Below, piece after piece: positions 1-39,868 of a stretch of 39,868 nt of DNA. Every line of letters begins with the position of its first letter. The first letter of the stretch is position 1. The notes below the pieces were generated by a model. The model saw only the letters and a list, made by a program, of their open reading frames with translations, was not told the DNA's origin and made no database searches. A program made the position numbers and the translations under genes. The stretch is from a virus: positions 1 through 39,868 of the IMG/VR virus record IMGVR_UViG_3300009068_000076, one strand, 5' to 3'.

Positions 1-340
1 AAATACCAGTAACTTCTTTTGCAGCACCATTAGTAATAACGATGTCAAAAGTATTATCATTAGTCAGTGGAATACCCCACGCATTTAATTCTGCATAAGG
101 AGCATTCTCAGGTGCGCATACAATAACATTCTTACTGTTACGAACAATACTAATCTTTGATGCTAACTCACCAGCAACCTGCCACTTAACGATATTAACT
201 GTAGGTGTGTCGCTATTTCTTGCTTGAGTGCCAGCAGCTAAATTTGCAATAGTAATAGTGCCAGACTCTGCCAGAGAAGATGCGAAGTGAATCACAGTTT
301 CCTGGTTTGTATTCTTAAGGGTTGTGATAGTCATTGCCAT
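1..340 (-). CDS. Hypothetical protein, 3' end beyond window (partial)
   Basis: An open frame starts with ATG at 340 and runs uninterrupted to the left edge, so about 113 N-terminal residues are visible and the end is missing. The start reads MAMTITTLKN, and an alternative ATG lies two codons in. A good ribosome binding site, AGAGGA, lies nine bases upstream of ATG, inside the last codons of the preceding gene. The visible part is rich in Ile, Thr, Val and Asn with no long helix, suggesting a beta-sandwich. It lies just after the prohead core genes, where T4 would have gene 21 (prohead protease), but I see no protease signature. A virion or head-associated protein is possible. The function is unknown. 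Confidence 0.7.
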   Translation of the reverse strand, partial: MAMTITTLKNTNQETVIHFASSLAESGTITIANLAAGTQARNSDTPTVNIVKWQVAGELASKISIVRNSKNVIVCAPENAPYAELNAWGIPLTNDNTFDIVITNGAAKEVTGI

Positions 341-341
341 C

Positions 342-890
342 TTATTGTTCCTCTAATTTTGTAAGCACATGAAAGAAGTTCTCTTTTGACTCTCTCATAT
401 ACTCAATAATTTCTGTTTGATTATCTAATAAGTTATTTAGGCGCACTTGGGTACGCTCGTCAATAGTTACAATTGACTCATCATTAAGAACATAATGCAA
501 TTTACCCTCAACCAATCTGTCAAGTTTATTAAGAGAACGAATACCTTGTACAACTGGGTCTACACTAAACATGTGAGAAGAAGCAAGTTTTATATAATTT
601 TCGATTAATGTATCGGTAACTTTAATATCGTGATATTCTTTAATAATATTAGCGACAGTATGTTCTGATAGTTCTTCGTATAAGTCTTTTGATACTTGTT
701 CTTCTAACTGATGTGAAATATAGTCTTGTTTAATGTATTGTCTTGCTTCTTCTAAACTCGTAAATTCTGTTTCAATACCATTTATCAAAACCTTATTTTC
801 TTCAGTTCTTTCGATTAACTGAAGATAGGATCTGATACTTTCAACGATATCAGATCGTTTTAGAGATTTTGTAAATTCGTAATAACGCAT
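342..890 (-). CDS. Putative prohead core protein (gp68 position), 182 aa
   Basis: This 182-residue protein is charged, strongly helical and without membrane segments or cysteines. It begins MRYYEFTKSLKRSDIV and ends with a coiled-coil-like stretch. Its ATG overlaps the stop of the upstream gp67-like gene by one base (TAATG), which suggests translational coupling. In T4 the order after the portal is 67, 68, 21, and gp68 is a small helical scaffold-core protein, so position and composition suggest the same role inside the immature head. This rests on context: I do not recognise a diagnostic gp68 motif, and the protein is somewhat longer than T4 gp68. It could also be an unrelated small structural protein. 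Confidence 0.55.
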   Translation of the reverse strand: MRYYEFTKSLKRSDIVESIRSYLQLIERTEENKVLINGIETEFTSLEEARQYIKQDYISHQLEEQVSKDLYEELSEHTVANIIKEYHDIKVTDTLIENYIKLASSHMFSVDPVVQGIRSLNKLDRLVEGKLHYVLNDESIVTIDERTQVRLNNLLDNQTEIIEYMRESKENFFHVLTKLEEQ

Positions 891-1078
891 TACTCTTCTG
901 CAGTAGGTTCAGCGACTGGTTCTTCTGCTTGCGCAAACATACTTTGTGCAACTGACTGACGCATGTCATCTAAACGAGCAGATAATTTTTCTGCCATTGC
1001 ATTTGCAAACGCTTGTTCTGTCTCAAGTGCATCGCCAGCCTGAATTGCTTGGACTAAATTTTGTACTGTTTCACTCAT
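890..1078 (-). CDS. gp67: Prohead core protein gp67-like, 62 aa
   Basis: A 62-residue acidic protein beginning MSETVQNLVQAIQAGDALE and ending in a Glu/Ala/Pro-rich tail. The N-terminal half has the form LVxAIxxGDxxxxxxxFxxAMAxK, which matches the start of T4 gp67, a small acidic internal protein of the prohead scaffold. In T4 most of gp67 is cleaved by the gp21 protease during head maturation. It sits immediately after the portal gene, exactly the T4 position. A strong ribosome binding site (AGGAG) lies seven bases before ATG. Its stop overlaps the start of the next gene (TAATG). It is shorter than T4 gp67, with a much shorter acidic tail. The assignment is by motif and position. Confidence 0.72.
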   Translation of the reverse strand: MSETVQNLVQAIQAGDALETEQAFANAMAEKLSARLDDMRQSVAQSMFAQAEEPVAEPTAEE

Positions 1079-1090
1079 AATATTCTCCTA

Positions 1091-2779
1091 TTAATTTGGC
1101 CAAGTACCAGTTTTTAATTTGGTAACTTTCCCTTTACTTTGTTGTGTATCTTGTTCTGCTTCAGCATCAGCTTCTTGTTGATCTTGAGCACCTTGATCTT
1201 GCTGAGGTTGTGCAGCTTGTTGCTGTTGCATTACCTGTTGTTGCTGTTCAGCCTGTGCGTCCATCGCTGGTTGCTGCATTGCCTGTTGAAGTTCTCCTTG
1301 AACAGTTGCCTGCTGAATCATGATATCCTGTTCTTTATTCATTTCTTTCTGGATATCTTTAATTTCTTTATCATCCAAACGAAGAATGTTTTTCTTAACC
1401 CATTCTTGTGAATAATATTTACCAACAAATGGATCTACAATTTGTAGTAAGCCCATTCTGGCTTGCATAATTTCACTGTCACGCAATTCAGAATAGTTAT
1501 TATCTTCGATGTAATCGTATTTAATTCCAACACGAAGATCATCCCATTCATCTGGACGGATAATACCTTTACAAATTAACTGAACACGAAGTGCGTTGTT
1601 AAATAATGCATTAAATTTCTTGCGCAGTCTAACAATAAACTTATTAAACTTAACTTCATCACGAGTAATTTCTTGTGAACGACCAATGCTAAAACCAGAA
1701 GACTGTTGTAGTCGGCTAATTGGTACATTCAATGCATGGAATAATTTACCTTGGAAGTATTCAATGTCTTGAATCTCACCTAAGTTTTGTCCACCTGGAA
1801 GTGTAGTAATCTCAGTACCTTTACCACCCTCACGACGAGGCATCCAAAAATCTTCCATCATTGACAGGTGACGACGATCGTCACGAGTTTCACCAGTTGT
1901 CGCATCATAAACAATTTTGTTACGGAACTTATTCATAATGTCCGTTACATACTGCTCTGCTTTCAACTTAGGTAAATTACCCACATCAACATAAAAAATT
2001 CTTCGTTCAGGTGCACGACTGATACGATAGATGACAAGGGAGTCCTCGATCATCTTTAATTGATTAACTGGTTTGATTGCCTTATGAAGATAAGACATTG
2101 CCATACCAGTATTTGGATCTACATATCCTGATGGAACATAGACCACTGAATCAAGAGCTAGTTTAACACCATGTGTTGTTTGCTCTGTAATTCCTTTGTC
2201 GTTGTAAAGATAGTATTCTTCTACTTCTTTTACAACTTCAACACCTTGCGGTGTTCTTTCTTTTTTAATATTCTTAATACGACGAATCTTGCGAGGATCA
2301 ATGTATCTTAACTCTTGAATACCTGCTTTAACATTTGACTCATCGATAAGGATTTGATAATATAACCTTCCGTCAATATACCATGCACGGAAAGTTTCAT
2401 GTGCTCTTTCATCGAACTTTAATATACGAAGTACATTATCAAATTCTTCACGAATTTTAGTTTTAATATTATCTGAAACTTTAACTTCATCAAGAACAAT
2501 CTCAACAGATTTGTGGGATTCGTCAGCCACAATTGCTTCGTTGACAATGTCTTCGATCGCACCATCACAATCACTATACTGTGCTACTTCACGATAGCGA
2601 CGAATCAAATCATTTTCGTTTTTGATAACACCTTCAAGATCCATGACCATACCGTAGTATCCACCAGCATTTACACCAGTGTTTACTACGGTTGCGCCTG
2701 TCTCATTTGGACTAGGAGGAACTACACTCGGTAGTTGCCCCTCATCCTTACGCTTTATCTCAAACCCAAAAATCTGCAT
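1091..2779 (-). CDS. gp20: Portal vertex protein gp20, 562 aa
   Basis: A T4-type portal protein: twelve copies form the ring at the unique head vertex through which DNA is packaged and ejected and on which the head assembles. Characteristic segments include YSDCDGAIEDIVNEAIV (about residues 68-84), LRYIDPRKIRRIKNI (about 177-191), VIYRISRAPERRIFYVDVGN (about 249-268) and LNVPISRLQQ (about 354-363). The length is close to T4 gp20 (524 residues). The extra length is a C-terminal tail of roughly 70 residues dominated by Gln, Ala and Asp, which looks disordered and is absent from T4. A ribosome binding site (AAGG) lies 13 bases before ATG. It is followed by the gp67-like gene and preceded by the tube gene, as in T4. 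Confidence 0.96.
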   Translation of the reverse strand: MQIFGFEIKRKDEGQLPSVVPPSPNETGATVVNTGVNAGGYYGMVMDLEGVIKNENDLIRRYREVAQYSDCDGAIEDIVNEAIVADESHKSVEIVLDEVKVSDNIKTKIREEFDNVLRILKFDERAHETFRAWYIDGRLYYQILIDESNVKAGIQELRYIDPRKIRRIKNIKKERTPQGVEVVKEVEEYYLYNDKGITEQTTHGVKLALDSVVYVPSGYVDPNTGMAMSYLHKAIKPVNQLKMIEDSLVIYRISRAPERRIFYVDVGNLPKLKAEQYVTDIMNKFRNKIVYDATTGETRDDRRHLSMMEDFWMPRREGGKGTEITTLPGGQNLGEIQDIEYFQGKLFHALNVPISRLQQSSGFSIGRSQEITRDEVKFNKFIVRLRKKFNALFNNALRVQLICKGIIRPDEWDDLRVGIKYDYIEDNNYSELRDSEIMQARMGLLQIVDPFVGKYYSQEWVKKNILRLDDKEIKDIQKEMNKEQDIMIQQATVQGELQQAMQQPAMDAQAEQQQQVMQQQQAAQPQQDQGAQDQQEADAEAEQDTQQSKGKVTKLKTGTWPN

Positions 2780-2803
2780 TATGTAATAACCTTCAGTTAA
2801 TTA

Positions 2804-3391
2804 TTAAAGTGGGAAACTACCAACTGGAGTATCAATAGAAACATTGACACCAAAGCCAGCAGCTGCACCAGTAGCTGATGTGAAGAAGTTGTATTGGAAC
2901 TCTACATCAAACTGTTCAATTGCATTTTGTTGCTCGTAATCTAAACCGATTGCGGAAATTGTTGTTGGGAATGCATCAACAAACTTATAACTCTTAATAA
3001 TTGCACCATTGCGATCTAATTGGTGAACAGACAAGTCAACTTGGTAGTCAGTAGGATTAGTACGACCATTAGTTGTATTGTAATTCTGGATACCAGACTG
3101 CCATTGCTCTAGTGCATTACGGATACCGAAAGTAGTATCATTGTAAACTGTCACAGTCCATGGTTGGAATGTTCGTTCACCAGCAAAGTTAACTGGGCGA
3201 CCACGATACAAGACTGGTAGAGTCTCGATAGTGGAAGCAGGTAATTGAGCAGCCTTACATAAGAACTGTGCTCTCTGTCCTGCAACTACACCCAATGTAA
3301 CATATGACGGGAATGTTAATTCAACACGGAATTGATTAGGGCGAGCACCGCCACCAATCATCTGCGCTTTGAAATCAGCAATATTTGCCAT
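2804..3391 (-). CDS. gp19: Tail tube protein gp19, 195 aa
   Basis: A T4-type tail tube subunit; hexameric rings of it stack to make the inner tube through which DNA passes. The N-terminus (MANIADFKAQM) and segments GARPNQFRVELTFP, QLPASTIETLPVLYRGRPVN and FAGERTFQPWTVTVYND are typical of T4-like gp19, and the length is close to the T4 protein (163 residues). A strong AAGGAG site precedes ATG, and a late promoter element lies about 24 bases further upstream, between this gene and the sheath gene. Tube is needed in stoichiometric amounts with sheath, so its own promoter makes sense. Confidence 0.95.
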   Translation of the reverse strand: MANIADFKAQMIGGGARPNQFRVELTFPSYVTLGVVAGQRAQFLCKAAQLPASTIETLPVLYRGRPVNFAGERTFQPWTVTVYNDTTFGIRNALEQWQSGIQNYNTTNGRTNPTDYQVDLSVHQLDRNGAIIKSYKFVDAFPTTISAIGLDYEQQNAIEQFDVEFQYNFFTSATGAAAGFGVNVSIDTPVGSFPL

Positions 3392-3414
3392 TTAATTCTC
3401 CTTGTTCTTTTCTT

Positions 3415-3422
3415 TATTTATC
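3415..3422 (-). promoter_or_regulatory. Late promoter element GATAAATA
   Basis: A NATAAATA match in the 36-base gap between sheath and tube, 23 bases before the tube ATG and upstream of its AAGGAG site. It would give the tube, portal and core genes their own late transcript. Confidence 0.7.
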
Positions 3423-3427
3423 TTAAA

Positions 3428-5881
3428 TTACGCACCGATTTCTGAGAAGTTAATCGCAGAACGAGCAGCAACGAAATTGAGAGTGATAAAGTTGATAGAA
3501 CGATTTGGCTTAACGAAGATATCAGCAACGAATTCGTTACGATCGATAACTTCACCTGTGTTGTTAGACTCATCGCACTTAACAACGAAATCAGTAATAC
3601 CACGACGACCTTGTACGTCACGTAGGAATGGCTCGACTAAGTTCTTGAACTGAGCACGAGTAAATCCATCGTTGAATTCAAACAACTGGAATTTAGCAGC
3701 AGTTGCAATCGCTTTTTCCATAACGATGAATAGACGACGCACGTTGATACGATCGAACGCACTTGGCTTTGCCAAGAGAGTCTTATCACCAAACAAGACA
3801 GTGCCTTCACCTGGGAATGTAACAACAGGGTTAACACCAGACTTGTAGAGCATATCTCTTTGAGTTTTGTTTGGATTGAATGCCAACTTAACAACATTCT
3901 TAATTTGACCACGATTCAATCCAGATGGAGACCACCATGGATCATTAGTGTAATCAGTACGAGCGCAAAGACCAGCAACATCACCATTCAATGGAACATA
4001 ACGGTATTTGTCGTTGTAACGATCGTATTGATACTTGTAACCAGAGTCAAGAACTGCATAAGAACTAGATGGCAATGCTGCACGGTATGCAATAATTGCG
4101 TCTTGTTCGGTAGAAGTAGAACCAATGATTGGGTCAGCACTAGTAGTGCTTTGTGGAGATATAAACGCTACGCAATCTAAACGAGTTTCGCAGATGTTAT
4201 TGATAATATATGTGGCAGTTGCAGCAGTTGCTTTACCAGCCATAATTAAACTAATATCATACTGTTCAGCATTAGAGAACAAATTGAACGCATTTTGTAA
4301 TTCAGCATCAGTTGGAATAAAATCATCAGTACCACCAGATAAAGAAACATTGACAGTAGCAGTTAATAATTTGAAAGTAACACCAGCAGCTGCAGAACCC
4401 CATGCTGCACCACTAGCAGCTACAGCAGTAGGATGATCCATCCACCAAACGTATTCTGAACGAGCGTTCAATACATTTTTGTAGTAGTTATTAGTTCCGT
4501 CAGGTTTCTTAGCGTCAGATGCTTTAGAAACATAAGCAAATTTTTCTAAAATAGTACCTTGTGTTCCAGAGAATGCGCCATCTTCATCGATAACGATAAT
4601 GTGCATTTCATCTTGAGAACCGCCAACGCTTGTAGCGTATGTAGAAGTTGCTGGAGCAGAATCAAATTCGTCTTTGTATGCCCATGCGCTAAATCCAGCA
4701 GAGTCACACATAGCAACTTTTAAAGAGTTACCAAGAGTACCAGCATATTTTGCAGAAACTGGACCAACAATACCAGCGCCATTCGCATAAGTGCTATTGT
4801 ATGTTTCGCCGTTGATAATTTTTAAACCAGCCACAGAAATTGTGCCAGTTATAGTAGCTGTAGTACCGCCACCGCTTGGAGCAGCAACAGTAATAGTAGG
4901 GAGAGTTGAGTAACCAGATCCAGGTGTAACAATTACTGGATTAGTGATTGTTGAAGAAGCAACAGTTACAGAACCAGCAGATGCATTACCAGCTGAGAAA
5001 GTAGCAGTAACAGTACCTTTGTATCCAGTGCCACCAGCAGTAACAGTAACAGAAGCAACTGATTGGTTTGATGTTACAGAGTATGTCAGACCAGTTGGAG
5101 TACCAGCAGTTGTTACAATCGCCACATCACCAGTTGTTTGCAAAGTAAATCCTGTTACAGAAGAACCAGAACCAGTAATAGCAGAAACTTTATAAGTTGT
5201 ACCAGTTGTGTACCCAGTAATACTACCAGTACCACCTAGTGTACCAGTAATTTGAATTGTGCTACCAACTACCAATGTAGTAGCAGTACAAGTGAATTGG
5301 CCACCAGTACCAGTAATAGCTACACCAGCTAAAGTTGGAACTGTCATCACTGGAGTAAATGTTGCACCAGAACCACCACTTGGGGCAGAAATAGTAACTG
5401 AAGGTGCAGTGGCATAACCAGAACCGCCAGAAGAAACAGCAACGGCAGTAATTGCACCACCAGAAAGAGATACTGTTACTGTTGCTAGTGTACCCCCATC
5501 AATATCAGGTGCGGCAACTGTTACTACTGGAGCACTACCAGTAGATGAATAACCAGTACCTGGATTATTCATAGCAACAGTACCAAGACCGCCAGTTGTA
5601 GTAGCAACCGCATTCAAAGATCCAGCGTCTGCACGAACTAGTAATAAGTTATTTGTATAAGATAGGAAGTTCGCAGCTGTGAAAAAAGATTGGAAATTGC
5701 TATCGTTTGGTTTACCGAAGCGACGAACTAATTCGTTCTCCGAGCTAACTGTCACAGGCTCCAATATTGGACCCCATGGAAATACTCCAGCATAAGCACC
5801 AATAGATGATGATACTGCTGGAACGATAGAAGTGAAATCTTTTTCTACGACTGCAACGCCTGGAGATAATTGGAACGGCAT
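3428..5881 (-). CDS. gp18: Tail sheath protein gp18 with large repeat insertion, 817 aa
   Basis: The contractile tail sheath subunit. The N-terminus (MPFQLSPGVAVVEKDFTSIV) and C-terminal half, with NVRRLFIVMEKAIATAAKF, NDGFTRAQFKNLVEPFLRDV and DIFVKPNRSINFITLNF, are classic T4-like gp18. At 817 residues it is much longer than T4 gp18 (659). The excess is a Gly/Thr/Val-rich block at about residues 95-352 holding four copies of a GxGY motif (near 108, 153, 284 and 321), each followed by a Pro-Thr-Val-type beta strand. The block sits in the outward-facing part of the protein by analogy with T4, so it may decorate the tail surface. ATG has a strong AAGGAG site. A degenerate late promoter and a 5' hairpin lie upstream. 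Confidence 0.95.
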   Translation of the reverse strand: MPFQLSPGVAVVEKDFTSIVPAVSSSIGAYAGVFPWGPILEPVTVSSENELVRRFGKPNDSNFQSFFTAANFLSYTNNLLLVRADAGSLNAVATTTGGLGTVAMNNPGTGYSSTGSAPVVTVAAPDIDGGTLATVTVSLSGGAITAVAVSSGGSGYATAPSVTISAPSGGSGATFTPVMTVPTLAGVAITGTGGQFTCTATTLVVGSTIQITGTLGGTGSITGYTTGTTYKVSAITGSGSSVTGFTLQTTGDVAIVTTAGTPTGLTYSVTSNQSVASVTVTAGGTGYKGTVTATFSAGNASAGSVTVASSTITNPVIVTPGSGYSTLPTITVAAPSGGGTTATITGTISVAGLKIINGETYNSTYANGAGIVGPVSAKYAGTLGNSLKVAMCDSAGFSAWAYKDEFDSAPATSTYATSVGGSQDEMHIIVIDEDGAFSGTQGTILEKFAYVSKASDAKKPDGTNNYYKNVLNARSEYVWWMDHPTAVAASGAAWGSAAAGVTFKLLTATVNVSLSGGTDDFIPTDAELQNAFNLFSNAEQYDISLIMAGKATAATATYIINNICETRLDCVAFISPQSTTSADPIIGSTSTEQDAIIAYRAALPSSSYAVLDSGYKYQYDRYNDKYRYVPLNGDVAGLCARTDYTNDPWWSPSGLNRGQIKNVVKLAFNPNKTQRDMLYKSGVNPVVTFPGEGTVLFGDKTLLAKPSAFDRINVRRLFIVMEKAIATAAKFQLFEFNDGFTRAQFKNLVEPFLRDVQGRRGITDFVVKCDESNNTGEVIDRNEFVADIFVKPNRSINFITLNFVAARSAINFSEIGA

Positions 5882-5909
5882 TGTGTTTCTCCTTGTTAAT
5901 AAGTTTACC

Positions 5910-5927
5910 TAGACAATTTCATGTCTA
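5910..5927 (-). other. 5' leader hairpin (TAGACA stem)
   Basis: A perfect six-base-pair inverted repeat TAGACA / TGTCTA with a six-base loop, directly downstream of the degenerate late promoter and 29 bases before the sheath ATG. There is no T run after it. It resembles in placement the hairpin at 25710-25727. Confidence 0.5.
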
Positions 5928-5932
5928 CATTT

Positions 5933-5940
5933 TATTTAGT
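5933..5940 (-). promoter_or_regulatory. Degenerate late promoter element ACTAAATA
   Basis: A one-mismatch NATAAATA-like box in the 72-base gap upstream of the sheath gene. The sheath is one of the most strongly expressed late genes, so a promoter is expected here. A hairpin follows at once. Confidence 0.5.
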
Positions 5941-5953
5941 TTTCACAAGATTT

Positions 5954-7531
5954 CTAGAAGTTCAGTGGAGCCTCTTCAGGCTTCCCATCTTCGTAGAACC
6001 CAAATGGTGTTAATTCTTCTTCAATCGCTTGCATTTGTTTAGCGTACATAATATTTCGTAGATTAATATTATTTAGGTCTTTGAAATATGAGTTGGTTGT
6101 AAGCCATCCGAATAGTACCAGAGGCATTACCAAGTCATCGTGATAACCTTCGTCAGCCTCATAAGATCCTTTTTTCTCGATAAAAGTCGAAATTTCAGAG
6201 ATCGTATCAGCGTCATTTATAATAAGTTTATTTTCTTCAACTAGTGCCTTAAAGTTATGACACCCAATTCGTTTGATCTTTTTATCGGTATTGACACCCA
6301 ACTGTGTTTTACCACCACCGAAACCACCTGAGACAGTTTGCCCCATAGCGTGTCTTGTAACCATCAATATATTTTCGTATTCCATCTCAGAGTATAGGAT
6401 GTGAGCAACCTGTTCAGAGATGTTAATTTCCAATAATACAAATGCTTGGTTATACTCGTTTCCAATTTTGTAGATTACATTTGGATAGAGCAACGGGCTA
6501 ATTTCATTATTACGATATTTTGCAACGATTCTATACGGAACCTCTGTAATATCAATAACTTGGAATGCTGAATAGTCTCCACCAACTCCCTTGGCCACAT
6601 CACAGACCATACAATAAGTATGACCAGCCTGTGGGTTTACATACACATCCAACCCATCTTTCTGGTGGACGATAGTATCTGGACTCATTCTAGAGATAAC
6701 ATCTGCTCTAACTAGAGTGAGAGAAGAACCCAAGAAGTTACAAAGAACCTCTTGAGTAAATTTAAGTTCACCGAGCTGTGCTTTTTGTTCTGCAGCCCAT
6801 GCTTCATCACGACCTGGAATTTCCCAGTAAGGAATGAATAGATTAACGAATCCATTTCTACCTTTTTCAGCGTCTGTCCAAAATTTCCAGAAGTGATTAT
6901 AACCCAACGGAGTAGATGACAACAGAATCTTAGTAGTTTGTCCAGCTGAAATAGTTGGATAAACTGATGTAAAGAATTCTTCTGCCACGTTGTTTGGAAT
7001 AATCGCAGCTTCGTCAACATACAACATGTTGACGGATTTACCACGAATACCAGACTTACCTGTTGCAGCAGTGAATACCTTTGAACCATTCTCTAGTTCA
7101 ATATCACCTTTGTTCCAAGTAGTAACACCTTGTTGCATCCACTTTGGTAGCAACTCATACATTATTTGATAACGATCTAAAACCTCACGTGCAGCAGTTG
7201 CTTTGTTCGCAAGGATAGCCACAGTTTTGTTGGCTTGAAAAATCGTGTACCAAAGAATGTAGGCTGCAGATGTAGTTGTCTTACCTTGCTGACGACCTTC
7301 CATAAGAATCACACGACGATTATTATGGATTACATTTACTTTGTTCTTTTGGCAGTCGTATAGTTTGAAGAGTTTTAAACCATGATCTAGTGTAACAATA
7401 TAGCAGTAATTCTCAATAAAGTATATTGGATCCGCTGCACACTTCATGTACTCTTTTACATCTTCAGGTGTAAAGTCAACAGTAACTCCAGCTGCTTTAA
7501 GGTTGGAGTTTGAATTATATACTTGTGCCAT
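5954..7531 (-). CDS. gp17: Terminase large subunit gp17, 525 aa
   Basis: The DNA-packaging motor ATPase and headful nuclease. Visible motifs, numbered from the ATG at 7531: Walker A GRQQGKTT (79-86), Walker B MLYVDE (169-174), coupling motif LLSSTPLG (203-210), and an RNase H-like nuclease with CDVAKGVGGDYSAF (catalytic Asp at 311), an acidic residue in VLLEIN (Glu 368) and HDDLVMP (464-470). An in-frame TTG at 7552 would add seven residues, but it overlaps the end of gp15; ATG at 7531, two bases after the gp15 stop (TAATTATG), is the better start. The protein is shorter than T4 gp17 (610). Its usual partner, small terminase gp16, is not in the gap upstream. Confidence 0.96.
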   Translation of the reverse strand: MAQVYNSNSNLKAAGVTVDFTPEDVKEYMKCAADPIYFIENYCYIVTLDHGLKLFKLYDCQKNKVNVIHNNRRVILMEGRQQGKTTTSAAYILWYTIFQANKTVAILANKATAAREVLDRYQIMYELLPKWMQQGVTTWNKGDIELENGSKVFTAATGKSGIRGKSVNMLYVDEAAIIPNNVAEEFFTSVYPTISAGQTTKILLSSTPLGYNHFWKFWTDAEKGRNGFVNLFIPYWEIPGRDEAWAAEQKAQLGELKFTQEVLCNFLGSSLTLVRADVISRMSPDTIVHQKDGLDVYVNPQAGHTYCMVCDVAKGVGGDYSAFQVIDITEVPYRIVAKYRNNEISPLLYPNVIYKIGNEYNQAFVLLEINISEQVAHILYSEMEYENILMVTRHAMGQTVSGGFGGGKTQLGVNTDKKIKRIGCHNFKALVEENKLIINDADTISEISTFIEKKGSYEADEGYHDDLVMPLVLFGWLTTNSYFKDLNNINLRNIMYAKQMQAIEEELTPFGFYEDGKPEEAPLNF

Positions 7532-7533
7532 AA

Positions 7534-8280
7534 TTAAAATCCGTCCAGCCAACTCTCCGTAGCAACTGTTGCAGTAGTGAGATCACCATCTGCAACATAA
7601 ACCCGATTGGGATTACTAAAGTCTTCGTTATCGCCAACATTGGCATTAACTTGTTGAATAACACTTTTATCAGAGATTGGTCCAAACAGATTCATCTTCA
7701 TTTGGAAGTTAAGACTATGTGTTACGAATCTACGAGTTTGAAAATCGCCATCGTAGTCGTCTTGGACTGATACACTATTTAAAACGATAGGTACATCAAT
7801 CTTAACATTCATGTCTGGAACTACATTTATTGATAATGTATACTCAGGTGTAAATGTTGGAAGGATTTGCTCGATGATTTGTAAACCATCTTCTTGAGTT
7901 TTCGTAAGGATGTATAGAGACAAATCAAGATTATATGGGACAGGAGTATACATAGTAGATACTGAACCAGTGCCATCACCACACTTCAACTGTTGCATAC
8001 GATTTACCTTTCGTTGTGCATCATAGTTGTATCCAATAATCTCAAATGACATTCTTGGAAGAGTAGTATAAACATGATTTTCCAAGGATGGATCTTGATC
8101 TAAACGAACAATCCATTTTTCTTTTGGAGCATATGCAAGGGGAACTTGTAATCGTTGAATAACAGCACCAGTCACAGAATCACCTTCACGACGATCGATA
8201 TAGATGTCACTGAATAGTGAACCGAATCCTACGATGCACTTACGAATAATTCCGTGGTAATATACATTATTGTTTAACAT
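7534..8280 (-). CDS. gp15: Tail terminator / sheath stabiliser gp15, 248 aa
   Basis: A T4-like gp15, which forms the hexameric ring capping the tail and holding the last sheath and tube rings, ready to bind the neck. The N-terminus shows YYHGIIRKCIVGFGSLFSDI followed by IDRREGD and QVPLAYAPKEKWIVRLDQDP, the family signature (T4 has the same order: small-loop N-terminus, LFSxIxIxR, VPxxYAxKE). The length matches T4 gp15 (272). Its ATG overlaps the gp14 stop (TAATG). A perfect TATAAATA late promoter element lies about 113 bases upstream, inside the end of gp14, and may give it and gp17 an extra transcript. Confidence 0.93.
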   Translation of the reverse strand: MLNNNVYYHGIIRKCIVGFGSLFSDIYIDRREGDSVTGAVIQRLQVPLAYAPKEKWIVRLDQDPSLENHVYTTLPRMSFEIIGYNYDAQRKVNRMQQLKCGDGTGSVSTMYTPVPYNLDLSLYILTKTQEDGLQIIEQILPTFTPEYTLSINVVPDMNVKIDVPIVLNSVSVQDDYDGDFQTRRFVTHSLNFQMKMNLFGPISDKSVIQQVNANVGDNEDFSNPNRVYVADGDLTTATVATESWLDGF

Positions 8281-9206
8281 TATGGATTATTCGTATTATC
8301 GATCTCACCGAATGGATTTGTTACACTGAACAATACATCTTGTGATTGAGTTTTAAATTTGTTGTTATCACCGAAAGAATTAACTTTATCAATATTTATA
8401 TCAATACTTGCAGTTGCTAGTGCGCCAGTTCCACTACCACCAGTAATATTAATAGAAGGAGCAATTTGATATCCAGTTCCTGGATTAGTTATATCAATAC
8501 GAATAATTTTATTTGCTGTCGCACCAGTTCCACGTACAGCTGTAGCTGCAGCATCACGACCAGAAGAACTAAAAAATTCGACTGTTGGAACAGAAGTATA
8601 TCCAGATCCTTGATTTGTCACAGTGATAGAAGTAATCTCTCCATTTGGAGATCTAGTAGTATTAGTTGTGAATGTCTTGAGGGTTTCAAAGGCATCAATT
8701 TCTGAGATACCAGTATCAATTTTCTCAGAAGCATACTGGAACAATTCAACTTGTAACTTAAATACATATAATTTACCAAGTTGATAAAATGGATCTTGAT
8801 GCTTGACAAATTTAATCTCAAATAAACCTTTAGTTAATGGAAAGTAAATTAAGTCACCTTCACATGGACGAGTAGGAATAATTGTTTGTCCATAACGACC
8901 AACCAATTGATCCCATCTACGACGAGCAACTACCAATGTAGCTGACTGTTCCATCATAAGACCAAACTTCTGAATAAAAGCACCTTGACCATCCAGAGAA
9001 TCTACATTCTCAAAGTACATTTCGATTGGAAATGACGATGTAAATTTTGATAAACGATCTTCGCCAAGAATCTCATCTTTAGAAACTAATGTTCTTGGAA
9101 TGTACATGAACTCATTACCGTAAATCTTAAGAGATTCGATAATGAGATCTTCAACTAGATACTGTTCGTTCTTAGTACCATGTGTAAAATAAACATTAGT
9201 AGGCAT
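8280..9206 (-). CDS. gp14: Neck protein gp14, 308 aa with GxGY insertion
   Basis: A T4-like neck protein that, with gp13, completes the head and joins it to the tail. Typical segments are VEDLIIESLKIYGNEFMYIP (about 18-37), QKFGLMMEQSATLVVARRRW (about 79-98), PTRPCEGDLIYFPL (about 111-124) and FVKHQDPFYQLGKLYVFKL (about 133-151). T4 gp14 is 256 residues; the excess is a beta-rich insert at about 184-272 with two GxGY repeats (near 200 and 244), the same repeat type as in the sheath insertion. After the insert the gp14-like C-terminal tail resumes (SFGDNNKFKTQSQ). It starts four bases after the gp13 stop and overlaps the gp15 start. Confidence 0.93.
   Translation of the reverse strand: MPTNVYFTHGTKNEQYLVEDLIIESLKIYGNEFMYIPRTLVSKDEILGEDRLSKFTSSFPIEMYFENVDSLDGQGAFIQKFGLMMEQSATLVVARRRWDQLVGRYGQTIIPTRPCEGDLIYFPLTKGLFEIKFVKHQDPFYQLGKLYVFKLQVELFQYASEKIDTGISEIDAFETLKTFTTNTTRSPNGEITSITVTNQGSGYTSVPTVEFFSSSGRDAAATAVRGTGATANKIIRIDITNPGTGYQIAPSINITGGSGTGALATASIDINIDKVNSFGDNNKFKTQSQDVLFSVTNPFGEIDNTNNP
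8393..8400 (-). promoter_or_regulatory. Intragenic late promoter element TATAAATA
   Basis: A perfect TATAAATA within the gp14 coding region (in the codons for the end of the GxGY insert), about 113 bases before the gp15 start. It may provide an extra transcript for gp15 and gp17; the coding constraint here (Asp-Ile-Asn-Ile) makes a chance match possible. Confidence 0.45.
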
Positions 9207-9209
9207 CTA

Positions 9210-10169
9210 TTATCCCATGAAGAAATCTAGAGGTGCTGACTTATTTTGCAAATCGTCTTCAAGTTCTTTAATTTCTGTAGTTGCTTCATCATATAGTTTA
9301 TCACCATCTAAAGTTACACCACCTGGAAGTTGAATGCCAGAGAATTTCTTAATGTTAGTTGCCCATTGTTTCTTAAGCAATGCAGTTACATAATGCTTTA
9401 ACCATGGCTCGTTATAAACTTTAGACCATGTTGTTGGATCCATTGCACGATAAGATTGTACAATAATATAATCACCAAGAATAAAATCAGTTGCCCAATT
9501 TGCGTCTAGGTATAAACGACCATTCAAACGATTAAATCTATATCCTTGATGACCATTTAACTCTAAATCTAATAGAGCCAAATGAGACATAACTGTTTTG
9601 TAGTAGATTAAAGAAGTAGATGTTAAATCATACAAGTCATTTAATCTTAATTGATACTGCAAATCGAAGATGTTTTTTGAAGACGATGCTTGACCAGCAG
9701 ATAGAATCTTTGTGACACCCCAAACATAATCTGGAACTTCAATATAACGATTATCATATTCACGGAGTGTAATTGTAGAAGTAGTTGCAGTAGTACCAGA
9801 ATTACCACCAGTGATTACTTCACCAGCAGTAAATGTACCAGATATATTTCTAACTAGTAATAATGTTCCAGAAGAAGTTCTGCTGGATTCTTGACAAACT
9901 TCAGCAGTTGCACCAGAGGTTGCTCCAGTAATTCTTTCTGCCAAACGAAAATTTGCAGCAATAGAAGTAGTAAGAACAATCTCAGAAGCACGAATCTGTT
10001 GTTTAAGATAAATCTGTTCTACACCCTCATAATGATAGAGTTTCCAGTAATCCAATGCCTCATCAATACGATCTTCGATTTGATCATCGTCCACATTAAT
10101 TTCAAGCACAGGTGCGCCCAATGCTCTTAATGCATATTGTTTTAATCCATCTCTTGTAGAAACAGCCAT
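9210..10169 (-). CDS. gp13: Neck protein gp13, 319 aa
   Basis: A T4-like head-completion (neck) protein. Recognisable parts are DGLKQYALRALGAPVLEINV (7-26), DDQIEDRIDEALDYWKLYHY (28-47), the IEVPDYVWGVTKIL segment (about 143-156) and the C-terminal WLKHYVTALLKKQWATNIKK followed by LPGGVTLDG. A small beta-rich insert at roughly residues 72-135, with GxxSGAT and FxxGExIxGxxSGTT-type repeats, interrupts the conserved domain; such SH3-like Gly-rich units are frequent in marine phage structural proteins. A ribosome binding site (AGAGAG) and an AATAAATA late promoter element sit just upstream, making this the first gene of a neck-to-tail unit. Confidence 0.93.
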   Translation of the reverse strand: MAVSTRDGLKQYALRALGAPVLEINVDDDQIEDRIDEALDYWKLYHYEGVEQIYLKQQIRASEIVLTTSIAANFRLAERITGATSGATAEVCQESSRTSSGTLLLVRNISGTFTAGEVITGGNSGTTATTSTITLREYDNRYIEVPDYVWGVTKILSAGQASSSKNIFDLQYQLRLNDLYDLTSTSLIYYKTVMSHLALLDLELNGHQGYRFNRLNGRLYLDANWATDFILGDYIIVQSYRAMDPTTWSKVYNEPWLKHYVTALLKKQWATNIKKFSGIQLPGGVTLDGDKLYDEATTEIKELEDDLQNKSAPLDFFMG

Positions 10170-10189
10170 AGTATTCTCTCTTTATATTC

Positions 10190-10197
10190 TATTTATT
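10190..10197 (-). promoter_or_regulatory. Late promoter element AATAAATA
   Basis: A NATAAATA match in the 39-base gap before gp13 (ATG at 10169), 20 bases upstream of ATG. It would drive the neck and tail unit gp13-gp14-gp15. Confidence 0.65.
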
Positions 10198-10208
10198 AGT
10201 CTAACAAT

Positions 10209-13200
10209 TTAGAAAAATGTCATAAAACTACCTAATGGTTTTTGACTAACTACTGTTGGAAATGTTAATCCAAGTGATCCACCATTAATAGAGTTTGCTC
10301 CAACAGACCAAGTTGATGTTAATGGATATGCTTTAATAAAAATAGGCACAACATAATCAATAGTAGGAATTGATCCTGACCCTGTATAAACTAACGTAGC
10401 AGGAGTTGATGCTGCTGTTCCTGTAATAGTCAATAACTTGCCCGCAGCACCTGTAGCTGTAAATTGACTCAAAGTTTGTATGGTTGTACCAAGGGCAATA
10501 GAAGTTGCACCTGTTGCATTATAACTATTAGTAATGTTTTTAAATGTGTTACTACCTGAAATAGTTAAAGCACCTGCACCGCCTTGATTAAGTGTAATCC
10601 CTGAATAATAACCGCTACCCTCAAATGATTTTGCAGAAGAACTTGTTAAATTAATTGTTCCTGTACCAGTAACTGTAATATTTGTGGCGGTATTCGTCCA
10701 CATTGTACCTGAACCTGGAAAAGTCCATGTTCCAGATCCCATTGCTAATGTTTTTGCTAAAGCACCAGACGTACTAAAACCTGCATTACTGTTAATTGTA
10801 GTTGCAAATGTTACGTTATATCCATTAGCATCAAATGTTCCAGCAATAAAAGACATTGGAACTGGACTTGAAAAATTACATGAGGTTGCCCAACTGTCTT
10901 GTAAGGTTACAGAACCGCCAGGACTGTTTATTATTGTAGGCATTGACCAAATTTTTCCTGCATTAGTTACAGTTTGGCTAGTACGACCAGCTAAAGTAAC
11001 GACACTAGTACCAGAAAATGTTATACCTGTACCAGTAATCCAATTTCCATAAACATTTGGTGCTGACGACACCGTTAACGTCATAGTGTTTGTTGTCCTC
11101 AACGACATATCAATTGTGCCAATATTATATGCAGCGTTGATTGATGTTGTTGATCCTGAAGCAGGATATGTTGCTGCTGGAAATACAGCAGTGTCTTGCG
11201 CCAACGGAAACTGAGTTGCGTTTAATGCACCACCTGATGTAGCAGACCATGAGCCCGAGCCTGCTGTACCCCAACTAGTTGATCCTGCCTGTCCATAATA
11301 AACCGTTTTACCTGCATCAAAAGTGATGTTACTATTGCCTTTGCAATCACCCAAACGGGTACCAGTAACTGGTAATGTTATATCACCTGCAAAATTAATA
11401 TCTCTAAAGTCAATATCCGTTACAGAACTAATTGCAGCACAGGTCAATGTACGTTGTGTACCAATAGTATCTGAAGCTAAGAGAGTTCTGTAAGCCGCAG
11501 CGGTACCAGCATTTAGTGTAAGTGTGCCATTAATGGTTTGATTGGCATTGAATGTTAATGGCCATGCAGCAAGGTTAGTTTGTGCTGTAATTGTTAAATT
11601 GTTAAAAATATTTGCGCCTTGAATAGCGCCTGCCGCACCTAGTCCAGCAGTAATACTAACATTGTAAAATGTTAGTCCACCACCACCAAACGTCAAAGAA
11701 TTTCCAAGTATATCAATCAAAGAAGTGCCAGCATTAAATGTTAGATTTGTTATTGTTCCAAAATTAATTATATTACCACTTGCAGTTGAAGTGAATGTAC
11801 TTCCATTTAATGAAATTCCACGCACCATACTATTATTTGACGACAAAAGAAGAGCAATAATATTATAATTACTTGCTGATGTGTTAAAATTACCATATGT
11901 TACTGTAAGGACGTTTGTGGTATTTAACGCACTACCTATTGTCCATGTAGAATTAATACCGAGTACTGTTATTGGGCTTAACAATGCCAATCCGTTGGTT
12001 GTGAACGTGTAACTAGAGTTACCAGCCCAGTTCATTGTGCCTGTATAGCTATTAGTAATACCTGTGGCGGCAAACGATACATTACCGTGAAATGCAATAG
12101 GCACAGACCCAGCCCAAGTCACGTTACCTGATGTTGGTCCAGCCACTGTGAATGCGGCACATCGAGCAATCGTTACACCAGCGTCAATTGTTGCTGTGTA
12201 GGCTGTAGCGTTAGATGCTGAATCAAATGTGACCGTATCAAGGGACGTTGGAATGGCTGCACCAGATGCGCCACCCGACGATGTAGCCCACTTGGTTGTT
12301 GATGACCAGTTGCCTGTACCGCCTACCCAATATAGTGTGCGAGGTGCTGGCGCTGCTGTTCTAAATACAGGGGCTGCAGCAGTGCCCGTACTATTAGCTC
12401 CAGCATAAAACTCTCCTGGACTAGTAGTAGAAACACCCCACGAACCCATTGCAAGATAATCAATACCAGTAACAGCAGGACCAGCAATTACGTTTGCAGC
12501 GCTTGAGCCTGTAATTGTTACTACGTTACCAGCCGTACCAGTGACTGACCATTTTCCAAATGTTTGCGCATTGAATCCAAATGCAATTGTGTGTGCTACT
12601 GTCTTTGTAGACGCAATTTCACCAAACGTGTTTGCACCATTGATTGTAGTGGTTGAGGTTGAAGTTGCTCCTCCAATAATTAATTTTTGAATATATACAC
12701 CAACATTTCCACCAAAATCTCGTGATGTAGTTGTATTATTTGACAACACAACTGTTGCAGAACCTTCTACAACTGCTGCCGTTCCTTGAATAAAAAATGT
12801 ATTAGTGGTTCCAGTTAACGTCCATGTTGCCGTCCCGAGTTTTAATTTTGGCGCTAGTGGAGTTGTGCCGCAACTCAAGCCTGATACTGATACGTTATAT
12901 ATAACAGCATCAAATGTACCTGAACCATATGATATACTACCGTTAAAAGTAAATGCATCTGCCAATTGCACATACGATCCTGGTCTGAACATTAAAAAAG
13001 TTCCACCAGCAAAAGCGGTTCCATTACTAGTAATAGTTTGTGTTCCAATTTTTGAAAATGAAAAAGTTCCTAAGCTTCCTAACCAAGTAACACCAGTTCC
13101 ATTTTTTAAGTCACCGTAAATACCAATTACTAAATTATTAATTTGAATTGACATTGCACTTGTTCGTGCTGACATATCTAGAGTGCCAACATTCCAGCTG

Positions 13201-15470
13201 AAATCAAACGAAATTGTGCCCACTGCTCCAGCGTTATCAAACACCACAGTGTCTTGCGCTAGTGGAAAATTCGCTGTGGCTGGTGTTCCACCTGAACTTG
13301 TAGCCCAACCTGTTGCTGACCAGTTCTGTAATCCAGCTAGGTTCCAGTAAACAGTTTTAGGTGATGGAAATGTAATTCCAGAGTTGTTACCGCAATCTCC
13401 TGCTCTTACATAAAATGAGCCTGCTGCGTTGCCTGCGATAACAATATCACGAAAATCGCAGTCTGTTGAGGATAAAGAATTAACTGTTAATCTGCGTTGT
13501 GTGTTCATTGTGTTAGAGAGCAAATAGATACGCCTTACAGCAGATGCACCAACACAAGTTAATGTTCCGTTAATAGTTTGGTTTGCAGAAAAAACAATAT
13601 TATGTATGCCAGCAGACGGTGATGTAACTGACAAATTATTAAATGTATTTACACCTTCAATACCATGTGTGGTTGATGATGCTGATGTAAAAGATACATT
13701 ATAAAATGTTAATCCTCCGCTAGCCAATGTATGTAATATACCTGTAAAAAGAATAGTTGATGTACCTGCATCAAAAGTCAAATTTCTTGTATCTGTTAAC
13801 GAATAACTGGCACCAGAATTTATATTTGTAATTGTACTGGATCCGAGTTTGATAGTTCGTAAATTAGAATTACTAGAAGATAAAACACCAAAAGTTACGT
13901 TTTTATTTAATGTATCAAATGTGCCGTTATTTACTCCTAACTGTAATCCTCCAGCACCAAGAGTTAATGCATCAGCAAGCTGAACAGTACCACCATATGT
14001 GTCTATATTAATTGGACAAGTAAATGTTTTACCTGCACTGGTAATAGTTTGTGTTCCACCACCAGAGAATGTAAGTGCTAAAGTTCCGCTTAATGTTGTT
14101 CCACTTCCGTTTGTCCAATTTCCATAACAAGTTGTTATAAAATTAAATGCGATTGACATTGCACTTGTTCGTGCAGACATGTCTATACTACCGATATAAT
14201 TTCCAGCCGCAACGGCATTTAATGAGATTCCAGTGAGAGAGTTATTTTGTATTATTGTAGTATCTTGCGGCAACGGAAAATTATCTAAACTAACAGTCCC
14301 TCCTGATGTGGCAGACCATATGTTATCATACCAGCTAACTGAAGCGGTTCCATTATATACAGAATATACATTCTTAGCTGGAGTGAAAGATATTCCTGTA
14401 TTATTTCCACGATTACCAATACGAGTTCCACTTATAGGAGCTGATTTGCCAACTACATAAATGTCACGAAAATCAACATCAACTAAGTTTGTCGTTCCAT
14501 TAACTGCAATCGTTTGCCCTAATCCATAATTACTAGAAGAAATAAATATACGTCTATTTCCTGCAGTAGATTCAGTAAAAAAGTTTCCATTAATTATAGG
14601 ATATCCAGTAGCATCTGCATTGAAATTGACAGTTCGGATTGTTGATGTTGGAGTTGATGGTCCAACTATCGTGCAAGCACCAATTGTAACATTACCAGTG
14701 ACTGTAGTATCAGTTTGACATTTTAATCTACCAATCTTAGCAACACCATTACCACTAAGACTGGTATCTATGGTCGTAGTCGTCGTGTATGCAGTTTTAT
14801 TAACTAAAATAGTGGAAGATTCCCATACCGCATCGCTATTGTTTAAAACTCGTACAGTGTTTGTGCTAACAGTAAATACACTAGATCCAAGTCTGCTGTT
14901 ATTACTTAAACTAAAAGTAACGTATGCGTTTCCATTATCAGCTTTCATGTAAACATTATAATTATTAGTTATTAGTGTTGCACTAATATCAAACTGAACT
15001 CCTGTGCCAGTTCCACTATATGTTATATCATTTAATAAATTAATAGTGGTACTCGTACTACTACCCAGAGCGATAGTATACGAGGCGCCATAAGCGATGC
15101 CAGCAAAATCTACATTCCAAATACCACCAGGTGATGAACCTATAACAAGATATACAAGTTGGGTCATAGTAAGAGTCATGGAAGAACTTAAAATAAAGTT
15201 ACCATATGAGTTAAAACTTTGAAAAGCAGCTGTTCCCAATACTAACGTTCCACTATATTTTCCCGTGTTTTTATTATTACAATAAAAAGATTTACATGAT
15301 ACACTAGCAGTTGTTGTTATGGTACCAACACCAGAGTTAGCATCTAAATACACATCATCATTTAGTGTTGGCACACTAGCACCACCAGTTCCACCTGATG
15401 TGGCAGACCAGTTAGTTGTACTTGTGGTATCCCAATTACCTGTTCCACCAACCCAATAACGGTCTGCCAT
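10209..15470 (-). CDS. Giant repeat adhesin-like tail fibre protein, 1753 aa
   Basis: The largest gene here. It is made of five tandem repeats of about 340-365 residues. Each unit opens with an aromatic-Trp motif such as YWVGGTGNW or TVYWNLAG, then W(S/A)(A/T)SSGG, a Pro, and an Asp-Thr-Val-Phe-like strand, at about residues 5, 367, 706, 1044 and 1389. Units 1, 2 and 4 end with a DxDFRDI-type motif followed by GDCxxNSxITF or a variant of it; units 3 and 5 end in diverged sequence. Between lie Thr/Asn-rich beta-strand ladders such as TIDMSARTSAMSI and GTFD-type turns, suggesting a parallel beta-helix. There are no catalytic motifs or membrane segments. The N-terminal module is shared with the 1293-residue protein at 21081-24962. 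It is followed by gp13, where T4 has its fibre and whisker genes. A host-binding fibre is the best guess. Confidence 0.85.
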   Translation of the reverse strand: MADRYWVGGTGNWDTTSTTNWSATSGGTGGASVPTLNDDVYLDANSGVGTITTTASVSCKSFYCNNKNTGKYSGTLVLGTAAFQSFNSYGNFILSSSMTLTMTQLVYLVIGSSPGGIWNVDFAGIAYGASYTIALGSSTSTTINLLNDITYSGTGTGVQFDISATLITNNYNVYMKADNGNAYVTFSLSNNSRLGSSVFTVSTNTVRVLNNSDAVWESSTILVNKTAYTTTTTIDTSLSGNGVAKIGRLKCQTDTTVTGNVTIGACTIVGPSTPTSTIRTVNFNADATGYPIINGNFFTESTAGNRRIFISSSNYGLGQTIAVNGTTNLVDVDFRDIYVVGKSAPISGTRIGNRGNNTGISFTPAKNVYSVYNGTASVSWYDNIWSATSGGTVSLDNFPLPQDTTIIQNNSLTGISLNAVAAGNYIGSIDMSARTSAMSIAFNFITTCYGNWTNGSGTTLSGTLALTFSGGGTQTITSAGKTFTCPINIDTYGGTVQLADALTLGAGGLQLGVNNGTFDTLNKNVTFGVLSSSNSNLRTIKLGSSTITNINSGASYSLTDTRNLTFDAGTSTILFTGILHTLASGGLTFYNVSFTSASSTTHGIEGVNTFNNLSVTSPSAGIHNIVFSANQTINGTLTCVGASAVRRIYLLSNTMNTQRRLTVNSLSSTDCDFRDIVIAGNAAGSFYVRAGDCGNNSGITFPSPKTVYWNLAGLQNWSATGWATSSGGTPATANFPLAQDTVVFDNAGAVGTISFDFSWNVGTLDMSARTSAMSIQINNLVIGIYGDLKNGTGVTWLGSLGTFSFSKIGTQTITSNGTAFAGGTFLMFRPGSYVQLADAFTFNGSISYGSGTFDAVIYNVSVSGLSCGTTPLAPKLKLGTATWTLTGTTNTFFIQGTAAVVEGSATVVLSNNTTTSRDFGGNVGVYIQKLIIGGATSTSTTTINGANTFGEIASTKTVAHTIAFGFNAQTFGKWSVTGTAGNVVTITGSSAANVIAGPAVTGIDYLAMGSWGVSTTSPGEFYAGANSTGTAAAPVFRTAAPAPRTLYWVGGTGNWSSTTKWATSSGGASGAAIPTSLDTVTFDSASNATAYTATIDAGVTIARCAAFTVAGPTSGNVTWAGSVPIAFHGNVSFAATGITNSYTGTMNWAGNSSYTFTTNGLALLSPITVLGINSTWTIGSALNTTNVLTVTYGNFNTSASNYNIIALLLSSNNSMVRGISLNGSTFTSTASGNIINFGTITNLTFNAGTSLIDILGNSLTFGGGGLTFYNVSITAGLGAAGAIQGANIFNNLTITAQTNLAAWPLTFNANQTINGTLTLNAGTAAAYRTLLASDTIGTQRTLTCAAISSVTDIDFRDINFAGDITLPVTGTRLGDCKGNSNITFDAGKTVYYGQAGSTSWGTAGSGSWSATSGGALNATQFPLAQDTAVFPAATYPASGSTTSINAAYNIGTIDMSLRTTNTMTLTVSSAPNVYGNWITGTGITFSGTSVVTLAGRTSQTVTNAGKIWSMPTIINSPGGSVTLQDSWATSCNFSSPVPMSFIAGTFDANGYNVTFATTINSNAGFSTSGALAKTLAMGSGTWTFPGSGTMWTNTATNITVTGTGTINLTSSSAKSFEGSGYYSGITLNQGGAGALTISGSNTFKNITNSYNATGATSIALGTTIQTLSQFTATGAAGKLLTITGTAASTPATLVYTGSGSIPTIDYVVPIFIKAYPLTSTWSVGANSINGGSLGLTFPTVVSQKPLGSFMTFF

Positions 15471-15473
15471 GTT

Positions 15474-15650
15474 TTACCCTGTTGGTTGTTCTTCAGTGGA
15501 TGGTTGATTAACAATGTCCCACCAATTATCGTATCGCTGTTGCTTCATTGCTGCAATTTCATCTTCTGTGAATGTATGGTCATCAGCTAAATGTAAAGCA
15601 TCACGAAATGCACCATATGGTGATTCAAATTCAAAATCAATTTTTATCAT
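15474..15650 (-). CDS. Small hypothetical protein, 58 aa
   Basis: A short gene with an excellent ribosome binding site (AAGGAG, six bases before ATG) filling the gap between its neighbours; the stop is three bases from the next ATG. The translation begins MIKIDFEFESPYGAFRDALH, continues with DDHTFTEDEIAAMKQQRYDN, then WWDIVNQ, and ends in a Pro/Glu/Gln tail. It is acidic, with a beta-strand start and one helix. Similar short proteins with a YGxFxDxLxxxxDHTxTxxEIxxxKQQRxxxW pattern occur beside fibre genes in marine T4-like phages, by recollection. The function is unknown; a fibre assembly helper is possible. Confidence 0.85.
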   Translation of the reverse strand: MIKIDFEFESPYGAFRDALHLADDHTFTEDEIAAMKQQRYDNWWDIVNQPSTEEQPTG

Positions 15651-15671
15651 ATTTTTCTCCTTATAATTTTA

Positions 15672-16151
15672 TTAGAACCCAAAGTTTTTAGCCAATAAAT
15701 GCCATCTACCAGTAGTTGAGTTATAAATGAAACCAAAATAATCTGTTCTATTACTACCTGATGTAAGAGTAGGTAAATTTAAATCAAATGAACCTGTAAA
15801 AATAGCATTCCATGCAAATGTTTGTACATTTGTGGAATTTATTCTTATAACTAATTTTTGGCCATCAGTTGGAGATCCTATTGGAGCATTAATCGTTAAT
15901 GTTCCAACAGCTTGTGTGTTTATTTGTGCAACAACATCACTAGTATCACAATTTGGAGTAATACTAGTACCATTTGGAACTGTAACTGTATTTTGAGAAA
16001 CTCCAGGTGTTCTCCAAACAGCGGTAGTATTGTTAAGATATACCCTTTGTCTGACACTATTTGTGCTAGGGTTATGCCAAATATCACCAGCAATAGCACC
16101 TACTGGTTCAGTAGTGCTTGATGTGAATAATGGGTAACTTCTGGTAGACAT
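15672..16151 (-). CDS. Small virion fibre-like protein, 159 aa
   Basis: A 159-residue protein starting MSTRSYPLFTSSTTEPVGAI, with GDIWHNPSTNSVRQRVYLNN near residues 23-42. The GDIWxNxxxxxxxxRVYL pattern resembles the short display motif in which phage fibre proteins announce a sample or label region. The C-terminal half (TINAPIGSPTDGQKLVIRIN, TDYFGFIYNSTTGRWHLLAK) resembles a beta-sandwich end domain common in phage tail proteins. The ATG directly follows the TAA stop of the upstream gene with no intervening base. The Shine-Dalgarno is weak, so coupling to the upstream gene is likely. Probably a short fibre or fibre tip. Confidence 0.8.
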   Translation of the reverse strand: MSTRSYPLFTSSTTEPVGAIAGDIWHNPSTNSVRQRVYLNNTTAVWRTPGVSQNTVTVPNGTSITPNCDTSDVVAQINTQAVGTLTINAPIGSPTDGQKLVIRINSTNVQTFAWNAIFTGSFDLNLPTLTSGSNRTDYFGFIYNSTTGRWHLLAKNFGF

Positions 16152-16154
16152 TTA

Positions 16155-18995
16155 TTAAGCCTGTGCTTCAGTCCAGCTAAGACGAGCAACTGTCGCTGCA
16201 GCACCTGTTAGTGGAGTTACACACACTGTTAAAATATCTGGACCATCTGGATAGATATTATTTGCAGTAGTTGGAACAGATAATGTATTTCCACCACCAA
16301 GAATACTTGTTCCCAAATCACGTAATTGGCGAAGGTCAACAGTCTCAAAACCACCTGCAGGTGCAAAGAACGTAAAGATGTTCTCTCCACCAGTTATTGA
16401 TGCGCCAGTTCCATGATTAGAATATTGAGCAAGACTTGATCCACCCACTGGAACAAAAGCATTTGCAGAACTAGAAACACGACCATTTAAAATAAAGTCA
16501 ATCTTAACACCAGAACCTGTTGGATATGCACCACAAGCCGTTGGTTGTAATTGCATACGATTAATAAGTTCTCTTGCACCTAATAAACCAGTTTGGCCAT
16601 TATCGACTGATGGAGACAAACGAATACTAAACATTGCATATCTTGTACCTGCAGTTGTAAAAGAGACAGGTGCATTTAAACCAAAGTTAAATTGTACTGA
16701 TTTATCATCATCATAACGACCATCCATAATAACAGAAGAACCCCAATGGCTGATTGTTGATGCCTGTGCAGGACTATAAGACTCAATAGTAATAGGTGCT
16801 GTTGCAGAATATGTAAATGTGGTTGCTGAACCTGTACCACCACCAGAAGTAAATCCTTGGCCAGTCAAGTTTACAACATTACGTGTTAACCCTGTAAATG
16901 TAGTTGCAGTTTTACCAGTATAAGAAATATATTCAATTGCACCAGTTGTATCAGCTGCAGCGGAAACTAATAGAGTCCCCACTGATGGAAACAATGTAGT
17001 ATCTGCAACAGTCATCGACGCTGTTGCACCACTAGTTAACGTGGCTCCCAAGGTAGTTCTAATTGGTAATGTATTGGTTTCATAACGTGCAACCAAATTA
17101 CCAGAACGCATATATGCTTCTGTGTTCACGTTATTGTTTGGAACACGATGACAGTAAATCACTTCACCACGATTGTTCTTAAATCCAAAACGAACCCCAC
17201 CAGCACCATACCATGTATAGTCAATGTAGAACATCTGCATCTTAGTTAAATCTAAGTTATATGATGATGCACCAGTGCCATCCATTTTATCAATATTCCA
17301 TTGATTAGCTACACCAGATAAACTTGGTCCAGCATATCTTTGGTCAATTGTTTTACTTACTTGACAATTTGTTGTTGTTGTTCCTCTATATTCTGGATAG
17401 ATGTGCATTTGTGTATCAGAAGTTATTGTTTGAACCAAATAACTCATACCACGAATAACGACATAATCTCCAGGTTTTAATTGCGAACTAAATTTTGTAT
17501 TTGTTCCAACAACAGAATTGGAAGCTGCAGTCACTGCCACAGCACCAGATATTTGAGTAGTACTACTTCGTTTGACGCAATAAATCGTTTGGCCATCATA
17601 TTCAAAGAATATACCATTTTGTTGGTCAAATAAACCAATACGATTTGAGGATCCATACCATGAATATGGACTTACTGTTAGTGGGAAACCAGTAGCTGGA
17701 CTTGCAGAAGGTGTAGAAAGAGCAGTATATGTAAATGTCAATGTCGTTGGTGCGGTAACAACAGTAAAAATTCCATTATACGCAGTTTCAGTACAACCAA
17801 CAACTCTAATCTGAGCACCAACAGACATACCATGTGGGAATTTTGTTGTAACTGTAACTGTTGTTCCAGAACTGGTTATATTATCAACAGCTAAAGCTGG
17901 TTTCATAATAGAACCAGTGGAGAACTGTATGGCTTTACCAGACTGATAGCGGAATTGTCGACGTGTTTGTCTAATAACCTGATAACCATGTTGTGGTGAT
18001 ACGTTGGTAAATTGAACACCACCATCAAACGCACGATGTTGTATATAACCCAATGAACGTGGATAAATTGATGCGTTTAATACAGTGGTAATTGTACCTG
18101 TTGCTGTACAAGCAAAAGTAAATGTGTTTGTTGTTGGTGTTGTCGCAACAACCCATGAACTGTTTAATGTGCCTGTCATACCTGTGGCACCAACAATATA
18201 GATACTATCACCAACACGTAACCCGTGAGCATAAGTTGTTGTTACTGTTGCGATTGAACCACTCAAAGAGATAGCACTTGTTCCAGCAGGAATTGCAGCA
18301 CCAGTAAAGAATGTTCCAGAATAAACATATGTTTTATTTGCATCATAAAGAGTTGCGGCTGGAGTATTTGTTACTGTATAGGTGAATTGCGAACCTGACG
18401 TTGTTTCAACCACCCACCAACCACCAGCATTAGCATCATCTAGAGTACCTTGAACAAAAACTGGAGTGCCAGCAGTCAAATTCGCTGTTGTTGTTACAGT
18501 AACAGTTCTAGTTGAAGCGGTAATGTTTGTAATTGTCAATGGAGCAGTAACATCATTAAAAGCTGATGGGCGATTATTTAATAAATTCAAACCTTCCCAC
18601 TTAGTCGGTTGCTGACCATATTCAAAGTCAGTATCAATCAATGCTTGACCCGTGCTTACACGAAGTTTATCAACAGGATCCCTATAGGTTTCTGCTGGCA
18701 CCATCTCTTGATAAGTTTCTTCTGTTAAAATTGATAACTTATGTGTAGACAACATAGCAGCTGTATTATAAGCAAGAACTATGGTTGTAGTTTCTTGTCC
18801 TGTAGTTGTATCTATAGATACAGTTACTGTGGTATTCGTGGCAAGAGAAGGATCTGAGAAGTTATAGATTACTGTACCTGTGGTAGTGTTTGTAATCAAT
18901 AATAATTGCTCTTGTCGAATCGCTTTACCAGTTACTACAATAGTTTTTGTAGAAGGTGTGAATGCATACGCTTCTGATATTACATGTTTTGCCAT
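16155..18995 (-). CDS. Virion structural protein, 946 aa
   Basis: A long beta-rich protein. The first about 110 residues form a leader ending in KLSILTEETYQEMVPAETYR, followed by DPVDKLRVSTGQALIDTDFE and YGQQPTKWEGLNLLNNRPSA. I recall this last block as a hallmark of large virion structural proteins in marine T4-like phages. The middle holds repeated Gly-Thr-Val units with the pattern (H/Y)GxxVGxxIxVxGxT and WxVxTxTxxTFTFT, which look like tandem small beta-barrels. The C-terminal part (RMQLQPTACG, VDLRQLRDLGTSILGGGNTL, YPDGPDILTV) looks globular. A likely baseplate or fibre-attachment component. AGGAG lies close to ATG, and a perfect late promoter element sits about 70 bases upstream within the previous gene. 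Confidence 0.87.
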   Translation of the reverse strand: MAKHVISEAYAFTPSTKTIVVTGKAIRQEQLLLITNTTTGTVIYNFSDPSLATNTTVTVSIDTTTGQETTTIVLAYNTAAMLSTHKLSILTEETYQEMVPAETYRDPVDKLRVSTGQALIDTDFEYGQQPTKWEGLNLLNNRPSAFNDVTAPLTITNITASTRTVTVTTTANLTAGTPVFVQGTLDDANAGGWWVVETTSGSQFTYTVTNTPAATLYDANKTYVYSGTFFTGAAIPAGTSAISLSGSIATVTTTYAHGLRVGDSIYIVGATGMTGTLNSSWVVATTPTTNTFTFACTATGTITTVLNASIYPRSLGYIQHRAFDGGVQFTNVSPQHGYQVIRQTRRQFRYQSGKAIQFSTGSIMKPALAVDNITSSGTTVTVTTKFPHGMSVGAQIRVVGCTETAYNGIFTVVTAPTTLTFTYTALSTPSASPATGFPLTVSPYSWYGSSNRIGLFDQQNGIFFEYDGQTIYCVKRSSTTQISGAVAVTAASNSVVGTNTKFSSQLKPGDYVVIRGMSYLVQTITSDTQMHIYPEYRGTTTTNCQVSKTIDQRYAGPSLSGVANQWNIDKMDGTGASSYNLDLTKMQMFYIDYTWYGAGGVRFGFKNNRGEVIYCHRVPNNNVNTEAYMRSGNLVARYETNTLPIRTTLGATLTSGATASMTVADTTLFPSVGTLLVSAAADTTGAIEYISYTGKTATTFTGLTRNVVNLTGQGFTSGGGTGSATTFTYSATAPITIESYSPAQASTISHWGSSVIMDGRYDDDKSVQFNFGLNAPVSFTTAGTRYAMFSIRLSPSVDNGQTGLLGARELINRMQLQPTACGAYPTGSGVKIDFILNGRVSSSANAFVPVGGSSLAQYSNHGTGASITGGENIFTFFAPAGGFETVDLRQLRDLGTSILGGGNTLSVPTTANNIYPDGPDILTVCVTPLTGAAATVARLSWTEAQA

Positions 18996-19000
18996 TTTAA

Positions 19001-21067
19001 TTAATCTCCTAGTGCTATCGTTGTAGCTGAATATGGGTATTTTCTTGTTTGTAAACTAGACGAGTTATTTATAATCGTCACGGAAGCAGAATCTCCTATT
19101 GCTGGTGCATTGTAAATAATAACATTCGCCTCTGTAGATGTTGCCACTGCTCTAAATCCTTTATGTGAATCATATGGAGTTAACCATGGATACGTTATTT
19201 GTTTCACGTAGGGAGTTAATTTAAGACCATTAATAACAACATCAAGGTCTTTGGAGTCTGTAAAGTTGCTACTTGTTATATCACTTTGTTCTAGTCTTAA
19301 TGGGAATACGCAGGTTCTAAAATCAAATAGATTTGAAATATCATTTAACACTGTAGTAGTAACAGATCCACCGCCACCACCAGAAACAGTTGACCACTGA
19401 ACACCAGTTGCAGTAGATGTAAGAACTTGTCCATTTGTACCAACACCACCACCAGCAGTAACTGTTCCTGTAAATGTTACATTATTTTCAGTAGCACTAT
19501 TAATAGTAGGTGATGTTAATGTTTTATTTGTTAGAGTCTGAGAACCAGTTAAAGTGGCAACAGTAGAATCAATTGCAATAGTGACTGCAGCTGATCCATT
19601 AAAACTTGTACCAGATAAACCAGTACCAATGGTTAATGCATTTGTAGTAGTTCCGCCACCACCCCCACCACCCGCAGAAGCTGCCCATTTAACACCAGTA
19701 GATGTAGTCGAATCTGCAGTTAAGACATACGTATCTGTACCAACTGCTAATCTAACATTATCTGTTCCATCATAAGCAATCAAATCACCTTTTGTTGTTG
19801 CAGGCGATAGCGCATCAAATGCGGCAGTTTTAGTAGTTTGACCAGTACCACCTTGCAGAATAGTTACAGCATCATTAGATGTAAGGATAGTTGCTGTTGC
19901 ATCTGGTAAAGTAAATGTTTTTTCAGCAGTAGTTGGACCAGAAAATTTAGTAAATCCGTTTCCAGTACCACCATATGTGGAAGCAATAATTCCAGTTAAT
20001 CCTGCAGAACCATCGAAGTTATTACCGTAAATACTACGAGGTGTCGTTAATGTCGCAGCAGATCCATCGATACTAGAAATACCAGTAAGAGCTAGTGAAG
20101 CAGAGGAACGATTTAATGCAACAGCAGTAGTACCAATATAAACAGTAGAGTTGCCTAAAACTGCTGAAGGAATAGTACCAGAAAGATTACCAGCAGTTAA
20201 CGATGTTAAGTTAGCACCAGAAACTGCACCAAAAGATCCAGACCAAGTACCAGAAGTGATTGTACCAACAGAAGTTAATGAAGAACCAGTTACACCAGAA
20301 CCTAATGTCGTACCAGAAAGAACTGATGTTCCATTAATTCTGTAAATTTTACCAGAAGCGACATTAAAATCTTCTGAAGAAGTCCAACCATTAGTTGCAC
20401 CCCAGTTAATAGTTTTATCAGTTGCACCTTTAAGTCTAATACCACCGCCAGCTGCAGTAATATCAGTAGGTGTAGCAACAGAACCTAGTTCGAATTCAAT
20501 ATCATCAACAGAAGTTACTGTTGAATTGATTGTAGTTGTAGTGCCATTAACAGTTAAATCACCAGTAACAACTAAACCATTTCTAACAGTTGTAGTACCA
20601 GTAGTTGCACCAATAGTAACAGCAGTACCAGCAGCAAACAATGCTGGTGATGTTGGCGTAGCAAAGAAAGAAGTAGAACCAGAAGTAGCATCAATAGATG
20701 TAAGACCATCTAACGTAGTGCTAGAAGCACCTAATGATATTGCGGTAGTACCAACAGTAATAGAACTATTGGCTAAATTAGCATTAGTAATACCAGCAGT
20801 ACCAGAAAGATTGGTATTAGTCAATCCACTGATAGTATTTGAACCAGCTGCAATTGTTTTATTTGTTAGTGTATCAGTAGTATTACGACCAATTAGAGTA
20901 TCAGTTGCTGATGGCAGAGTTAGAGTAGTAGTCCCTGCAACAGCAGTGGCTACGACAGTAGTTGTCCCTGATGTTGAGCCATTAAAAATTGCAGATGTCC
21001 CCAACAATAAAGTTGTATCTATCGTTGCCGATCCGTATATTCTTGTGCCAGATAGTAGTTTAGCCAT
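19001..21067 (-). CDS. Tail fibre protein with LTNKTL repeats, 688 aa
   Basis: A repetitive fibre protein starting MAKLLSGTRIYGSATIDTTL. It has DTLTNKT and LTGSQTLTNKTLTSPTINS repeats, a central TVNGTTTTINSTVTSVDDIE segment typical of phage fibres, and YGGTGNG and GGTGQTT turns. A poly-Gly stretch (AGGGGGGG) lies near residues 464-470. The C-terminal about 120 residues (LNDISNLFDFRTCVFPLRLE, GLKLTPYVKQITYPWL) look globular. A stretch of about 120 bases near 19530-19655 is shared with the 238-residue fibre gene at 24971-25687. A late promoter element (AATAAATA) lies a few bases upstream of ATG. Probably a shaft-plus-tip fibre. Confidence 0.87.
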   Translation of the reverse strand: MAKLLSGTRIYGSATIDTTLLLGTSAIFNGSTSGTTTVVATAVAGTTTLTLPSATDTLIGRNTTDTLTNKTIAAGSNTISGLTNTNLSGTAGITNANLANSSITVGTTAISLGASSTTLDGLTSIDATSGSTSFFATPTSPALFAAGTAVTIGATTGTTTVRNGLVVTGDLTVNGTTTTINSTVTSVDDIEFELGSVATPTDITAAGGGIRLKGATDKTINWGATNGWTSSEDFNVASGKIYRINGTSVLSGTTLGSGVTGSSLTSVGTITSGTWSGSFGAVSGANLTSLTAGNLSGTIPSAVLGNSTVYIGTTAVALNRSSASLALTGISSIDGSAATLTTPRSIYGNNFDGSAGLTGIIASTYGGTGNGFTKFSGPTTAEKTFTLPDATATILTSNDAVTILQGGTGQTTKTAAFDALSPATTKGDLIAYDGTDNVRLAVGTDTYVLTADSTTSTGVKWAASAGGGGGGGTTTNALTIGTGLSGTSFNGSAAVTIAIDSTVATLTGSQTLTNKTLTSPTINSATENNVTFTGTVTAGGGVGTNGQVLTSTATGVQWSTVSGGGGGSVTTTVLNDISNLFDFRTCVFPLRLEQSDITSSNFTDSKDLDVVINGLKLTPYVKQITYPWLTPYDSHKGFRAVATSTEANVIIYNAPAIGDSASVTIINNSSSLQTRKYPYSATTIALGD
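19066..19073 (-). promoter_or_regulatory. Intragenic late promoter element TATAAATA
   Basis: A perfect TATAAATA inside the last codons of the 688-residue fibre gene, about 70 bases before the ATG at 18995 of the 946-residue structural gene. A five-base inverted repeat (GACGA / TCGTC) flanks it. It may give the structural gene its own late message. Confidence 0.6.
19602..19651. repeat. Dispersed 50-bp repeat, copy 1
   Basis: A 50-base stretch in the 688-residue fibre gene is identical to 25302-25351 except for one base. The surrounding about 120 bases are also clearly similar. It encodes the end of the LTGSQTLTNKTL-type shaft repeat region. Confidence 0.8.
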
Positions 21068-21074
21068 AGTCTTA

Positions 21075-21082
21075 TATTTATT
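21075..21082 (-). promoter_or_regulatory. Late promoter element AATAAATA
   Basis: A NATAAATA match seven bases before the ATG at 21067, overlapping the end of the upstream stop codon region. The transcript start would fall almost at the ATG, so it may serve a leaderless or very short leader message; it is less certain for that reason. Confidence 0.45.
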
Positions 21083-24000
21083 ACACTAAATTACCAGTAT
21101 ATTCATCAAATTCACCTGAAACATATTCTACACCCGTACTAACAACTCGCCGAGCAAAGTTGTTGATGTTGACACCTGTGCCTAACATTCCCACATAAGC
21201 AGTAGGAGTCAGTGCTTGCTCTAATTGAGCTCCCCATAGATAAACACCAGTGCCAACCCCCGACACCCCAAAGTCTACCTTGAACTGAAAATTTCCACTC
21301 AAGCTGGAACTAAAACTAAAAGCACACCTATACCAGCCATTACCATAACTAGTGATTGACCTAGAATTTAAAGTAAAGGTAGCCCCATTTATGGTAGTCG
21401 CACCTGCTACACCAGTACTGATATTGAACTGAGCATATTGTGCATTTACAGTATCGTAAATGGTCAGGTTAATGCTGCCTGTTCCTCCAGCATTTTTTAC
21501 AAACATACTATATGTATAGTTTGTGCTTGCAGTTGGTGTAAAATTTTGATATACAGAATAATATGTTCCACCCGTGGAACTCTGTGCTAATTTATCTGCT
21601 GTTAGTGAACCATCTGGTGCCGTAGTTGCATCAATCGTTACATCAATGCTCGTGCTGAGTTGTTGCTTGACCCAAAGAGCATTACTAAAATCTTGAGTAT
21701 ATTTAAGTTTATTTGTAGTTGTATCGGTTCCGTTATACCCAATTTGTCCAGTACCACCATTAGGATTGTAACTGACTTCATCAAACGAACCAGACACATA
21801 CTCTATACCTGATGCAATGGTACGTTGTGCAAAGTTGTTGATGTTGATGCTGGTGGTTGCCCCCGTGGCCACATAAGCGGTTGCAGCGGAACCTAATTCA
21901 ACTTGAGCTCCCCATAGATAAATTCCAGAAGTACCATTACCAGCAAAATTGGCACTATAACTAGCATCTAGTAGGGTTATCGCAAAAACATAATTTCCAC
22001 CATCCGCATCTGACGTGGCAGTTACAGTGATTCTATACCAGCCATTCCCCACTGAAGTAATAGTTACTGTTGATCCATTTAGAATTGCATTATTAGTTCC
22101 AGCAACCAAATCAAAATTTCCACCATAATTTGTACTATTAAATGCAGTGTTACCAAAAACTACCTGAACTTTAGAATATCCCCCCGCCTTCAAATAGATA
22201 GAACCACAATATGCTGTACTGATTGCTCCAGTAAAAAGTTTATAACAAACTGAACTTGAGCCAACACCTGTTGATTTGATTATAAGGTCAGCTGTGGTTG
22301 ATCCGTCAGGTGCGGCAGTTGAGTCAGCACTGACAGTATAATCATTTGGTGAAGCATTCTTACTCCAGTTTGTAAAATCTTGACTATAATTTAACTTGTT
22401 TACACTAGTACTCACACCATTGTTGTAGGTGTAAGCACCAGATGATGCGGGACTATAACTAACTTCATCAAAATACCCAGCTATGGATAATATGCCAGTT
22501 GATGTAATTTTTGATCCTATTACATCTACAGTAAATATCCAACCTGTATTATTACCGCTATTGGTCGAGCTGTGTGCGGTCCATGTTCCACCCGTAGCCG
22601 TTGAATCTTGTATGTTCAGATAGTCTACGTCTGTAGTACCGCTTGCCTTTGTGATTGTCCTTGCCGTTCCTGCCGTATTACTGTTTAAAACGACTAGGTT
22701 TCCTGCCGTTCCGTTGACGTTGAAATTGGTAACTGTAAATGCGGTTGTACAAGAATTGGTAATTGTGCAAGGGGATACGGTGTTGTTTAAGGTTGTGCAA
22801 CGTGCTGTTGTCGTTGCAGTTGTACCCAAATACAAAGTTCCACTTGCGGCAGACATTGTTACTGTGCCAAATTGCGTTCCACCCACACCGCCAGAACCGC
22901 CAGCAAAAGTACCAGTATTTGAAAAAACAATGGTTGAATTGACAACATCGTATGTCGTTCCAGAATTTGAACCAATAAAACCTGATGTACTTGTTCCGCC
23001 AGTAATAGTGACAGTAGATGTTCCAAGCAATAAAGATTTTGTGTTGCCGTTGCTAAAGTTAAACAACCCCGTGGTAATTGATTGATTGCCTGAGTTGAAT
23101 GAACCGTTGTTTAAGCTAAGTGTTCTTGTTGTTCCAACAGTCAAAGCATCTTGTAACTGCCATGATCCACCAACACCATTGAATGTCACAGGAAAATCTA
23201 AAGTATTGCTGTTAGTTGTGATTGTTCTTGTAGTTGCACTGGTTGATGCAAATGTTGTTGTAGAAGTACCCGCTGTAATAGTCAATCCAGATGGTAAAGT
23301 TAAATTTCCATAAATTGACCTAGCACTAAGACCAAATGTTCCACTAAAACCAGTTAAATTAACATTCAAAAAACCACCACCCATCGCAATAGTATCGCTA
23401 CCAGCAGATATGTTAAAAGTTATTGAATTTGCTTCAGTTGCTCCAGCAGTACTACCATGAGCTAAAGTTCTTGTAAATGCTCCCGTAGAATTTCCAGTTA
23501 CGTTAACAGTTGGAGTTCCTGTGTAAGTGAATCCTGTTGCGGTTTGCATACCCCAAACTGTTGCCGTTGCTACTGTATACGTGTTGGTGTAATTGCCAGT
23601 ACCAAATGCAATTGCTCTTGTATTTGCATTGTTTGATGCCCACAAACCAAAATTAGTCAACGTGAAGTTGTTTAAATTTAGAGTTCCTGTATTTAACGTA
23701 ATTGTTCTACTTGTAGAAGTTCCTACACTCAAAGCGTCTTGCAATGTGTAAGTAGTTGACCCGCCATTAACAATAGTTCCAGCAACAGTCTGTGCGGCTG
23801 TGGTTGCGTTCAAGTAAGAAACAGTTGTGTTGGTGCTTGCTGTGACGGTATAAGTTCCGTTGTATCCAGCAGGGGTGACACCAGACACAATAATTGTGCT
23901 ACCAACAGCAGGACAATTTGTAGATGTAGCAAATGTTAATGTTGCAGTTGTTCCATTCCCTGTTGCGGCTGTTGTTGCAAATGAATACCCAAAGTTGATT

Positions 24001-24962
24001 GGAAAATCAAAATTTAATGCAGCACTTGTAATTTGTTGTGTACCACTTTGACCAGAAAATGTAATTCCGTTTGTTCCAGCAGTCAGCGTCATGCCACTGC
24101 CAATTATCAAGTTCCCACATATAAATCTAGCATTATTATTTAATGTGCTTGAACAACCAGTAAAGTTTAAATTTTTATATACCCCTTGTACAGAAACAAG
24201 GCTGCCAACATCACCCGCTTGGATGTTTAAGTTGACCGCATTTGGTTCAGAGCCGCCAGCAGTGCCTCCGTGGGTAAATGTTCTTGTAAAACCAGAGTTC
24301 GTGCTAGTGTTTATGACGTTGACTGTTGGTGTTCCTGTAACTGTTAAGTTAGTTGCAGTTGCTACGTTCCACAATGTTTGAGCACTTGCACTTGCGCTTC
24401 CAGTAATTACATAAGTTCCACCATTAAACGCTAATGTTCTTGTGTTTGAATTGTTTGAGCTAAAGTTAAAACCAGTAGCAGTAAACCCACCTAAATCTAT
24501 TGAACCATTAGTTAATGTAAAGTTTGCTGCTGTAGTGATGGCGCTTTCAAATGTCCATCCACCACCAACACCATCAAAAGTAATTGAACTTACAAAAGTT
24601 TTACCGTTTAAATTAATTGTCTTTCCTGTTGATGTAGCTCTAAATGTTGTTGTTCCTGAATAAGAACGTGTAAAGTTTGTTGCTGGCCATAACAAACTAC
24701 CATACACATCAATACCAACAGTCCCCGTCAACGTCATTGTTCCATCAACGGCAGACGCATCAAAATCAGCACATACAGCGGCAACAGTCGCCATCGTTAC
24801 GGTGAAAGCACCAGTACCTGTGTTGGAGTTGGCATCAAAGAATACGTTATCAGCAGATGTTGGGACAGACGCACCAGTAGCCCCGCCTGATGAGTCAGAC
24901 CAGTTTGTGGTATTTGTACCGTTCCAAGTACCTGTGCCACCAACCCAGTATCTATTAGCCAT
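21081..24962 (-). CDS. Large fibre protein with two carbohydrate-binding-like modules, 1293 aa
   Basis: The N-terminus (MANRYWVGGTGTWNGTNTTN then WSDSSGG) is a close copy of the first module of the 1753-residue protein. Two longer copies of a beta-ladder follow (about 165-330 and 455-610; RTLAFNGGTY vs RAIAFGTGNY, then TFTHGGTAGG vs TLAHGSTAGA). A TTDVDYLNIQD segment near residue 785 ends this part. The C-terminal third holds two copies of a module opening NKLNYSQDFTNW or NKLKYTQDFSNALW, then PDGSTTAD or PDGSLTAD, GNGWYR, and YLWGAQ(V/L)E. These resemble jelly-roll binding modules known from phage tail proteins. Each is bounded by an IEYVSGxFDE-type motif, present three times. A receptor-binding role is likely. 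Confidence 0.87.
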   Translation of the reverse strand: MANRYWVGGTGTWNGTNTTNWSDSSGGATGASVPTSADNVFFDANSNTGTGAFTVTMATVAAVCADFDASAVDGTMTLTGTVGIDVYGSLLWPATNFTRSYSGTTTFRATSTGKTINLNGKTFVSSITFDGVGGGWTFESAITTAANFTLTNGSIDLGGFTATGFNFSSNNSNTRTLAFNGGTYVITGSASASAQTLWNVATATNLTVTGTPTVNVINTSTNSGFTRTFTHGGTAGGSEPNAVNLNIQAGDVGSLVSVQGVYKNLNFTGCSSTLNNNARFICGNLIIGSGMTLTAGTNGITFSGQSGTQQITSAALNFDFPINFGYSFATTAATGNGTTATLTFATSTNCPAVGSTIIVSGVTPAGYNGTYTVTASTNTTVSYLNATTAAQTVAGTIVNGGSTTYTLQDALSVGTSTSRTITLNTGTLNLNNFTLTNFGLWASNNANTRAIAFGTGNYTNTYTVATATVWGMQTATGFTYTGTPTVNVTGNSTGAFTRTLAHGSTAGATEANSITFNISAGSDTIAMGGGFLNVNLTGFSGTFGLSARSIYGNLTLPSGLTITAGTSTTTFASTSATTRTITTNSNTLDFPVTFNGVGGSWQLQDALTVGTTRTLSLNNGSFNSGNQSITTGLFNFSNGNTKSLLLGTSTVTITGGTSTSGFIGSNSGTTYDVVNSTIVFSNTGTFAGGSGGVGGTQFGTVTMSAASGTLYLGTTATTTARCTTLNNTVSPCTITNSCTTAFTVTNFNVNGTAGNLVVLNSNTAGTARTITKASGTTDVDYLNIQDSTATGGTWTAHSSTNSGNNTGWIFTVDVIGSKITSTGILSIAGYFDEVSYSPASSGAYTYNNGVSTSVNKLNYSQDFTNWSKNASPNDYTVSADSTAAPDGSTTADLIIKSTGVGSSSVCYKLFTGAISTAYCGSIYLKAGGYSKVQVVFGNTAFNSTNYGGNFDLVAGTNNAILNGSTVTITSVGNGWYRITVTATSDADGGNYVFAITLLDASYSANFAGNGTSGIYLWGAQVELGSAATAYVATGATTSININNFAQRTIASGIEYVSGSFDEVSYNPNGGTGQIGYNGTDTTTNKLKYTQDFSNALWVKQQLSTSIDVTIDATTAPDGSLTADKLAQSSTGGTYYSVYQNFTPTASTNYTYSMFVKNAGGTGSINLTIYDTVNAQYAQFNISTGVAGATTINGATFTLNSRSITSYGNGWYRCAFSFSSSLSGNFQFKVDFGVSGVGTGVYLWGAQLEQALTPTAYVGMLGTGVNINNFARRVVSTGVEYVSGEFDEYTGNLV

Positions 24963-24970
24963 TTAATTTA

Positions 24971-25687
24971 TTACCCAAAAATTGTATCTAAACTATTTGT
25001 AGCAGCATTGTAATATTGATAAACTGCGCTGACATTACTTGCATTTACAAAACCTACTTTGCTTGCTGAGCCAACATAAATGTTACCAACAACACCCAAT
25101 CCACCACCAACTTTTACTGCACCAGTTGTGCTTGAAGTAGAAGCTGTTGTATCTGAGAAAGTTGGTGCACCAGTAAATGTTCCAGACATTGCACCACTAT
25201 TAATCGTTGGGCTAGTTAAAGTTTTGTTCGTTAATGTCTGAGAACCAGTTAATGTAGCAACTGTTGAATCAATTGCAATTGTTACTGCAGAAGAACCATT
25301 GAAACTTGTACCAGATAAGCCAGTACCAATGGTTAATGCATTTGTAGTAGTACCAGCGCCACTACCAGAAACAGTAGCCCATTGAACACCAGTTGCAGTA
25401 GATTGTAAATATTGCCCACTAGTACCAACTGATCCATTAGCAGTTACCGTACCAGTAAATGTTAAATTATTGGCAGTAGCAGTGTTAAGTGTTGGGCTTG
25501 TAAAGGTTTTATTTGTTTCAGTTGCTGTCGCAGTTAAGGAAGCAAAAGATTGAATTGCGTTGGAAGAATCTTTAAAATACAGTTTACCATCAGCATAGTT
25601 TAATGCCAATTCACCGTATGCTAAGTCAGTCGTCAGTGGAACTTTTGCAGTAACTGATGACTTCTTGAGTAGAACTTGATTACTCAT
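24971..25687 (-). CDS. Short tail fibre protein, 238 aa
   Basis: Begins MSNQVLLKKSSVTAKVPLTT then DLAYGELALNYADGKLYFKD, the widespread fibre-attachment N-terminus (xxxKxSxxxxxxPxxxxLxxGELAxNxxDGKLYxKD). Next come LTSPTLNTATANNLTFTGTV and LTGSQTLTNKTLTSPTINSG repeats. The C-terminus ends KVGFVNASNVSAVYQYYN then DTIFG. Part of the sequence duplicates the 688-residue fibre. It has a good ribosome binding site (AGGAAG). A late promoter element and a perfect seven-base-pair hairpin precede it, giving it a distinct leader. Confidence 0.88.
   Translation of the reverse strand: MSNQVLLKKSSVTAKVPLTTDLAYGELALNYADGKLYFKDSSNAIQSFASLTATATETNKTFTSPTLNTATANNLTFTGTVTANGSVGTSGQYLQSTATGVQWATVSGSGAGTTTNALTIGTGLSGTSFNGSSAVTIAIDSTVATLTGSQTLTNKTLTSPTINSGAMSGTFTGAPTFSDTTASTSSTTGAVKVGGGLGVVGNIYVGSASKVGFVNASNVSAVYQYYNAATNSLDTIFG
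25302..25351. repeat. Dispersed 50-bp repeat, copy 2
   Basis: The second copy of the 50-base repeat, in the 238-residue fibre gene, same strand and frame as 19602-19651 with one mismatch. It could be a recombination site between the two fibre genes. Confidence 0.8.
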
Positions 25688-25709
25688 TCATCTTCCTAAA
25701 AAGGTTAAG

Positions 25710-25727
25710 TTGGGATAAGAATCCCAA
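25710..25727 (-). other. 5' leader hairpin (TTGGGAT stem)
   Basis: A perfect seven-base-pair inverted repeat TTGGGAT / ATCCCAA with a four-base loop, between the late promoter and the ribosome binding site of the 238-residue fibre gene. There is no T run directly after it, so it is not a normal terminator. It would lie close to the 5' end of the transcript, where a stem can protect the mRNA. Confidence 0.6.
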
Positions 25728-25736
25728 CGACTAATG

Positions 25737-25744
25737 TATTTATC
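25737..25744 (-). promoter_or_regulatory. Late promoter element GATAAATA
   Basis: A NATAAATA match in the 62-base gap before the 238-residue fibre gene (ATG at 25687). A perfect hairpin lies directly downstream, near the expected transcript start. Confidence 0.65.
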
Positions 25745-25749
25745 TAATA

Positions 25750-28479
25750 TTAATATGTGCCACCATCGATAGCAAAACCATCGATAGTAGAAGTTGCTGC
25801 ACCAGCACCAGTAATGTTTGAACCAACATAGATCGTTTTAGCAACACCAAGACCACCAGACATAACAACACCAGCAGTAGTAGTGTTTGTTGCATCAGTA
25901 GTATTTGATAACGTGATAACACCAGACAGTGTTGCAGTACCACTAAATGTTCCAGACAATGCACCAGAATTAATAGTTGGTGATGTTAAAGTCTTGTTAG
26001 TTAAAGTATCAGTAGTGGCACGACCAACTAAAGTATCAGTAGAAGTTGGTAAAGTTAATGTACCAGTATTAGAAATGCTACTAATAATTGGAGAAGTTAA
26101 AGTCTTGTTGGTAAATGTTTCAGTTCCTGCTAAAGTAGCAAGAGTACCAGTTGTTGGTAATGTTAATGTAGTATTGGCAGTTGCAGTTAACGCAATAGTA
26201 TATGCACCGATAGTGCTTAAACTACCACCAAGTGTAATAGTGCTAGATCCGTTGTTTACGCCAGTACCACCATAAGTAGCACCAATTAATGTACCTTGCC
26301 AAGTACCAGTTGCGATAGTACCAAGAGTAGTGATAGATGTCTGACCAACATAACTTGTAGAGATGTCAATAGCGTCAGCTGCAACACTAATTCTATTAGC
26401 AGTACCAACAACATCAAGCGTATTACCAGTCTTAGTTAAACCAGCACCAGCAGTAATTTGACCTGCGCCAGAGAACTGGCTGAATACAATAGCAGTAGTA
26501 CCGATAGTAATTGCGCTATCAGTAGAAACTACATAACCATTATCTTGCTGAGTAGTACCTTCTTCAACAAAGAAGAACACACCTGGACCAACTTCAGTTC
26601 CTGGACTATTGTCAAAGTCAGTGGCACGAGTAAGTACCCAGTTAACAGAACCTGAACCAACTGTCGTAACAGTATACACACCATTTTGTAAACCAGCTGC
26701 TTGGTCTTTAATAAGAACACGATCACCAGAAGATAGGTTAATGCTATCCAGAGCAAAAGCAGCCTGAGTGCCAGCATTAGTAAGAGTAGCACCAACACCA
26801 CCAGTACCATTTGAGTATGTTGCAGTTAGTGCAGCAGTAGAAGCAGCACGAACAGATTGCTTAACATCAAGACCATTAGATAATGAGTCGACATACGCTT
26901 TAGTTGCAGCATCTTGCGCTTGAGTAGGATCAGCAACAGAAGTAATTCTTTTACTATTAACATCAACAGTACCAGTTCCTGTTGGAACTAAACTAACACT
27001 ATTATTGCCAGCGAAGGCAGTGATAGAAAGATTACCAATAGTGCCTGTAATACTAGTTGCTGTCGCAGCACCAATATTAGGTGTAGTTAATGTTTTATTT
27101 GTTAATGTTTGAGTAGCTGTAAGAGTTACAACAGTATCGCTAGTTCCTGGAAACGCAAAAGAAGTAGCATCAGTGCCAGTAAAAGTCAGCGAATTACTTG
27201 CTGTTAATGTTTTGCCATCGGCAATAGTTAAAGTCGAGCCAGTGGCAGGAGCAGTAAATGCTACCTTGTTAATGCTAGTGGCAGTGGCAACTCCCAATGA
27301 TGGGGTTGTTAATGTTGGACTAGTTAATGTTTTATTTGTTAATGTTTGACTAGCAGCTAATGTAACAACAGTATCGCTTGATCCTGGAAATGCGAAGGAA
27401 GTCGCATCTGTACCAGTAAATGTTAAAGAATTGCTTGCTGTTAATGTTTTACCATCAGCAATAGTTAGAGTAGAACCAGTTGCTGGAGCAGTAATTGTTA
27501 CTTTATTGATTGAGGTAGCAGAAGCAACACCAAGTGTTGGAGTTACTAGAGTTGGGCTTGTAGCAAGAACAACTGAACCAGTACCAGTTGCTGTAGCAAA
27601 ACCAGTATACTCAGAATCCCAAGATGCAGCAGTAGTACCAGAAGCAAGAATACATACAATAGAAACTGTAGTTCCAGGAAGAACTGTTGCGACTAAGTTA
27701 CCACCAGAAGAGTTTACTGTAAGGTTACCAGTGCTATTGTTCTCAATAAAGTATTCATCACCAACAACTAATGTGCTGGCAACAGGAAGAACAACAGTTT
27801 GGGTTGTGGAACCAGTAAATGCTTGTGTTTGAGTACTTGATGCCGTTAGAGTAGTAGTACCAGCTGCAGTTGCAGTAGTTGTATAAGCAGTTCTAAGATT
27901 ATTAACTGGAAGAGTAGAACCAGCAAAACCTCTTGTTCCTATGTAGCGATAACCATAAATGTAGATTACGCTTGAACCAGTCATACCAGTCGGTAGCGTA
28001 CCACCGATAAAGTTTAGTACACCAGACTGATAATCGAAATACCATTCGCCAGAACCACCAGATCCGTCAGCGAAAATCTGAGTACCACCAGAAGAAGCAG
28101 GATTAGAAACACCAGAGTTACCGTAGTAAACCTGAACACGATAAGTGTTTGAGACATTGGCTGTGTCGAATTCAGGTGGTATCCAATCAGTTAAACCAGT
28201 GTTCCAAGTAGGATAAGCAACACCACCAATTTTAGTGGTAGTCGCATCACCAGTAGTTTCTACTTTAGCAGTAGAAGTATATGCTTGAACAACACCAGTA
28301 ACTGCAGCAGCAGTTGTTGGAATTAAACTGGCTTGAGTCCAAGTTTTATCGCCACGATTTAAGAATGGGCTTGCAGTCGCTTCGTTTGATGGGCTCTTAT
28401 TTGCTGCTGTGTCAGTCTTTGTGACACCAAACAGCTTCTTATATAATAAGTCCGTTTTTATTGAGTCTGAGATTGCCAT
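25750..28479 (-). CDS. Tail fibre protein with tandem IADGKTL repeats, 909 aa
   Basis: The N-terminal about 180 residues (LYKKLFGVTKTDTAANKSPS, VYYGNSG, GGSGEWYFDYQSGVLNF) look like an attachment domain. Two near-identical units with TGSTLTIADGKTLTASNSLT at about 321-374 and 400-453 follow, spaced 79 residues. Then comes the common fibre domain DAATKAYVDSLSNGLDVKQS (about 523-542), with GDRVLIKDQAAGLQNGVYTV, FFFVEEGTTQQDNGYVV and GAGQITAGAGLTKTGNTLDV. LTNKTLTSP repeats follow, and the C-terminus is TSTIDGFAIDGGTY. This domain set is typical of long phage fibres. ATG has an AGGAA site. Probably a host-recognition fibre. Confidence 0.9.
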   Translation of the reverse strand: MAISDSIKTDLLYKKLFGVTKTDTAANKSPSNEATASPFLNRGDKTWTQASLIPTTAAAVTGVVQAYTSTAKVETTGDATTTKIGGVAYPTWNTGLTDWIPPEFDTANVSNTYRVQVYYGNSGVSNPASSGGTQIFADGSGGSGEWYFDYQSGVLNFIGGTLPTGMTGSSVIYIYGYRYIGTRGFAGSTLPVNNLRTAYTTTATAAGTTTLTASSTQTQAFTGSTTQTVVLPVASTLVVGDEYFIENNSTGNLTVNSSGGNLVATVLPGTTVSIVCILASGTTAASWDSEYTGFATATGTGSVVLATSPTLVTPTLGVASATSINKVTITAPATGSTLTIADGKTLTASNSLTFTGTDATSFAFPGSSDTVVTLAASQTLTNKTLTSPTLTTPSLGVATATSINKVAFTAPATGSTLTIADGKTLTASNSLTFTGTDATSFAFPGTSDTVVTLTATQTLTNKTLTTPNIGAATATSITGTIGNLSITAFAGNNSVSLVPTGTGTVDVNSKRITSVADPTQAQDAATKAYVDSLSNGLDVKQSVRAASTAALTATYSNGTGGVGATLTNAGTQAAFALDSINLSSGDRVLIKDQAAGLQNGVYTVTTVGSGSVNWVLTRATDFDNSPGTEVGPGVFFFVEEGTTQQDNGYVVSTDSAITIGTTAIVFSQFSGAGQITAGAGLTKTGNTLDVVGTANRISVAADAIDISTSYVGQTSITTLGTIATGTWQGTLIGATYGGTGVNNGSSTITLGGSLSTIGAYTIALTATANTTLTLPTTGTLATLAGTETFTNKTLTSPIISSISNTGTLTLPTSTDTLVGRATTDTLTNKTLTSPTINSGALSGTFSGTATLSGVITLSNTTDATNTTTAGVVMSGGLGVAKTIYVGSNITGAGAATSTIDGFAIDGGTY
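27121..27519 (-). repeat. Two-copy 79-residue tandem repeat in the 909-aa fibre
   Basis: Two units of the 909-residue fibre, residues about 321-374 and 400-453, are nearly the same in protein (TGSTLTIADGKTLTASNSLT then FTGTDATSFAFPG in both) but differ at many third codon positions. The period is 237 bases. Confidence 0.85.
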
Positions 28480-28496
28480 TTGTTATTCCTATTATT

Positions 28497-31307
28497 TTAA
28501 TTAGTAGAGGCACCAAGGGCTAAAGCAGAAATTGATTGTCCGCTTGTTAACTTGATTCTGACCCAAATTTCATTATTAGTTGCATTAGTAGAACTCAATG
28601 TACCGAAAGAAGCGTTTACTGATTGTGCACCAGTTCCTGCCAAGTTAATGTTACCACCAAGAGCAGCACCATCAGCTAAAGAGTTATCGATACCCATACT
28701 TAACCACTTGTTAAGTGTAGAAGTTGTTCCGCTTGTTCCGCCAGTTCCTGGCATTGCAACCCACATACCAGCAATTCCAGACGAAGTGGTATATGAAATA
28801 TTAAATTTGGATACGCCAGTTCTAACAAACACAAAAGTGAAATATTGATTGGCTCCATGGGCAGAGAAATTAGGACCAGCTGGTAAATATCCAGTGGCAT
28901 AATTGGTTACATCATATTTAAGTACGTTTGCTACAACTTTGGCATCGTAGGTTTGTAGAGTTCCTGACTGGCTATTGAACGCAGTCTGACCAGCAGTAAA
29001 CGCAGGAGTATCAGCAGATCCTGGGTTTGGAACACGATAGCCAGCAGTAGTTGAACCACCAACTGCGCTGGCAAAGTAAATACTACCTTCATCAAGAACA
29101 GAAGCAGTACCAACTGTTGTAGATTTATAAAGAACAGTAGCTGCTAGAGTAGAAGTAAATACGCCAGTTCCGTTAGCATAACTGTTTGCTACAACTAAAG
29201 ATGGACCAGTTGAACTAGAACCGAAACCAGTAATAATCTGTGAAGTAGTAGGAATCGTTGCGCTACCAGAAGCAACATATAAGTTAGCTGCTAGAGGAGT
29301 AGAAACGCTGGCACCAGAGTATGTTACTGAAGCAGGGGCAGCAAATGCGCCACCAGCAGTACCAGTCGCGAAAGTGTCAGAAGTTGGATAGCAGTCACCA
29401 CTCAAACGAGTAGCAGTTGCTGACAGTGTAAACGCATTAGCAGCACTACCATCATAGTGAGGAACAGTACTACTATATTTGTAAGTAGGAGAAGCAGGCG
29501 CAGTAATAGCAGTTGGAGTAACAACAGGAGTGCCTGGAGCACTTGAGTCATAGTACCAAGCAGCAATGTTAGTATTGCTCGCACCACTATGTTGAATTTG
29601 AGCAGTGTTCCAACCAGCAGATACTGCAGTACCACTTGCTGAGATATCAATAGTTTCCCAGAATCCTGGAGTTCCAGTTGGATAAGCAAGGTTGTTGGCA
29701 ATAACTAAAGAAGTATTGCTTGTAGTTGTTGTGCCAGCATCACCTTGCGCAGTGAATGTCATAGTACCAGTGGCAGTGGAAGATGCGCTGAAGTTTGCGC
29801 CAATTGAACCACCATTAGTATTATCGTATAATTTTAATGTTACTTGAGTCCCAGCAACAGACACAACATAGTAGTAAGCGCCAGAAGTCAAACCGCCGAA
29901 GCCAGTACCAGAAGCCAAAAACTTATGTCCTGCCTGAATAACACCAGCAGTTGCAGTCATAGTTACTACTGCGCTTGCGTTAGTAGTGGCAGTAACTGAA
30001 GCAGTAACAACAGTGGCTGTTGTATTACCAACAGTTAATACATGGCTTGCTGTTAAAGAAGTATTTCTATAAACACCAATTGTTCCAGAATCTCCTGGAC
30101 CTTGAGTAGTAAAAGTGTTAGTAGAGAAAGTAGATGCTCTTAGCGTAGAAACAGTAGAACCAGCAGCAACTTGTAAACCAGTATTACCATTAAGTGCTTG
30201 AGATGCTTGAGCAACAGCAATACGATAAGAAGTTAAACCAGAAATCGTCAACGAAACAGAGTTAGGGAATGATACTGGTTGTGAAGGAACGAGTTTACTT
30301 AGTACTTGATTTAACACAGCGATTCCATCCGTTACGCTAGTTGAAGTGCTGAATGTTGCAGCACCAGTTAATGTTCCAAGAGTAGGAGTTCCAACAGAGA
30401 TACTATTTGCATTTGGAGCAACGATAGTACCAGTGAATGTTGGAGAAACACTTAGTACCATATTACCAGTACCAGTAACAGCATTGCTTAAAGTGACGCC
30501 ACCATAAGTCAATGCAGCCTGAAGAGTTGTCGCACCAGCTACGTTAGCAGTACCACCAATCCACAAGTTTTCTGCAATACCAACGCCACCAGCAACAGTA
30601 AGAGCACCAGAGCTTGTGCTAGTTGAAGTAGTAGTTGGAATAACTGCTAAACGAGTTCTGTTTAAACCAGCATACTTAGTTGCAGTAGTACCAGCTGCAT
30701 CTTCAGCAAAAAACTCTAATTCACCATTCGAATTACCAGCAGAAGTTTCTGCTCGAATAAATGTTAGACCATCAGCAGAACGAACTCCACCCAATGATCC
30801 CCAAGCAGAACCACCATAACCCTCAAACGAACTAGTATCGCTGTTAAAACGAAGCGCACCAGTAACAGCTGGACCTTGTTGAAGAGTTGTTCCAACTGGG
30901 ATAACTAATGCATTAGTTCCAACAATAGAAACATAACCAGTTCCGTTTGGATCTAGAACAATGTTACCATTCGTATCAGTAGACTGAATATAGTTTGTTA
31001 CACCAGAGCCACCAATTTGTAAGTTTGTTGTTTTAAGAACATCAATCTTACCGCTTGCATCTGTAATAAGAGCAGAACTAGCAGTATTAGTTCCCTGAAC
31101 ATGATCCAACATATCCGTGAAATATTTACCACCGATAACAAAGTGATTTGCTGCATCGCCAGCAGTTTCTGTGCCGAAACCAACATATAAACGATCACCA
31201 CCATTGGACTGTGTGCCCGCTAAAGCTGAATACGCTAATTCACCAGCACCCAGTACACTTGGATTTCCTGATGTTGGCGAACGCTTAATTCTAATTATTG
31301 ATGCCAT
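28497..31307 (-). CDS. Large tail fibre / virion structural protein, 936 aa
   Basis: Starts MASIIRIKRSPTSGNPSVLG then AGELAYSALAG and GGDRLYVGFGTE, the classic IKRS-type fibre N-terminus. Then SGALTVAGGVGIAENLWIGG, a common fibre shaft motif, and SPTFTGTIV-type repeats. The C-terminal third (NVLKYDVTNYATGYLPAGPN, YFTFVFVRTGVSKFNI, NNEIWVRIKLTSGQSISAL) matches the end domain I know from large structural proteins of marine T4-like phages. Cysteines are nearly absent. It has a GGAG ribosome binding site. It follows two small fibre-accessory genes downstream of the late promoter at 31917-31924, so it is probably transcribed with them. Confidence 0.89.
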   Translation of the reverse strand: MASIIRIKRSPTSGNPSVLGAGELAYSALAGTQSNGGDRLYVGFGTETAGDAANHFVIGGKYFTDMLDHVQGTNTASSALITDASGKIDVLKTTNLQIGGSGVTNYIQSTDTNGNIVLDPNGTGYVSIVGTNALVIPVGTTLQQGPAVTGALRFNSDTSSFEGYGGSAWGSLGGVRSADGLTFIRAETSAGNSNGELEFFAEDAAGTTATKYAGLNRTRLAVIPTTTSTSTSSGALTVAGGVGIAENLWIGGTANVAGATTLQAALTYGGVTLSNAVTGTGNMVLSVSPTFTGTIVAPNANSISVGTPTLGTLTGAATFSTSTSVTDGIAVLNQVLSKLVPSQPVSFPNSVSLTISGLTSYRIAVAQASQALNGNTGLQVAAGSTVSTLRASTFSTNTFTTQGPGDSGTIGVYRNTSLTASHVLTVGNTTATVVTASVTATTNASAVVTMTATAGVIQAGHKFLASGTGFGGLTSGAYYYVVSVAGTQVTLKLYDNTNGGSIGANFSASSTATGTMTFTAQGDAGTTTTSNTSLVIANNLAYPTGTPGFWETIDISASGTAVSAGWNTAQIQHSGASNTNIAAWYYDSSAPGTPVVTPTAITAPASPTYKYSSTVPHYDGSAANAFTLSATATRLSGDCYPTSDTFATGTAGGAFAAPASVTYSGASVSTPLAANLYVASGSATIPTTSQIITGFGSSSTGPSLVVANSYANGTGVFTSTLAATVLYKSTTVGTASVLDEGSIYFASAVGGSTTAGYRVPNPGSADTPAFTAGQTAFNSQSGTLQTYDAKVVANVLKYDVTNYATGYLPAGPNFSAHGANQYFTFVFVRTGVSKFNISYTTSSGIAGMWVAMPGTGGTSGTTSTLNKWLSMGIDNSLADGAALGGNINLAGTGAQSVNASFGTLSSTNATNNEIWVRIKLTSGQSISALALGASTN

Positions 31308-31322
31308 TTTTATTTCTCCGAT

Positions 31323-31544
31323 TTAATATTGTCCACCAGTTACATCTTGTGCATCGAGTGTTCTGGTGGCTGTCCATTTATTTGTTGCCGTATTATAAAC
31401 TAGCACTGACCCATTCAACTGACCATTTGTAGTGATATCAACATTTGCAATAGCTGCCATCGATTCAACTGATACTGGATTTGATAAATTTGTCGAAGCA
31501 AGTAATGTTCCTTCTTCATATACGACTGCTGTTGTTTCTGTCAT
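31323..31544 (-). CDS. Small virion protein, 73 aa
   Basis: A 73-residue protein, MTETTAVVYEEGTLLASTNL, followed by an internal VDITTNGQLNGSVLVYNTAT and the ending KWTATRTLDAQDVTGGQY. The NGSVLxYNxxTxxWxAxxxLxxQxxxGG ending is the same short tip motif found at the end of many phage fibre segments, so it may be a tiny fibre subunit or a split-off fibre part. The Shine-Dalgarno is not obvious; translation is probably coupled to the gene ending seven bases upstream. It lies in a run of fibre genes. Confidence 0.78.
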   Translation of the reverse strand: MTETTAVVYEEGTLLASTNLSNPVSVESMAAIANVDITTNGQLNGSVLVYNTATNKWTATRTLDAQDVTGGQY

Positions 31545-31551
31545 GTTATGT

Positions 31552-31887
31552 TTATATCTGAGTAATTTGAGGATTTACTGTAACGATACCTTCTATAACT
31601 CTTGTTTTTGAGCCAGTTGACGAAGTTATCTCGACATCATATAACCATCTTCCTGCGGGGATTGCTTCAGATTGGTTAGAAGTTAATTGTAGTCGGAGTT
31701 TTCCATTTGGAGCATCATAAACACTAGCTGTGAATGCATAAACTGTACTAGAAGAATAGGACTTTCTCATTTGGGAAGCGACAGTATACCCAGTTAGATT
31801 GAGTGCTGCCCCATTAGAAGACGTTACAGTGATAATATTACTGTATGTCGCCCCAGCGTCTACATAAAGATTACTAATAGTTGCCAT
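31552..31887 (-). CDS. Small Ig-like virion protein, 111 aa
   Basis: I place the start at ATG 31887 (MATISNLYVDAGATYSNIIT). An upstream in-frame ATG at 31953 exists but would lie across the terminator and late promoter at 31917-31974, so it cannot be used. The sequence NLTGYTVASQMRKSYSSSTV then GRWLYDVEITSS and TRVIEGIVTVNP is a recognisable small beta-sandwich seen beside fibre genes in marine phages, related in shape to baseplate upper proteins. It is the first gene after the promoter TATAAATA. Its role is probably structural, on the baseplate or fibre. Confidence 0.84.
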   Translation of the reverse strand: MATISNLYVDAGATYSNIITVTSSNGAALNLTGYTVASQMRKSYSSSTVYAFTASVYDAPNGKLRLQLTSNQSEAIPAGRWLYDVEITSSTGSKTRVIEGIVTVNPQITQI

Positions 31888-31916
31888 TCTGGAATCCGAT
31901 AAATTTATATACTTCT

Positions 31917-31924
31917 TATTTATA
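31917..31924 (-). promoter_or_regulatory. Late promoter element TATAAATA
   Basis: A perfect T4-type late promoter -10 box (TATAAATA, minus strand), 29 bases before the ATG at 31887 and 27 bases after the terminator. It marks the start of the transcript for the genes 31887 to about 25750. Confidence 0.8.
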
Positions 31925-31951
31925 ATACCAGAGACTGCAACATACAATAAC

Positions 31952-31974
31952 AAAAACCCTCCGAATAGGGTTTT
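31952..31974 (-). terminator. Intrinsic terminator after the fibre-tip array
   Basis: On the minus strand an eight-base-pair perfect stem AAAACCCT / AGGGTTTT with a six-base loop ATTCGG is followed by a further T, giving a run of five Ts at the end. It starts three bases after the stop of the third YP-motif gene and lies before the next late promoter. This is a textbook Rho-independent terminator. Confidence 0.85.
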
Positions 31975-31976
31975 GT

Positions 31977-32324
31977 TTATATTTTGGGGTACTTATCTTT
32001 GATTGTTTGGATTTCAGCTTTCCAAGCATCAATCCCTCCATGAAAAATTGTATCTAACTGATCAGCTAAGGAAGGATACTCATTTAGGCGATCGTATTGA
32101 TATTGTTTGGCTTGGAATTTTTCCTGTAGTAATACAATTTCAGCTTGAACTTCTGGCCATGTAGCCTTTAGTTCTCCACCATCAAAGTGCACAGAAGCTA
32201 GGTATTCTGCTTCTGTAGTAGGAAGATTTACTGCACTACACGAAAATCCCCAAGATTCATCAGCCTTATTCATTAAAGAGATTAATGCGTCAGTTACTTC
32301 GATTTGTTTTTGTTCGATTCTCAT
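31977..32324 (-). CDS. YP-motif helical protein 3, 115 aa
   Basis: The third of three small related proteins in the 3+1 array, ending the third cassette. The C-terminal half is helical: FQAKQYQYDRLNEYPSLADQ, LDTIFHGGIDAWKAEIQTIK, DKYPKI. The YQxxRxxxYP core, then an acidic or aromatic helix and a final YPK, is shared with the proteins at 34130-34432 and 36062-36448. The N-terminal half (residues 1-58) differs from the other two. This type of protein is common beside phage fibre genes; a fibre assembly chaperone or adaptor is plausible but not shown. ATG is preceded by AAGGA. The stop is just upstream of the terminator at 31952-31974. Confidence 0.82.
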   Translation of the reverse strand: MRIEQKQIEVTDALISLMNKADESWGFSCSAVNLPTTEAEYLASVHFDGGELKATWPEVQAEIVLLQEKFQAKQYQYDRLNEYPSLADQLDTIFHGGIDAWKAEIQTIKDKYPKI

Positions 32325-32337
32325 TTATTTTTTTTCC

Positions 32338-32919
32338 TTATGCTTTAACTTCGTATGTTTGAATTGTGCAAACGTGTACTGGGTTATAATCGTTACCTGT
32401 ATTTACTGATCTATTCCAGTAAAAAGTTCTGGCACCACTGGCACTATATCCAGAAGCCCAATGAATAGCGTAAATTGTTTGAGATGTAGAGGCAATAGTT
32501 TCATGAATCAAAATGTGATCATTAAATGTTGATGCGTTAGAATCACCCCAGTTGTAAGTATAGTGACCAGTAGCTACATTTGCAGCAGCCGATGCGTGTT
32601 GTGTAGAATAATTTCCAGCTAAACTCCAAGTACTTCCGCTATTGGTAGACTTATAAACTTTAAACAAAGTAGCAATATCGTTGGTTGTTCCATATGACCC
32701 ACCCCAATACAAGTGAGCAGAAATTACCATAGTATTACCGACTCCTAATGGAGTTATGGTAGTTCTTAAGTTTCCTGGAACTTCTTCGTATACACCATCA
32801 CCAGAAAATACTTTAGTTGCAGATGTATTATTATATCCTGAGGTAGATTGCAAGATTGTACCAGAAGAAAATGCTCCTGGTAATAAACCCACAGATGAAC
32901 CTGTAATAGTCACTGGCAT
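32338..32919 (-). CDS. Receptor-binding-like protein B3, 193 aa
   Basis: The third member of the B triplet. Shared marks are YEEVPGNLRTTITP (about residues 44-57), MVISAHLYWGG, HYTYNWGDSNAS, TIYAIHWASGY, RTFYWNRSVN and a C-terminal CTIQTYEVKA. The other two B proteins have the same blocks with substitutions in between. The pattern suggests a beta-sandwich tip domain with a conserved core and variable loops. Its start overlaps the stop of B2 by one base (TAATG). It ends about 13 bases before the YP-motif gene. I infer a tail tip or receptor-binding role from family and context. Confidence 0.85.
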   Translation of the reverse strand: MPVTITGSSVGLLPGAFSSGTILQSTSGYNNTSATKVFSGDGVYEEVPGNLRTTITPLGVGNTMVISAHLYWGGSYGTTNDIATLFKVYKSTNSGSTWSLAGNYSTQHASAAANVATGHYTYNWGDSNASTFNDHILIHETIASTSQTIYAIHWASGYSASGARTFYWNRSVNTGNDYNPVHVCTIQTYEVKA

Positions 32920-33527
32920 TATCGTTTAACCTCTGTTGCTGTTAAAGTGCATGTATGAGCTGGATTGTATAAATTTGAACCAAAATTGCTGCCTCTATTC
33001 CAGTAAATCGTTCTACTAGTTGGGGCATATCCACAACCCCAATGAACAGCGTAAATTGTTGACACAGCATTAGTCACCACATCATGAACTAAAAGACTAT
33101 CTTTTTCATTGCTGTAATTACCATCACCTTTGTTATACTTATAACAACCTGTATGACCAGCTGCGGGAGCATATCCAGCAGCAGATCCTGTAATATATGA
33201 ACTGCTACTAATTTGGCTCGGACCAACTTCTAGCCAAGTAGATCCATTATCATATGACTTACGAACTCTAAAGTTAGCGCAAACATCGGTGCTTCTGGTC
33301 CATCCTCCCCAATGTAAGTGAGCATGAAGAACCATAATATTACCAACAGCTTTTGGAGTAATAGTAGCTCTAAGTTGTCCTGGAACTTCTTCGTATACGT
33401 TATATGAAGTAAATACTTTTGAACTTACTGATACATTATATCCAACAGCACTGTTAACGATGGCTCCGCTAATAAACGCTGAGTTTGGGATTGCGTTAGA
33501 ACTATTTCCTAATATTGAAAGTGCCAT
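32919..33527 (-). CDS. Receptor-binding-like protein B2, 202 aa
   Basis: The second member of the B triplet: YEEVPGQLRATITPKAVGN, MVLHAHLHWGGW, VRKSYDNGSTW, TIYAVHWGCGYAPTSRTIYW and a C-terminal CTLTATEVKR. It shares the whole core with B1 and B3 and differs mostly in the loop after residue 100, which is longer (SSSSYITGSAAGYAPAAG). Cysteines are conserved in part of the triplet (HWGCGY here, HWACGY in B1, HWASGY in B3). It starts two bases after the B1 stop and overlaps B3. The ribosome binding site sits in the last codons of B1 (AAGG). Confidence 0.85.
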   Translation of the reverse strand: MALSILGNSSNAIPNSAFISGAIVNSAVGYNVSVSSKVFTSYNVYEEVPGQLRATITPKAVGNIMVLHAHLHWGGWTRSTDVCANFRVRKSYDNGSTWLEVGPSQISSSSYITGSAAGYAPAAGHTGCYKYNKGDGNYSNEKDSLLVHDVVTNAVSTIYAVHWGCGYAPTSRTIYWNRGSNFGSNLYNPAHTCTLTATEVKR

Positions 33528-33529
33528 GT

Positions 33530-34123
33530 TTATGCCTTAATCTCTGTAACCTCAATAGTGCAAGTATGAGTACTAGTGTAGTTATATGCATTACCCCAGT
33601 TAACTGGAATGTTCCAATATAATGTTCTGCTACTCGCTTCGTATCCACATGCCCAGTGAATAGCGTAGATAGTTGGTTGTAGAGAAGTAACAGTATCGCT
33701 AATTAAAATCTGATCATCCTCAATAGAAGCATTTGTATCGCCCAAGTTATAACGATAATAACCAGTTGCGCAGTTTGCAGCAGCAACTGGGGCAGCTGTC
33801 CCATAGTTACCAGCAGCGATCCAGTTAAAGCCATCATCATAAGACTTGTAAACTCTAAAGTTTGCAGCAACGTCTACACTGTTAGTTCCGTACCATCCAC
33901 CCCAGAACAAGTGAGCACGAATCATAATAGTATTACCAAGTGCCAAGGGTTTAATATACGCTCTAAGTTGTCCTGGAACTTCTTCATACTGTGAACGTGC
34001 TGGGAATGTTCTTGTACCTCGCCATTCATTATATCCAAGTGCCATTTGAAGCGGTGCTTTGGATCTAAATGCGTTAGGAGCAATTCCAGTTCTACCAGCA
34101 GTGGATGACAATACTATTGGCAT
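33530..34123 (-). CDS. Receptor-binding-like protein B1, 197 aa
   Basis: The first member of the B triplet: YEEVPGQLRAYIKP, TIMIRAHLFWGGW, FRVYKSYDDGFNWIAAG, YYRYNLGDTNAS, TIYAIHWACGYEASSRTLYW and CTIEVTEIKA at the C-terminus. The length is within a few residues of B2 and B3. It follows the second YP-motif gene by six bases, so the third cassette starts here. The K/R-SYDDG segment has the look of a bacterial-proxy display turn. A fibre tip protein is the best inference; nothing in the sequence indicates an enzyme. Confidence 0.85.
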   Translation of the reverse strand: MPIVLSSTAGRTGIAPNAFRSKAPLQMALGYNEWRGTRTFPARSQYEEVPGQLRAYIKPLALGNTIMIRAHLFWGGWYGTNSVDVAANFRVYKSYDDGFNWIAAGNYGTAAPVAAANCATGYYRYNLGDTNASIEDDQILISDTVTSLQPTIYAIHWACGYEASSRTLYWNIPVNWGNAYNYTSTHTCTIEVTEIKA

Positions 34124-34129
34124 AATTGT

Positions 34130-34432
34130 TTACTCTGGCTTTGGGTATTTAAGTTTTACTGCATTGCAAGCATCAATATATGCTTGCATTTGAGTTTCAT
34201 CACCTTTGACTAGACCATCTAGATATTGCCTAAAGTCTGGGTATTCTCTCTCACGAAGTTTCTGATAGCGTTTGGCTTCAAACTCTGCTTTGATAACTGT
34301 AACTGCAGCTTCTACTTCTACCTTTGTTGGTTTTGTCTGAACTTTATCTTGCCAGTCGATACCCTCATATGTATCACCTGTTACGGACCAAACAGATCCT
34401 GGTCGTAATTTTGCTAATGCTAAATCAATCAT
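34130..34432 (-). CDS. YP-motif helical protein 2, 100 aa
   Basis: Start at ATG 34432, which overlaps the stop of the upstream gene as ATGA and has GGAG eight bases before it; a longer in-frame start upstream lies inside the upstream gene and lacks a site. The protein begins MIDLALAKLRPGSVWSVTGD, with the ALxxLxPGxxWxxxGDxYxxIxW head common in phage fibre-associated proteins. The helical tail follows: FEAKRYQKLREREYPDFRQY, LDGLVKGDETQMQAYIDACN, KLKYPKPE. It ends the second cassette and is the shortest of the three YP proteins. An assembly helper for the fibre tips is possible. Confidence 0.82.
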   Translation of the reverse strand: MIDLALAKLRPGSVWSVTGDTYEGIDWQDKVQTKPTKVEVEAAVTVIKAEFEAKRYQKLREREYPDFRQYLDGLVKGDETQMQAYIDACNAVKLKYPKPE

Positions 34433-34959
34433 TGTGTAATCTCCATTATAGTGAGTTGTGTTGTTGGACATCCATCATAATCCAAGTTATTATTATTTGA
34501 ATAAAAGCCATTGATGTTAAATGTATAACTTGAAAACCCGTTTAGCTGAAGTCTGTACGTAACAGCACTTGTCGAATTTGGACTGTCTGAAAAATTATAA
34601 GTTATGTTATATGTATCATGTTGGCTGCGAGAACCGTAATCATAGTAAATCATACTCCAACCTGCTTGGGGTCTGCTGCCTTCTAGATCACCTATCCCAA
34701 CTGGTGTTGTTCCATTTCTAATAATTCTACCTTTAAGTTCCCAGTAATCAGTACCAAACACTCCAGTCAGTGAACCAATAATTTTACTATTTGCAAACCT
34801 TGGTGTTATACTCAAAAGAATCGGAGTATCATACCATGTGGTTCCACTCTGTGCCTGCGACCAACGATCAGTATAATGAAATTGTAGTGTTTGTACTACA
34901 GTATTTCTATTTACACCATCAGTTGACTGCCATTTATCAAATCCCAGTTGAGAAGTCAT
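34429..34959 (-). CDS. Receptor-binding-like protein A6, 176 aa
   Basis: The third member of the middle triplet. Marks: FDKWQSTDGVNRNTVVQTLQ at the N-terminus, TTWYDTPILLSITPRFANSK (about 39-58), YWELKGRIIRNG (about 71-82), SDSPNSTSAVTYRLQLNG and the ending LTIMEITQ. The ITPxxxxSK block and the final MEI(T/Q/A)Q are shared with A4 and A5. It starts one base into the A5 stop (TAATG). Its last codons ATGGAGATT provide the ribosome binding site for the next gene. The loops in the middle are the most different part of the triplet, fitting receptor-binding variation. Confidence 0.85.
   Translation of the reverse strand: MTSQLGFDKWQSTDGVNRNTVVQTLQFHYTDRWSQAQSGTTWYDTPILLSITPRFANSKIIGSLTGVFGTDYWELKGRIIRNGTTPVGIGDLEGSRPQAGWSMIYYDYGSRSQHDTYNITYNFSDSPNSTSAVTYRLQLNGFSSYTFNINGFYSNNNNLDYDGCPTTQLTIMEITQ
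34441..34444 (-). promoter_or_regulatory. Ribosome binding site embedded in the A6 C-terminal codons
   Basis: GGAG within the A6 codons ATG GAG ATT (Met-Glu-Ile), eight bases before the ATG of YP-motif gene 2, which overlaps the A6 stop as ATGA. It decides the start at 34432 over a longer in-frame one. The same arrangement is seen for A3 (GGAG at 37030-37033) and A6 (GGAG at 34971-34974). Confidence 0.7.
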
Positions 34960-35504
34960 TATTGTTGAATCTCCATTAAGATTAGTGAACAGACTTTGCT
35001 GGCTTCATAACTTGCGCTATTTGTATAGTAATGTGAACGATTGAGGTAGACATTGTTACCATTATAGCTAGAAACTTGTAATTGATATGTCTGAGCAGTT
35101 GTACTTCCTGGAGAATCTAGGAATGTATAACCGCTAGAATATACATTATTTTTGCCTTGGTCGTTTACCATACCTTTATTGTTACAAAAACCTGCCTGTG
35201 GAGAAGTGGAAATGTAGGGAGATGGTCTGCTACCCACACCAATTACAGTGCCGTTGCGTGTGAATCTAGCGGCATGTTCCCAATAAGCAGATGCCCAGTT
35301 TAATGTGCACATTAATAAAACTTTACTGTCTGCATATTTTGGCGTGATGCTGGCTAAGAAACCAGACACGTCATAAAACGTACCACCGCTTGCGCATGCA
35401 ATTGTCATTGAAGATGTTTTGAAATACTCGACAGTCTGTATTACTACATTTCTTGCACTACCATTAGTAGTTAACCATTTATCAAATTTTGCATAAGATG
35501 TCAT
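34959..35504 (-). CDS. Receptor-binding-like protein A5, 181 aa
   Basis: Start chosen at ATG 35504 (MTSYAKFDKWLTTNG), which overlaps the A4 stop as ATGA; the longer in-frame start at 35549 would lie 45 bases inside A4, and A4 and A6 begin at the same relative point. Marks: GGTFYDVSGFLASITPKYAD then SKVLLM, YWEHAARFTRNG, FLDSPGSTTAQTYQLQVSSY and ending LILMEIQQ. It is the second member of the middle triplet, close in order and length to A4 and A6. The ribosome binding site (GGAAA) is weak and lies in the A4 C-terminal codons. Confidence 0.84.
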   Translation of the reverse strand: MTSYAKFDKWLTTNGSARNVVIQTVEYFKTSSMTIACASGGTFYDVSGFLASITPKYADSKVLLMCTLNWASAYWEHAARFTRNGTVIGVGSRPSPYISTSPQAGFCNNKGMVNDQGKNNVYSSGYTFLDSPGSTTAQTYQLQVSSYNGNNVYLNRSHYYTNSASYEASKVCSLILMEIQQ

Positions 35505-36058
35505 TGTGCGATTTCCAATAATGTAATGGTAGAAATTGGCGATGACCAATAGTCTGAGTCGAAGTTACTATAAGCTGGACGATTCATATAAATCGTGTTT
35601 GTGCTATATCCGTTTAATTTAATACCGTAAGTATATGTATTATTAGAGTTCATGGCAATCTGAGGAGTATCAAGGTATTTAATTGAATGTGTATACCAAT
35701 CATATTGAGAGTATGTGGCTGTACCATTATAGTTGTATCCATTGCAGTTAAAAGAACACGCTTGTCTAGCTTCTCGTGGTGTTCCAAGAGCAATCGGTTG
35801 CCCATTTCTAGTAAGCCTTCCTTGTATTTCCCAATACGTAGAACCAAAATGCATATCCATCATAACTAAAACTTTGCTGTCTGGATACTTTAGTGTAATA
35901 GTTGATTGAAAACCAGGAACATTATACCATGTAGTTCCATTGGCCAGTGCCTGAGCCCAAACAGTGCCACCATCATTAAATTGCACTACTTGAACAATAG
36001 CACTGTTTGTGCTACCGCTGGGAGTAGTCCATTTATCAATTTTTGCGTATGAAGGCAT
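35501..36058 (-). CDS. Receptor-binding-like protein A4, 185 aa
   Basis: The first member of the middle triplet: MPSYAKIDKWTTPSGSTNSA, then GTTWYNVPGFQSTITLKYPD, SKVLVMMDMHFGSTYWEIQG, RLTRNGQPI, YLDTPQIAMNSNNTYTYGIK and the ending TLLEIAQ. The overall layout is the widespread marine phage small-fibre fold: a short anchor helix, then a beta-sandwich with an ITPxxxxSK strand and a final strand ending in LEI. It starts three bases after the first YP-motif gene, so the second cassette begins here. Its last codons overlap A5. Confidence 0.85.
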   Translation of the reverse strand: MPSYAKIDKWTTPSGSTNSAIVQVVQFNDGGTVWAQALANGTTWYNVPGFQSTITLKYPDSKVLVMMDMHFGSTYWEIQGRLTRNGQPIALGTPREARQACSFNCNGYNYNGTATYSQYDWYTHSIKYLDTPQIAMNSNNTYTYGIKLNGYSTNTIYMNRPAYSNFDSDYWSSPISTITLLEIAQ

Positions 36059-36061
36059 CGG

Positions 36062-36448
36062 TTAGTCCTTTGGATATGCCACTTTCACTGCCTCGACTGC
36101 TGCAAGATATGCAGTCATCTTAGTACTATCACCTTTTTCTTGCCAATAAACTGCGTCTGCAAGAACTTCCCACGATGGGTATTGTTGTTTACGCAATCTT
36201 TGATATTCAGTTGATTCCCATTCAGCTTCTAATCTAACGATCTCAGCTTCTAATGCTGCCTTTGTTGGAATAACTGTTGAAGTATCAAACAAATTTACGT
36301 TTGCGATTTTGTTAACTGCAGTCGGGTTACCACTGAAATCCAACACTGGTTCCCAAGTAAAGTCTTCACCTGTCATGGAAAAACCAGCACCTGCAGGTTG
36401 GATTAAATTTGATAGTGCATTAGCTGAAAAATTTGGTTTAATAAACAT
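36062..36448 (-). CDS. YP-motif helical protein 1, 128 aa
   Basis: The longest of the three YP proteins, ending the first cassette. The N-terminal half (MFIKPNFSANALSNLIQPAG, then FSMTGEDFTWEPVLDFSGNP) is a head domain unlike the other two; the C-terminal half is helical with ESTEYQRLRKQQYPSWEVLA, DAVYWQEKGDSTKMTAYLAA and VEAVKVAYPKD. The YQxLRxxxYP core and final YPK define the group. It starts nine bases after the A3 stop. Head variation with a kept tail suggests that the head binds a partner specific to each cassette, which is an inference. Confidence 0.83.
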   Translation of the reverse strand: MFIKPNFSANALSNLIQPAGAGFSMTGEDFTWEPVLDFSGNPTAVNKIANVNLFDTSTVIPTKAALEAEIVRLEAEWESTEYQRLRKQQYPSWEVLADAVYWQEKGDSTKMTAYLAAVEAVKVAYPKD

Positions 36449-36457
36449 ATTATATCC

Positions 36458-37021
36458 TTAAGTTGCGATTTCAAAAACTGTAATTTTATTATTGTTGGGG
36501 TAAGTACCGTGACCCATACTAATAGTGCCAGCAGAAGTCCATCCACCTAGCACAACAGTCATAGTAAATGGAGTGCCTTTGGCTAGACCTGGACTGTATA
36601 AGACAGATCTAGTTCTGGACCAACTTATAGTACTAATACCAGAATTATGTGCAAACCCCATCCATGTATCACTACTAGATAAACCAGCGTTCATAGTAAA
36701 TGCATACTGTGCACTGTCATCAGCACCTGGAACATTACTTACCGCATTAGTGACACCAGTCATACCCGTGCGACCCCAGATACCTACATTCCATCCATTA
36801 GTAGCACCAGCTGATACATATCCTTGAAGATCAGCTACGGCTAAAAATTTACTATTATCACTCAATGGATTAATTGTGATACTAAGTGGTGTCTGAATGT
36901 ATGCACCGCCAGGATCTGTTACAGTAAATGATGTAGTATACTGCTGAGACTTTACTTGCAAAATATTCTGATAAACAGAACCATCTCTTGCTGTTAATTT
37001 ATTTGCTTTTAGCGTACTCAC
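36458..37021 (-). CDS. Receptor-binding-like protein A3, 187 aa
   Basis: A GTG start at 37021 overlaps the A2 stop as GTGA. The N-terminus MSTLKANKLTARDGSVYQNI is the usual start of marine phage small-fibre proteins. Marks: YIQTPLSITINPLSDNSKFL, SDTWMGFAHNSGISTISWSR, GTPFTMTVVLGGW and the ending KITVFEIAT. It is the third member of the first triplet, matching A2 in most blocks (for example WMGFGHNS and SWTRTR). The ribosome binding site is the GGAG within the A2 MEI codons, eight bases before GTG. Confidence 0.84.
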   Translation of the reverse strand: MSTLKANKLTARDGSVYQNILQVKSQQYTTSFTVTDPGGAYIQTPLSITINPLSDNSKFLAVADLQGYVSAGATNGWNVGIWGRTGMTGVTNAVSNVPGADDSAQYAFTMNAGLSSSDTWMGFAHNSGISTISWSRTRSVLYSPGLAKGTPFTMTVVLGGWTSAGTISMGHGTYPNNNKITVFEIAT

Positions 37022-37542
37022 GCTGCGATCTCCATAACGTGAATTCTGGAAGTTTGATTATAACCTGGATAATGTGACCATCCAGTACCAGAAGATGTCC
37101 ATCCACCAAACCAAAGTTTATAAGTTAAAGATGTCCCTTTCGGTTGTCCTGGATCGTCAAATGCAGTTCTTGTTCTAGTCCAACTTGATGATGTTAAATT
37201 ACTATTGTGTCCAAACCCCATCCATGCGTCGCTATCACTACCAGCAGCAACACCAGATCTACCAGTGATAAAGACATCTGCGCCTAAACCAATTTTTCTA
37301 GTAAAAGCAATATTCCAACCATTGCTGAAATTAGTACTATAACACTGTTGACTGCATATAATATAGAATCTACTATTAGCTTTTTTTGTAGTAATAGTAA
37401 CATTTAATGGAGTCTCTGAATAAAGTCCATTCGGGTTTGTTACAGAGAATGTTGTAGTTGATGTGCCTTGAGCTAACTGTAAAATTGTATTGTACGTTTC
37501 GCCCGTAGAATTTGCCCAATTGTCTGCTTTTACTATACTCAT
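37018..37542 (-). CDS. Receptor-binding-like protein A2, 174 aa
   Basis: Starts MSIVKADNWANSTGETYNTI, then TTTFSVTNPNGLYSETPLNV, TITTKKANSRFYII, DAWMGFGHNSNLTSSSWTRT, GTSLTYKLWFGGW and ending RIHVMEIAA. It is the second member of the first triplet, sharing the SDxWxGF and final EIA blocks with A1 and A3. The ATGGAGATC codons near the stop double as the ribosome binding site for A3. It starts nine bases after the A1 stop. A fibre-tip beta-sandwich is the most likely fold. Confidence 0.85.
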   Translation of the reverse strand: MSIVKADNWANSTGETYNTILQLAQGTSTTTFSVTNPNGLYSETPLNVTITTKKANSRFYIICSQQCYSTNFSNGWNIAFTRKIGLGADVFITGRSGVAAGSDSDAWMGFGHNSNLTSSSWTRTRTAFDDPGQPKGTSLTYKLWFGGWTSSGTGWSHYPGYNQTSRIHVMEIAA

Positions 37543-37551
37543 GATATTATT

Positions 37552-38073
37552 TTATGCCTCTATTTCAAGAACGATAATTTTATTATGTGGGGTGTGGGTA
37601 GTCCATCCTACAGTGTGATGTCCTGTAGATGCTGAAATTGTAGCATACGTTACATTATACGTAATACTAGTTCCCGCAGCGACATTGGGTGTATCTAAGA
37701 AAGTTCTCATTATATTGTATGAAGTAGCATTACCCCATGCAGAACTATTGCCAAAACCAACCCAACTATCACTACCAGTTCCATTAACACCCAGAACAAG
37801 AGTTCTAGTTCCCCCAATTGTTCTTGCGAATCCAGTATTACAAGCACAGTCTGTTGCTTGAATATATCCAGTAATATCAGACATTAAGAAGAATTTACTA
37901 TTAGCTTTTTTAGATGTTATAGTGACTGAAATATTACAATCATAAAAATTATTAGATGTTCCAGAAGATGCAATCTGAAAGATAGAAGACTGCAGTCCAG
38001 TTGCGGTTTGAAGACATCTATTATAAGATGTATCGTCTAAGGCTTTCCACGTGTCAACATTAAGAGTAGTCAT
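37552..38073 (-). CDS. Receptor-binding-like protein A1, 173 aa
   Basis: Start chosen at ATG 38073 (MTTLNVDTWKALDDTSYNRC); the in-frame start at 38139 overlaps the end of the upstream gene by 56 bases, and the chosen one matches where A2 and A3 begin. Marks: FYDCNISVTITSKKANSKFF, SDSWVGFGNSSAWGNATSYN, FLDTPNVAAGTSITYNVTYA and the ending NKIIVLEIEA. It is the first member of the first triplet and begins the array. It has two extra cysteines close together (TDCACN). The upstream ribosome binding site is weak (AAAGA). Confidence 0.82.
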   Translation of the reverse strand: MTTLNVDTWKALDDTSYNRCLQTATGLQSSIFQIASSGTSNNFYDCNISVTITSKKANSKFFLMSDITGYIQATDCACNTGFARTIGGTRTLVLGVNGTGSDSWVGFGNSSAWGNATSYNIMRTFLDTPNVAAGTSITYNVTYATISASTGHHTVGWTTHTPHNKIIVLEIEA

Positions 38074-38083
38074 TATATAATCT

Positions 38084-38794
38084 TTATACGATTGTCCAAG
38101 TAGATCCGTCCTGAATTGTAACTGTTTTTCCATCAGCAATACTAATCGGTCCAGCTGTCATAGCATTTTTATTTAGAGGGATAGTATAATCTTGGAAGAT
38201 AGTAAGATCATTTAAGAAGAAAATACTATCTGATCCACCACCAATCGCACCAGAAGAAACCACAGTACCAGTTTGACCATTAAACGATAACACACCAGTG
38301 TTTGCAATAGTTGGGTTTGCAGAAACACCATCACCACTTGTTACAGAAATACCATTTCCTGCAGTAATCGTTCTAGTTGATATACCACCATTACCAGTTC
38401 TAACAGTAATACCATTGGTTGATAATCCAGCAAGGGCAGCCAAATCGACATCATATGCTTGTACGTTAACACCAATTTCTAAACCAAGAGTCACTCTAGC
38501 ACCTTCAGCGCTAGAAGCACCAGTACCGCCATCGGCAATTGCTAAGTCAGTAATACCAGAGATAGATCCACCAGTAATAGTTACAGAACTAGACTCTTGA
38601 GTTGCAATGGAACCCAATCCTAGATTAGTTCTTGCAGTTGTTGCAGATTGTAGATCACTAAGATTATTACCAAGTTCTAATTTATTTGTGTTTAGACTTA
38701 GAAAGTTATTATCAATTTCAGCGTTGGTTAGAGGAGTTCCCTTTACAGTTGCCCCAGTACCTGCCGTACTTCTAGTCGTTAATGCAGTTGCCAT
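38084..38794 (-). CDS. Short tail fibre protein, 236 aa
   Basis: Begins MATALTTRSTAGTGATVKGT with PLTNAEIDNNFLSLNTNK, a standard fibre start, then LSDLQSATTARTNLGLGSIA, DLAIADGGTGASSAEGARVT, LGLEIGVNVQAYDVDLAALA and the C-terminus MTAGPISIADGKTVTIQDGS TWTIV, all familiar fibre motifs. A late promoter element (AATAAATA) lies about 32 bases upstream. It is the first gene of the fibre unit that runs through the 3+1 array to the terminator at 31952-31974. Its role is probably a fibre shaft that the small tip proteins build on, by inference. Confidence 0.88.
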   Translation of the reverse strand: MATALTTRSTAGTGATVKGTPLTNAEIDNNFLSLNTNKLELGNNLSDLQSATTARTNLGLGSIATQESSSVTITGGSISGITDLAIADGGTGASSAEGARVTLGLEIGVNVQAYDVDLAALAGLSTNGITVRTGNGGISTRTITAGNGISVTSGDGVSANPTIANTGVLSFNGQTGTVVSSGAIGGGSDSIFFLNDLTIFQDYTIPLNKNAMTAGPISIADGKTVTIQDGSTWTIV

Positions 38795-38825
38795 TTATAG
38801 ATTCCTGTGGTTTAAGCCTACATGT

Positions 38826-38833
38826 TATTTATT
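38826..38833 (-). promoter_or_regulatory. Late promoter element AATAAATA
   Basis: Matches the NATAAATA form described for marine T4-like late promoters, 31 bases before the ATG at 38794 in the gap after the oxygenase stop. It is likely the promoter of the fibre-tip array unit ending at the terminator at 31952-31974. Confidence 0.65.
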
Positions 38834-38839
38834 ATTTAG

Positions 38840-39535
38840 TCAACCTACTAATAGGTTTCCTGAGTGACACCTTATCGCTTCGTCAATTAAAGTTAAGTCG
38901 TTTATATCTACAAAAAATCGTATCATTAAAGCTGGTTTATCGCTGTAATTAAACACATTATGATAGTGATAAGAGTTAAAAATATAAGGAGTTCCATTAG
39001 TATATTTAGAGTCATACGAGACGATTGGTTCTAAAGTAAAATCTGATCCTCTATATTTTCTATAATCTACAACGGAATTCTTAAACCCTTCTGGTATAGA
39101 AATAGGAAGCTGAACTATTAATATGTTCTCTGGTTGGTGAAACTCAAACACATGGCTATGCCAACCTATAATAGTATTCGGCATAACCTCTTCAATTCTA
39201 ACCATTGACTTACCAGCACCTAGTTTTTCTAAAACCATATAGGTATAGGGCATATATTCTGATAAGCCAGTTTTTTGAAATTTACCAAAATTCTTTTCTA
39301 ATTCTGGTCCTCCATCACCTTCCTCTGTACTACAAAATATACTTCCATCAAGACTATAAAGAGCCAAATTATTCCACCCAACAATTTTATGATTGTGGGC
39401 TTTTTGCATATTTGCGTTATAGCTCATTAGAGGATAGGGAAGATCTCTAATTTCTTTTTCAATTCGACTTGCGTCAAACTTAAACAGCATCGGCAGATGC
39501 GGGATTTGTTTAACTTGTTCTAACAAACTGTTCAT
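38840..39535 (-). CDS. Aspartyl/asparaginyl beta-hydroxylase-like oxygenase, 231 aa
   Basis: The C-terminal half resembles the 2-oxoglutarate/Fe(II) double-stranded beta-helix of the aspartyl/asparaginyl beta-hydroxylase family. GWHSHVFEFHQPENILIVQL (from residue 124) gives a first iron-ligand candidate His 126 and the ligand strand; PYIFNSYHYHNVFNYSDKPA (183-202) matches the family F(D/N)(D/S)xxxHxV block, with His 192 as second iron ligand; Arg 206 in MIRFFVDI fits the 2-oxoglutarate-binding Arg. Such enzymes hydroxylate Asp, Asn or other residues. The target here is unknown. The first 26 bases overlap the upstream small gene. It lies directly before the fibre array. The family call is by motif only. 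Confidence 0.7.
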   Translation of the reverse strand: MNSLLEQVKQIPHLPMLFKFDASRIEKEIRDLPYPLMSYNANMQKAHNHKIVGWNNLALYSLDGSIFCSTEEGDGGPELEKNFGKFQKTGLSEYMPYTYMVLEKLGAGKSMVRIEEVMPNTIIGWHSHVFEFHQPENILIVQLPISIPEGFKNSVVDYRKYRGSDFTLEPIVSYDSKYTNGTPYIFNSYHYHNVFNYSDKPALMIRFFVDINDLTLIDEAIRCHSGNLLVG

Positions 39536-39830
39536 AATATGTTCTTATCTGATAAAATTTATCATACTTTGGAGAAAATGTATTTCTGTAGTTATCTAGT
39601 TTGGTTTTAAATTGCTTTACAATATTTTCTGGAACTTCAAGGTTTAATTCGTTTGCAATATCAACTAAAAATTTAATATATTCTTCTTCAAATGCTAAAA
39701 CACAAACTTTGTAGATATATGGAAACTCCACTGAAACATCAGTAAATGGTAAGTTAAATTCTTTATAGTCTACAATCTCTTTTCTATTTCCAGATATAAG
39801 TTCATACATCTGATCATTAAGATTTTGCAT
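39510..39830 (-). CDS. Hypothetical protein, 106 aa
   Basis: A 106-residue, mostly helical, Tyr/Phe/Lys/Glu-rich protein (MQNLNDQMYELISGNRKEIV, ending RTYYEQFVRTS) with no recognisable domain, signal peptide or membrane segment. It overlaps the oxygenase by 26 bases, suggesting coupled translation and perhaps a partner or regulator of it. There is no good Shine-Dalgarno before the ATG at 39830, and a late promoter element lies only 11 bases upstream, so a near-leaderless start is possible; an alternative ATG at residue 7 is no better. The gene could start elsewhere to the right of the window edge. Confidence 0.6.
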   Translation of the reverse strand: MQNLNDQMYELISGNRKEIVDYKEFNLPFTDVSVEFPYIYKVCVLAFEEEYIKFLVDIANELNLEVPENIVKQFKTKLDNYRNTFSPKYDKFYQIRTYYEQFVRTS

Positions 39831-39840
39831 TGATAAGACA

Positions 39841-39848
39841 TATTTATT
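39841..39848 (-). promoter_or_regulatory. Late promoter-like element AATAAATA
   Basis: A NATAAATA match 10 bases before the ATG at 39830. If used, the leader would be only a few bases long. It is weaker than the others because of its closeness to the start and the AT-rich surroundings. Confidence 0.45.
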
Positions 39849-39868
39849 TTTGCTTGGCGATATAATCT

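Follow-up and report, generated by a model that had tools for sequence, protein, structure and literature searches.

Fibre tips of tailed phages are generally taken to be homotrimers. Trimeric heads with one copy each of three paralogous jelly-roll chains are found in C1q (chains A, B and C), a eukaryotic immune protein with a collagen stalk; we claim no shared ancestry between it and the tips described here. In virophage DSLV2, three consecutive paralogous tail proteins co-purify 1:1:1, group by position across genomes, and have a reported relationship to tail proteins of Synechococcus phages (PMC12724248). DSLV2 was the only case that we found in the literature on heterotrimeric phage fibres; A-1(L) was set aside as a fibre precedent, as the term “heterotrimeric” refers there to baseplate wedges. 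In Pam3, the chaperone gp25 binds the fibre gp24 at 3:3 (PMC9608196); the system is similar to ours in pairing a TNF-like tip with a small two-domain chaperone, but it has one fibre protein, which forms a homotrimer. The gene layout itself is present in the deposited genome of the cultured Prochlorococcus podovirus P-SSP7 (NC_006882), where shaft gp17 has the same end motif as the shaft described below, ORF37–39 are three tips, and ORF40 belongs to the small-protein family that we call YP. P-SSP7 differs in being a short-tailed, T7-like phage and in having a fourth tip, ORF41, after the YP gene; the genes of its cassette are annotated merely as tail fiber or uncharacterized.

The window analyzed here is the whole of a 39,868-base virus record, a fragment of a T4-like phage with a portal protein; one of its virion proteins is 43% identical to cyanomyovirus virion proteins. 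Twelve packed genes lie on the minus strand at positions 31977–38073, in the order A1-A2-A3-YP1, A4-A5-A6-YP2, B1-B2-B3-YP3, with adjacent genes either overlapping by 1–4 bases or spaced by 2–13 bases (Table 1). A first-pass annotation had described this as a 3+1 array three times over, and all twelve open reading frames were found in place. When the nine tips are split 3/3/3, the annotated grouping ranks top among 280 partitions (score 2895 vs. 2294 for the runner-up). As the annotation had also proposed, triplet mates are closer to each other than to the other triplets, with pairwise identities of 29–39% for A1–A3, 34–36% for A4–A6 and 47–53% for B1–B3, and far lower values across triplets. 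Most of its signature motifs are present: SDxWxGF in A1–A3; YWExxxR and RNG in A4–A6; YEEVPGxLR, AHLxWGG and HWxxGY in B1–B3; and YQxxRxxxYP in YP1–3. Two needed small corrections, as ITPKxxxSK is exact in A5 only (A4 has ITLK, A6 ITPR) and the C-terminal E-I/V thought to mark A1–A3 is a family-wide feature instead.

Table 1. Shaft, tip and YP genes of the window, in order of transcription.
Feature	Position	Strand	Remarks
F0, short fibre shaft	38084..38794	-	5' of tip array; end module ..NAMTAGPISIADGKTVTIQDGSTWTIV
A1, tip (173 aa)	37552..38073	-	unit 1 position 1; phrog_6942 match
A2, tip (174 aa)	37018..37542	-	unit 1 position 2
A3, tip (187 aa)	36458..37021	-	unit 1 position 3; GTG start; 4-base overlap with A2
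YP1, putative assembly chaperone (128 aa)	36062..36448	-	phrog_9114; pairs with YP1 of L002/L003
A4, tip (185 aa)	35501..36058	-	unit 2 position 1; phrog_6942; positional match to L002/L003 A4
A5, tip (181 aa)	34959..35504	-	unit 2 position 2; positional match to L002/L003 A5
A6, tip (176 aa)	34429..34959	-	unit 2 position 3; predicted jelly-roll, TNF-like matches
YP2, putative assembly chaperone (100 aa)	34130..34432	-	4-base overlap with A6; AlphaFold2 model
B1, tip (197 aa)	33530..34123	-	unit 3 position 1; weak phrog_6942 match
B2, tip (202 aa)	32919..33527	-	unit 3 position 2
B3, tip (193 aa)	32338..32919	-	unit 3 position 3
YP3, putative assembly chaperone (115 aa)	31977..32324	-	phrog_9114; 50–53% identical to YP3 of L002, L001

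Several lines of evidence agree with the first-pass identification of these proteins as fibre tips. The C-terminal part of the tail fibre family phrog_6942 is matched by A4 and A6 (E < 1e-7), A1 (6e-6) and B1 (1e-3), while A3 and B3 gave no match to this family; A and B tips are distant relatives that both reach this part of it, B weakly. A direct tblastn search of B1 against named phages returned no match. Searching with a profile built from 79 A-type tips gave a match (E 1e-35) to “orf22” of PDB 9efk over its C-terminal ~160 residues. This protein has 658 residues and is present as 18 identical chains, which we read as six homotrimeric fibres; unlike in the window, the tip is fused to its shaft in one gene and all chains are identical. 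A6, a tip of the A family, is predicted by AlphaFold2 to be a jelly-roll (pLDDT 89), and its best solved matches are the C-terminal domain of chlamydial pGP3 (E 5e-7) and the TNF-like lectin PLTL (TM up to 0.79). The TNF-like fold is a trimer-forming fold. Together these results support a prediction of all nine proteins as TNF-like jelly-roll fibre tips, for which the fold and the 18 chains of 9efk suggest trimer formation.

The gene upstream of the array encodes a shaft, F0, whose residues 179–236 (the last ~58) match the C-terminal ends of fibre families in PHROG. Shafts with an F0-type ending also precede the tips in L002, L003, P-SSP7 (gp17) and most other 3+1 loci, and this C-terminal module probably receives the tips.

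The entire 3x(3+1) array, ordered shaft, AAA-YP, AAA-YP, BBB-YP, recurs in two other IMG/VR contigs, J (L002) and K (L003 plus L001, which belong to one contig and are separated by a 10-base gap within K's A6 gene), so the gene order is not due to chance. With 3+1 loci found elsewhere as well, the unit is kept in relatives, as the first-pass annotation had expected of a functional unit, and the 3+1 architecture is real and conserved. Tips at matching positions in J and K are 61–74% identical, whereas triplet mates within one genome are mostly 36–54% identical. Each J–K positional pair groups on a separate branch, fully supported in most cases, and matching in order tops all six possible orders in every unit. 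Because positional pairing exceeds the identity of triplet mates, the three members of a triplet are old, distinct and not interchangeable. The window matches J and K in order for unit 2 and for the YP proteins; units 1 and 3 show no position-by-position match, and we therefore rejected positional orthology for these two. The unit 1 tips of the window form a separate clade, so the whole triplet was replaced or made anew.

The window and its relatives share with DSLV2 the run of three consecutive paralogous short fibre genes and, in part, the positional clades across genomes: the run of three is present in the window, and positional orthology holds for all three units between J and K, for unit 2 only in the window, and for the N-termini of 15 other loci described below. 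DSLV2 differs in having a virophage capsid fibre with the collar domain PF07484 and a single triplet, and a chaperone is unmentioned in its description (PMC12724248). A Pfam scan of six window tips (A1, A3, A4, A6, B1 and B3) gave no match to PF07484. By analogy the window tips may work like those of DSLV2, although we do not claim that they belong to the same system.

To count tips per YP gene, we scanned IMG/VR with the YP family as seed, blind to tip number, and merged near-copies among the 80 loci recovered; a few counts were set by eye from the sequences. Thirteen clusters have no separate tip gene directly upstream, 59 have one tip, one has two (L026), eight have three, and none has four. 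If two were as likely as three, at least eight threes among nine would be expected in about 2% of trials (own calculation). One of the triplets, in L050, is cut by the contig end, and four loci first taken for 2+1 (L005, L016, L028 and L068) turned out to be a shaft plus one tip. Tandem runs of several 1+1 units are common. The heads of the L032 and L050 triplets have no detectable sequence relation to the A/B family, so either the three-part plan has more than one origin or unrelated heads can be fitted to it. Among named phages, Melnitz has a 2+1 arrangement with a partner of another type. Pelagibacter phage Lederberg had been a 3+1 candidate, but reading past the start of its circular record gives four tips followed by one YP gene.

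The tandem 1+1 runs and the 2+1 and 4+1 cases, along with the shuffling of heads described next, would be expected if the paralogs were products of tandem duplication and recombination kept as spare host-range cassettes, used singly or switched, with the threes partly a matter of chance. We consider this very unlikely given the fixed order, the 61–74% identical positional orthologs of J and K with no homogenisation seen, the excess of three over two, and N-termini that are specific to position.

Such N-termini are seen in a second family of 3+1 loci, where position 1 starts with MSEL(T/S)VG(Q/E)L, position 2 mostly with MSQLRV or MSELRV, and position 3 with MTSTMRFD(K/R)W. In a comparison of 15 loci, identity over the first 18 residues is 70% between proteins at the same position vs. 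22% between different positions (p 0.0003), and the best N-terminal partner sits at the same position for all 45 proteins. The heads that follow behave differently, with 34% identity at the same position vs. 31% at different positions. For 20 of the 45, the best head match lies at another position (the highest identity, 88%, is between L042 position 1 and L128 position 3), and one head family is seen at positions 1, 2 and 3. Folds are exchanged too: position 2 of L051 carries a C1q domain (E 1e-16), so that C1q and TNF-like heads are mixed in one triplet. A scan seeded on the position-1 segment alone recovered positions 2 and 3 as well wherever a locus had enough sequence to tell. The order of the three is altered in L137. 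In L145–L150 the three N-terminal addresses persist while the single YP gene is replaced by several small genes, so partner genes vary in number more than the addresses do. A single stalk element seems to exist in three N-terminal versions, and in 1+1 loci one version serves all three chains. Heads that combine so freely, even across folds, can hardly rely on tight contacts with one another, and might be either independent or homotrimeric.

Free combination of heads, including C1q with TNF-like, argues against co-adapted contacts and fits independent or homotrimeric heads. Each paralog could then form a separate homotrimeric tip, with the N-termini keeping paralogs apart and assigning each its own docking site or fibre; one virion would then carry several tip types. 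TNF-like heads usually trimerise with themselves, the related fused form in 9efk has one kind of chain, present 18 times, and L145–L150 keep three positions with separate small partner genes, all of which suit such an arrangement. It offers no reason, however, why three should be far commoner than two; a single shaft gene with one end type stands upstream; and serial stacking would require docking sites on the heads, yet these are the parts that are exchanged. We regard it as the less probable explanation.

We favor, with moderate confidence, a reading close to the one suggested by the first-pass annotation: the products of a 3+1 unit would be a single heterotrimeric fibre tip, built from three paralogs and carried on a shaft, together with its chaperone. 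The recurring three, the position-specific paralogs and the single shaft end all point this way, and finding the same three-part plan in unrelated phages suggests tips that combine three different proteins instead of repeating a single one. The three paralogs would be co-expressed from overlapping genes, and their short N-terminal segments, as specialized versions of the stalk element, would assemble 1:1:1 and dock where a homotrimeric shaft such as F0 ends in three-fold symmetry. A TNF-like (or other) head on every chain would give three different binding faces per fibre end. The ancestral form may have been 1+1, with a single gene filling all three places; on the simplest reading, the three places at a trimeric shaft end can be taken by one tip in triplicate or by three tips in single copy. 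In the window phage, the three units behind one shaft gene could encode alternative tips or tips for different fibres. The main doubt about the heterotrimer is the free combination of heads. Also counting against it are the four tips of Lederberg, the two of Melnitz and of L026, and the fourth tip after the YP gene in P-SSP7, as well as the lack of positional matches to J and K in units 1 and 3 of the window.

The YP protein would be a dedicated chaperone that folds and assembles its unit and is made together with it. YP proteins belong to phrog_9114, a family without assigned function. Their genes lie directly downstream of fibre tips, a location typical of tail-fibre chaperones such as Tfa, gp38 and Pam3 gp25, and in bacterial genome contigs they also directly follow large fibre-like genes. 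The AlphaFold2 model of YP2 (pLDDT 95) has a short beta-hairpin plus helices, and in the PDB its best, though weak, match (E 1.4) is to XkdW from the PBSX tail region. Sequence searches of YP proteins against known chaperone families and PDB chains gave no match and the fold comparison no significant structural match. These results, and the fact that YP genes always close their unit, would also suit a minor virion component such as a tip cap, which is compatible with any tip model. We think this unlikely, as a small helical protein right after fibre tips and fibre-like genes is what known fibre chaperones look like, and the nearest fold, though weak, is XkdW. From position, size and fold, a role as the unit's assembly partner is plausible, and we call the YP proteins putative chaperones.

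The first-pass statement that no described system has this layout was too strong. Precedents for the architecture are the 3+1 set in P-SSP7 and the three-gene heterotrimer demonstrated biochemically for DSLV2 (PMC12724248). The literature searched yielded no account of the 3+1 plan, of the address-and-head exchange, or of their spread in tailed phages. More tentatively than for the heterotrimer itself, and at slightly less than even confidence, we propose an address-and-head system for tailed phages, in which N-terminal stalk segments, coded for three positions, would assemble, one each, into a heterotrimeric fibre end. Heads of different folds would be interchangeable at each position, so that each fibre would carry three distinct heads for receptor binding, each evolving through exchanges independent of the others. 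Cryo-electron tomography has already captured P-SSP7 on its host (PMC5345008), and because this phage carries the cassette, the question is directly testable. If the proposal is true, a single fibre could carry three specificities, and host recognition could evolve one head at a time.

The 111-aa protein whose gene adjoins YP3, the last gene of the array, also gave a weak match to the BppU N-terminal domain, and a near homologue (E 2e-62) is encoded in L002, an IMG/VR relative with the whole three-fold order. In L002 and L003, a second such relative, the first tip of unit 2 (A4) is enlarged by residues missing from its triplet mates and from A4 of the window.

Features in the window and in two relatives
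Feature	Location	Strand	Description
111-aa protein adjoining YP3	31552-31887	-	match to phrog_3304 "L-shaped tail fiber protein assembly"
231-aa protein upstream of F0	38840-39535	-	Aspartyl/Asparaginyl beta-hydroxylase hit that falls short of the threshold (E 2.7e-4)
Enlarged A4	L002 10001-10702; L003 2640-3335		~50 added residues

Loci L145-L150 keep all three addresses (position-specific N-terminal tip segments), with small partner genes placed separately between the tips, replacing the single closing YP gene. YP-family proteins are also encoded on bacterial genome contigs (L153-L175), in most cases with a large fibre-like gene immediately before the YP-family gene; these contigs are probably prophages or phage contigs.

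The gene for the 231-aa protein lies immediately upstream of F0, the short fibre shaft gene. Tip and YP genes of P-RSM4, S-TIM4 and S-CAM8 likewise have 2OG-Fe(II) oxygenase genes nearby, and a connection with fibre modification is conceivable.
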